Shown in pieces: positions 1-33,363 of a DNA stretch of 33,363 nt. The stretch comes from an uncultured Bacillota bacterium (GTDB lineage Bacteria; Bacillota_I; Bacilli_A; RF39; UBA660). Made by a program: the position numbers and the translations under genes. How positions within the stretch are numbered: the first letter of the stretch is position 1; every line of letters begins with the position of its first letter. Below the pieces are notes generated by a model, which worked only from the letters and a program-made list of their open reading frames with translations, did no database searches and was not told the DNA's origin. The stretch is from positions 1-33,363 of the forward strand of contig CAOJZV010000012.1 of assembly GCA_948466255.1 (NCBI GenBank), in the 5' to 3' direction.

Positions 1-1
1 A

Positions 2-1003
2 GGATATGTATATGTAACAGTATTATATAAAGACTATGAAAACCAACAAACAGCACAAGCAAAAACAGCAAGTATGACAATAAAATTTGATTTTGAACAA
101 GCAAGTGGAAGTGGTGGAATAATAATTGGGCCTTCTGAGGGCGATGAAACAGCATCAGATAAATTAATAAATACAGCAGTAACCTCAGGAGATGGATTAT
201 ATGCAGATACATATGAACCAGGAAGATATATATATAAAGGAGCAAACCCAAATAACTATATAACATTTAATAACGAAACATGGAGAATAATATCAGTAGA
301 AGTTGATGGATCACTTAAAATAATGAAAAAAGATAGTATAGGAAATAAAGTTTTTGATTCACCAGGTCATCGAGATGAGACTAGTAATGGAACTGGAGGA
401 ACATATTGTGCACAAGGTTTTTTTGGATGCAATGCATGGGCAACAAACAATAATTTTGTAAACGGAAGTTTTACAGGAACAGTATTAAAAGATGCGGAAA
501 TAAATACATATTTAAACAGTACAACTGATACAAACAGTTATTATAACAAATCATTAAGTAATGATGCTAAAGGATTAATACAAGAACATGCATGGTCAGT
601 GGGTTCAGTACCATATGGTAATGCAGATTTAGCAGCTCAAATCATATCAGAAAATGGGATAGTATGGAATGGTAAAATAGGGCTAATGACTGTAAGTGAG
701 GTTTTAAGGGCAAACACTAATATAACACAATGTGGTAATTTGAGTTTAAATGGTACCAATCAAGAAACATGTAAAACAACAAATTATATAATTTCATCAG
801 CGCCATCTTCGGGGAAATTATGGACTATTTCACCTGACTCGACTGGTGCAACTGCCATGGTCATTGTCGAAAGTACAGGTAGGGTGGTTCCCTTCTATGC
901 ACAGTACAATTACGGCGTTTTACCTGCAGTTTATCTAATCCCTAACATTACTCTTGAAGGAGAAGGAACAAGTGATGTTCCATATACAATAACAACAGGA
1001 TAA
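2..1003 (+). CDS. DUF6273-like secreted protein, paralog 1 (5' end outside window)
   Basis: The reading frame is open to the left edge, so the ATG at 74 is probably internal and the true start lies outside the window. The visible protein begins with a tract containing VTVLYKDYENQQ, then a Ser/Gly linker, then a block (TSGDGLY, GANPNNYITFNNETWRII) shared closely with the genes at 4483 and 17109. Further on come an INTYLN...YYN motif, a GKIGLMT strand and a C-terminal LPAVYLI. The order Trp-Arg-Ile, LNTYLN-YYN, GLM, Trp-Thr-Ile-Ser and LPAVYL resembles the DUF6273 fold of secreted Bacillota proteins. I infer that resemblance from motif order, not from a search. Paired cysteines (YC...GC; QCGN...TC) suggest disulfides in an extracellular protein. 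Codons are strongly A-ending (ATA, ACA, GGA), unlike the T-ending codons of the housekeeping genes. Function is unknown; a surface or adhesin role is inference. Confidence 0.6.
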   Translation, partial: GYVYVTVLYKDYENQQTAQAKTASMTIKFDFEQASGSGGIIIGPSEGDETASDKLINTAVTSGDGLYADTYEPGRYIYKGANPNNYITFNNETWRIISVEVDGSLKIMKKDSIGNKVFDSPGHRDETSNGTGGTYCAQGFFGCNAWATNNNFVNGSFTGTVLKDAEINTYLNSTTDTNSYYNKSLSNDAKGLIQEHAWSVGSVPYGNADLAAQIISENGIVWNGKIGLMTVSEVLRANTNITQCGNLSLNGTNQETCKTTNYIISSAPSSGKLWTISPDSTGATAMVIVESTGRVVPFYAQYNYGVLPAVYLIPNITLEGEGTSDVPYTITTG

Positions 1004-1110
1004 ACAAAGGAAAAAATATAAATTCTTGGTAAGATAGTTTGAAAAGCGCTGGTACATAAAGTACGACCGTGCAGAATGATGATTTGGTTTTTTAAATAAA
1101 TGTCATAAAT

Positions 1111-1138
1111 AAAAAGTATTTTAAAAATACTTTTTTTT
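1111..1138 (+). terminator. Rho-independent terminator after paralog 1
   Basis: The arms AAAAAGTATTT (1111-1121) and AAATACTTTTT (1125-1135) form an AT-only hairpin with a 3-nt loop, followed by further T. Upstream, 1004-1110 has no ORF. It holds a small imperfect stem (GCGC / GTGC enclosing GTAC / GTAC near 1047-1073) that I cannot assign to any known RNA. Confidence 0.6.
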
Positions 1139-1150
1139 GTCTTTAAAACA

Positions 1151-1180
1151 TGGTATAATTATATAGTATATACCGAGGTG
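1151..1180 (+). promoter_or_regulatory. Extended -10 promoter and SD of the LTA-synthase-family gene
   Basis: TG-G-TATAAT (1151-1159) is an extended -10 element. No good -35 sits at 16-18 nt. The Shine-Dalgarno GAGGTG at 1175-1180 precedes the ATG at 1185. Confidence 0.55.
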
Positions 1181-1184
1181 GATT

Positions 1185-3242
1185 ATGAAAAATAAATTAA
1201 CAAAAATAGGACATCGAACTAAAGAATTTATTAAAAGGTTTGCAAAAGGGACAAAGAACTATTTCAAACATAATTATTTATTTATTACTTTTGTTCTTAC
1301 TACATTTATAGAAGCTTGTATGCTTAGATTTTTTACAGTTAAAAACTTTACAGCTATTAGTCCATTACTTGCAGATTTTGCTGTAATTTTATTGGTAGGA
1401 TCATTCGCATACTTCTTTAAATCTAAAAATAGATTTAAATATTTAATGACATGGTCAATAATATTTACATTAGTATGTGTTATAAATTCGGCTTATTATA
1501 GTAATTATGTATCATTTACTTCATTTTCGCTTCTTGCTACCTCAATGCAAATATTTGGAGTAGGAGATGCTTTAAATACAATTGTTGAAATAAAAGATTT
1601 TAGCTATATTTTAGGACCAGTTATTTTAATTTTAGTTAATAAAAGATATAGAAATACAAGTTATTATGATTATGCAAATACTAAAAACAAATCAAGAATT
1701 ACTTTTTTAAAAACTTTATTAGTAAGTGCAATTTCATTAGGATTTTTTATGTCAACTGTAACTGGAACTGATATTAGTAGACTATATAAACAATGGAACC
1801 GTGAATATGTAGTTATGAAATTTGGTATATATGTATATCAAGCTAATGATTTAATTGCTAGTTTAAAACCACAAATAAGTCCATTATTTGGATATGACAA
1901 AGCTGCAAAAGAATTTAGAGAATATTATGAGGAATATCCATCAGAAAAATCAGATAATAAATATACAAATAAATATAAAGGTAAAAATGTAATTGTTATC
2001 CATGCTGAAAGTATTCAAAATTTCTTGTTAGATACTGAAATTAATGGTAAGCAATTAATGCCAAATCTAAAGAAATTATCAGAAGAAGGTTTGTATTTTT
2101 CAAATTTCTATGCTCAGGAAAGTGTTGGAACAAGTAGTGATAGCGAATTTACATTTAATACATCATTACTTCCTGCAAGTAATGGAACAGTATTTGTAAG
2201 TTATTGGGATAGGGAATATCTTTCAATTCCAAAATTATTAAATGAGAAAGATTATTATACATTTAGTATGCATGCTAATAAAGGTAATTTTTGGAACAGA
2301 GAAGTTATGCATAAACAATTAGGGTATGATAAGTTTTATAATTATAAGACCGATTATACAATAAATGATGAAGATGTAATTGGGTTAGGTCTAAATGATA
2401 AATCATTCTTTAAACAGTCAACTGAAAAAATAAGTAAAATAAATGAAAAAAACAAAAATTGGTATGGAGTATTATTAATGCTTACAAACCATACACCTTT
2501 TACTGGATTAGAGGATGCAACGGATATTGATTTGACATATAAATATACAAAAACAAACGAAGAGACTGGTGAACAAGAGGAAGTAATAAATGATTATTTA
2601 AAGGATACTACATTAGGTAATTATTTTACAACTGCTCATTATGCTGATGAAGCTTTAGGGGAATTTGTAAACGAGTTAGATGAAGCAGGTCTTTTAGATA
2701 ATACAATATTAGTTATCTATGGTGATCATGATGCTAAAATAAAACGTAGTGAATATAATCGTTATTACAACTATGATCCTGAAACAGATTCAAAATTAGA
2801 TGAAGAAGATCCAAATTACAAAGAATTTACAAAATATGATTATGAAATAAATCGTAGTGTTCCATTTATTATTTGGACAAAAGATAATCAGGAGAAAAAG
2901 AAAATTGATAAAGTTATGGGAATGTATGATATTCTTCCTACATTAGGGAATATGCTTGGAATTTACAGCCCATATGCTTTAGGTCATGATATATTTAGTA
3001 TCGATGAGAATTTTGTAGTGTTCCCTAATGGAAATTGGATTACAAACAAAATGTATTATGACAGTCAAAGCGATGAAGGTATTTTATTAGATCAAAATGC
3101 TGTTATAAGCTCAGATTATATAGAAAAATATAGAGATAGAGCTGAAAAAGAAGTACAAGTATCAAATGATATTATTGTTCATGATTTAATTAAAAAGACA
3201 AAAGAAAGTAAAGATGTATTAAAGGAGAATAAAAATGGCTAA
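1185..3242 (+). CDS. LTA synthase family protein (sulfatase-fold phosphoglycerol transferase)
   Basis: This 685-residue protein has five predicted membrane segments in about residues 30-192 followed by a large extracellular sulfatase-type domain, the LtaS layout. LtaS polymerises glycerol-phosphate from phosphatidylglycerol onto a glycolipid anchor at the outer face of the membrane. Visible active-site elements are HAES (Glu275, metal ligand), GTSSDSEF (residues 315-322, nucleophile region) and YGDHD (Asp514-His515, metal ligands). In S. aureus LtaS the equivalent of the nucleophile motif is GKTSDAEF with a Thr nucleophile. Aligned by the SDxEF core, that position is Ser317 here, with Thr316 one residue earlier, so the nucleophile could be either. 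The gene overlaps the next by 8 nt and is probably co-expressed with it. Which family member it is (LtaS, primase or another phosphoglycerol transferase) cannot be told from sequence alone. Confidence 0.85.
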   Translation: MKNKLTKIGHRTKEFIKRFAKGTKNYFKHNYLFITFVLTTFIEACMLRFFTVKNFTAISPLLADFAVILLVGSFAYFFKSKNRFKYLMTWSIIFTLVCVINSAYYSNYVSFTSFSLLATSMQIFGVGDALNTIVEIKDFSYILGPVILILVNKRYRNTSYYDYANTKNKSRITFLKTLLVSAISLGFFMSTVTGTDISRLYKQWNREYVVMKFGIYVYQANDLIASLKPQISPLFGYDKAAKEFREYYEEYPSEKSDNKYTNKYKGKNVIVIHAESIQNFLLDTEINGKQLMPNLKKLSEEGLYFSNFYAQESVGTSSDSEFTFNTSLLPASNGTVFVSYWDREYLSIPKLLNEKDYYTFSMHANKGNFWNREVMHKQLGYDKFYNYKTDYTINDEDVIGLGLNDKSFFKQSTEKISKINEKNKNWYGVLLMLTNHTPFTGLEDATDIDLTYKYTKTNEETGEQEEVINDYLKDTTLGNYFTTAHYADEALGEFVNELDEAGLLDNTILVIYGDHDAKIKRSEYNRYYNYDPETDSKLDEEDPNYKEFTKYDYEINRSVPFIIWTKDNQEKKKIDKVMGMYDILPTLGNMLGIYSPYALGHDIFSIDENFVVFPNGNWITNKMYYDSQSDEGILLDQNAVISSDYIEKYRDRAEKEVQVSNDIIVHDLIKKTKESKDVLKENKNG

Positions 3243-3879
3243 AAGAAGAATTAGTAAAAAGAAAATAACATTATTTGTAGTGATATTAGCTTTAATTATT
3301 GCTGCAGTTTGTGTATCTATCTATGTTGTAAATAAAGGAAAAGATGATAATACAATAAAAGTAGAAAGTGAAGATACTATAGAAGGTTATGATTATACCT
3401 TAGATAGTAATGAAACTAAATATTATAAAAATCTATTTAAAGAATTGAAAGAAGTATTAGAGGCTGATGATGTGGATCAAGATAAATATGCTGAATTAGT
3501 AGTAAAACTTTTTGTAACTGATTTTTATAATTTAGATAATAAAATAAATAAAAATGATGTTGGTGGGACCCAATTTGTTTATAAAGATTTTAGAGGCGAT
3601 TTTGAAAAACTTGCTGCAAATTCAATGTATAAAAGTGTTGAAAGCAATTTAGATAATAAACGTAAACAAGAACTACCTGAAGTAGTAAAAGTATCAGTTC
3701 AGAAGGTAGAGGGACAACCATTTACATATGGTAATAATACTGATGATGAAGCTTATACGATTAATTTTGATATTGAATATAAAGATGATTTAGGTTATCA
3801 AACTTCAGGTACAATTACTTTAATTCATAACGATAAAAAGCTAGAAGTGGCTGCATTAGAGGAAACTAGTATAAACTAG
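3235..3879 (+). CDS. Single-pass membrane protein of unknown function
   Basis: This 214-residue protein has a Lys/Arg-rich N-terminus (MAKRRISKKK), one hydrophobic helix at about residues 11-32 and a hydrophilic, acidic remainder, giving type II topology with the bulk outside. Its start overlaps the end of the LTA-synthase-family gene by 8 nt; the ATG sits behind AAGGAG within the upstream gene's last codons. The tight overlap suggests translational coupling and a role linked to the same envelope polymer, but this is inference. The C-terminal half (about 140-214) looks beta-rich. I recognise no family. Confidence 0.7.
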   Translation: MAKRRISKKKITLFVVILALIIAAVCVSIYVVNKGKDDNTIKVESEDTIEGYDYTLDSNETKYYKNLFKELKEVLEADDVDQDKYAELVVKLFVTDFYNLDNKINKNDVGGTQFVYKDFRGDFEKLAANSMYKSVESNLDNKRKQELPEVVKVSVQKVEGQPFTYGNNTDDEAYTINFDIEYKDDLGYQTSGTITLIHNDKKLEVAALEETSIN

Positions 3880-3889
3880 TTTCTTTTTA
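3862..3889 (+). terminator. Terminator overlapping the stop codon of the 214-residue gene
   Basis: A perfect stem GAAACTAGT (3862-3870) / ACTAGTTTC (3875-3883) with a 4-nt loop is followed by TTTTTAT. The TAG stop (3877-3879) lies inside the 3' arm. Confidence 0.8.
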
Positions 3890-3938
3890 TTGAAAAAATA
3901 AAAAATTTTAGTTATAATTAAATTAGAGAATAAAGGAG
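3890..3938 (+). promoter_or_regulatory. Sigma-A-type promoter and SD of the FxLYD-like gene
   Basis: TTGAAA (3890-3895), a 17-nt spacer and TATAAT (3913-3918), directly after the preceding terminator. The SD AAAGGAG at 3932-3938 precedes the ATG at 3948. Confidence 0.75.
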
Positions 3939-3947
3939 ACGATAAAT

Positions 3948-4346
3948 ATGAATAGAAAGAGAATGGTCGCAATTATTGTAGTGGTTTTAATATTATTAAC
4001 AGCTATAATGACATTAGTTACCTATAATAAATTTAAAAATGAAGATGTTAAAGATGTAGGTATAACTAAAGATGAAAAGGTTAATGGTTTAAATTTTACT
4101 GATACAACTTTTAAAGAAAAAGAAAGCCAGTATGTTTTACAAATGAATGTTACAAATCCGTCGAAAAAGGAAATTGATTTAAAAGAAGTAGATATTGTTT
4201 TAAAAGACAAAGATGGTAAAGAAATTGCAACTTTATTAGGATACATTGGTGAACCAATGAAAGCTAACGAAATTAGAACTATGACAATTAATGCAGCAAT
4301 GGATTTATCAAAAGTAAAATCAAAGACAATTAAAGTGAAGAAATAA
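3948..4346 (+). CDS. Membrane-anchored FxLYD-like domain protein
   Basis: This 132-residue protein has one N-terminal membrane helix (about residues 7-26) and an extracellular beta-rich domain of about 85 residues. The segment VTNPSKKEIDL followed by VDIVLKDKDGKEI and a late 'NEIRTMTI' strand matches the pattern of FxLYD-type domains (N-S/P-K, then a D-x-D-G turn, then a polar-capped strand). That assignment rests on motif resemblance only. The gene stands alone with its own promoter and terminator. Role unknown; an accessory envelope protein is likely. Confidence 0.65.
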   Translation: MNRKRMVAIIVVVLILLTAIMTLVTYNKFKNEDVKDVGITKDEKVNGLNFTDTTFKEKESQYVLQMNVTNPSKKEIDLKEVDIVLKDKDGKEIATLLGYIGEPMKANEIRTMTINAAMDLSKVKSKTIKVKK

Positions 4347-4370
4347 AGGACATATGTCCTTTTTATTTTT
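4345..4370 (+). terminator. Terminator after the FxLYD-like gene
   Basis: The stem AAAGGACAT / ATGTCCTTT (4345-4353 / 4354-4362) is a continuous palindrome followed by TTATTTTT. Confidence 0.8.
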
Positions 4371-4387
4371 CTAAACTTAAGGCTGTA

Positions 4388-4401
4388 TGTAAAACTTTAC
4401 A
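4388..4401. promoter_or_regulatory. Palindromic box upstream of the poly-G promoter (copy 1)
   Basis: TGTAAA-AC-TTTACA is a dyad 20 nt upstream of the -35. The paralogous promoter near 16944-16959 has a degenerate counterpart (TGTA...TACA) ending 19 nt upstream of its -35. A wider inverted pair TTAAGG (4377-4382) / CCTTAA (4410-4415) encloses it. A regulator-binding site is inference. Confidence 0.35.
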
Positions 4402-4421
4402 CATTTTCACCTTAAAACCAC

Positions 4422-4454
4422 TTGTCAAAATCAGGGGGGGGGGGGGGGTATAAT
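4422..4454 (+). promoter_or_regulatory. Promoter with 15-G homopolymer spacer (candidate phase-variable promoter 1)
   Basis: TTGTCA (4422-4427), then AAATCA, then 15 consecutive G (4434-4448), then TATAAT (4449-4454). The spacer is 21 nt, about 4 nt longer than the optimum, so this length is predicted to be weak or off; 11 G would give 17 nt. The ATG at 4483 follows after a short leader with SD AAAGGTG. Homopolymeric spacers between -35 and -10 are an established basis of phase variation (for example vlp genes of Mycoplasma hyorhinis, porA and opc of Neisseria). Application here is inference. Confidence 0.75.
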
Positions 4455-4482
4455 ATAATTATAATAAATAAAGGTGAAAAGA

Positions 4483-5352
4483 ATGAGAAGAAGAAAAAGA
4501 AGAAAGCAAAGGAAAATGATATTAATATCAAGTTTAACATTATTATTCATAATAACAGTCGGATATGCGGCATTTCAGACAAATATAAATATAACAGCTA
4601 AAGGAAATATCCTAGAAAAAGGAATAACAATAAATGAATTAAAAAATAAAGTAACAACATCAGGAGATGGCTTATATGTGAATACATATGAAGAAGGAAG
4701 ATATGTCTACAAAGGAGCAAATCCAGATAACTATATAACCTTTAATAATGAAACATGGAGGATTATCGCTATAGAATCTGACAATACTTTAAAAATTATT
4801 AAAAAGGATAACATAGGGGCGTTAGCTTGGGATTCAGACGGAGATACCGATTGGGCAAAGCCTGCCACATTAAATACTTATTTAAATGAAACATTTTATA
4901 ACAAAATAAACGATAAAGATAGAAGTTTAATTGTTGAACATGATTTTGGGATAGGACCTGTATCTGTTAGTGATTCAAATATGATAAAACATCTCGAATC
5001 AGAAAATAGTATAAAATGGAATGGTCATATAGGACTTATGAGTGCAAGTGAAATAATAATGGCTAACTCAAATATAGAACAATGCGGAAATTTTAAAATA
5101 AATTATGATAATAGGGAGGTATGTAAAATTACCAATTATATGATTCCAAAATCAGGATTATTTTGGACTATCACTCTTAATAATGATTCCTCATTTCCTG
5201 TTTTAGGTATTACTAATGCTGGGTATCCAAGTGGAGTTGGGACTACTACTGCTACTTTTAATATTTTACCAGTAATATATATTAATTCTGATATAACTTT
5301 ATCCGGTGAAGGAACAGAAATAAATCCATATAAAATATTAACAAATAAATAA
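4483..5352 (+). CDS. DUF6273-like surface protein, paralog 2
   Basis: I chose the ATG at 4483 because SD AAAGGTG (4470-4476) sits 6 nt upstream; a longer frame from the GTG at 4474 would start inside that SD. The 289-residue protein has a poly-Arg/Lys N-terminus, a hydrophobic segment (about residues 11-30) ending VGYAAFQTNINI, and then the conserved block (TTSGDGLY, GANPDNYITFNNETWRII). A shorter variable region follows with TLNTYLNETFYN, GHIGLMS, QCGNF...VCKITNY, FWTIT and LPVIYIN. Motif order suggests a DUF6273-like domain. Unlike paralogs 1 and 3 it lacks the first Cys pair. The N-terminus implies Sec export with either a cleaved signal or a membrane anchor. Function unknown. Expression is probably set by the G-tract immediately upstream. 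Confidence 0.75.
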   Translation: MRRRKRRKQRKMILISSLTLLFIITVGYAAFQTNINITAKGNILEKGITINELKNKVTTSGDGLYVNTYEEGRYVYKGANPDNYITFNNETWRIIAIESDNTLKIIKKDNIGALAWDSDGDTDWAKPATLNTYLNETFYNKINDKDRSLIVEHDFGIGPVSVSDSNMIKHLESENSIKWNGHIGLMSASEIIMANSNIEQCGNFKINYDNREVCKITNYMIPKSGLFWTITLNNDSSFPVLGITNAGYPSGVGTTTATFNILPVIYINSDITLSGEGTEINPYKILTNK

Positions 5353-5364
5353 TTTAATTATATT

Positions 5365-5467
5365 TTGACAAAAAATGTAAAAAGTATAAGCTATCATATA
5401 AGTGGTGATAACATGAAAGATATAAGATACTTTCACATTTATAAAAACTCTGATATAGAGTTTTTTT
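5365..5467 (+). other. Tiny ORF with internal terminator (possible leader) between paralog 2 and yqfC
   Basis: TTGACA at 5365-5370 lacks a convincing -10 (TAAGCT at 16 nt is poor). The SD-like GGTG precedes an ATG at 5413 that opens a 23-residue frame ending at 5484. A hairpin AAAAACTCT (5443-5451) / AGAGTTTTT (5457-5465) with a T-run lies inside that frame. It may simply be the terminator of paralog 2, or a short attenuator-type leader. Confidence 0.4.
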
Positions 5468-5470
5468 CTT

Positions 5471-5499
5471 ACATAATTCTTTAGTAAAACCCATAAAAT
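5471..5499 (+). promoter_or_regulatory. Possible sigma-E-like promoter of yqfCD
   Basis: ACATAATT (5471-5478), a 13-nt spacer and CATAAAAT (5492-5499) resemble the mother-cell sigma-E pattern (ATA-rich -35, CATA...T -10). In B. subtilis yqfC and yqfD belong to the sporulation programme. This is pattern matching by eye only. Confidence 0.3.
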
Positions 5500-5514
5500 T
5501 ATATGGGTGATATA

Positions 5515-5748
5515 ATGCTTAAAGATTTACGCAATTACATATTAGAGGATGACTTTAAAATAATATATCTAAAAGGTAAATTAGATATTGTTAATTATGG
5601 AAGCATTGATCACTTTGATACAGATAAAATAATGGTTAGATATAGTGGGGGAGTAGTAACTATAAAAGGTGAAGATTTAACTATCTCAAAACTCCTAAAT
5701 GATGAAATATTAATATCTGGATTAATTAAAAATATTGAAATAAAATGA
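5515..5748 (+). CDS. yqfC: YqfC/YabP family sporulation protein
   Basis: This is a 77-residue protein from the ATG at 5515, chosen because GGGTGA lies just upstream; the in-frame ATG at 5503 would overlap that SD. The pattern of short beta strands, GGVVTIKGEDLTI and EILISGLIKNIEI matches the small YabP/YqfC family. In B. subtilis these are expressed in the mother cell and help build the spore envelope. The TGA overlaps the ATG of the next gene (ATGA), and that gene is YqfD, the usual partner. The pairing makes the assignment firm even though the protein is short. Confidence 0.8.
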   Translation: MLKDLRNYILEDDFKIIYLKGKLDIVNYGSIDHFDTDKIMVRYSGGVVTIKGEDLTISKLLNDEILISGLIKNIEIK

Positions 5749-6896
5749 TCAATAAATTTAAAAGTAGAATTTCCTTAAAAATAAAGGGAAGAAATGTAAA
5801 TCGTTTCATCAAAAAATTAACCACAAAAAAAATCAATATTTTATCTCTTAATCAAATAAATAGAAATGAAGTAAAAATACTTATATATAAAGAAGATTAT
5901 GAGGAAGTATTAAAAGTAAAAAGTATTTATGAAGTTTTAGAAGAAGATACATTTGGTTATATAAAAATAAAAAAATTAATCAAATTAAATACCCATCTAA
6001 TTATCAGTATTTTAATAGGTATTACAATCTTTATTTTGCTTACAAATATAGTATTTGATATTGAAGTAGTTCATTCAAATAAAGAACTTCGTAATTTAAT
6101 AAAAGAAGAATTAAAAGAAAATGGTATAAGTAAATATACTTTAAAAAAATCATATAAAAAATTAAATAAAATAAAAGAAAAAATATTAAATAACCACCCA
6201 GATGAAATAGAGTGGTTAGAAATAGAAACTAAAGGAACAAAATATATAGTTAGGGTAGAAGATAGAGAAATAATAAAAAATAAAGAAGATAATATGCCTA
6301 GAAGCGTAGTTGCTAAAAAAGATGCCATAATTAAAAAAACTACAGCCAGTAAAGGAGTTATTGTAAGAAATACTGATGATTATGTTAAAAAAGGTGATAC
6401 CATTATAAATGGTGATGTTATTTTAGAAGAAAAAAAATCAATGGGTAAGGTTAAAGCTGAAGGAAAAGTATATGGTGAGGTTTGGTATGTTACTAAAACA
6501 CAGTATCCTTTTGTCTATTATGAAGAAAAAGAAACTGGTAAGAAAAGAGAATCATATAATATAAAATTTTTAAATAAAGATATCGAACTAGGATTAAAAA
6601 AATACAAAAATAAAAAGGTAACAGAAGATGTAATATTAAGCCATCCACTTTTACCTATAAAATTAGTGCATCAAGACCAAAAAGAAATAAAAATTATTAG
6701 TGAAGTTTTAACTTTTGATGAAGCTTTAATAAAAGCTAAAGAAAAATCTATAAAACAAATGAAAAAAAATTTAAGAAAAGGTGAATATATAATTAGAGAT
6801 AAATATTTAAAAAGTACGGTTAAAGAAAATACTATTGAGGTAGAAATGTTTTTTGCTGTTTATGAAGATATTACTGATTATAAAGAAATAGAGTGA
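5745..6896 (+). CDS. yqfD: Sporulation protein YqfD
   Basis: The 383-residue protein matches YqfD in length and layout. It has a soluble N-terminal domain (about 1-85), one membrane helix (about 86-108, LIISILIGITIFILLTNIV) and a long extracytoplasmic C-terminal region. That region contains the W-L-E-I-E-x-x-G-T-x-Y-x-V-R motif (about residues 163-175) and the 'VV..GVI...DYV.KGD..I.G' strand that follows it. YqfD acts at stage IV of sporulation in the mother cell. It is translationally coupled to yqfC by a 4-nt overlap. Confidence 0.85.
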   Translation: MINKFKSRISLKIKGRNVNRFIKKLTTKKINILSLNQINRNEVKILIYKEDYEEVLKVKSIYEVLEEDTFGYIKIKKLIKLNTHLIISILIGITIFILLTNIVFDIEVVHSNKELRNLIKEELKENGISKYTLKKSYKKLNKIKEKILNNHPDEIEWLEIETKGTKYIVRVEDREIIKNKEDNMPRSVVAKKDAIIKKTTASKGVIVRNTDDYVKKGDTIINGDVILEEKKSMGKVKAEGKVYGEVWYVTKTQYPFVYYEEKETGKKRESYNIKFLNKDIELGLKKYKNKKVTEDVILSHPLLPIKLVHQDQKEIKIISEVLTFDEALIKAKEKSIKQMKKNLRKGEYIIRDKYLKSTVKENTIEVEMFFAVYEDITDYKEIE

Positions 6897-6900
6897 TAAA

Positions 6901-7503
6901 ATGATTATAACTACCATCTTAAAAATATTTGATGCTACTTTGCCACAGGTAATAATTAGTATGGTAATAATCATAAGTATGCGTATTATTTATTTAATAA
7001 AATTTAAAGAAAAAATTATTTTGTACAAAGAACTTTTGAATCTTTTATTCATAATATATGTTCTTTGTCTTTTCTATGTTGTAACATTTGAAGATATTAG
7101 TTTTGGCATTTCAAATTTAACTCCATTTACGGAAATATTTAGATATGATATAGGATCAAGATTATTTATAAAAAATGTTTTGGGTAACATCTTGCTTTTT
7201 ATCCCATATGGTTTTTTTACATCATATTATTTAAAGTTAGAAAAAACGTATTCCATATTAGGTTTATCTTTTTTGATTTCCATCACAATAGAAATAACTC
7301 AACTTTTAATTGGAAGAGTATTTGATATCGATGATATTATTTTAAATTTAATAGGTGGTTTATTAGGGTTTAGTTTTTATCACACAATTACAAAAATAGA
7401 GTCTTATTTACCTCTAGTATTGAAAAAGCCTATAATTTATAATATAATAATGGTGTGTTTACTTGTGTTAGTTATGACATATTTAACAATAATTATAAGA
7501 TAG
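6901..7503 (+). CDS. VanZ family membrane protein
   Basis: This 200-residue, multi-pass membrane protein carries the VanZ signatures: NLTPFTEI, then a KNVLGNILLFIPYGF helix, then EITQLLIGRVFDIDDIILNLIGG. VanZ proteins are associated with teicoplanin resistance in VanA enterococci, but most chromosomal homologues have no assigned role. The gene sits 4 nt after yqfD and 9 nt before ybeY, where B. subtilis has phoH and yqfF. It is therefore an insertion or replacement within an otherwise conserved operon. Confidence 0.85.
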   Translation: MIITTILKIFDATLPQVIISMVIIISMRIIYLIKFKEKIILYKELLNLLFIIYVLCLFYVVTFEDISFGISNLTPFTEIFRYDIGSRLFIKNVLGNILLFIPYGFFTSYYLKLEKTYSILGLSFLISITIEITQLLIGRVFDIDDIILNLIGGLLGFSFYHTITKIESYLPLVLKKPIIYNIIMVCLLVLVMTYLTIIIR

Positions 7504-7512
7504 GAGTATAAA

Positions 7513-7956
7513 ATGAATAGGTACGAAATATTTAATGAAACAGATGAAGAAATAGATATAGAAGAAATAAAAAAACTAGTAGACTATGCCTTAAAATATA
7601 AAAATTTAGAAAATGTAGAATTTAATATTATATTTGTGGATAATGAGACAATAAGAAATATAAATAAAGAATATAGAAAAATAGATAAAGAAACTGATGT
7701 AATTAGTTTTGCTTTGGAGGATAATGAAGATATTAAATTTGAATTTGGTAGACTTTTAGGAGATATTTATATATCAATACCAAAAATGAAAGAGCAAGCT
7801 AAAGAATATGGACATAGTCAGCAAAGAGAACTATCATTTTTAATAATACATGGACTATTACATTTACTAGGATATGACCACATGGCTAAAGAAGAAGAGG
7901 AAGTAATGTTTAAAGAGCAGGAGTTGATTTTAGATGGATACGGTATCGAGAAATAA
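7513..7956 (+). CDS. ybeY: Endoribonuclease YbeY (rRNA maturation factor)
   Basis: This 147-residue protein carries the zinc site HGLLHLLGYDH at residues 113-123, the YbeY hallmark, plus the upstream TDVISFALE segment. YbeY is a metal-dependent RNase acting in 16S rRNA 3'-end maturation and ribosome quality control. It overlaps dgkA by 23 nt and lies in the conserved ybeY-dgkA-era cluster. Confidence 0.95.
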   Translation: MNRYEIFNETDEEIDIEEIKKLVDYALKYKNLENVEFNIIFVDNETIRNINKEYRKIDKETDVISFALEDNEDIKFEFGRLLGDIYISIPKMKEQAKEYGHSQQRELSFLIIHGLLHLLGYDHMAKEEEEVMFKEQELILDGYGIEK

Positions 7957-8329
7957 ATTAAAACAAAGAGGTTTGAAAAGATTAATACATAGTTTTAAAT
8001 ACGCATTAGACGGGTTAAAATATGCTTTTAAATATGAACAAAATATGTTAGTTCATATATTAGCTACTGTAGTGGTAATTTGTTTTGGATTAATGCTTAA
8101 AATTTCATTAGCTGAATGGCTAATTATAATTTTGGCTATTGGACTAGTTATTGCGACTGAACTTATAAATACTAGTGTAGAGGCAATCGTTGATTTAACC
8201 TGTCCAGAGATTAATCCACTTGCTAAAGTAGCTAAGGATACAGCAGCGGCAGCAGTATTAGTGTTTGCTATAACAGCTATATTTGTGGGTATAATTATTT
8301 TTGTACCAAAAATAGTAGTTTTATTATAA
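7934..8329 (+). CDS. dgkA: Diacylglycerol/undecaprenol kinase (DgkA family)
   Basis: The 131-residue integral membrane kinase has three predicted helices and the family signature ELINTSVEAIVDL followed by AKDTAAAAVL. Gram-positive members mostly phosphorylate undecaprenol to recycle the lipid carrier. The ATG at 7934 lies inside ybeY with a GGAG about 10 nt upstream, so translation is probably coupled. Lipid substrate inferred from the clade, not proven here. Confidence 0.9.
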   Translation: MDTVSRNKLKQRGLKRLIHSFKYALDGLKYAFKYEQNMLVHILATVVVICFGLMLKISLAEWLIIILAIGLVIATELINTSVEAIVDLTCPEINPLAKVAKDTAAAAVLVFAITAIFVGIIIFVPKIVVLL

Positions 8330-8339
8330 AGGAGAATAT

Positions 8340-9242
8340 ATGGAAGAAAAAATCAAAAGTGGATTTGTTAGTCTAGTTGGAAGGCCTAACGTTGGGAAAT
8401 CAACGCTTTTAAATAATTTGATTGGAAGAAAAGTTGCGATTACATCATCAAAACCACAAACAACAAGAAATGTTATTCAAGGTATTTATAATGATGAAAA
8501 TACCCAAATAGTTTTTGTAGATACTCCTGGAATACATAAGCCAAATCATCAGTTAGGAAAAATTTTAAATAAAGGTGCTTATTATAGTATTGATGATGTT
8601 GATGTTGTAGTGTTTTTAGTAGATGGTAAACTAGGTCTTGGAAAAGGTGATAAATATATCATCCAAAAATTAAAAACAACAGACAAGCCAGTAATTTTAG
8701 TAATTAATAAAATAGATGGGTTATCAAATGATCAAATATTTAGTGAAATAAATGAATATAAAGATTTATATGACTGGGCAGATATTGTTCCACTTTCCGC
8801 TTTAAAAGATAAAAATACTAAAGAATTAATTAAAGTATTAAAAAAATATTTGCCAGATGAAATAAAATATTTTGATGAATCAGAAGTGACTAATAGAAGT
8901 ACAGAATTTATGATAAGTGAACTTATAAGAGAAAAGGTTTTAAGACTTACAGAACAGGAAGTTCCCCATTCGGTTACATGTATTACTGAACAAATAATAA
9001 AGGATAAAAATAAATATATAATAAATGCAGCTATAATTGTTGATAGAGATTCACTTAAAAAAATTATCATTGGTAAAAATGGTGATATGGTTAAAAAAAT
9101 AGGGACACTTGCTAGAAAAGATATCGAAGAATTGTTAGGAGAAAAAGTTTATTTAGAACTATATGTTAAAACTATAAAAAAATGGCGTGAAAAAGAAAAA
9201 TATTTAGCTGAACTTGGTTTTACTGATTTCTTAGAAAAATAA
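8340..9242 (+). CDS. era: GTPase Era
   Basis: The 300-residue protein has an N-terminal GTPase domain with GRPNVGKST (14-22), a switch region ending KPQTTR, DTPG and NKID, and a C-terminal KH domain containing IIGKNGDMVKKIG. This is standard Era length and order. Era binds the 3' end of 16S rRNA and assists 30S assembly. SD AAGGAG is just upstream, and the gene lies in its usual place between dgkA and yqzL-recO. Confidence 0.96.
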   Translation: MEEKIKSGFVSLVGRPNVGKSTLLNNLIGRKVAITSSKPQTTRNVIQGIYNDENTQIVFVDTPGIHKPNHQLGKILNKGAYYSIDDVDVVVFLVDGKLGLGKGDKYIIQKLKTTDKPVILVINKIDGLSNDQIFSEINEYKDLYDWADIVPLSALKDKNTKELIKVLKKYLPDEIKYFDESEVTNRSTEFMISELIREKVLRLTEQEVPHSVTCITEQIIKDKNKYIINAAIIVDRDSLKKIIIGKNGDMVKKIGTLARKDIEELLGEKVYLELYVKTIKKWREKEKYLAELGFTDFLEK

Positions 9243-9297
9243 AAAATTGAATAAAAAATAAAATTATCACTCAAAATATTAATAGGAGAGTGATAAA

Positions 9298-9387
9298 ATG
9301 AATTTATTTTGGAATTTATTTGAAAAAACAGGTAAGGTTGAGTATTATTTAAAATACAAAGAACAGCAAAATAAAAAAAAGAGGTAA
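9298..9387 (+). CDS. yqzL: YqzL-like peptide (29 residues)
   Basis: A short frame with SD AGGAG (9284-9288) encodes a 29-residue peptide beginning MNLFWNLFEKTGKVEYYL and ending in a basic tail. B. subtilis YqzL sits at exactly this place, between era and recO. It shows the same pattern: a Trp-containing hydrophobic start, F-x-K/E-T-G, an acidic residue, then Y-L-x-Y-K. The match of motif and position makes this a real gene despite its size. Function unknown. Confidence 0.75.
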   Translation: MNLFWNLFEKTGKVEYYLKYKEQQNKKKR

Positions 9388-9390
9388 AAT

Positions 9391-10119
9391 ATGATTGAGG
9401 TAGAGGGCATAGTAATTAGTGAAACAAATTATAGTGAAACATCAAAAGTGTTAAATATTATGACTAAAGAATATGGATTAATAGGGATAATTTCTAAGGG
9501 CTGCCGTAATATAAAAAGTCCTTTAAGAAGTGTTTCAACAAAATTAACATATGGAAAATTTATAATATATTATAAAAAAGATAAATTATCTACACTAAAA
9601 GAGGTAACTATAATTAAGCCTTTTACAAACTTAAAAAAAGATATAACTAAAATAAGTTATGCATCATATCTTTTAGAACTAAGTGGACAGGTTTTAAAGC
9701 AAAATAATAATGAAACAATATTTACTTTACTTATAGAATCGTTAATCAAAATAGATGATGGTTTTGACCCTCTAGTAATTTTAAATATTTTGGAACTTAA
9801 ATATTTAGATTATTTAGGAATAATGCCAATAATTGATAGCTGTGCTGTATGTGGTAAAAAAACTAATATAGTTACGCTTTCTAGTTATAAAGGTGGATAT
9901 CTATGTAATGATTGTTATAAGGATGAAAAAATAGTTAGCGAAAAAGCTATAAAATTAATTAGAATGTTCTTTTATGTTGATATTTCAAAAATAACTAAAT
10001 TAGAAATATCAGATCAAGTTAAAAATGAAATTAATATTTTCTTAAATGATTATTATGATAGATATGCAGGATTATATTTAAAAAGTAAAAAATTTATAAG
10101 AGACTTACAAAAATTATAG
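9391..10119 (+). CDS. recO: DNA repair protein RecO
   Basis: The 242-residue protein has an N-terminal OB fold (VEGIVISETNYSETSKVL, the typical RecO opening) and a zinc finger CxxC...CxxC at Cys151, 154, 172 and 175. RecO works with RecF and RecR to load RecA on SSB-coated DNA. It lies 3 nt after yqzL with GAGG as SD. Usual family length. Confidence 0.93.
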   Translation: MIEVEGIVISETNYSETSKVLNIMTKEYGLIGIISKGCRNIKSPLRSVSTKLTYGKFIIYYKKDKLSTLKEVTIIKPFTNLKKDITKISYASYLLELSGQVLKQNNNETIFTLLIESLIKIDDGFDPLVILNILELKYLDYLGIMPIIDSCAVCGKKTNIVTLSSYKGGYLCNDCYKDEKIVSEKAIKLIRMFFYVDISKITKLEISDQVKNEINIFLNDYYDRYAGLYLKSKKFIRDLQKL

Positions 10120-10136
10120 TCTTTTTTAATTTATAC

Positions 10137-10165
10137 TTGACAAAACCTATTTCATAACATAAAAT
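10137..10165 (+). promoter_or_regulatory. Promoter of the glycyl-tRNA synthetase T-box transcript
   Basis: TTGACA (10137-10142), a 17-nt spacer and TAAAAT (10160-10165). Predicted transcription start is near 10172. Confidence 0.8.
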
Positions 10166-10171
10166 GTAAAT

Positions 10172-10300
10172 ATATATTTAAAGGCAATGATGGGCTTGGA
10201 AACCTGGAGTCATATACTATAAGGGATTCTTCTAGAATAAGTAAGGTGGAACCGCGGGCAAGACTCGTCCTTACAATCTTAGGGGAATTCTTTTTATTTT
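10172..10300 (+). promoter_or_regulatory. Glycine T-box leader (compact)
   Basis: The T-box AAGGTGGAACCGCGG lies at 10243-10257. The antiterminator pairs GTAAGG (10241-10246) with CCTTAC near 10269-10274. A stem III-like hairpin ATTCT/AGAAT (10225-10237) precedes it, and a T-run follows near 10290. A GGC glycine codon at 10193-10195 is a candidate specifier within an ATGA/TCAT-closed loop. Only about 70 nt separate the predicted start from the T-box, short for a canonical stem I. Uncharged tRNA-Gly should favour read-through into the synthetase. Confidence 0.85.
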
Positions 10301-10314
10301 GAAAGGGTGATAAA

Positions 10315-11694
10315 ATGGAAAAAGTTACAATGGAAAAATTAACTAGTGTTTGTAAACAATATGGATTTATATTTCAAGGAAGTGAAATATATGGCGGACT
10401 TGCCAATACATGGGATTATGGTCCACTTGGAGTAGAACTTAAAAACAATATCAAAAAAGCATGGTGGAAAAAGTTCGTAGAAGAAAATTCAAATATATAT
10501 GGTTTAGATGCTGCAATATTAATGAACCCAAATGTTTGGGTTGCATCAGGTCATGTAGCTAGTTTTGCCGATCCATTAATAGATTGTAAAAAATGTAAAT
10601 CTAGACACCGTGCTGATAAATTAATTGAAGAACATACTGGTGGTAAAGAAACTGGTGATGGATGGAGTAATGAAAAATTAGAAGAATACATTGATAAAGA
10701 AGGTATTTGCTGTCCTAAATGTGGCTCTAAAGAATTTACTTCTATTAGACAATTTAATTTACTTTTTGAAACTCATATGGGAGTTACTGAAGACTCTAAA
10801 AATAAAGTTTATTTAAGAGGTGAAACTGCGCAAGGTATTTTTGTTAATTATGCAAACGTGGGGAGAAGTATGCGCGCTAAATTACCTTTTGGTATTGGGC
10901 AAATAGGTAAAGCATTTAGAAATGAAATTACTCCTGGTAACTTTATTTTTAGACAAAGAGAATTTGAACAAATGGAATTAGAATTTTTCTGTAAGCCTGG
11001 CGATGATTTAAAATGGTTTGATTATTGGAGAGCTTATTGTATGGATTTTCTTAAATCATTAGGCTTAGATGAAGATAAATTAAGATTCCGTGACCATGAT
11101 AAAGAAGAATTATCTTTCTATAGTAATGCTACAACTGATATAGAATATAGTTATCCACATGGATGGGGTGAACTTTGGGGTATTGCTGATAGAACGGACT
11201 ATGATTTAAGTACTCATATAAAACACTCAGAAAGTGATTTAAGATATTTAGATCCTGAAACTAATGAGAAATATATTCCATATGTTATTGAACCTTCAGT
11301 AGGTGTTGATAGAATGTTACTTGCTATTTTATGTAATGCTTATAAAGAAGAAACATTAGAAGATGGAAGTACTAGGGAAGTTATGAATTTTCATCCATTC
11401 CTTGCGCCTTATAAAGTTGCAGTTCTTCCACTTGTCAAAAAACATCATAATGAAAAAGCTGAAGAAGTATTTAATAAACTATCAAAAGAATTTATGTGTA
11501 CTTATGATGAAACAGGTAATATCGGAAAAAGATATAGAAGACAAGATGTTGCTGGAACACCTTTTTGTGTAACTGTTGATGATGAAACTATTAATAATGG
11601 TACGGTCACTGTAAGAGATAGAGATACAATGGAGCAAATCACACTTCCAATAGATGAAGTAATAGATTATGTAAATAATAAAATGAAATTTTAA
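10315..11694 (+). CDS. glyS: Glycyl-tRNA synthetase, single-chain (alpha2) type
   Basis: This 459-residue class II synthetase attaches glycine to tRNA-Gly. Motif 2 ([17 protein letters not shown]) and motif 3 (GVDRMLLAI) are visible, plus a CxxC...CxxC zinc-like insertion (CKKC near residue 91, CPKC near 131) and the anticodon-binding C-terminal domain. It is the dimeric eukaryote/archaea-like GlyRS, not the glyQ/glyS two-subunit enzyme found after recO in B. subtilis. SD AAAGGGTG. Regulated by the T-box upstream. Confidence 0.95.
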
Positions 11695-11716
11695 AAGTCC
11701 TTTTTTGGACTTTTTT
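11693..11716 (+). terminator. Terminator of glyS
   Basis: AAAAGTCC (11693-11700) and GGACTTTT (11707-11714) flank a 6-T loop, followed by more T. Confidence 0.85.
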
Positions 11717-11795
11717 ATTATATTTATAAAAAATTTTAAAAAAAACAAGGAATTGGGAATAAAAAAATAGTATATATACTTAGGAGGTGAAGTAT

Positions 11796-11966
11796 ATGTC
11801 AAATATATCTTTACGAAATAAGTATTTAAATTTAAATAAAAATATTAAATTATGGAATTATGATTTAGAGGATTATCATATTTATAATATTGATAATATT
11901 GTATGTGATAGAATATATGAAAACTCTGCTTATAATATGGAAGATGAGATTTTTATACTACATTAA
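11796..11966 (+). CDS. Small hypothetical protein (56 residues)
   Basis: The ATG at 11796 has a strong SD (GGAGGTG, 11783-11789) with good spacing. It opens a 56-residue frame starting MSNISLRNKYLNLNK and ending EIFILH. The peptide is rich in Asn, Tyr and Ile, acidic in its second half, with one Cys and no membrane segment. I recognise no family. A 12-nt palindrome AGTATATATACT (11769-11780) lies directly before the SD. The strong SD is the main evidence for translation. Confidence 0.5.
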   Translation: MSNISLRNKYLNLNKNIKLWNYDLEDYHIYNIDNIVCDRIYENSAYNMEDEIFILH

Positions 11967-11969
11967 AAA

Positions 11970-12090
11970 AGAAGTGCCTCAGACGCCAGTGAAAACTTGC
12001 GCCTCTATGAGGACCCACTTCCTGTTACTAATAATAACATATAGAAAGTTATTATGTCAATTTAAAGTTATTATTGCGTCAATTAACTTT
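11970..12090 (+). other. Structured non-coding stretch upstream of mgtC
   Basis: There is no supported gene here. GAAGTG (about 11971) pairs with CACTTC (about 12016-12021) and encloses CCTCA / TGAGG arms. Then come TGTTA / TAACA arms and two near-identical direct repeats AAAGTTATTATGTCAATT (12045-12062) and a 21-nt version with TGC inserted (12064-12084). It may be an unidentified structured RNA, the 3' end of the small-ORF mRNA, or an element remnant. I cannot match it to a known riboswitch. Confidence 0.4.
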
Positions 12091-12093
12091 ACT

Positions 12094-12150
12094 CTTGACT
12101 TTTATAAGTGAAAAATAGTAAAATGGTATTTCCATGACTATTATAGTCAT
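12094..12150 (+). promoter_or_regulatory. Putative mgtC promoter and leader hairpin
   Basis: TTGACT (12094-12099) is followed by TAGTAA at 16 nt or TAAAAT at 19 nt, a moderate promoter. The transcript would begin with a perfect dyad ATGACTA-TTA-TAGTCAT (12134-12150) followed by TTTTTAAATT, which could act as an operator or a weak attenuator. Confidence 0.4.
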
Positions 12151-12193
12151 TTTTAAATTAAGAACATATAAAATTAAAAAGAAGGGTGATGTT

Positions 12194-12898
12194 ATGGAAT
12201 ATACAGATTTTTTAACGCGTATGTTAGTTGCTTTATTATTAAGTCTTACAGTAGGATTAGAAAGACAGTGGCGTAGGAGAGCGATTGGACTTAGGACAAA
12301 TGTATTAGTATGTATTGGTGCTTTTTTATTTGTATCAATGCCAGTTATGCTAGATAAAATGGATGATATGAAAGTTGCTGCTCAAGTAGTATCAGGTATC
12401 GGTTTTTTAGGCGCTGGAGTAATTTTAAAAGATGGGGCTAACATAAGAGGTTTAAATACTGCTGCTACGTTATGGTGTAATGCCGCTATAGGAGTATTAT
12501 GTGCTACGGGCCTATTATTAGAGGCTATAACAGGTACAGTTTTTATATTAGGTGCTAACATAGTTTTAAGATATATAACAAAAAAATTATTAGATATTCA
12601 TGAAAGTAAAAATGCTAAATGTTATAATTTAACAATAGTTCTTGCTAAAGATAAAGAAGTTTTAATTAGGACGATGTTAATACAAATAGTAGGTGAAACC
12701 AATATAAAACTTAATAGTATAGAAACCGAAGAAAAACCAAATGATAGAATAGAAATAATTGCTGATATATCTTCTGAAGATAGAACCGAGAGTGATATAG
12801 AGCATATAATAACTAGATTTACCATGGAACCAGATGTATTTTATATAGGTTATAAAAAGCAAAAAGAAAGCTTAATAGACGATGATGATGAAAATTAG
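12194..12898 (+). CDS. mgtC: MgtC/SapB family membrane protein
   Basis: I place the start at 12194 behind GAAGGG; a longer frame from 12134 begins inside the leader dyad and has no SD. The 234-residue protein has about four membrane helices with the family signature VGLERQWRRRAIGLRTN, then GIGFLGAGVILKDG and RGLNTAATLW, and a cytoplasmic ACT-like C-terminal domain. MgtC proteins are linked to growth at low magnesium and modulation of the F-type ATPase in some pathogens. In other bacteria the role is less clear. Monocistronic here. Confidence 0.9.
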   Translation: MEYTDFLTRMLVALLLSLTVGLERQWRRRAIGLRTNVLVCIGAFLFVSMPVMLDKMDDMKVAAQVVSGIGFLGAGVILKDGANIRGLNTAATLWCNAAIGVLCATGLLLEAITGTVFILGANIVLRYITKKLLDIHESKNAKCYNLTIVLAKDKEVLIRTMLIQIVGETNIKLNSIETEEKPNDRIEIIADISSEDRTESDIEHIITRFTMEPDVFYIGYKKQKESLIDDDDEN

Positions 12899-12980
12899 GT
12901 GTAAAAAACCGCAAACTTTTGTATTTTTTAGCAAAAAAAGTAAAATTGATAGAAAAAACATTTAATTTTTAATGAATCTG

Positions 12981-12989
12981 TGATAAAAT
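12981..12989 (+). promoter_or_regulatory. Extended -10 upstream of sepF
   Basis: TG-A-TAAAAT (12981-12989) without a clear -35. The sepF SD AAGGAGG lies just before its ATG at 13038. Confidence 0.4.
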
Positions 12990-13037
12990 TAAATATAGTA
13001 GAGTGGAAATTGTACACAAAATGCAAGGAGGATAATT

Positions 13038-13436
13038 ATGGGTTTCATGAAAAAAATAATGGGAGAAGATGAAGAAGTATTTTCATCTTCAGACGAATAT
13101 TATGATATAAAGGCAGAAGAAGCACTTACTGAAGAGGGTGGAGCTAAAATGATACTTTTAGAACCAAGAGCTTATTCAGAAGCGCAACAAATTGCTGATC
13201 ATTTAAAGAAAAGAAATACAGTAGTAGTTAATTTAAAAAGAGTTACACCAGAACAAGCAAAAAGAATAATTGATTTTTTAGGTGGAACAATATATGCGAT
13301 TAACGGGAAAATCCAAAAAATTGGTGGAGGAATATTCCTTTGTGCACCAAATAATGTTAGTGTTCAAGGAGAAATTACTGGAGAAACTGATGGAAAAGGA
13401 ATTCACGATAATAACGATATAAATATTGAATGGTAA
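13038..13436 (+). CDS. sepF: Cell division protein SepF
   Basis: The 132-residue protein has an amphipathic, membrane-binding N-terminus (MGFMKKIMG), an acidic linker, and the compact SepF domain from about residue 38. Segments include LEPRAYSEAQQIADHL, VVVNLKRVTPEQAKRIIDFL and GGTIYAINGKIQKIGGGIFL. SepF bundles FtsZ filaments and tethers them to the membrane. It sits before divIVA, as in the ylm cluster of Bacilli, but ylmG and ylmH are absent between them. Confidence 0.95.
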   Translation: MGFMKKIMGEDEEVFSSSDEYYDIKAEEALTEEGGAKMILLEPRAYSEAQQIADHLKKRNTVVVNLKRVTPEQAKRIIDFLGGTIYAINGKIQKIGGGIFLCAPNNVSVQGEITGETDGKGIHDNNDINIEW

Positions 13437-13442
13437 AAAACT

Positions 13443-13471
13443 TTGAAAAAAATACTAAAATGTGTTACAAT
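13443..13471 (+). promoter_or_regulatory. Promoter of divIVA
   Basis: TTGAAA (13443-13448), a 17-nt spacer and TACAAT (13466-13471) with an upstream TG (13463-13464), so both -35 and extended -10 elements are present. Confidence 0.75.
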
Positions 13472-13501
13472 ATGTAGCGCCAAAAGAATGAGGTAGAGAT
13501 T

Positions 13502-13960
13502 ATGGAAAAATTTAATCGAACACTTCGAGGTTATGATCCAGATGAAGTTAATGCATTCTTAGACCAAATAATCACTAAGGTTGAACAAATGGTTGCAGAT
13601 ATCGATGAAAAAGATGCTGAAATCGAGAAATTGAAATCGCAAATTAGTGATACAAGTAGGCAAAGAGAAAAGCTTGCACAATATGAAAGAATGGAAGATA
13701 CTTTAAATAGAGCTATTATGATGGCTCAAAAAACATCTGATCAATTAAAGATAGCTGCTCATCGCGAAAGCGAAATCGTAATTGATGATGCTAAGAAAAA
13801 TGCTAATAGAATTGTAAATGAAGCATTAATGAGAGCTGAAAAAATTGAAAATGATTCAATGACTTTGAAGAGAAATGTTAATATATTTAAACGTCGTTTA
13901 AAAAATATTATTGAATCTCAATTAGAGGTTATTGATGAGATTGATAAAATACAAATGTAA
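13502..13960 (+). CDS. divIVA: DivIVA domain protein (N-terminally short)
   Basis: This 152-residue protein has the DivIVA core RGYDPDEVNAFLDQI at residues 9-23 and long coiled coils (about 24-70 and 75-150). DivIVA marks poles and septa by binding curved membrane. The frame is closed upstream by a TAG at 13475, so the usual LTPxDIHNKxF segment ahead of the RGYD motif is missing. The residue before the conserved Arg is Leu8, where B. subtilis has Phe17, the membrane-inserting residue. It may be a divergent DivIVA/GpsB-type protein. SD GAGG at 13490-13493. Confidence 0.85.
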   Translation: MEKFNRTLRGYDPDEVNAFLDQIITKVEQMVADIDEKDAEIEKLKSQISDTSRQREKLAQYERMEDTLNRAIMMAQKTSDQLKIAAHRESEIVIDDAKKNANRIVNEALMRAEKIENDSMTLKRNVNIFKRRLKNIIESQLEVIDEIDKIQM

Positions 13961-13965
13961 AACAA

Positions 13966-14176
13966 ACGATAGAGACGGTATATTATATAATTTTTTAGAG
14001 AGTTAGCGTTTGGTGAAAGCTAATAAATTGATAATATATAGATCACTCTTGATGTGTTTTTCTGAAAATAGTAGGGGAAAACGGTAACGCGTTATAGTTA
14101 TAAGTGTATAATTTATTTATAAAATAAGGTGGTACCGCGGCATAGCTCGTCCTTAAATCATAGGATGAGTTTTTTT
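13966..14176 (+). promoter_or_regulatory. Isoleucine T-box leader of ileS
   Basis: T-box AAGGTGGTACCGCGG at 14126-14140. The terminator is CTCGTCCT (14146-14153) / AGGATGAG (14162-14169) plus a 7-T run. The long AT-rich stem I carries an apical GTTAGC...GCTAA hairpin, and the candidate specifier is ATC (Ile) at 14042-14044. Uncharged tRNA-Ile should favour antitermination. I see no strong dedicated promoter; the leader may be read from divIVA. Confidence 0.93.
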
Positions 14177-14198
14177 ATTTATATAAGGAGATGATAAC

Positions 14199-16925
14199 AT
14201 GGAATTAAAAGATACATTATTAATGCCACAAACAGAATTTAGTATGAGGGGAAATCTTCCAGAAAATGAACAAATTCAAAGAGAAACATGGGAACAGATG
14301 GATTTATATAATAAAATTAAAGAAAAAAATAAAGGTAATAAACCTTTTGTTTTACATGATGGTCCACCATATGCGAATGGAAATATTCACTTAGGTCATG
14401 CCTTTCAAAAAATTCTAAAAGATTTTATTAATCGTTCAAAAATGATGGAAGGATATTATGTGGAGTTTATTCCAGGTTGGGATACACATGGTCTTCCGAT
14501 TGAACATGCAGTTACTAAAACCGGAGTAAACCGTAAAGAAATGACAATCGCTAAGTTTAGAAAACTTTGTGAAGAATATGCTTTAGAACAAGTATCTAAA
14601 CAAAAAGATGATTTTAAAAGATTAAATGTAATCGCTGATTGGGAAAACCCATATATAACTTTAAAAAAAGAATATGAAGCAAAACAAATAGAAGTATTTG
14701 CTAAAATGGCAAAAAAGGGTTTGATCAAAAGTGGATTAAAACCAGTTTATTGGTCACCAAGTAGTGAAACAGCTTTAGCTGAGGCCGAAATTGAATATAA
14801 AGATAGAAAAGATCCATCAATCTATGTAGCTTTTGATATAACTGAAGGAAATGATTTTGTAAAAGAAGGCGATAAATTAATTATCTGGACTACAACACCA
14901 TGGACACTTCCTGGGAACACTGGAGTATGTGTTGGTGAAAATTTAGATTATTCAAGGGTAAAAGTTGGTGATGATTATTATATCGTTGCTACTGAACTAA
15001 TTAAACCATTAATGGAAGAATTCGGAATAGAAAAATCTAGAAAACTAAAAACCTTCAAAGGAAAAGATTTAGTAGGAGTTATTTATAAACATCCATTTAT
15101 GGATAGAACTAGCCCAGTAGTTATTGGACATCATGTAACTTTAGAATCAGGGACAGGTTTAGTTCACACAGCTCCATCTTATGGTGAAGATGACTTTATT
15201 GTTGGAAAAAACAATGATCTTTTAATGGTAAATGGAGTAGATGATAAAGGTGTATTAAATAAAGAATCAGGTATGTTTAGTGGACTATTTTTTGAAGATG
15301 CTAATAAGGAAATAACTAAATGGTTAGACGAAAATGGTTATTTAGTTAAATTAAAATTTATTAAACACTCATATCCACACGATTGGAGAACAAAAGGACC
15401 AGTTATTTTTAGAGCTACTAAGCAATGGTTTTGTAGTGTTGATAAAATAAGAGAAGATTTACTAAATGAAATAGATGAAAAAATTAAATTCCATACTTCA
15501 TGGGGGAAAACAAGAATTTATAATATGATTAGAGATAGAGGAGATTGGTGTATTTCTAGACAAAGAGCTTGGGGAGTACCTATTCCGATTTTCTATGCTG
15601 AAGATGGAACAGAAATTGTTGACTATGACGTTATGATGCATGTTTCAAAATTATTTAGAGAACATGGTTCAAATATTTGGTTTAAAAAGAAAGCTGTAGA
15701 TTTACTTCCAAAAGGTTATACAAATGAACATAGTCCAAAAGGTAAATTTACAAAAGAAACTGATATTATGGATGTATGGTTTGACTCTGGTTCATCATTT
15801 GCTGGAGTACTTCAAGAAAGAGGTATGAATTTTCCAGCTGATATTTATCTAGAAGGTTCAGATCAATATCGTGGTTGGTTTAATTCGTCATTAATTTGTG
15901 GTATGGCCAATGATGGAAAAAGTCCATATAAAGAATTACTTTCAACAGGTTTTGTATTAGATGGTAAAGGCAATAAGATGAGTAAGAGTCTTGGTAATGT
16001 TGTACAGCCTATGAAAGTAGTATCTAAACATGGTTCAGATATTTTAAGACTTTGGGCTGCTAGTGTAGATTTTACAGAAGATGTAAGATTTAGTGATGAA
16101 TTACTTAATCAAGTGAAAGAAAGCTATCGTAAAATTAGAAATACTTATAGATTTATGCTAGGAAACTTATTTGATTTTGATCCTAAAAAAGATAAGGTAT
16201 CTTATGATAAAATGCCATATTCTGATAAACTAATGATGATTCAGTTAAATGAACTTACAAAAAAAATTAGAAATAGTTATGATGATTATGATTTTGATGA
16301 AATTTATAAATTAATTAATAATTATATTTCATCACTATCAAATTTCTATTTAGATTTCACAAAAGATATTTTATATATAGACAAGGCAGATTCATTAGAA
16401 AGAAGAAGTGTACAAACAGTATTATATGAAACTCTTTATGCACTTATAAGATTAATGGCTCCAATACTTCCATATACAAGTGAAGAAGTATATAAATTAC
16501 TTCCGGGTACAAAAGAGGAATCAGTTCATTTAGAAAACTTCCCAGATGTAATTATGTATAAAGATAAAGAAGAAATAGAAGAAATGTGGACAGTATTCTT
16601 TAGTATCAAAGATGACGTATATAAAGCTTTAGAGGAGGCTCGTAACGATAAGATTATTGGTAAATCATTAGAAGCTAAAGTATTTATTAATTTAAGAGAC
16701 GAAGATAAAGAAGTATTAAAACCAATTTTACCTAATTTAAAACAATTATTAATTGTATCTGATGTTGTAATAACACCAAATGAACTTAAGAAGTATGATT
16801 ACTGTGAAGTAGACGTTCAAAAATTTAATGGTAAAAGATGTGAAAGATGTTGGAATTATTTTGATGAAAGATATATCATTGATGATATTTGTCCAAGATG
16901 TCATGAAGTAATACAAGAAGACTAG
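14199..16925 (+). CDS. ileS: Isoleucyl-tRNA synthetase
   Basis: This 908-residue class I synthetase has the HIGH motif as HLGH (residues 64-67), KMSKS at about 593-597, and the CP1 editing domain between them (WTTTPWTLPGNTG near 229-241). A C-terminal zinc-binding pair CERCW...CPRC occupies about 880-903. Length and order are standard for bacterial IleRS of the Bacilli type. SD AAGGAG. Controlled by the isoleucine T-box and ended by its own terminator. Confidence 0.97.
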   Translation: MELKDTLLMPQTEFSMRGNLPENEQIQRETWEQMDLYNKIKEKNKGNKPFVLHDGPPYANGNIHLGHAFQKILKDFINRSKMMEGYYVEFIPGWDTHGLPIEHAVTKTGVNRKEMTIAKFRKLCEEYALEQVSKQKDDFKRLNVIADWENPYITLKKEYEAKQIEVFAKMAKKGLIKSGLKPVYWSPSSETALAEAEIEYKDRKDPSIYVAFDITEGNDFVKEGDKLIIWTTTPWTLPGNTGVCVGENLDYSRVKVGDDYYIVATELIKPLMEEFGIEKSRKLKTFKGKDLVGVIYKHPFMDRTSPVVIGHHVTLESGTGLVHTAPSYGEDDFIVGKNNDLLMVNGVDDKGVLNKESGMFSGLFFEDANKEITKWLDENGYLVKLKFIKHSYPHDWRTKGPVIFRATKQWFCSVDKIREDLLNEIDEKIKFHTSWGKTRIYNMIRDRGDWCISRQRAWGVPIPIFYAEDGTEIVDYDVMMHVSKLFREHGSNIWFKKKAVDLLPKGYTNEHSPKGKFTKETDIMDVWFDSGSSFAGVLQERGMNFPADIYLEGSDQYRGWFNSSLICGMANDGKSPYKELLSTGFVLDGKGNKMSKSLGNVVQPMKVVSKHGSDILRLWAASVDFTEDVRFSDELLNQVKESYRKIRNTYRFMLGNLFDFDPKKDKVSYDKMPYSDKLMMIQLNELTKKIRNSYDDYDFDEIYKLINNYISSLSNFYLDFTKDILYIDKADSLERRSVQTVLYETLYALIRLMAPILPYTSEEVYKLLPGTKEESVHLENFPDVIMYKDKEEIEEMWTVFFSIKDDVYKALEEARNDKIIGKSLEAKVFINLRDEDKEVLKPILPNLKQLLIVSDVVITPNELKKYDYCEVDVQKFNGKRCERCWNYFDERYIIDDICPRCHEVIQED

Positions 16926-16942
16926 TTATCTAGTCTTTTTTT
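16920..16942 (+). terminator. Terminator of ileS
   Basis: GACTAG (16920-16925) / CTAGTC (16930-16935), 4-nt loop, then 7 T. The stop codon lies in the 5' arm. Confidence 0.85.
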
Positions 16943-16978
16943 GTGTACAATTTTTTACATATTTACTCTTAAAACTAC

Positions 16979-17008
16979 TTGCCAAACCAGGGGGGGGGGG
17001 GGTATAAT
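16979..17008 (+). promoter_or_regulatory. Promoter with 13-G homopolymer spacer (candidate phase-variable promoter 2)
   Basis: TTGCCA (16979-16984), AACCA, 13 consecutive G (16990-17002), then TATAAT (17003-17008). The spacer is 18 nt, near optimal, so this length is predicted to be active; 12 G would give 17 nt. The 20 nt upstream (TTTACT-CTTAAAACTAC) align with the same stretch of the promoter at 4422, so the cassettes are homologous. Confidence 0.75.
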
Positions 17009-17030
17009 AAAAATACAAATATAATAAGCA

Positions 17031-17059
17031 TTGAATAAAGTGTTATTATTCGTTATAAT
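17031..17059 (+). promoter_or_regulatory. Second, tract-independent promoter of paralog 3
   Basis: TTGAAT (17031-17036), a 17-nt spacer and TATAAT (17054-17059) lie between the poly-G promoter and the gene. An imperfect inverted repeat (ATAATAAGCA near 17021-17030 and TGTTATTAT near 17041-17049) brackets its -35. This stretch is absent from the copy at 4422, which has only a short leader. Confidence 0.55.
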
Positions 17060-17108
17060 AGTATAAAGATAAGCAAATAGGAAATATTAAAAAGTATAGG
17101 TGAAAAAT

Positions 17109-18095
17109 ATGAGAAGAAGAAGACGAAGAAAACAAAGAAAGATAATAATAATATCAAGTCTAACATTATTATTAATAATGACAGTAGGCTATGCCGCTTT
17201 TCAAACAAATATAAATATAACAGCTAAAGGAAATATATTAGAAAAAGGAATAACGATAAATGAACTAAAAAATAAAGTAACAACATCAGGTGATGGATTA
17301 TATAAAGACACATATGAAACAAATAGATATATTTATAGAGGAGCAAATCCAGATAACTATATAACATTTAACAATGAATTATGGAGAATAATTTCTATAG
17401 AAAATGATAATACATTAAAAATAATAAGAAACGAAAGTATTGGAAATATGCCATATGATACAGATAACAGGTATCAAGAAAATGGATATTGTAGCCATGA
17501 ATATAATAAAACTCACGGATGTAATGTATGGGGGAGTAAAACAACAATGTTAGATACGAATGGAAATAACATAACAAAATTAATGCCTTTTAATGAACAA
17601 ATGGAACGAATTCTACCTGAAAAAGAAGGTACTTTAAATACTTATTTAAATACAGAATATTATAATAACTTATCTAATGATAAAGAAAAAATAGTTATTC
17701 ATAGATGGAATGTTGGTCAAATAATGTTAACAACAAATCAAACGTTGGAAACAGACATATCTCAGGAAAAAGCAAATAAATGGGATGGGAAAGTTGCTTT
17801 AATAAATGGTTCTGATTATCTTAAAGCAAGTCTTAATAGTGAATGTAAAGGCTTATATTTTTCACGTGTAAGTCCGTATCCTTGTAAGGATATTAATTGG
17901 CTACTTAGAACTTCATGGACAATATCAAGCGGATATTTCCAACATAGTCAGTGGAATATAGCTAATAAGAGTTCTGGGGCCCTTGGCCACAGTTTTACAA
18001 ATGGTGAGGCGGGTATATATCCAACACTTCATTTAAATTCAAATATAATATTAACTGGGAAAGGTACAGAAACAAAGCCATATGTGATACATTAA
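17109..18095 (+). CDS. DUF6273-like surface protein, paralog 3
   Basis: The ATG at 17109 is chosen because AGGTG (17098-17102) is its SD; the GTG at 17100 overlaps that SD. The 328-residue protein begins with an Arg/Lys-rich stretch and a hydrophobic segment ending VGYAAFQTNINI. Up to about residue 100 it is nearly identical to paralog 2 (GITINELKNKVTTSGDGLY, GANPDNYITFNNE). After that it carries a Cys pair (GYC...GCNVWG, shared with paralog 1), TLNTYLNTEYYN, GKVALINGSDYL, a second Cys pair, LLRTSWTIS and the C-terminal PTLHLNSNIIL. Motif order suggests a DUF6273-like extracellular domain. Function unknown; a switchable surface antigen or adhesin is inference. Confidence 0.75.
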   Translation: MRRRRRRKQRKIIIISSLTLLLIMTVGYAAFQTNINITAKGNILEKGITINELKNKVTTSGDGLYKDTYETNRYIYRGANPDNYITFNNELWRIISIENDNTLKIIRNESIGNMPYDTDNRYQENGYCSHEYNKTHGCNVWGSKTTMLDTNGNNITKLMPFNEQMERILPEKEGTLNTYLNTEYYNNLSNDKEKIVIHRWNVGQIMLTTNQTLETDISQEKANKWDGKVALINGSDYLKASLNSECKGLYFSRVSPYPCKDINWLLRTSWTISSGYFQHSQWNIANKSSGALGHSFTNGEAGIYPTLHLNSNIILTGKGTETKPYVIH

Positions 18096-18099
18096 TAAT

Positions 18100-18144
18100 A
18101 AAGCAATCATTCACATATATTTACAGTAGTGGTTGCTTTTTTTT
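18100..18144 (+). terminator. Terminator of paralog 3
   Basis: AAAGCAA (18100-18106) pairs with TTGCTTT (18133-18139) across a 26-nt loop, followed by an extended T-run. Confidence 0.6.
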
Positions 18145-18184
18145 CTAAAATATGTTAAATTATATAAAGCTGGGAGGAATTAAT

Positions 18185-18403
18185 ATGCAAATATTGTTAA
18201 TTATACTTTCTATTCTTTTAATCGCGATAGTAATATTACAAAGTGGTAAATCTGCAACCGCAAGTAGTAGTATAATGGGTGGTAATGATGACTTATTTGC
18301 AAATCGTAAAGAAAGAGGTAGTGAATTATTTATTACTAGACTTACATGGGTTTTAGGCTTTGCTTTCTTTATTGTTTGTATTTTAATGGAATTTGTATTA
18401 TAA
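18185..18403 (+). CDS. secG: Preprotein translocase subunit SecG
   Basis: The 72-residue protein from the ATG at 18185 (SD GGGAGG, 18171-18176) has two membrane helices joined by the conserved loop. VILQSGK is followed by a Ser/Ala/Gly-rich stretch ending IMGGNDDLF, then a second helix after TRLTW. SecG is the auxiliary subunit of SecYEG. The longer frame from 18152 lacks an SD. Confidence 0.93.
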   Translation: MQILLIILSILLIAIVILQSGKSATASSSIMGGNDDLFANRKERGSELFITRLTWVLGFAFFIVCILMEFVL

Positions 18404-18436
18404 TAGTCTTAGTAAATTGAGGGCTATTATTTTTTT
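18401..18436 (+). terminator. Terminator of secG
   Basis: TAATAGTC (18401-18408) / GGGCTATTA (18421-18429), then 7 T. The stem begins within the stop region. Confidence 0.65.
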
Positions 18437-18452
18437 GAAAAGGAGAGGTAGT

Positions 18453-18890
18453 ATGTCTGATTGTTCAGGAATCAAAACATATATTAGATTGGATGATTAT
18501 GATGTTTCAAAGTACATCGATTTAACGGAGAAAACTGATGATGAGCGTGCTGAAGAATTTGTAAGAACGATTGAGCTTGCAGTTGAAAGCTTTAAAAATC
18601 AAAAATATAGTGTACAAATATTTACAGACATTGTTCATGCTGCACACAATAAGGTAAGCGATATATTTGGTGAAATAGATTATAACGAAGATGCGCCATT
18701 ATTTGCGGTACTTAATGAAGAAGAAATTTATTTAAATTTTTATATAACAGTTGTATCTAATTTAGAAAAATTCAAAGAAGGAATTATATGTGTAGATGTT
18801 TTATATAATCAAATAGGTAATGAATATGAAACATTAAAAGTTGCTTTGGAATTAGAAATCAAACAAAAAACTAAAACAAATATTAAATAA
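18453..18890 (+). CDS. Hypothetical protein (145 residues)
   Basis: The start at 18453 follows SD AAGGAGAGG; upstream in-frame ATGs overlap the secG terminator. The soluble, acidic protein has no signal or membrane segment. It starts MSDCSGIKTYIRLDDYDVSKY and contains a likely helix (RAEEFVRTIELAVESF), a FTDIVHAAHNKVSDIFGEID segment and a C-terminal helix. I do not recognise the family. Position between secG and rlmN, with its own terminator, gives little hint. Confidence 0.7.
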   Translation: MSDCSGIKTYIRLDDYDVSKYIDLTEKTDDERAEEFVRTIELAVESFKNQKYSVQIFTDIVHAAHNKVSDIFGEIDYNEDAPLFAVLNEEEIYLNFYITVVSNLEKFKEGIICVDVLYNQIGNEYETLKVALELEIKQKTKTNIK

Positions 18891-18904
18891 TATTTGTTTT
18901 TTGT
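18873..18904 (+). terminator. Terminator of the 145-residue gene
   Basis: AAAACAAATATT (18873-18884) / AATATTTGTTTT (18889-18900) with a 4-nt loop and more T. Confidence 0.75.
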
Positions 18905-18944
18905 ATGGAAAAAAGTAGAAATTCTATTATTTTTCCTAAATTTT

Positions 18945-18953
18945 TGATATAAT
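18945..18953 (+). promoter_or_regulatory. Extended -10 promoter of the rlmN-rpe operon
   Basis: TG-A-TATAAT (18945-18953) directly upstream of SD AAGGTGGG and the ATG at 18970. No clear -35. Confidence 0.55.
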
Positions 18954-18969
18954 TAAATAAGGTGGGAAT

Positions 18970-19986
18970 ATGATATATGGACAAACTTTAGAAGATTTGG
19001 AAAATTATTTTACTCTCCTTGGTGAGAAAAAGTTTAAAGCTGTTCAAATATATGACTGGCTTTATAAAAAAAGGGTTAATTCTTTTGATGAAATGTCTAA
19101 TATAAAAAAAGATGTTATTTTAAAATTAAAAGAAGATTTTGAAATATCAAAACCTACTATAGTACAAAAACAAATCGGTGATGATGTTTATAAATATTTA
19201 TTTGAACTTGATGACGGAAATTTTGTGGAAGCTGCTTTGATGATTCATGATTATGGAAATAGTTTATGTGTTTCTTCACAAGTTGGTTGTAACATGGGGT
19301 GCGCTTTTTGTGAAAGTGGTAGACTTAAGAAAAAACGTAATTTAGAAGCTTTTGAAATGGTTGGTCAAATATTATTGGTTGAAGAAGATTTAAATATAAG
19401 AATTTCTCATGTGGTATTAATGGGGATAGGGGAACCTTTTGATAATTACGATAATGTTATGAAGTTTATTAATATTATTAATAGTGGAAAAGGTATTGAT
19501 ATAGGTGCTAGACATATAACAGTTTCAACATGCGGAATTGTTCCTAAAATCTATGAATTTGCCGATAGTAAGTTGCAAGTGAATTTAGCTATTAGTCTGC
19601 ATGCGCCCAATGATGAGCTTAGAAGTAAACTAATGAAAATAAATAAAGTTTATAAAATAGATGATGTAATAAAAGGAGTAAAGTATTACATAGATAAAAC
19701 AAATAGAAGAGTAACTTTTGAATATATTATGCTTAAAGGTATTAATGATAATAAAAAGTGTGCATTAGAACTTGCTAGTTTACTTAAAGGTTTGAATGCT
19801 TATGTTAATTTAATTCCTTATAATGAAACTAGTCATATAGATTTTAAAAAAACATCTAATGACAATGTTATGAGGTTTTATGATATATTAAAGAAAAATA
19901 AAATTAATGTTACTGTTAGAAGAGAATTTGGCTCTGAGATTAGTGCGGCATGTGGACAACTTAGGGCAAGTCAGGAGGAAAAATAA
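18970..19986 (+). CDS. rlmN: Dual-specificity RNA methyltransferase RlmN
   Basis: The 338-residue radical-SAM enzyme has the [4Fe-4S] motif CxxxCxxC at Cys107, 111 and 114 and the C-terminal methyl-carrying Cys328 (SAACGQL). It methylates A2503 of 23S rRNA and A37 of some tRNAs. The stop overlaps the start of prpC by 1 nt (TAATG), opening a tightly packed operon rlmN-prpC-prkC-rsgA-rpe, the order seen in Bacilli. Confidence 0.95.
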   Translation: MIYGQTLEDLENYFTLLGEKKFKAVQIYDWLYKKRVNSFDEMSNIKKDVILKLKEDFEISKPTIVQKQIGDDVYKYLFELDDGNFVEAALMIHDYGNSLCVSSQVGCNMGCAFCESGRLKKKRNLEAFEMVGQILLVEEDLNIRISHVVLMGIGEPFDNYDNVMKFINIINSGKGIDIGARHITVSTCGIVPKIYEFADSKLQVNLAISLHAPNDELRSKLMKINKVYKIDDVIKGVKYYIDKTNRRVTFEYIMLKGINDNKKCALELASLLKGLNAYVNLIPYNETSHIDFKKTSNDNVMRFYDILKKNKINVTVRREFGSEISAACGQLRASQEEK

Positions 19987-20720
19987 TGGAATATTCTTAT
20001 TTAACTGATCCAGGAAAGGTAAGAGATCATAACGAAGATAGTGTCACTATTGTTAAAAATAGTTCTGGAGAAATTTTAATGGCTGTGGCTGATGGTATGG
20101 GCGGTCATAAAGGTGGAGAAATTGCTTCTTCAATAGCTATTGGAAATATTGGTAAACGTTTTATGGCTACTAGTACAGTGGGTAATAAAGAAGATGCTAT
20201 TAATTTTATTAAAGAAATCGTAAGTGAAGCTAATGTGTTATTATATAGATATACTAATGAAAACCCTGAAAGTATGGGGATGGGAACTACTTTAGTACTT
20301 GCCTTAATTACAAAGGATTTCTTATTATTTGGAAATATCGGAGATTCTTCTGGCTTTGTAGTTAAAGAAGGTAAACTATATAAAATAACTACGGACCATA
20401 CGTTAGTTAATTTATTAGTTAAATCTGGCGAACTTACTGAAGAAGAGGCTAAAAATCATCCGCGTAAAAATGTATTAATGCGTGCTTTAGGTGCTAACAT
20501 GAATGTTGAAATGGATGTATTTGATGTTGAAACAGAAATTGATGGAATACTTTTATGTAGTGATGGACTAACCAATATGCTTGAAGTAGAACAAATAGAA
20601 AAAGTTATAGATGGAAATGCACCTCTCGATGAGAAGTTACAAAAACTTATTTTAAAGAGTAATAATCGTGGTGGTACAGATAATATATCAGTCGCATATT
20701 TGACAAAGGAGGCTAAATAA
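19986..20720 (+). CDS. prpC: PP2C-type Ser/Thr protein phosphatase
   Basis: The 244-residue protein has the PP2C motifs DGMGGHKGGE (metal site), GDSSG, TTDHTLV, LCSDGLTNM and GGTDNIS. It reverses phosphorylation by the PASTA kinase encoded next to it. The usual GDSR motif reads GDSS. Overlaps both neighbours by 1 nt. Confidence 0.95.
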   Translation: MEYSYLTDPGKVRDHNEDSVTIVKNSSGEILMAVADGMGGHKGGEIASSIAIGNIGKRFMATSTVGNKEDAINFIKEIVSEANVLLYRYTNENPESMGMGTTLVLALITKDFLLFGNIGDSSGFVVKEGKLYKITTDHTLVNLLVKSGELTEEEAKNHPRKNVLMRALGANMNVEMDVFDVETEIDGILLCSDGLTNMLEVEQIEKVIDGNAPLDEKLQKLILKSNNRGGTDNISVAYLTKEAK

Positions 20721-22426
20721 TGATGATAAGTAAAGGGCAAAAAATTAATGATCGTTATGAAATTATTCGTTTAATTGGCGAAGGTGGTATGGCTAATGTA
20801 TATTTAGCTTATGATGTAATTTTAGATCGTAAAGTTGCAGTTAAAGTATTAAGAGGTGATTTAGCTGAAGATGAGAAATTCGTAAGAAGATTTCAAAGAG
20901 AGGCTATTGCTGCTAGTTCTTTAAGCCATCCTAATATTGTAGAGGTTTATGATGTTGGAGAAGATGATGGTAAATATTTTATTGTTATGGAATATGTTGA
21001 TGGTAAAACTTTAAAAAGCTTAATTAAGAAAAGAGGCGCACTTACTTTACCTGAGGTAATTGATATTATGTTACAACTTACTTCAGCTATTGGTTGTGCT
21101 CACGAAAGTTATATTATTCATCGTGATATTAAACCACAAAATGTTATTATTTTAGAAGATGGTAGAGTCAAAGTCATGGATTTTGGTATTGCAGCTCAGC
21201 TTAATAGTAATGATTTAACTCAAACTAATAGTGTTATGGGTACTGTATATTATTTACCTCCTGAGCAAGCTAATGGTAATGTAACTACTGCTAAAAGTGA
21301 TATATATTCTTTGGGTATTTTAATGTATGAACTTGTTGTTGGTAAAGTACCTTTTAAGGGTGATAGTCCTGTAGAAGTTGCAATTAAACAAATGCGTGAA
21401 AAAATTCCTGATATCACTTTAGCTAATCCTGATATCCCACAATCTATTGAAAATATAATTTTGAGAGCTTGTGCTAAAAACCCTAAAAATAGATATGAAT
21501 CTATAGAAGAGATGCATAAAGATTTAGAAACTGCTTTAGATTCAGACCGTTTTAATGAAGCAAGAGTAGTCTATGAGTATCCAGAAAGTAACTTTGATGA
21601 ACCTGAAAAATTACCTGCTAATGCTAAACGAAGTGATCGTAATTCTGATAAAGATGAGGATAAAAAAGATAAAAGGCTTAATAAGATGACTAAAGTTTTA
21701 ATTGGTGTAGCTAGTGCTTTAGTTGTAGCTTTGTTATTTGTTTTTATTATTTATCCTAAGTTTATTTCAAAACCATCTATAGAAGTTCCTGATGTTTCTG
21801 ATATGTCAGTCTCTCAGGCAGAAAAAACTTTAGAAGATGAGGGGTTTCAAGTAGCTTCTAAAACAAAGAAAAAAGCTAGTGATGATATTAAGAAGGGGAA
21901 AGTTATTGAAACTGACCCTGAGGCTGGAAGAACAATTAAAAAGGGAAGTAAAATTACTTTAATTGTATCTAGCGGTAGTGAAAAGCTTAAAATCGAGGAT
22001 TATACTGGCGAAAACTATTATGAAGTTAAAGCTAAATTAGAAGCTGCAGGAATTACTGTTGAAACTGAAACTAAAGATACTATCAAAAGTGATTCTGCTA
22101 AAGAAAATATTATTTTAAGTCAAGATATAGAGCCTGGTAAAAAATTAGGGAAAGGTGATACTATTATTTTAACTATTCCTAACATTTATGAAGCTTACCC
22201 TGATTTTGTTAAAGAAGCAGCTACTGAAGATGATGTAAGAACTTTCTGTGCTAAACATGATATTAAATTGGAAGTTGGTTATCAAAGTGATGCACAAAAA
22301 TTGGATGGAACTGTTATTTATCAAAATCAAACTGCTGGTAGTAAGATTAATTCAGATTCTACTTTAAGAGTTACTATTGTAAGCAACATGCCATCATCAC
22401 CTGATTCTAATTCTGAGGATGAATAA
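20720..22426 (+). CDS. prkC: PASTA-domain Ser/Thr kinase PrkC
   Basis: The 568-residue protein has a cytoplasmic kinase domain (G-loop GEGGMANVY at 20-28, Lys42, HRDIKPQN from His134, MDFG), a Lys/Asp-rich linker, and one membrane helix (about residues 327-347). Three extracellular PASTA repeats follow (about 355-418, 419-487, 488-556). PASTA kinases sense muropeptides or lipid II and control wall growth and spore germination. SD AAAGGAGG at 20705-20712. Confidence 0.96.
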   Translation: MMISKGQKINDRYEIIRLIGEGGMANVYLAYDVILDRKVAVKVLRGDLAEDEKFVRRFQREAIAASSLSHPNIVEVYDVGEDDGKYFIVMEYVDGKTLKSLIKKRGALTLPEVIDIMLQLTSAIGCAHESYIIHRDIKPQNVIILEDGRVKVMDFGIAAQLNSNDLTQTNSVMGTVYYLPPEQANGNVTTAKSDIYSLGILMYELVVGKVPFKGDSPVEVAIKQMREKIPDITLANPDIPQSIENIILRACAKNPKNRYESIEEMHKDLETALDSDRFNEARVVYEYPESNFDEPEKLPANAKRSDRNSDKDEDKKDKRLNKMTKVLIGVASALVVALLFVFIIYPKFISKPSIEVPDVSDMSVSQAEKTLEDEGFQVASKTKKKASDDIKKGKVIETDPEAGRTIKKGSKITLIVSSGSEKLKIEDYTGENYYEVKAKLEAAGITVETETKDTIKSDSAKENIILSQDIEPGKKLGKGDTIILTIPNIYEAYPDFVKEAATEDDVRTFCAKHDIKLEVGYQSDAQKLDGTVIYQNQTAGSKINSDSTLRVTIVSNMPSSPDSNSEDE

Positions 22427-23259
22427 TGGCTAGAGGTAGAATTGTTAAACAAATTAGTAATACTTATACAGTAGATTTTGAAGGGGAAATTTATGAGTGT
22501 AAGGCTAGAGGAAAATTTCGTAATATTAATGTGACACCTTTAGTTGGTGACTTTGTTAACTTTGATATTGATAATAATTATATATTAGAAGTATTACCTA
22601 GAAAAAATGAGCTTACAAGACCTAGTATTTGTAATATAGATCAGGCAGTAATTATCTCTAGTTTGAAACAGCCGGATTTTGATACAAATTTACTTGATAA
22701 GTTACTTTGTATTATAGAATTTAATAATATTAAACCAATTATTATTTTTACAAAAGGTGATTTACTTAGTAAAAGTGAAATGGCTGATTTTAAAAAATAC
22801 TATGATTATTATAAAAAATATTATGAAGTTTATATGAATACCGAACTTTCAAAAATTAAGAAAATATTTAATAATAAAGTAAGTGTCTTTACTGGCCAAA
22901 GTGGGGCAGGTAAAAGTACTTTACTTAATAATTTAGATAAATCTCTTAATATTAAAATAGGAGAAATATCTTTAGCTTTAAATCGTGGAAGGCATACTAC
23001 AAGACATACCTCATTATTAAAAATATATGATGGTTTAGTTGCTGATACTCCAGGTTTTTCGGCTTTAAATTTTGGGGAAATGACACCTAGTGATATTAGA
23101 GATAATTTTACTGAATTTAATGATTATAGAGGTGAGTGTAAATACAAGGACTGTATGCATAATAAAGAAGATGATTGTATTATTAAAGACAAAGTATTAG
23201 AGGGCACTATATTGAACTCTCGTTATCAAAATTATATAAATTTTATAAATAAGGGGTGA
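22426..23259 (+). CDS. rsgA: Ribosome small subunit-dependent GTPase RsgA
   Basis: The 277-residue circularly permuted GTPase has an N-terminal OB fold, a P-loop GQSGAGKST at 157-165, DTPGF, and the C-terminal zinc knuckle Cys238, Cys243, His245, Cys251. It acts in 30S maturation. B. subtilis CpgA (YloQ) has the same place after prkC. Confidence 0.95.
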   Translation: MARGRIVKQISNTYTVDFEGEIYECKARGKFRNINVTPLVGDFVNFDIDNNYILEVLPRKNELTRPSICNIDQAVIISSLKQPDFDTNLLDKLLCIIEFNNIKPIIIFTKGDLLSKSEMADFKKYYDYYKKYYEVYMNTELSKIKKIFNNKVSVFTGQSGAGKSTLLNNLDKSLNIKIGEISLALNRGRHTTRHTSLLKIYDGLVADTPGFSALNFGEMTPSDIRDNFTEFNDYRGECKYKDCMHNKEDDCIIKDKVLEGTILNSRYQNYINFINKG

Positions 23260-23263
23260 TTCT

Positions 23264-24268
23264 ATGAAAATATCAGCTTCTTTCCTTAAAATTCAAGATA
23301 AGGAAGATAAAATTTTAGAGTTAGATAAATATACTGATTATATGCATTATGATGTTATGGACGGAAATTTTACTGAAAGTAAGACTCCGTCTTTAATCGG
23401 TTTTGATGTAAAAAAACCGAAGGATGTACATTTAATGGTTACTGAATTAAAAAAATATATTGATTTATATAGTTCTATTAATCCTTTGTTTATGACTTTT
23501 CATGTAGAGGTTACTGATAATGTCATGCAGTATATTGATTATATTAAATCAAAAGGTATTAAAGTTGGTCTTGCTTTAAATCCTGCAACATCTATTAACG
23601 AAATCATACCTTATTTAGAATATATTGATATGGTATTAGTTATGTCAGTTGTTCCAGGTAAAGGTGGGCAAGCCTTTATTGACGTAACTGATAAAATAGA
23701 AAAATTGTATTCATATAGAAAAGAAAATAATTTAAATTATTTGATAGAAGTTGATGGAGGAATTAATGATAAAACCGCTAGTTTAGTAAATAAAGCTGAT
23801 ATTTTAGTTTCTGGTTCATATATTACTGATAGTAATGATTATTTAGATAAAATTAATAAATTGAGGAGTATTTTTATGAATAGAGGATTTACATTAGCTG
23901 AATTAATGGCAGTTATTGTAATTATTGGAATAATTGCGGTTATTACAACTATGACGGTTGATAGAAGTATTAAAAATAGTCGTTATGATACATGTCTTGC
24001 TCAGGAAAAGAATATTATCGAGGGTGCTAAAATGTGGTCTTATGATAATGCAGGAGAATTAGAAAAACTAGATAAAAAAGAAATAACAAACATAACGATT
24101 TCAATTCCTAAACTTCAAAATGGTAATTATATTGAAGATGGTCTTAAAAGCCCAATGACAAATGAAGTATATTCTACAGATACAAATGTTACAATAACTT
24201 CTTCTAATGGAACTAGTTATGATTATGAAGTTATATATGGGAAAGAAGAAGAAAAATGTTCAAAATAG
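23264..24268 (+). CDS. rpe: Ribulose-phosphate 3-epimerase fused in frame to a type IV prepilin
   Basis: Residues 1-204 are a ribulose-5-phosphate 3-epimerase of the pentose phosphate pathway. It has SAS at the N-terminus, metal-site His28 and Asp30 (HYDVMDG), His56 (DVHLMV), PGKGGQ and Asp164 (VDGG). The order rsgA-rpe is the Bacilli order. There is no stop at the end of the epimerase. The frame continues through KLRSIFM into residues 205-334, a prepilin with MNRGFTLAELMAVIVIIG. An SD (GAGGAG, 23863-23868) and ATG (23876) inside the frame are ideally placed to start the prepilin separately. A TGA sits one frame away at 23862, so a one-base indel would restore two genes. Products could be a fusion, a separate pilin, or both. 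Confidence 0.85.
   Translation: MKISASFLKIQDKEDKILELDKYTDYMHYDVMDGNFTESKTPSLIGFDVKKPKDVHLMVTELKKYIDLYSSINPLFMTFHVEVTDNVMQYIDYIKSKGIKVGLALNPATSINEIIPYLEYIDMVLVMSVVPGKGGQAFIDVTDKIEKLYSYRKENNLNYLIEVDGGINDKTASLVNKADILVSGSYITDSNDYLDKINKLRSIFMNRGFTLAELMAVIVIIGIIAVITTMTVDRSIKNSRYDTCLAQEKNIIEGAKMWSYDNAGELEKLDKKEITNITISIPKLQNGNYIEDGLKSPMTNEVYSTDTNVTITSSNGTSYDYEVIYGKEEEKCSK
23876..24268 (+). CDS. Prepilin-type protein, internal start within the rpe frame
   Basis: The ATG at 23876 is 7 nt after GAGGAG. It gives a 130-residue protein with the type IV prepilin/pseudopilin N-terminus: MNRG, cleavage before Phe, Glu at +5 (FTLAE), then a hydrophobic helix to about residue 25. The rest is a small globular domain with two cysteines (one near residue 40, one next to the C-terminus). 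Leaders of known prepilins are short, so processing by a prepilin peptidase fits this start far better than a 208-residue leader. No peptidase, ATPase or other pilin gene is visible nearby. Confidence 0.7.
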   Translation: MNRGFTLAELMAVIVIIGIIAVITTMTVDRSIKNSRYDTCLAQEKNIIEGAKMWSYDNAGELEKLDKKEITNITISIPKLQNGNYIEDGLKSPMTNEVYSTDTNVTITSSNGTSYDYEVIYGKEEEKCSK

Positions 24269-24277
24269 GAGGTTATT

Positions 24278-27200
24278 ATGAAAAAAATAACTGCTGATGG
24301 GAATGAAGCATGTGCACATGCTTCTTATATGTTTACAGAAGTAGCGGGTATTTATCCAATTACGCCTTCTAGTCCAATGCCAGAACACATTGATGCATGG
24401 GCTTCTAAAGGTAAGAAAAACATTTTTAATGATACAGTTAAAGTAGTAGAGATGCAAAGTGAAGCTGGGGCTATTGGAATGGTGCATGGTAGCCTTCAAT
24501 CTGGGCTTTTGACTAGTACTTATACAGCTAGTCAGGGATTACTTTTAATGATACCTAATATGTATAAAATTGCTGGTGAAATGCTTCCAGGTGTTATACA
24601 TGTAGCTGCTCGTTCTTTAGCAACGCATGCTTTAAGTATTTTTGGCGATCACCAGGATGTTTATCAGGCTAGGGCTACTGGTTTTTGTATGCTTGCATCT
24701 TCTAGTGTTCAGGATGCTTACTATCTAGGTTTAGTTAGTCACTTATCAGCTATTAAAGCATCGCTTCCATTTCTACACTTTTTTGATGGCTTTAGAACTA
24801 GTCATGAATTTAATAAAATTGATATTTTTGAAGATGATGAAATTAAAGGTTTATTGGATTTAGAATCTTTAGAAAAGTTTAGAAATAGAGCTTTAAATCC
24901 AGATAAACCTGTTACTAGAGGAACTAACCAAAACGGTGATATTTATTTTCAAGTAACTGAGTCAAGAAATAAATTTTATGATAATGCGGTAGATATTGTC
25001 TGCGAATATATGAACAAGATAAATGAAAAAGCGGGTACTTCATATAAACCATTTAATTATTATGGTAATCCTAAGGCAACAAAAGTTATTGTAGCTATGG
25101 GTTCTGTTTGTGAAACGATTAAAGATACTATAGATTATTTAAATGGTGAAATTGGTTTAGTTGAAGTTCATTTATATAGACCTTTTAGTACTAAACATTT
25201 ACTTGATGTTTTACCTGAGAGCGTTAAAAAGGTGGCAGTACTTGATAGAACTAAGGAAGCTGGTAGTAATGGTGAACCGCTTTATTTAGATATTGTAAGT
25301 GCACTTAAAGATAAAGATATTACTATTGTTGGTGGACGCTATGGTTTATCTAGTAAAGATACTACACCTGGTATGATTAAGGCAGTATTTGATTCTTTAG
25401 ATAATCCAAAAAATAATTTTACGATCGGTATTGATGATGATGTTACTAATTTAAGTTTAGATTATGAAGAAATAGAAACTTCTAATGATGAAGCTTTCTT
25501 ACTTTATGGTTATGGTAGTGATGGAACAGTAAGTACAGCTAAAACATTACTTGAATTAGTTGGTGACCATAGTAATATGTATGTTCAAGGTTATTTTGAA
25601 TATGATTCTAAAAAATCAGGTGGAGTTACTGTTAGTAATTTAAGATTTTCTAAAGATAAAATTAGAAAGACTTATTTTGTAACAAATGCTAAATTAGTCT
25701 TAGTTACTAAAGATAGTTATTTAAATGAATTTGATATTATTAGTAATATTAGAGAAAATGGAACTTTAATTATTAATACTATTAGAACTGAAGATGAAGT
25801 AAATACCTTATTAAGTCCTTTTAAAAAGGTTTTAAAAGATAAAAATATAAAAGTATATACTATTAATGCTTATGAACTTGCTCGTAAATGCGGGTTAGGT
25901 AATAAAATCAGTATGATTATGGCAAGTGCTATTTTAAAAGTTTCTGATTTATTTAATTATGATAAATGCATTTCTATAGTTAAAGATATTGTTAAAAAGA
26001 AATTTTCAGTTAAAAGTATGGAAATAGTGGAAGCTAATATTTTAGGAATTGATGAAGCAAATAATTATTTAAAAGAACTTATTTTAAATGATGAAACTAG
26101 TGAATTTAATTTAGATACCTCTTCAGTTTATAAAGCTATTAGCCATAGAAAAGGTAATGAACTTAAGGTTTCAGCTTTTAAAGACATGGAAGATGGAACA
26201 ATCAAACATACTAATCCTAACGGCAGGGGACTTAGCGATATTGTTCCTAAATGGTTAAGTGAAAATTGTATTCAGTGTGGAATGTGTAGTTTAGTTTGTC
26301 CACATGGCGTTATTAGACCTTTCTTATTAGATAAAAATGAATATGAAAAAGCTCCTGAAAGTATTAAAGAAAAATGTGTGCCTGCGATAGGGGTAGATGA
26401 ACATTATTTTATAATTGGTATTTCTAAAGAAAACTGTACTGGATGCGGTGTTTGTATTAATACTTGTCCTGGTAAAAAAGGTGAAAAAGCTTTATCTTTC
26501 CACCAATATACTAGTGATGATGAATTTGATTATTTAGTAAATAATATTAAAGAAAAAGACTTAGTTAAACTAGAAACTATTAAAGGTAGTCAATTTAAAA
26601 AGCCTAAATTTGCTTTCCATGGGGCATGTGCAGGATGTGGTGAAACAGCATATATTAAATTGCTTACCCAAATGTTTGGTGATAATTTAATGATTGCTAA
26701 TGCAACTGGATGTTCTTCTATTTATGGAGCATCTATGCCCGATATGCCTTATGATTTACCTTGGGCCAATAGTTTGTTTGAAGATAATGCTGAATTTGGC
26801 TATGGTATGCTTATGGGCTATGAAACTGCTAGAAACAGAATTAGAAATTATATGGAAAGTCATGAAGATGAATTATTTGAAAAATGGCTTAATAATTCTA
26901 ATGACTATAAAATAACTAAAGAAGTTTATGAAAATATAGATTATGATAAACATCTAGAACTTAAGGATTTAAAAAATTATATAACATCTAGAAGTATTTG
27001 GGCTGTTGGTGGTGATGGCTGGGCTTATGATATTGGCTTTGGTGGAATTGATCATGTTTTATCTAGTGGCGATAATATCAACATTTTAGTACTTGATACA
27101 CAGGTTTATTCTAATACTGGAGGACAATCTTCTAAATCAACACCTAAAGGAGCTGTGGCTGAGTTTGCAGCTACTGGTAAGAAAAATAATAAAAAAGATT

Positions 27201-27625
27201 TAGCTAGAATTGCAATGAGTTATCCTAATGTTTATGTCGCACAAGTTAGTTTAGGAGCTAATATGATGCAGGTCATTAAAGCTTTTGATGAAGCTAATAA
27301 ACATAATGGACCTTCAATTATTATTGCTTATACACCTTGTATTTCACATGGTATTAAAGGTGGTATGGGGCAAAGTGTTAATATGGAAGCTTTAGCTACT
27401 AAATGCGGTTATTTCCCAACATTTAGATATAATGGAGATCTTACTTTAGATAGTAAAAATCCTGATTTTGGTTTATATGATGAATTTTTAAATAAACAAT
27501 CTAGATATACGATGCTTAAGGCTGTTAATCCAGAAAAAGCACAAGAATTACTAGAAGAAAATAAAGAAAATGCGATAAAAAGATTTGAATATTATCAGAA
27601 TTTAGCTAGTCAAAATGACAAATAA
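24278..27625 (+). CDS. nifJ: Pyruvate:ferredoxin (flavodoxin) oxidoreductase
   Basis: This 1115-residue single-chain PFOR converts pyruvate and CoA to acetyl-CoA, CO2 and reduced ferredoxin. Visible are the N-terminal pyruvate-binding domain (GIYPITPSSPM), the central gamma and CoA regions, two [4Fe-4S] ferredoxin motifs starting at Cys664 and Cys720, and the proximal cluster region ACAGCGE. The TPP site GDGWAYDIGFGG (from residue 912) continues to VYSNTGGQ. Full length. SD AGGAGG, 9 nt after the prepilin stop, so it may be read with that operon. Indicates anaerobic metabolism. Confidence 0.97.
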   Translation: MKKITADGNEACAHASYMFTEVAGIYPITPSSPMPEHIDAWASKGKKNIFNDTVKVVEMQSEAGAIGMVHGSLQSGLLTSTYTASQGLLLMIPNMYKIAGEMLPGVIHVAARSLATHALSIFGDHQDVYQARATGFCMLASSSVQDAYYLGLVSHLSAIKASLPFLHFFDGFRTSHEFNKIDIFEDDEIKGLLDLESLEKFRNRALNPDKPVTRGTNQNGDIYFQVTESRNKFYDNAVDIVCEYMNKINEKAGTSYKPFNYYGNPKATKVIVAMGSVCETIKDTIDYLNGEIGLVEVHLYRPFSTKHLLDVLPESVKKVAVLDRTKEAGSNGEPLYLDIVSALKDKDITIVGGRYGLSSKDTTPGMIKAVFDSLDNPKNNFTIGIDDDVTNLSLDYEEIETSNDEAFLLYGYGSDGTVSTAKTLLELVGDHSNMYVQGYFEYDSKKSGGVTVSNLRFSKDKIRKTYFVTNAKLVLVTKDSYLNEFDIISNIRENGTLIINTIRTEDEVNTLLSPFKKVLKDKNIKVYTINAYELARKCGLGNKISMIMASAILKVSDLFNYDKCISIVKDIVKKKFSVKSMEIVEANILGIDEANNYLKELILNDETSEFNLDTSSVYKAISHRKGNELKVSAFKDMEDGTIKHTNPNGRGLSDIVPKWLSENCIQCGMCSLVCPHGVIRPFLLDKNEYEKAPESIKEKCVPAIGVDEHYFIIGISKENCTGCGVCINTCPGKKGEKALSFHQYTSDDEFDYLVNNIKEKDLVKLETIKGSQFKKPKFAFHGACAGCGETAYIKLLTQMFGDNLMIANATGCSSIYGASMPDMPYDLPWANSLFEDNAEFGYGMLMGYETARNRIRNYMESHEDELFEKWLNNSNDYKITKEVYENIDYDKHLELKDLKNYITSRSIWAVGGDGWAYDIGFGGIDHVLSSGDNINILVLDTQVYSNTGGQSSKSTPKGAVAEFAATGKKNNKKDLARIAMSYPNVYVAQVSLGANMMQVIKAFDEANKHNGPSIIIAYTPCISHGIKGGMGQSVNMEALATKCGYFPTFRYNGDLTLDSKNPDFGLYDEFLNKQSRYTMLKAVNPEKAQELLEENKENAIKRFEYYQNLASQNDK

Positions 27626-27645
27626 GATTATCTTATTTGTTTTTT
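27618..27645 (+). terminator. Terminator of nifJ
   Basis: ACAAATAAGA (27618-27627) / TCTTATTTGT (27631-27640), 3-nt loop, then TTTTT. The stop is in the 5' arm. Confidence 0.85.
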
Positions 27646-27662
27646 CTTGTTGATTATTTTAA

Positions 27663-27757
27663 TATAATATAAATAGGAGGAGATATTATGGATCTTGATC
27701 ACTAATTTAAGTATCTCTAAATAAAAACTAACTATTTAAAAATAGTTAGTTTTTTTG
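27663..27757 (+). other. Mini-transcript with a 5-codon ORF and terminator
   Basis: TATAAT (27663-27668) is followed by a near-perfect SD AGGAGG (27675-27680) and an ORF at 27688-27705 reading Met-Asp-Leu-Asp-His-stop. A strong terminator follows: AAAAACTAACTATT / AATAGTTAGTTTTT at 27723-27736 / 27741-27754. The SD and terminator suggest an expressed unit: a leader peptide, a remnant of a lost gene, or a small RNA. The -35 is poor. Confidence 0.4.
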
Positions 27758-27848
27758 CGCAAAAATTAAATTTTTTCAATTTTAAGAAGGAATTTGCTAT
27801 ATAAATATCGTATATTACATTTAGAAGGGGCAAGAAATGACTGATTAA

Positions 27849-28739
27849 ATGAATTATTACAACGAAATAAAAGAAACCCTTATAAAAAATGAAGTATATA
27901 AAAAAGCTAAGGATTATTATAAAAATAAAAGTGATTTAAATAATTATTATGAAGTAGGAAGATTACTTGTAAAAGCCCAAGGTGGGGAGGAACGGGCTAA
28001 GTATGGAAATAAACTAATTAAAGAATACTCTGAAAAATTAACTAAAGAGCTAGGTAAAGGATATAATATTACTAATTTAAAAAATATGCGTCAATTTTGT
28101 TTGCGTTTTAAAAAAGGTCGCTCACTGAGCGACCAATTGAGTTGGACTCATTATCGTTATCTATTGCCTTTAAAAAATGATGCAGCATTTGATTATTATG
28201 TATATATTGTTTCAACTCAAAACTTATCTGTAAGTGAATTAAGAGAAAGAATTAAATCAAAAGAATATGAAAGAATTGGTTATAAAGAAGAACTATCTGA
28301 GCTAAAAGTAAATACTTTAATTAAAGATCCAATTGTTATTAAATCTAAAAACATTCCTGAAAAAATAACCGAATATGTCCTTCATAATCTTATTTTAGAA
28401 AATATGAGTAATTTCTTAAATGAACTTGGTGAAGGATTTGCTTATATTAATGATGAAGTTAAAATAAAAATAGGAAGTAATTATAATAGAATAGATTTCT
28501 TACTTTTTAATTATATTTATAATTGCTTTGTGGTTATAGAACTTAAAGTAACGGAATTTAAGGCTGAATATGCTGGACAAACTATGAAATATATGAATTA
28601 TGTAGATAAACATTTAAAAAAGCCTTATCATGATAAGACTGTAGGTATAATTGTATGCAAGAAAAATAATAAATACGTTTTAGAATATATTGGTTTTGAT
28701 AAATTATTTGTATCAACATATGAATTACACCTTAAATAA
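27849..28739 (+). CDS. PD-(D/E)XK nuclease family protein (DUF1016/YhcG-like)
   Basis: This 296-residue protein has the YhcG-type layout. An N-terminal helical DUF1016 region contains GGEERAKYGN and LTKELGKGYNITNLKNMRQF, followed by QLSWTHYRYLL. A C-terminal nuclease fold has Asp216 (RIDFLL) and Glu231-x-Lys233 (IELK) as PD-(D/E)XK catalytic residues. No restriction partner is next to it. A better SD (AGAAGGGG, 27823-27830) serves an ATG at 27837, whose frame reads Met-Thr-Asp-stop immediately before the ATG at 27849. The original N-terminus may be cut by a nonsense codon, with translation now reinitiating. Codons 90-96 carry a perfect hairpin. Likely accessory and mobile. Confidence 0.8.
   Translation: MNYYNEIKETLIKNEVYKKAKDYYKNKSDLNNYYEVGRLLVKAQGGEERAKYGNKLIKEYSEKLTKELGKGYNITNLKNMRQFCLRFKKGRSLSDQLSWTHYRYLLPLKNDAAFDYYVYIVSTQNLSVSELRERIKSKEYERIGYKEELSELKVNTLIKDPIVIKSKNIPEKITEYVLHNLILENMSNFLNELGEGFAYINDEVKIKIGSNYNRIDFLLFNYIYNCFVVIELKVTEFKAEYAGQTMKYMNYVDKHLKKPYHDKTVGIIVCKKNNKYVLEYIGFDKLFVSTYELHLK
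28116..28134. repeat. Perfect inverted repeat inside the nuclease gene
   Basis: GGTCGCTCA / TGAGCGACC with a 1-nt centre, far more GC-rich than its surroundings. There is no T-run, so it is not a terminator. It encodes the GRSLSD stretch before the conserved QLSWTHY motif. Confidence 0.75.
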
Positions 28740-28765
28740 CTGTCAAATTTAGTTTAATTTAAGGT
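28729..28765 (+). terminator. Possible terminator of the nuclease gene
   Basis: ACCTTAAA (28729-28736) / TTTAAGGT (28758-28765) with a 21-nt loop; the T-tract after it is broken. Confidence 0.35.
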
Positions 28766-28791
28766 TTATTTAATTTTTCTATTTAAAAACG

Positions 28792-28800
28792 TGTTATAAT
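28792..28800 (+). promoter_or_regulatory. Extended -10 promoter upstream of recG
   Basis: TG-T-TATAAT at 28792-28800 is the only good promoter element reading toward recG. Its transcript would run antisense to the candidate minus-strand RNA. Confidence 0.4.
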
Positions 28801-28809
28801 TTAGATAAC

Positions 28810-28911
28810 AAAAAAGGATAGGTACCCCCTGAAAGGACCTATCCAAATAAAAGAATAAAAAGGGGCTGGCTAGTTTACACTAGCGCCAATCCAATATAAA
28901 TTGAATTGGTG
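28810..28911 (-). ncRNA. Candidate small RNA 1 (minus strand, about 100 nt)
   Basis: On the minus strand TTGACA (28945-28940), a 16-nt spacer and TAATAT (28923-28918) predict a start near 28911. The transcript ends in a strong terminator: GGATAGGT / ACCTATCC arms (plus-strand 28837-28844 and 28816-28823) followed by six U (28815-28810). Between them is a GCTAGT / ACTAGC hairpin (plus-strand 28868-28884). The run follows the stem only on the minus strand, which fixes the orientation. No ORF is present. Family unknown. Confidence 0.55.
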
Positions 28912-28981
28912 ATATATATATTATCACAAAATTAAAATATGTCAAGTTAAAATATAAATTTTTTTGAAAAAAGGTGATTAA

Positions 28982-30964
28982 ATGAGAAATTTAAAGGAAA
29001 TAAAAGGAATTGGTATTAATACTATTCGTGATTTTAATAATTTAGGGATTTATAATACTAATGATTTATTAGAATATTACCCATTTAGATATGAAATTTT
29101 AGAAAAATCTGATATTAATAATATTAATGATGGTGATAAGGTTATATTTGATGGTATATGTGAAAATGTTCCTAATGTTTATTATATTTCTAGAAAACTT
29201 AATAAAATGTCATTTAGATTAAATATAGGAACTAAAGTTATTAATGTGGTTATTTTTAATAGGGCTTTTTTAAAAAATAATTTATCAGTAGGTAAAGAAA
29301 TTACAGTTATTGGAAAATATGATATGAGACATAATACTATTACAGCTAGTGATATTAAGTTTGGGTTATTAAAAGAAACTGTTATAGAACCTATTTATCA
29401 TAGTTCTTATAAATTAAATAGTAAAAAAATAAATAAAGTAATTAATTCAGTTATTCCTAATGAAGTAGTAATAGATTATGTTCCAGATGGATTAAATGAA
29501 AAATATCATTTTATGGATAAAAATAGAGCAGTTAATTTAGTTCATAATCCGGTAGATATGTCTTCGGTAAATGAAGCTATTAAAAAACTTAAATACGAAG
29601 AATTGTTCTTATTTATGCTTAAAATGAATTATTTAAAATCTAATAATCATGAAGATGGTTTAAAAAGAAGTGTATCTTATGATGAAATTCAAAAATTTAT
29701 TAATGATTTACCATTTAAATTAACATATGATCAAGAGAAGAGTGTTAAGGATATTTATAGAGATCTAACATTACCTAAAAGAATGAATAGATTACTTCAA
29801 GGTGATGTTGGAAGTGGTAAGACTATTGTTTCATTTATAGCTTTATATATTAATTATTTAGGTGACTATCAGGGTGCTTTAATGGCTCCTACTGAGATTT
29901 TAGCACTTCAACATTATAATAATATTAAAAAGCTTCTTCCTAATCTAAAAACTGTGCTTTTGACTGGTAAAATGAAAGCTAAAGAGAGAAGGGAAGTTTT
30001 GGAAAGTATTAGGAATGGAGAAGCTGATATTATTATTGGTACTCATGCTTTAATTAGCGATGATGTTATTTATAAAAACTTAGGTTTAGTTATAACTGAT
30101 GAACAGCATCGTTTTGGAGTAAATCAAAGGGGTAATTTAAAAAACAAAGGTGTAACTCCAGATATTTTATATATGAGTGCAACGCCAATTCCAAGAACTT
30201 ATGCTTTAACTTTATATGGTGATATGGATATTTCTAGTATTAAAACAATGCCTAGTGGAAGAAAACCAGTTAAAACAATTTTAAAATCTAATAAAGAAAT
30301 TAAAGATGTTTTATATATGATGCTGGATGAAATAAAAAAAGGGCATCAAATTTATGTAATTGCTCCTTTAGTAGAAGAAAGTGAATCTATGGATATGGAA
30401 AACGTCTATGAGCTTGAAGAAAAAATGAATAAAGCTTTTGGCAAGGTTGCTAAAATAGGTGTATTACATGGAAAAATGAAAGCTGATGAAAAAGACGAGA
30501 TAATGGATAAATTTAAAAATAACGAAATTCAAATTTTAATTAGTACTACAGTTATTGAGGTAGGTGTTGATGTTGCAAATGCAACTATGATTGTTATTTT
30601 TGATAGTTATCGTTTTGGGCTTTCCGCACTACACCAATTAAGAGGTAGGGTTGGACGAAATGATTTGGATTCCTACTGCGTTTTAATTAGTGATAAGGAA
30701 ACTAAAAGATTAGATGTGTTAACTCATACTAATGATGGATTCAAAGTTAGTGAAGAAGATTTTTTACTTCGTGGTAGTGGTGATTTATTTGGTTTTAGGC
30801 AAAGTGGTGATATGAATTTTAAATTAGCTGATATTAAAAGAGACTATAATTTACTTTTAACGGCTAAAGAGGATAGTGAAAGATTTTTAACTAGTGATGA
30901 TTATTATAATAAAAAATATTCTCATATTCGTGAGATAACTGAAAGTGCTGTGAACTTAGACTAG
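28982..30964 (+). CDS. recG: ATP-dependent DNA helicase RecG
   Basis: The 660-residue protein has an N-terminal wedge/OB domain, Walker A GDVGSGKT (274-281), the DEQH box (373-376), MSATPIPRT, TTVIEVGVDVANA and QLRGRVGR. RecG reverses stalled forks and branch-migrates Holliday junctions. SD AAAGGTG. Slightly short of the roughly 690-residue E. coli enzyme, normal for Bacilli. Confidence 0.96.
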   Translation: MRNLKEIKGIGINTIRDFNNLGIYNTNDLLEYYPFRYEILEKSDINNINDGDKVIFDGICENVPNVYYISRKLNKMSFRLNIGTKVINVVIFNRAFLKNNLSVGKEITVIGKYDMRHNTITASDIKFGLLKETVIEPIYHSSYKLNSKKINKVINSVIPNEVVIDYVPDGLNEKYHFMDKNRAVNLVHNPVDMSSVNEAIKKLKYEELFLFMLKMNYLKSNNHEDGLKRSVSYDEIQKFINDLPFKLTYDQEKSVKDIYRDLTLPKRMNRLLQGDVGSGKTIVSFIALYINYLGDYQGALMAPTEILALQHYNNIKKLLPNLKTVLLTGKMKAKERREVLESIRNGEADIIIGTHALISDDVIYKNLGLVITDEQHRFGVNQRGNLKNKGVTPDILYMSATPIPRTYALTLYGDMDISSIKTMPSGRKPVKTILKSNKEIKDVLYMMLDEIKKGHQIYVIAPLVEESESMDMENVYELEEKMNKAFGKVAKIGVLHGKMKADEKDEIMDKFKNNEIQILISTTVIEVGVDVANATMIVIFDSYRFGLSALHQLRGRVGRNDLDSYCVLISDKETKRLDVLTHTNDGFKVSEEDFLLRGSGDLFGFRQSGDMNFKLADIKRDYNLLLTAKEDSERFLTSDDYYNKKYSHIREITESAVNLD

Positions 30965-30981
30965 ACTTTGGAAAATATTGG

Positions 30982-31010
30982 TTGACTTTTTCTAATTAAT
31001 ACTTTATACT
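30982..31010 (+). promoter_or_regulatory. Promoter of candidate small RNA 2
   Basis: TTGACT (30982-30987), a 17-nt spacer and TATACT (31005-31010). Confidence 0.75.
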
Positions 31011-31016
31011 TGTATT

Positions 31017-31114
31017 AGCATAGATATTGTATCTATGTAGGAATACTTACGGTTTAAATGTGAGTGTTCTGACCAAAACCCCCTGAAGGAGCCACTAGAG
31101 CTCCTCTTTTTTTT
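31017..31114 (+). ncRNA. Candidate small RNA 2 (about 98 nt)
   Basis: A near-consensus promoter starts transcription near 31017. The RNA opens with a hairpin CATAGATA / TATCTATG, extended by GTATT / AATAC around it. It then has GGTTT / AAACC arms (31051-31055 and about 31076-31080), a C-rich segment ACCCCCTGAAGGA (31078-31090), and a terminator AGGAGC / GCTCCT (31087-31092 / 31100-31105) with 8 T. No ORF longer than a few codons is present. It is not recognisable as SRP RNA, 6S, tmRNA or a known riboswitch. The region 30965-31274 holds only this unit and the next promoter. Confidence 0.6.
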
Positions 31115-31220
31115 GTTAAAAAAATCATTTTAATTTAATATATATAATGTAAGTAATTATTATTATTTTGCATATTATATTTTGAAATAAAATTTTATTT
31201 TTTTTTAATTTGTACAAAAC

Positions 31221-31268
31221 TTGACATTTTTTGCAAACTGATTATAATAATTGTAGTGAGTGAGGGGG
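31221..31268 (+). promoter_or_regulatory. Promoter and SD of the cohesin/dockerin gene
   Basis: TTGACA (31221-31226), a 16-nt spacer and TATAAT (31243-31248). SD GAGGGGG (31262-31268) precedes the ATG at 31275. The AT-rich 31115-31220 shows nothing else. Confidence 0.8.
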
Positions 31269-31274
31269 AATATC

Positions 31275-33363
31275 ATGAAAAAAATAATCACTTGTATGAT
31301 TACTTTTTTTGCTACATTTGTAATGGTTATAAATGGTGCAAATGCTTTAGAAAGTGTGAATGCATCTTTAAGTACAAATCACAATGATTTATATAGTGGC
31401 GAAGAGGTAGAAATTACATTAAAATTTGATGGATTTAATGATATTAAGAAAGGAATTAATGCTTATAAAGCTACTTTAGATTACGATGAAAATATTTTTG
31501 AACAGGTGTTTCAAAATTCTTTTGCGTGTTTAAATGGTTGGGAAGAAATTCTTTATAATCCTAGTAATAAAGAATTTGTATCTATTAATAGGGTTGGAAT
31601 AACAAAACCAGGCGCTGTAGCAAAAATTAAACTTAAAGTAAAAGAAGGGATGAAGCCTACTAAAACAAGTATTAAAGTTAGAGATGTTGTGGTATCTGAA
31701 GGTAAAAAGGATATTGAAGTTAAAACGGCTACAAATAATTTAAATATTGTTACAACTCAATCTTCTATTCCTTCTGAGAAAGATCCTAATAATACTTCTT
31801 TAAATAAACCTGTTAATAATGTTGTTTTAGGAACTGCTCCAAGAAGTAATTCATTTTTAGACAAAGCTCTTAAAGTTTCTGATGATATTGCTGAATTAGA
31901 AAAACAAGAAAATTTGGGTGAAGATAATATAACTTCTATAACAGATAATTCCGATAAATCTATAAAAGATTCTAAGGAAAAAGAAACAAAAAAAATTAAA
32001 AAAACTTCACATAATTATTTAAATTTATTTCTTTTGTTTTTAATAGAACTTATAATTTTGTTTGTTATTATATTTATAGTTAGAAAAAGAAAAGAAAATA
32101 ATGGTGGTAAAGACGATATTGATTTTTCGGATAAACAAAAGAAATTTATGTCATTTTTCATTATAGGTATTTTATCATTTGAATTTGTTGGAACTGTTTT
32201 TGCAGCAACAATTGATTTTGCTCAAAAAGGTGAATTAAACGACGATGGTGAAATAAATTATGCAGATGTTAATTTATTACAATTACATTTAATTGATTTG
32301 AAAGAAATTGAAGATGATAAATTAGAAAATGCGGATATTAATAGTGATGGTAAAATTACAGTTACGGATTTAACTTTATTAATCCAAAAACTTGAAAAGA
32401 CATTAGATTATGAAGTTACATTATCTGATTTGCGTTTTGATAATTATTATCCTAATAAAAATGAAGATGTAACATTAAAATTTGATGCATCTGTTAGTTT
32501 TGGCGCATATATTGAAAAAGTTGTTGTTAATGGAAAAGAATATGATGTTATTAAACAAAATGATTCTGATGAATATGGCATGATGGTTAATGTTGGTGAT
32601 GCCTCAGGTGTTAAAGAATACAAAATTACGGAAGTTATTTTAAACAATGGTAAGACAGTTTCGGTAAATAATTCTGTTAAACTTGATGTATTAAAAACAA
32701 AACCTAGTATTAGTAATTATAGTGTGACTGAAGATGATTCTGATGTTGCAAATCTTAAAGCAAATATATCTTTTGATTTTACTGATAATGATGATAGTAT
32801 GACATCTGGTGTTATTACGGTTAAAAATGATAAAGACGAAGTTGTAAAAGCTGGTATAGTTAAAAAAGGGAAAAATACTTTAGAAGTTCCAGTACAAGAT
32901 GGAAAAATGTATAAAGTATATGTTTCTGTAAAATATGATTTAGATACTAATGAATTAAAACAAGAGAAAGATAATACAGGTACTTTATCATTTGAAAAAG
33001 ATTTACGTATAGTAATTGAGTATGATTTTGAAATTAGTAATATTAAAACTTATAAAGATGATAATATGAGTACTACTTTTGAAAAGAAAGAACCAATTCA
33101 AATTCGCTTTGAAAGTTCAAATTTATCTAATTATGAACCTACTGAAATTACTGTAAATGGTACAAATTATACAGTTAAAAAAGAAGGGAATATCTATGTT
33201 GCAGATACTGTAAGTTTTGATGACTTAGGTGATAATAATGTTACTGTAGAAAGCGTTACTCTTGGTAATGGTAAAAAGTTTGAAATTAAAAAGGATAATA
33301 AGTTAAGCGTTAAAATTATTAAGAGAAAACCTAGTGCTGGTGATATAACTTGGGTAGAAAATG
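31275..33363 (+). CDS. Secreted membrane protein with cohesin-like, dockerin and Ig-like regions (3' end outside window)
   Basis: The frame stays open to the right edge (696 codons visible). Order: signal peptide (1 to about 25, ending NGANA); a cohesin-like beta domain (about 26-160, with SGEEVEITLKFDG and GAVAKIKLKVKEG); an acidic Ser/Asn/Lys linker; a membrane helix (about 249-271) ending RKRK; a short Lys/Asp loop; a second hydrophobic segment (about 292-312) that looks like a signal peptide with an AxA-like end. A type I dockerin follows (about 319-375) with two calcium-binding repeats, NDDGEINYAD and ADINSDGKITVTD. The rest is Ig-like modules of the 'VVVNGKEY...EVILNNGK' type, seen again as 'ITVNGTNY...SVTLGNGK'. 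Topology puts cohesin and dockerin both outside. Role: surface scaffold or adhesin (inference). Confidence 0.8.
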   Translation, partial: MKKIITCMITFFATFVMVINGANALESVNASLSTNHNDLYSGEEVEITLKFDGFNDIKKGINAYKATLDYDENIFEQVFQNSFACLNGWEEILYNPSNKEFVSINRVGITKPGAVAKIKLKVKEGMKPTKTSIKVRDVVVSEGKKDIEVKTATNNLNIVTTQSSIPSEKDPNNTSLNKPVNNVVLGTAPRSNSFLDKALKVSDDIAELEKQENLGEDNITSITDNSDKSIKDSKEKETKKIKKTSHNYLNLFLLFLIELIILFVIIFIVRKRKENNGGKDDIDFSDKQKKFMSFFIIGILSFEFVGTVFAATIDFAQKGELNDDGEINYADVNLLQLHLIDLKEIEDDKLENADINSDGKITVTDLTLLIQKLEKTLDYEVTLSDLRFDNYYPNKNEDVTLKFDASVSFGAYIEKVVVNGKEYDVIKQNDSDEYGMMVNVGDASGVKEYKITEVILNNGKTVSVNNSVKLDVLKTKPSISNYSVTEDDSDVANLKANISFDFTDNDDSMTSGVITVKNDKDEVVKAGIVKKGKNTLEVPVQDGKMYKVYVSVKYDLDTNELKQEKDNTGTLSFEKDLRIVIEYDFEISNIKTYKDDNMSTTFEKKEPIQIRFESSNLSNYEPTEITVNGTNYTVKKEGNIYVADTVSFDDLGDNNVTVESVTLGNGKKFEIKKDNKLSVKIIKRKPSAGDITWVEN

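Follow-up and report, generated by a model that had tools for sequence, protein, structure and literature searches.

The question raised by this locus is why a pure run of 15 G should lie between the -35 and -10 elements of a promoter in DNA of 25–30% GC, and whether its length switches the gene that follows ON and OFF. The sequence analysed here (the window, 33,363 nt) confirms the coordinates of the original prediction: the 15 G stand exactly between TTGTCA and TATAAT, and the spacer of 21 nt (4428–4448) is composed of AAATCA (4428–4433) and the G tract (4434–4448). The ATG of the controlled gene, at 4483, is placed at a normal distance from its ribosome-binding site, and a terminator-like hairpin sets the upstream gene apart from the promoter. 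The features of this locus, of a second poly-G promoter and of the paralogous genes in the window are the following:

74..1003, plus strand: third paralog, its 5' part lost at the contig start and its promoter outside the assembly
4345..4371, plus strand: intrinsic-terminator-like hairpin with T-rich tail, belonging to the upstream gene
4422..4427, plus strand: -35 element TTGTCA, equivalent to TTGCCA, TTGAAA, TTGACA or TTGCAA in about 80 sister promoters
4434..4448, plus strand: poly-G tract of 15 G inside the 21-nt spacer (from the sequence and the shuffle counts)
4449..4454, plus strand: -10 element TATAAT, found also at nearly all sister sites
4470..4476, plus strand: ribosome-binding site AAAGGTG, read from the sequence
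4483..5352, plus strand: controlled gene, with a K/R-rich N-terminus, a membrane anchor with GYAAF motif and a predicted C-type-lectin-like (DUF6273-like) domain
16979..16984, plus strand: -35 element TTGCCA of the second poly-G promoter
16990..17002, plus strand: second poly-G tract, 13 G, in a spacer of 18 nt (16985–17002)
17003..17008, plus strand: -10 element TATAAT of the second poly-G promoter
17031..17059, plus strand: promoter-like element in a long leader (TTGAAT, 17 nt, TATAAT, with the dyad GAATAA-N7-TTATTC)
17109..18095, plus strand: paralog of the 4483 gene, under the second poly-G promoter

Fourteen G8 windows were observed in this sequence versus 0.03 expected from shuffles, so that such G runs are not due to chance, and all of them fall in the two tracts of 15 G (4434–4448) and 13 G (16990–17002).

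The arrangement is repeated across the MAG to which the window belongs (1.05 Mb in 32 contigs, 68% complete), for which the genome-wide statements rest on pattern searches. A G run followed by TATAA was found at 18 sites and the reversed pattern at none, and the 117 G9 windows of the MAG are the exact sum over the tract lengths of these 18 sites; therefore, all runs of at least 9 G in this MAG are promoter spacers. The sites share the consensus TTAAAANNACTTGCCAAAACCA-G(11-17)-TATAAT. One site is doubtful, a G22 at the start of contig C6 with junk flanks, and the promoter of a further paralog (C2:61741) is alike except for a tract of only G7. A protein search gave 43 matches to paralogs of the 4483 protein, several per gene, and part of these paralogs lack a G tract.

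A search for G9+ with TATAAT in 148 genomes, comprising 43 genus mates and 104 genomes outside the genus, gave sites in 11 of the 43 genus mates, with a maximum of 29 (G013), and three single sites among the 104 others. When interrupted or shorter tracts (G5+) are counted, 15 genus mates match, a few of them with weak single sites, and G013 reaches 33 sites. Poly-G promoters are thus patchily distributed among the genus mates. Relatives of the protein belong to MAGs named 'uncultured Bacilli/Tenericutes bacterium'; these include one Candidatus Coprosoma and one record from goat colon, and the record titles indicate that the bacteria are probably gut-living. A viral origin was rejected, as viral contigs gave no match to the cassette.

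About 90 sites were read, 64 of which have enough downstream sequence to judge the gene. An anchored ORF, recognised by a K/R-rich start, a hydrophobic stretch and a GYAAF-like motif, follows in 54 of these 64 by the automatic test and in two more by eye (about 56/64); as a control, 2 of the 26 long ORFs of the window were positive, both of them poly-G genes. Some of the remaining sites also precede exported-looking proteins (prepilin-like at L139, signal-peptide-like at L151 and L176). The outer domains differ and include DUF6273, CBM_4_9, glycine-rich ALK_LTK, Laminin_G_3, BspA LRR, DUF285, PT-HINT, Collar/Gp10_C and Flg_new. Thus, promoter and anchor are common to the loci and the outer domain varies. 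With a predicted N-terminal anchor and predicted domains of extracytoplasmic type, the controlled proteins may be surface-exposed. A SipW-type signal peptide, to which the anchor is similar by eye, was discarded, as NCBIfam gave no match for three window proteins.

The 4483 product, originally described as an exported protein of unknown function, could be refined by modelling and fold matching to a membrane-anchored protein with a predicted C-type-lectin-like (DUF6273-like) outer domain. It scores 18.3 bits against Pfam DUF6273, below the gathering score of 23.5; the relatives L150 and L089 pass the cut-off, and 17 of 21 aligned family members match DUF6273 at E ≤ 0.01. The model, obtained with the window and related sequences, has a mean pLDDT of 90, and the best match in the fold search is PDB 9qa6, residues 32–306 (Z 16.4, 191 residues, 2.8 Å), followed by many C-type lectins (Z 5–6). 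A sequence search of solved structures with the window protein gave no match, the fold search alone doing so. According to the model, the outer domain, at about residues 48–290, has a C-type-lectin-like fold. The matched structure is the N-terminal domain of the Thomasclavelia ramosa IgA peptidase (PMC12237041, PMC12402451), which is C-type-lectin-like with twice the typical CTLD size (PMC12237041) and is named DUF6273 (PMC12402451). In that enzyme DUF6273 is joined to a peptidase, whereas here the DUF6273-like domain is joined to a membrane anchor, without a catalytic domain.

The tract lengths, which were taken from the assembly consensus with a possible error of one G, range from 9 to 17 G, mostly 11–15, at the sites read. 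Where two loci match perfectly over the 60-nt flanks, the tracts are of unequal length in 6 of 8 pairs; the same is true of 16 of 21 pairs with at most three flank mismatches, and most of these flank-matched pairs come from one genome (G030). Syntenic promoters of two species differ as well (G14/G12, G16/G15, G7/G11 and G12/G13), with one pair showing G13 in both. The tract varies more than its flanks, between loci and between species; on the preferred reading, its length would also change by slippage within a population. Loss of mismatch repair was rejected as the driver and would be at most a modifier, since the MAG encodes both MutS and MutL, as do nearly all genus mates; the genus mates in which no MutS was found are G013 (92% complete, and the richest in sites), G021 and G040. 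In G041, MutS is split by a stop.

Five sites with only G6–7 (G000 C2:61688; G013 C1:96134, C31:14517 and C56:445; G028 C17:19348) are all spaced exactly 13 nt, and no site was found at 14 or 15 nt. At least three of the five precede complete genes. These sites may represent locked states after collapse of the tract.

The spacing itself gives a closer view of the promoter. Across nine species, which are related and so do not count as nine independent points, the median tract length rises as the median flank length falls (rho -0.92, p = 4e-4); a within-species permutation gave p = 0.033. This anticorrelation indicates that the total spacing is held and the number of G is not, as expected of a real promoter. 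The spacing of the poly-G promoters has its mode at 19 nt, with 60 of 81 sites at 18–20 nt. Ordinary TTGACA-like/TATAAT pairs of the genus are most often spaced 17 nt apart (31 of about 111 pairs, versus 4 at this spacing with a scrambled -35, in 593 kb of partly overlapping DNA). The usual poly-G promoter is therefore placed 1–3 nt above the ordinary optimum, which can be read in two ways: either the majority of loci are weakly expressed or OFF at a given moment, or the optimum itself is shifted in poly-G promoters. Poly-G DNA has an A-like geometry with a shorter rise, which could shift the spacer optimum. Interrupted tracts are mostly found at 18–20 nt too, some of them before intact genes, and lean towards the shifted optimum: being interrupted they are more stable, and a silent spacing before intact genes would be odd. 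In tp0126 of Treponema pallidum, where a poly-G tract also lies between -35 and -10, the optimum is 17 nt (PMC7864442), and this analogy would favour weak or OFF states at most loci.

The proposal that 17 nt is good and 21 nt too long stood in part. The preference of ordinary promoters and tp0126 for 17 nt agree with it, but 21 nt is unexceptional beside the 18–20 nt usual for poly-G promoters in nine species. That 15 G in the 4483 promoter mean OFF has somewhat better than even odds. At the tract length of the assembled consensus, this promoter with its 21-nt spacer is probably weak or OFF, and the 17109 paralog, with its 18-nt spacer, is probably expressed at an intermediate level.

The best explanation of the locus, to which we assign a probability of about 85%, is a sigma-A promoter whose spacer is made variable by the tract, with slippage switching of the porA/tp0126 type acting at the scale of a regulon. 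In this scenario slippage would alter the number of G, this would alter the spacing between -35 and -10, and transcription would change with it. The same cassette stands before about 18 genes here, the genome being incomplete, and before as many as about 30 in a relative; since each controlled gene encodes the common N-terminal anchor and its own outer domain, each cell would display a random combination of surface proteins. A homopolymer lies between recognisable -35 and -10 elements in the window, in the MAG and at the genus sites, and with 15 G here and 9–17 G at most sites its length is in the hypermutable range (at least 8). The 18 sites of the MAG with none reversed, the genus-wide design, the anchored genes and the varying tracts make a phase-variable promoter well supported; the comparative evidence favours the homopolymer switching first proposed for this promoter, at a scale far beyond what had been seen then. 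The modal spacing of 19 instead of 17 nt, the interrupted and hence more stable tracts at 18–20 nt and the presence of MutS and MutL, which points to lower slippage rates, count against switching.

An alternative is a static spacer, a fixed promoter element acting through A-like geometry or as a protein-binding site, its length being no switch. The total spacing kept at 18–20 nt across species, the interrupted tracts with that spacing, part of them upstream of intact genes, and the intact mismatch repair of the MAG all speak for it. However, tract length differs between loci whose flanks are identical and covers the range 9–17; moreover, 11–15 G exceed the at least 8 G that already switch in Campylobacter (PMC6321876), and a fixed element in a genome of 25–30% GC would not need a pure homopolymer. 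We consider a static spacer unlikely. The contig ends raise the suspicion of an artefact, with poly-G arising from dark-cycle reads or collapsed repeats, as 5 of the 18 sites lie at most 120 nt from a contig end (about 40 times the expectation) and the junk flanks of the G22 site point the same way. Against this, the repeated promoter and anchor sequence would itself cause contig breaks, the tracts are always found between -35 and TATAAT, on both contig strands and never in the reversed pattern, and the sites occur in MAGs of different studies and at syntenic places in different species, which leaves an artefact very improbable.

The G tract could also be incidental to a switch by promoter inversion or recombination, for which the chances are just as slight. 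A 10-nt perfect inverted repeat (4404–4413 / 4471–4480) flanks the promoter, and at syntenic sites the flanking sequence is peculiar to each species, which is suggestive of gene conversion among the copies. Yet this repeat is not found at the second window site, one of its arms is the ribosome site, and every sister promoter read points toward its downstream gene; as no other perfect inverted repeat flanks the tract, an invertible promoter was rejected on these grounds. A three-tetrad G-quadruplex was likewise set aside as a general mechanism, since most tracts, at 11–14 G, fall short of the roughly 15 G, loops included, that by our own reasoning it requires.

The preferred reading, a slippage-variable spacer, has several known counterparts. 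In the porA promoter of Neisseria meningitidis, with 11G, 10G or 9G, expression is graded with the number of G (PMC3639595); as here, a pure G tract forms the spacer, and the protein controlled is a surface protein, which is also predicted for the present loci, but porA is one gene with 9–11 G, whereas here one cassette serves about 18–30 genes per genome, mostly with 9–17 G. In T. pallidum, as proposed here, poly-G tracts in several promoters (tp0126 and tpr) precede genes of surface proteins, some of them paralogous; in contrast, the tprL tract overlaps the -10 region instead of filling the spacer (PMC7864442), and no single common cassette takes all long G runs of that genome. The poly-G phasome of Campylobacter, in which tracts of at least 8 G already switch, resembles the present case in having dozens of poly-G tracts per gut-bacterium genome under strong selection, and differs in that 77% of the tracts are inside reading frames, where switching is translational, and not in promoter spacers as here (PMC6321876).

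Spacer slippage in promoters has been described chiefly for individual genes of pathogens, e.g. Neisseria and Treponema, and searches of open-licence papers gave no report of poly-G promoter switching in these bacteria. If the reading is correct, slippage would govern a whole surface-protein family in small-genome uncultured gut Bacilli, with some 20–30 independent switches per genome and a very large number of surface states. Commensal surface variation, against host IgA or phages for instance, would then be testable through G-run lengths in long-read gut metagenomes. More tentatively, at slightly less than even odds, the many surface proteins may form one randomly switched repertoire (about 18–30 loci per 1.1–1.2-Mb genome), with spacers usually parked 1–3 nt above the 17-nt optimum and few loci fully on in any cell, and with a promoter and anchor module that takes exchangeable outer domains; a poly-T cassette may do likewise. 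This cassette, ATTACCTTG-T(8-19)-(A)TGATA or GATATAGTGTATAC, is conserved upstream of family members without poly-G, directly before the ribosome site (G000 C14:1024-1085, C22:7265-7326 and C22:8361-8422; sites in G023 and G035; L085, L086 and L088). It contains 8, 17, 18 or 19 T and could be another variable promoter or else derive from a terminator.

Other promoter forms were seen as well. In long-leader copies (window 17031–17059; L003, L011, L016, L149, L150 and L174), a further promoter-like element that holds a dyad lies between the poly-G promoter and the gene, at a similar place across copies and species, which suggests an added regulator or a constant promoter. A G17 promoter with the dyad element (G000 C3:54932, L001) precedes a phosphoglycerate-mutase-like gene and no anchored protein. 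Finally, L097 and L098, the latter from Candidatus Coprosoma, show a G-rich interrupted spacer with a TACAATGGAATTGTACA palindrome at the -10, upstream of an anchored gene, perhaps a related form of the promoter.

Follow-up and report, generated by a model that had tools for sequence, protein, structure and literature searches.

Single genes whose translation product is split into two working proteins are known from very different settings. The cytochrome b/c1 protein FbcH of Bradyrhizobium is a polyprotein resolved by a secretion-linked peptidase, and both of its parts are membrane proteins that join one complex. In the eukaryotic fusions of ubiquitin with ribosomal proteins, a dedicated protease removes the N-terminal domain, and equal amounts of two proteins result. 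The locus described here, in which ribulose-phosphate 3-epimerase (Rpe) runs into a type IV prepilin, would share with FbcH that one bacterial gene gives two products separated by a signal-type peptidase, but here a soluble metabolic enzyme is linked to an unrelated pilus subunit and the predicted cut lies on the cytoplasmic side. With the ubiquitin fusions it would share the removal of an independent N-terminal domain by a dedicated protease, yielding equal amounts of both proteins, although the two are unrelated in sequence, protease and compartment.

The closest comparison is with type IV prepilins cut by PilD (PF01478). Common to both are the class III motif G/FTLAE (the slash marks the cut), a hydrophobic N-terminal helix, a glutamate at +5, positive residues before the cut, and a peptidase and pilC in the genome. 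Published leaders, in contrast, are short: those of S. sanguinis prepilins comprise 8-18 amino acids (PMC6497953), and 26 amino acids have been termed an unusually long leader for an archaellin (PMC12448462). Here the leader would be a complete enzyme of ~207 residues, which is far outside the leader lengths that we found described. Relative to an ordinary Rpe, the full barrel and the active-site residues are retained, whereas the stop codon is absent and the C-terminal helix also supplies the basic end of the prepilin leader. Our search of the open literature for precedents of an Rpe-pilin fusion or polyprotein returned nothing relevant.

The stretch of DNA analysed, called the window throughout, comprises 33,363 nucleotides of an uncultured Bacillota bacterium. 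Translation of the window gives a single open frame of 334 amino acids at 23264-24268, ending in TAG, whose parts and neighbours are as follows.

22426..23259, + strand: rsgA, the upstream neighbour, used in the locus tree
23264..23869, + strand: Rpe domain, residues 1-202, a complete TIM-barrel epimerase (profile matches, structure match, model)
23864..23868, + strand: internal Shine-Dalgarno-like (SD) AGGAG within Rpe codons (sequence)
23870..23887, + strand: junction peptide IFMNRG, residues 203-208, the end of the prepilin leader, with the predicted cut after G208 (sequence; hinge in the model)
23876..23878, + strand: internal in-frame ATG, a possible second start for the pilin (sequence; missing in 20 of 24 fused relatives)
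23888..24265, + strand: mature type IV pilin domain, beginning FTLAE, with two cysteines at mature positions 36 and 124 (sequence, profile)
24266..24268, + strand: TAG stop of the fused frame (sequence)
24278..27625, + strand: pyruvate:ferredoxin oxidoreductase (nifJ-type), the downstream neighbour, used in the locus tree

A sequence-only reading of the window had described a complete Rpe that continues without a stop into a prepilin with a canonical cleavage site, and both the translation and the matches to PF00834 and PF07963 bear this out. The SD and ATG that it had placed within the frame are indeed there, separated by 7 nucleotides, as is the TGA one frame over at the SD (23862-23864); a second TGA follows in that same frame at 23877-23879, overlapping the ATG as ATGA. 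The predicted cleavage between G208 and F209 falls between 23887 and 23888. No RNA structure beyond that of shuffled controls was found at the junction.

For the enzyme half, the window protein matches PF00834 (ribulose-phosphate 3-epimerase) at residues 4-187 with 152.4 bits (cut-off 21.1) and NF004076 with 183.2 bits (cut-off 165), and it stays below the cut-off of the stricter equivalog TIGR01163 (160.9 versus 212.6). The best solved relative is 2fli, the Rpe of S. pyogenes; the match reaches residue 202, near the end of 2fli, which indicates that the domain is complete, and the predicted cut lies six residues further on. Four residues that we take to be the metal ligands and acid-base groups of the family, H28, D30, H56 and D164, are invariant across 23 fusions. 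By family profile and active-site residues this half is a ribulose-phosphate 3-epimerase, with its activity predicted. Searches with PF00834 found one Rpe gene per genome, near-complete genomes included, and no second, free Rpe in the genomes of the genus; one genome (G021) holds three PF00834 pieces, two of which resemble a single gene split by contig ends. Since rpe lacks its own stop and is present in a single copy, all Rpe of the fused species, the window's included, is made as fusion protein.

The second half matches the prepilin motif PF07963 at residues 206-228 (24.5 bits, cut-off 21.2) as well as TIGR02532 (30.3 bits, cut-off 16.3), and Rpe and prepilin domains occur together in all 23 fused proteins scanned. 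Every fusion keeps the cleavage motif, with G at -1 (A in G062), F at +1 and E at +5, and has two cysteines in the pilin part, as expected for an exported domain. All 11 fused genomes that were searched contain the peptidase family PF01478, and type IV pilus genes are present too; in the window's own genome (G000) the peptidase gene lies at G000:C7:10890-11216, directly after a pilC-type gene. The pilin half agrees with type IV prepilins in its motif and in the presence of a peptidase and an assembly platform elsewhere in the genome; its cleavage and its assembly into a filament are predicted. It departs from them in leader length, with 208 residues before the predicted cut; the internal ATG of the window, if used, would give a leader of 4 residues, and 20 of the 24 fused species have no such start. 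As a separate observation, the unfused genome G013, which is 92% complete and has prepilins, shows no PF01478 match.

The window's genus consists of uncultured Bacilli and is represented solely by metagenome-assembled genomes; public records of related loci likewise come from metagenome-assembled uncultured Bacilli, some of the samples being labelled Lapin. We compared 44 genomes of this genus, all with an Rpe match. The sequence-only reading had suggested looking for the same fusion in relatives: rpe and prepilin share one frame in 24 genomes, are separate neighbours in 18, and are interrupted by a contig end inside the gene in 2, so that a genus with uniformly separate genes, the counter-case it had named, is not what was found. 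In 17 of the 18 separate pairs the two genes overlap out of frame, the pilin ATG usually overlapping the rpe stop by 4 nucleotides (ATGA) or by 8 (ATGAATAA), with the SD within rpe codons; in G015, also unfused, the pilin starts 84 nucleotides past the position of the rpe stop. Among the matches listed from 385 genomes of the order and 296 of the class, no Rpe-prepilin fusion was found outside the genus. One Rpe match from another family of the class (G655:C1:416125-416820) lies in an open frame of 453 amino acids with one TAA inside the match and may represent a different gene arrangement.

This distribution also settles a third option of the earlier reading, that a single base is wrong. The window comes from a draft genome that is 67.8% complete, and the gain or loss of one base close to the junction would split the frame into two genes, but the fusion recurs in independent assemblies of 24 species, most of them with a different junction and no internal start. 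We regard an assembly or base-calling error as extremely improbable. Because 24 of 44 congeneric genomes share it in frame, the fusion is real and is due neither to chance nor to a base error.

Is the pilin also made on its own? One explanation offered for the window was dual initiation; in the form considered here, the fusion is translated from the first ATG and a free pilin from the internal one, both being physiologically needed. It is plausible for the window, with its AGGAG and ATG, and for the two sister species G023 and G035, which have an AGGGG-like SD and ATG, possibly also for G001, which has the ATG and lacks the SD; moreover, unfused relatives begin their pilin at an overlapping ATG whose SD lies within rpe. 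Yet internal ATG and SD are kept together in only 3 of the 24 fused species, and in 20 the start codon at the pilin is absent, with no other start preceded by an SD of at least 4 bases within 30 codons (in G002, G004 and G063 an ATG occurs farther away and lacks an SD). A conserved internal start with SD, the mark of a dual-initiation nested gene, is thus not found, and we reject dual initiation as a general rule. It also would not provide free Rpe, since rpe is stopless. Overall we consider it unlikely that both products are required in this way. The alternative raised alongside it, a fusion whose leader is abnormally long, holds for the fused species in general, because 20 of 24 lack a start codon for the pilin; the cleavage that it implies is predicted from the motif.

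Conservation at the junction is informative in this context. In a clade of 16 species the peptide KLKKxLRNG/FTLAEL is invariant except at x, yet the synonymous positions of its codons vary between species. As a description of constraint rather than a formal test, pN/pS was taken as a simple pairwise average over related sequences: it is 0.096 across the nine codons of the junction (-8..0), compared with 0.42 and 0.316 in the two preceding Rpe stretches (the latter being the adjacent one), 0.137 in pilin residues 1-20 and 0.36 in residues 21-40; the junction thus lies below either flank. These values show that the junction is translated straight through in a single frame.

The window protein (pLDDT 91.9, pTM 0.65) and the G020 protein, which lacks the internal ATG (pLDDT 90.0, pTM 0.62), were modelled with AlphaFold; each model contains the barrel of Rpe and a pilin whose helix is long, the placement of the domains being uncertain at an overall pTM of only 0.62-0.65. 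A Foldseek search with the window model matched Rpe structures. The sole break between the C-terminal helix of Rpe and the pilin helix lies around the cleavage site, at residues 206-210 in the window protein and 211-215 in that of G020, and in the models the site looks reachable for a peptidase that would cut there. The fusion might instead never be cut, in which case the pilin helix would hold Rpe at the membrane. The Rpe fold is compatible with a membrane-proximal C-terminus and the junction constraint is unusual, but the motif residues at -1, +1 and +5 are retained in every fusion, and the whole pilin head is conserved together with its cysteine pair, more than a simple anchor would require. 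We judge an uncut fusion to be quite unlikely.

The probable reading, in our view, is that prepilin peptidase separates the two parts of an enzyme-pilin polyprotein in which Rpe serves as a leader of ~207 residues. It builds on features that are firm from the gene and its relatives, namely the frame, its conservation, the junction constraint, the single Rpe copy and the presence of the peptidase. Membrane topology, cleavage and the release of active Rpe would follow known prepilin biology (PMC10191384). Two genes that in relatives overlap in different frames, rpe and that of the prepilin, would have merged into one frame. The ribosome would make Rpe first; the pilin helix would then insert into the membrane while Rpe stays in the cytoplasm in place of the normal prepilin leader, and prepilin peptidase would cut after Gly208 (G-1). 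For this the peptidase would have to accept a folded domain of 207 residues that is followed by hardly any linker. The products would be a mature pilin in the membrane and, free in the cytoplasm, Rpe carrying a short basic tail. Most fused species would have no other route to the two products, whereas the window species, which has retained SD and ATG, may make additional unfused pilin from them.

To follow the history of the locus, a tree was built from the flanking genes rsgA and nifJ. At least five changes between fused and separate states are needed on it, each forced by well supported branches, with gains and losses indistinguishable from the counts alone. A single fused clade is rejected (p-AU 4e-217), and so is a single group of the seven fused species on the window's side (p-AU 4e-7, for a set chosen after seeing the tree). 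G001 is fused and its sister G009 is not; G005 and G066 are fused and their neighbour G013 is not. The joint probably arose more than once and is strongly conserved. In other genera of the family, the loci read show no frame with a prepilin motif next to rpe, and other families of the class have a thiN-like gene there (called by position and sequence), so the prepilin probably arrived next to rpe in the window's genus.

Why the genes merged is a question of cause, separate from mechanism. Stop loss in overlapping genes may have been harmless because prepilin peptidase undoes the fusion, whereupon the internal start decays and the fusion persists without benefit. This neutral course, compatible with the polyprotein explanation, fits the ancestral out-of-frame overlap of 4 or 8 nucleotides, the repeated state changes on the tree and the survival of intermediates that still have the start. 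The stronger constraint on the junction than on adjacent Rpe speaks against it, as does the absence of fusion among 41 enolase genes, although at least six genomes have an enolase followed by a prepilin. We hold it to be quite possible, if short of probable. That the fusion was repeatedly selected, locking the supply of Rpe and pilus subunit together and making release of the sole Rpe dependent on prepilin peptidase, appears doubtful.

The rpe-linked prepilin is the only fused one in the genomes examined. The window's genome, of 1 Mb, carries about 20 scattered prepilin genes (L070-L089), many directly behind or overlapping housekeeping genes that we named from their sequences: two enolases, gapdh before pgk, lysS, a valS-like gene, xseA/B, rpsP/khpA, a spo0A-like gene and a sigma factor. 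Among the large frames checked in this genome and six relatives, no other prepilin has a long N-terminal fusion; the motif lies near the start and the extra length is C-terminal. Several of these prepilins (L083, L093, L103-L118) are very large, at 350-860 amino acids, and their long C-terminal regions have an adhesin-like look. A module GxYKGxNPxNYxxFxNxxWRI makes up the C-terminal part of large prepilins and is shared by paralogous secreted proteins at 74-1003, 4474-5352 and 17100-18095 of the window and at L072, L094 and L095, whose only match is DUF6273, below threshold. Besides a second enolase, the window's genome has one (G000:C29:2080-3315) whose protein is 100% identical to that of G034 (G034:C46:539-1774), while the Rpe proteins of the same two species are only 67% identical; the enolase may reflect either a recent transfer or a misbinned contig.

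Within one genus, the locus offers a natural and repeated series, in which overlapping genes lead to an intermediate that has both starts and then to an obligate fusion, and hence a direct way to study the origin of bacterial polyproteins. If the proposed processing is true, prepilin peptidase handles a folded enzyme as a leader, which would widen the notion of a class III signal peptide, given that prediction tools look for a short leader close to the N-terminus. It would also make the production of a housekeeping enzyme, Rpe, dependent on a pilus protease.

What the first reader, a model, noticed from the sequence alone, without database searches (positions are those of the whole stretch)
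31275..33363. One polypeptide carrying both a cohesin-like domain and a dockerin, split by two membrane segments
Cohesins and dockerins are binding partners, normally on different proteins. Here a secreted cohesin-like domain, a stop-transfer helix, a short cytosolic loop and a second signal-like helix precede a dockerin with two calcium repeats and Ig-like modules. Both ends would face outward, which would allow self-association, chains between cells, or recruitment of other surface proteins. The second half looks like a separate secreted protein joined in frame.
Basis: partly seen in the sequence, partly recalled or inferred. Interest (0 to 1): 0.8.

Follow-up and report, generated by a model that had tools for sequence, protein, structure and literature searches.

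The report
Surface protease with built-in cohesin–dockerin latch
A tiny-genome gut bacterium makes a giant surface protease (of the family that includes the pneumococcal IgA1 protease) that seems to carry its own molecular latch: a membrane-held "socket" (cohesin) in front of the enzyme and the matching "plug" (dockerin) on the enzyme itself, so that after being cut free the enzyme could be held on the cell that made it.

Summary
Cohesin and dockerin both score above Pfam's cut-offs; the cohesin's predicted fold matches C. perfringens cohesins. But the ORF is cut by the contig end. Near-identical and other complete orthologues show it is the first quarter of a ~2,900-aa M26 (IgA1-protease/Zmp-type) metallopeptidase. 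The missing C-terminus lies at the start of contig C4 of the same genome. Its odd layout (signal peptide, ectodomain, TM1, short loop, second signal-like helix, enzyme) is the M26 family's known N-terminal anchor. What is new is the cohesin in the anchor and a dockerin at the enzyme's start. In Clostridia MAGs the same parts are two adjacent genes (SP-cohesin-dockerin; SP-dockerin-M26), so the "second signal-like helix" is a true signal peptide there. Two fused relatives carry LPQTG before TM1, 59 residues ahead of the putative signal-peptidase site (56 published for M26 IgA1 proteases). Best reading: signal peptidase cuts the chain, the cohesin stays in the membrane and recaptures its own protease. 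AlphaFold's pTM indirectly supports cohesin–dockerin docking within the chain. Cleavage and binding are untested. Cell-to-cell chains have no support. New variant of a known kind.

The parts
31087..31105 (+). intrinsic terminator-like hairpin closing the upstream (recG) unit
   Evidence: 0.1 expected in shuffles
31221..31248 (+). sigma-70-type promoter, TTGACA-16-TATAAT, 12 of 12
   Evidence: consensus match only
31262..31268 (+). Shine-Dalgarno-like GAGGGGG
   Evidence: sequence
31275..33363 (+). 5' part (696 aa) of the M26 protease precursor gene, cut by the contig end
31275..31346 (+). signal peptide 1 (residues 1-24, ANA|L)
31383..31739 (+). cohesin domain (residues 37-155)
   Evidence: Pfam; fold: best match 2vo8, Z 13.5, rmsd 2.0 over 129 residues
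32031..32081 (+). TM1, stop-transfer helix (residues 253-269); occupies the place that follows LPQTG in relatives L051/L052
32082..32153 (+). K/R-rich cytosolic loop (residues 270-293)
   Evidence: sequence
32154..32204 (+). TM2 / second signal peptide (residues 294-310), putative signal peptidase I site VFA|A
   Evidence: homologous to the true N-terminal signal peptide of the split Clostridia proteases
32235..32393 (+). type I dockerin, two calcium loops (residues 321-373)
   Evidence: Pfam; PDB sequence match to 4fl4_A, E 1.6e-7; recognition helices conserved with split forms
32412..33362 (+). start of the beta-rich (Ig-like) repeat region that leads to GLUG and M26 domains; continues off the contig
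   Evidence: 98.7% identical to residues 6-702 of the 2,843-aa orthologue; repeats match within it; no Pfam family reaches its cut-off here

Best explanation
The ORF encodes the anchor and enzyme N-terminus of a giant M26-type metalloprotease made as one chain. Signal peptide 1 exports the cohesin, TM1 stops in the membrane, the short loop stays inside, and the second hydrophobic segment works as an internal signal peptide that exports the rest. Signal peptidase I cuts after VFA (310|311), which frees the ~2,550-aa enzyme from the membrane. Its new N-terminus is a dockerin, and the membrane-held cohesin from the same chain, or from a sister molecule on the same cell, binds it and keeps the protease on the surface non-covalently. 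Shown here by computation: the domain order, M26 identity, the cohesin fold, conservation of the layout, and a two-gene version in Clostridia. Inferred: cleavage at the second site, cohesin-dockerin binding in cis, and retention as the purpose. The substrate is unknown (host glycoproteins or immunoglobulins by analogy only).
For: M26 identity: M26_N E 2e-35 in the full-length orthologue, M26_C 4e-19, ZmpB/A/C/D models 3e-47 to 1e-32; the C-terminal 728 aa sit at the start of own contig C4, 94% identical to the orthologue. Two-gene version: nine Clostridia loci with adjacent SP-Coh-Doc and SP-Doc-...-M26 genes, in which the segment homologous to TM2 is an ordinary signal peptide (VIYA/AIYA). 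Putative cut site: 12 of 12 fused clade-A members by eye, 10 of 12 by rule. LPQTG precedes TM1 in L051/L052, 59 residues before the site; published cleavage in M26 IgA1 proteases is 56 residues after LPXTG (PMC9637739). Dockerin recognition helices are conserved between fused and split proteases and differ from the adaptor's own dockerin and from the other dockerins of this genome. Split-gene cohesins are 42-49% identical to the window's. AF2 of residues 26-389: pTM 0.61, above the 0.37-0.45 that one placed domain would give. Signal peptidase I is encoded in the genome.
Against: No binding or cleavage data. The signal-peptidase motif is not above composition expectation on its own (7.3 of 12 by shuffling). 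TM2 of clade A has an E or Q in its hydrophobic core, unusual for a signal peptide. Clade B (10 fused loci) lacks the motif yet keeps a cohesin and a degenerate dockerin, and a member still models with pTM 0.70, so docking does not require cleavage. No coordinates or PAE were available to inspect the interface. Own genome is 68% complete and the gene is broken over two contigs.
Confidence: 0.55

Rival explanations
1. No cleavage: the two helices stay as a membrane hairpin, the protease is anchored by TM2, and the cohesin clasps the dockerin beside the membrane as a structural clamp.
For: Clade B, ten loci, has no signal-peptidase motif at the end of TM2, and a clade-B model has pTM 0.70. TM2 of clade A carries a conserved E/Q in its core.
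Against: In clade A the TM2 end is VFA/AFA/IYA-like, and in Clostridia the same segment is a stand-alone signal peptide. M26 IgA1 proteases are reported cleaved 56 residues after LPXTG (PMC9637739).
Confidence: 0.2
2. Trans assembly: the cohesin recruits other dockerin proteins (the glucosaminidase-dockerin on C4, the 2,167-aa protein on C1), and the M26 dockerin sits in another cohesin (C1 484-aa cohesin-TM), making a small cellulosome-like surface complex.
For: Own genome has three cohesins and three clear dockerins plus one weak; the C1 genes 4160-2167-484 look like such a chain. In Clostridia the adaptor has its own dockerin and one locus (L048) has a following cohesin-TM gene.
Against: The dockerins of this genome differ at recognition positions. 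G010 and G023 have the glucosaminidase-dockerin with no detectable cohesin or M26, and G005 has the M26 protein without it. G034 has a single Pfam cohesin, the one in this protein.
Confidence: 0.2
3. Homotypic chains between neighbouring cells or molecules, cohesin of one binding dockerin of the next.
For: Both domains should face outward (topology).
Against: AF2 probably places both domains together within one chain (pTM); nothing in the comparative data favours trans over cis.
Confidence: 0.05

Closest known systems
M26 IgA1 protease / ZmpA-D of streptococci and Gemella (Pfam PF05342+PF07580)
   Same: Giant zinc metallopeptidase, GLUG, M26_N and M26_C regions; N-terminal signal peptide, sorting/TM segment, further TM segment, then the enzyme; two relatives keep LPQTG at the same spacing (PMC2225412, PMC9637739)
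   Different: Cohesin in the anchor and dockerin at the enzyme start; no G5 domain found; no LPXTG in the window protein (KIKKTS in its place)
Clostridium perfringens cohesin (X82)-dockerin exo-enzymes (NagJ, NanJ and relatives)
   Same: Nearest cohesin structures (2vo8, 2jh2, 2w1n) and nearest PDB profile match; single cohesins used outside cellulosomes
   Different: There cohesin and dockerin join different glycoside hydrolases; here they flank a membrane hairpin in one M26 protease chain
Cellulosomes and mucinolysomes (Limousia, PMC12997984)
   Same: Type I dockerin like those of CelS or Xyn10Y; dockerin-bearing peptidases are known
   Different: No multi-cohesin scaffoldin found; the cohesin is encoded in, or next to, the enzyme it would hold

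Membership tests
M26 metallopeptidase (IgA1 protease/Zmp) | M26_N and M26_C domains | tested here: met
   Orthologues; own genome M26_C at C4:3-464. The window itself stops before these domains.
M26 metallopeptidase (IgA1 protease/Zmp) | HExxH with a third Glu ligand | tested here: met
   HExxH in 24 sequences checked; Glu at +20 in 16, at +18 in six others by reading, not seen in L043/L046. Own copy of this stretch lies in the assembly gap.
M26 metallopeptidase (IgA1 protease/Zmp) | N-terminal signal peptide plus TM pair | tested here: met
   also in class relatives without cohesin (L094, L097)
M26 IgA1 protease, Streptococcus type | N-terminal LPXTG | tested here: not met
   KIKKTS in the window; LPQTG only in L051/L052
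M26 IgA1 protease, Streptococcus type | G5 domain | tested here: not met
   no G5 match in G034, G005 or G035 proteins, while L094/L097 have it
M26 IgA1 protease, Streptococcus type | cleaves IgA1 hinge | not testable with these tools
   needs an assay
Cohesin PF00963 | sequence above cut-off and cohesin fold | tested here: met
Dockerin type I PF00404 | two calcium loops, score above cut-off | tested here: met
Cohesin/dockerin pair | binding to each other | tested here: inconclusive
   pTM 0.61 only
Cellulosome | multi-cohesin scaffoldin with many dockerin enzymes | tested here: not met
   three single cohesins, three clear dockerins plus one weak in a 68% complete genome

The most novel reading that the evidence does not exclude
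A self-latching polyprotein: one gene encodes membrane socket and plugged enzyme, signal peptidase separates them, and the cohesin-dockerin pair rejoins them on the producer's own surface; a non-covalent replacement for, or forerunner of, sortase anchoring in M26 proteases.
Probability: 0.5. Interest if true: 0.75.

Novelty: new variant of a known kind. Interest (0 to 1): 0.6.

Why it matters
M26 proteases carry their anchor at the N-terminus and are cut behind it, so how the enzyme then stays on the cell is an open point of the family. Here a known high-affinity type of pair sits exactly across the cut, and nature supplies one-gene and two-gene versions, which makes retention directly testable with small purified domains. 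It also takes cohesin–dockerin pairing into tiny-genome gut Bacilli and to a private, in-chain use.

Tried and rejected
Assembly artefact or frameshift fusion: rejected (one frame in 21 loci, 98.7% identical orthologue). Internal start making a separate enzyme: the Met before TM2 is not conserved (L037, L040 lack it) and has no strong Shine-Dalgarno sequence. Neighbour of the glucosaminidase-dockerin as a hidden cohesin: hhalign probability 0.5%, not shown. Sortase loss as the reason for using a cohesin: sortase genes are present in all 44 genomes of the genus. "Dockerin decay where TM2 is not cleavable": clade B has an insert between the calcium loops and a shortened second helix, but the model still looks packed, and clade B is one lineage, so this is only suggestive. 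Direction of fusion or fission: the tree does not resolve it. M26 region by single-sequence phmmer against PDB: no match. The window cohesin alone found no PDB relative by phmmer; its alignment did. Literature: no paper found joining M26 and cohesin/dockerin; the paper on the pneumococcal N-terminal domain (Bender and Weiser 2006) is not held.

Full report
CHECK. The reading frame begins at ATG 31275 behind a Shine-Dalgarno-like GAGGGGG (31262-31268) and a 12-of-12 sigma-70-like promoter (31221-31248), downstream of recG and a terminator-like hairpin. It runs to base 33363, the last base of contig C12 of a 1.05-Mb, 68% complete genome, so the protein is incomplete. Residues 37-155 match Cohesin and 321-373 match Dockerin_1, both above Pfam's cut-offs. 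An AlphaFold model of residues 26-389 from 19 sequences gives pLDDT above 90 for most of both domains. Its cohesin part matches C. perfringens cohesins best (2vo8, Z 13.5, rmsd 2.0 over 129 residues), and a profile of 21 cohesins finds the same NagJ cohesins in PDB by sequence.

WHAT IT BELONGS TO. An orthologue in another genome of the genus (G035, 98.7% identical over 696 residues) reads on to 2,843 aa before its own contig ends; G034 and G005 have complete 2,886-aa and 2,620-aa proteins. They carry GLUG motifs (G034), Peptidase_M26_N (E 2e-35 and 3e-21) and Peptidase_M26_C (4e-19 and 3e-29), and G034 matches NCBI's ZmpB, ZmpA, ZmpC and ZmpD models (E 3e-47 to 1e-32), though far below those models' cut-offs for full pneumococcal proteins. 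In the window's own genome the start of contig C4 (bases 3-2186) encodes the C-terminal 728 aa, 94% identical to G035. So the finding is the first quarter of an M26 metallopeptidase gene broken by assembly.

THE LAYOUT IS THE M26 ANCHOR. [quoted passage not shown] M26 IgA1 proteases are described as cleaved 56 residues downstream of LPXTG (PMC9637739). M26 proteins in other families of the same class show SP1, a short ectodomain, TM1, TM2 and a G5 domain, with no cohesin or dockerin (L094, L097). In two fused relatives of the window protein, L051 and L052, LPQTG stands just before TM1 and the putative signal-peptidase site IYA|A follows 59 residues later. The window protein has KIKKTS at that place, so sortase processing is not indicated for it, although sortases exist in the genus. 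That the enzyme part of the pneumococcal protease may stay non-covalently attached is from memory of Bender and Weiser 2006, which could not be read here.

ONE GENE OR TWO. A scan of 85,000 genomes gave 32 related loci. Eleven are fused like the window (clade A), ten are fused in a distinct clade B, ten are Clostridia with the parts in two adjacent genes (in nine the second gene can be read), and one is a free cohesin with an MPQTG-TM tail. The Clostridia pair is SP-cohesin-dockerin (310-330 aa, no TM) and SP-dockerin-Ig-M26 (2,650 aa and more), domains Pfam-confirmed in L048, where a third gene is SP-cohesin-TM. The segment that is TM2 in the fused proteins is the N-terminal signal peptide of the second gene, ending VIYA or AIYA. 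The dockerin of the protease has the same recognition helices in fused and split forms (NYxDVxLLExHLI and ITVTDLTLLIQKLE), whereas the adaptor's own dockerin (INDLAQxKLxLI) and the other dockerins of the window's genome (SSADYLMIRDYIM, NAIDALKVVNHII) differ. The split cohesins (42-49% identical) are closer to the window's cohesin than those of clade B (21-34%).

MECHANISM. Putative signal-peptidase sites at the end of TM2 are seen in all 12 clade-A proteins (window included) by eye (10 by a fixed rule) and in 9 of 9 split proteins, against 0 of 10 correctly placed in clade B. Shuffling shows that composition alone would give about 7 of 12, so the motif is supporting, not decisive; its weight comes from the homologous true signal peptide in Clostridia. 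Signal peptidase I is encoded. The AF2 model has pTM 0.61; a calculation shows that one well-placed domain among 364 residues would give 0.37-0.45, so the cohesin is probably placed against the dockerin and helix pair. A clade-B member gives 0.70. No coordinates were available to look at the interface. The best-supported account is therefore cut-and-recapture in cis, with an uncut clamp as the main rival and trans recruitment next. Trans recruitment of the glucosaminidase-dockerin is weakened by two genomes (G010, G023; 89% and 91% complete) that have it with no detected cohesin or M26 protein.

CLADE B. Its dockerin carries an insert between the calcium loops and a shortened second helix, its TM2 lacks a cut site, and in L061 neither domain reaches Pfam significance. 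This fits a state in which the enzyme stays tethered by TM2 and the latch is relaxed, but clade B is one lineage (100/100), so it counts once.

NOVELTY. No paper in the held library was found to join M26 with cohesin or dockerin. Dockerin peptidases (PMC12997984) and cohesin-bearing exo-enzymes of C. perfringens are known. The new element is the pair placed across the processing site of an N-terminally anchored protease, with one-gene and two-gene versions.

Noticed in passing
own genome C1:82326-102856 (L013, L014), minus strand: Three adjacent genes look like a cohesin/dockerin chain: 4,160 aa (cadherin-like repeats, weak C-terminal dockerin), 2,167 aa (N-terminal cohesin, C-terminal dockerin), 484 aa (cohesin, TM).
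   Followed up: partly
own genome C4:55884-57176 (L015:5885-7177): 431-aa SagB-like glucosaminidase with a strong C-terminal dockerin, conserved in several genomes of the genus, followed where visible by a ~450-aa SP...TM protein whose N-terminal domain is not a detectable cohesin.
   Followed up: partly
L048:18955-19788: SP-cohesin-TM gene right after the Clostridia M26 gene: a possible membrane anchor for the Coh-Doc adaptor.
   Followed up: partly
G404 contig C1 (L104, L105): Reported 26,554-aa open frame is a run of masked N, an artefact.
   Followed up: yes
G082 C3 and G102 C1: M26_C proteins with 7-8 in-frame TGA codons, so probably genomes that read TGA as Trp.
   Followed up: no
window 13957-14157: T-box leader (RF00230, 116 bits) ahead of the 908-aa ORF at 14199.
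   Followed up: no
window TM1 and TM2 (32031-32081, 32154-32204) and relatives: Both membrane helices carry a conserved E or Q in the hydrophobic core in most clade-A members, perhaps pairing the helices.
   Followed up: no
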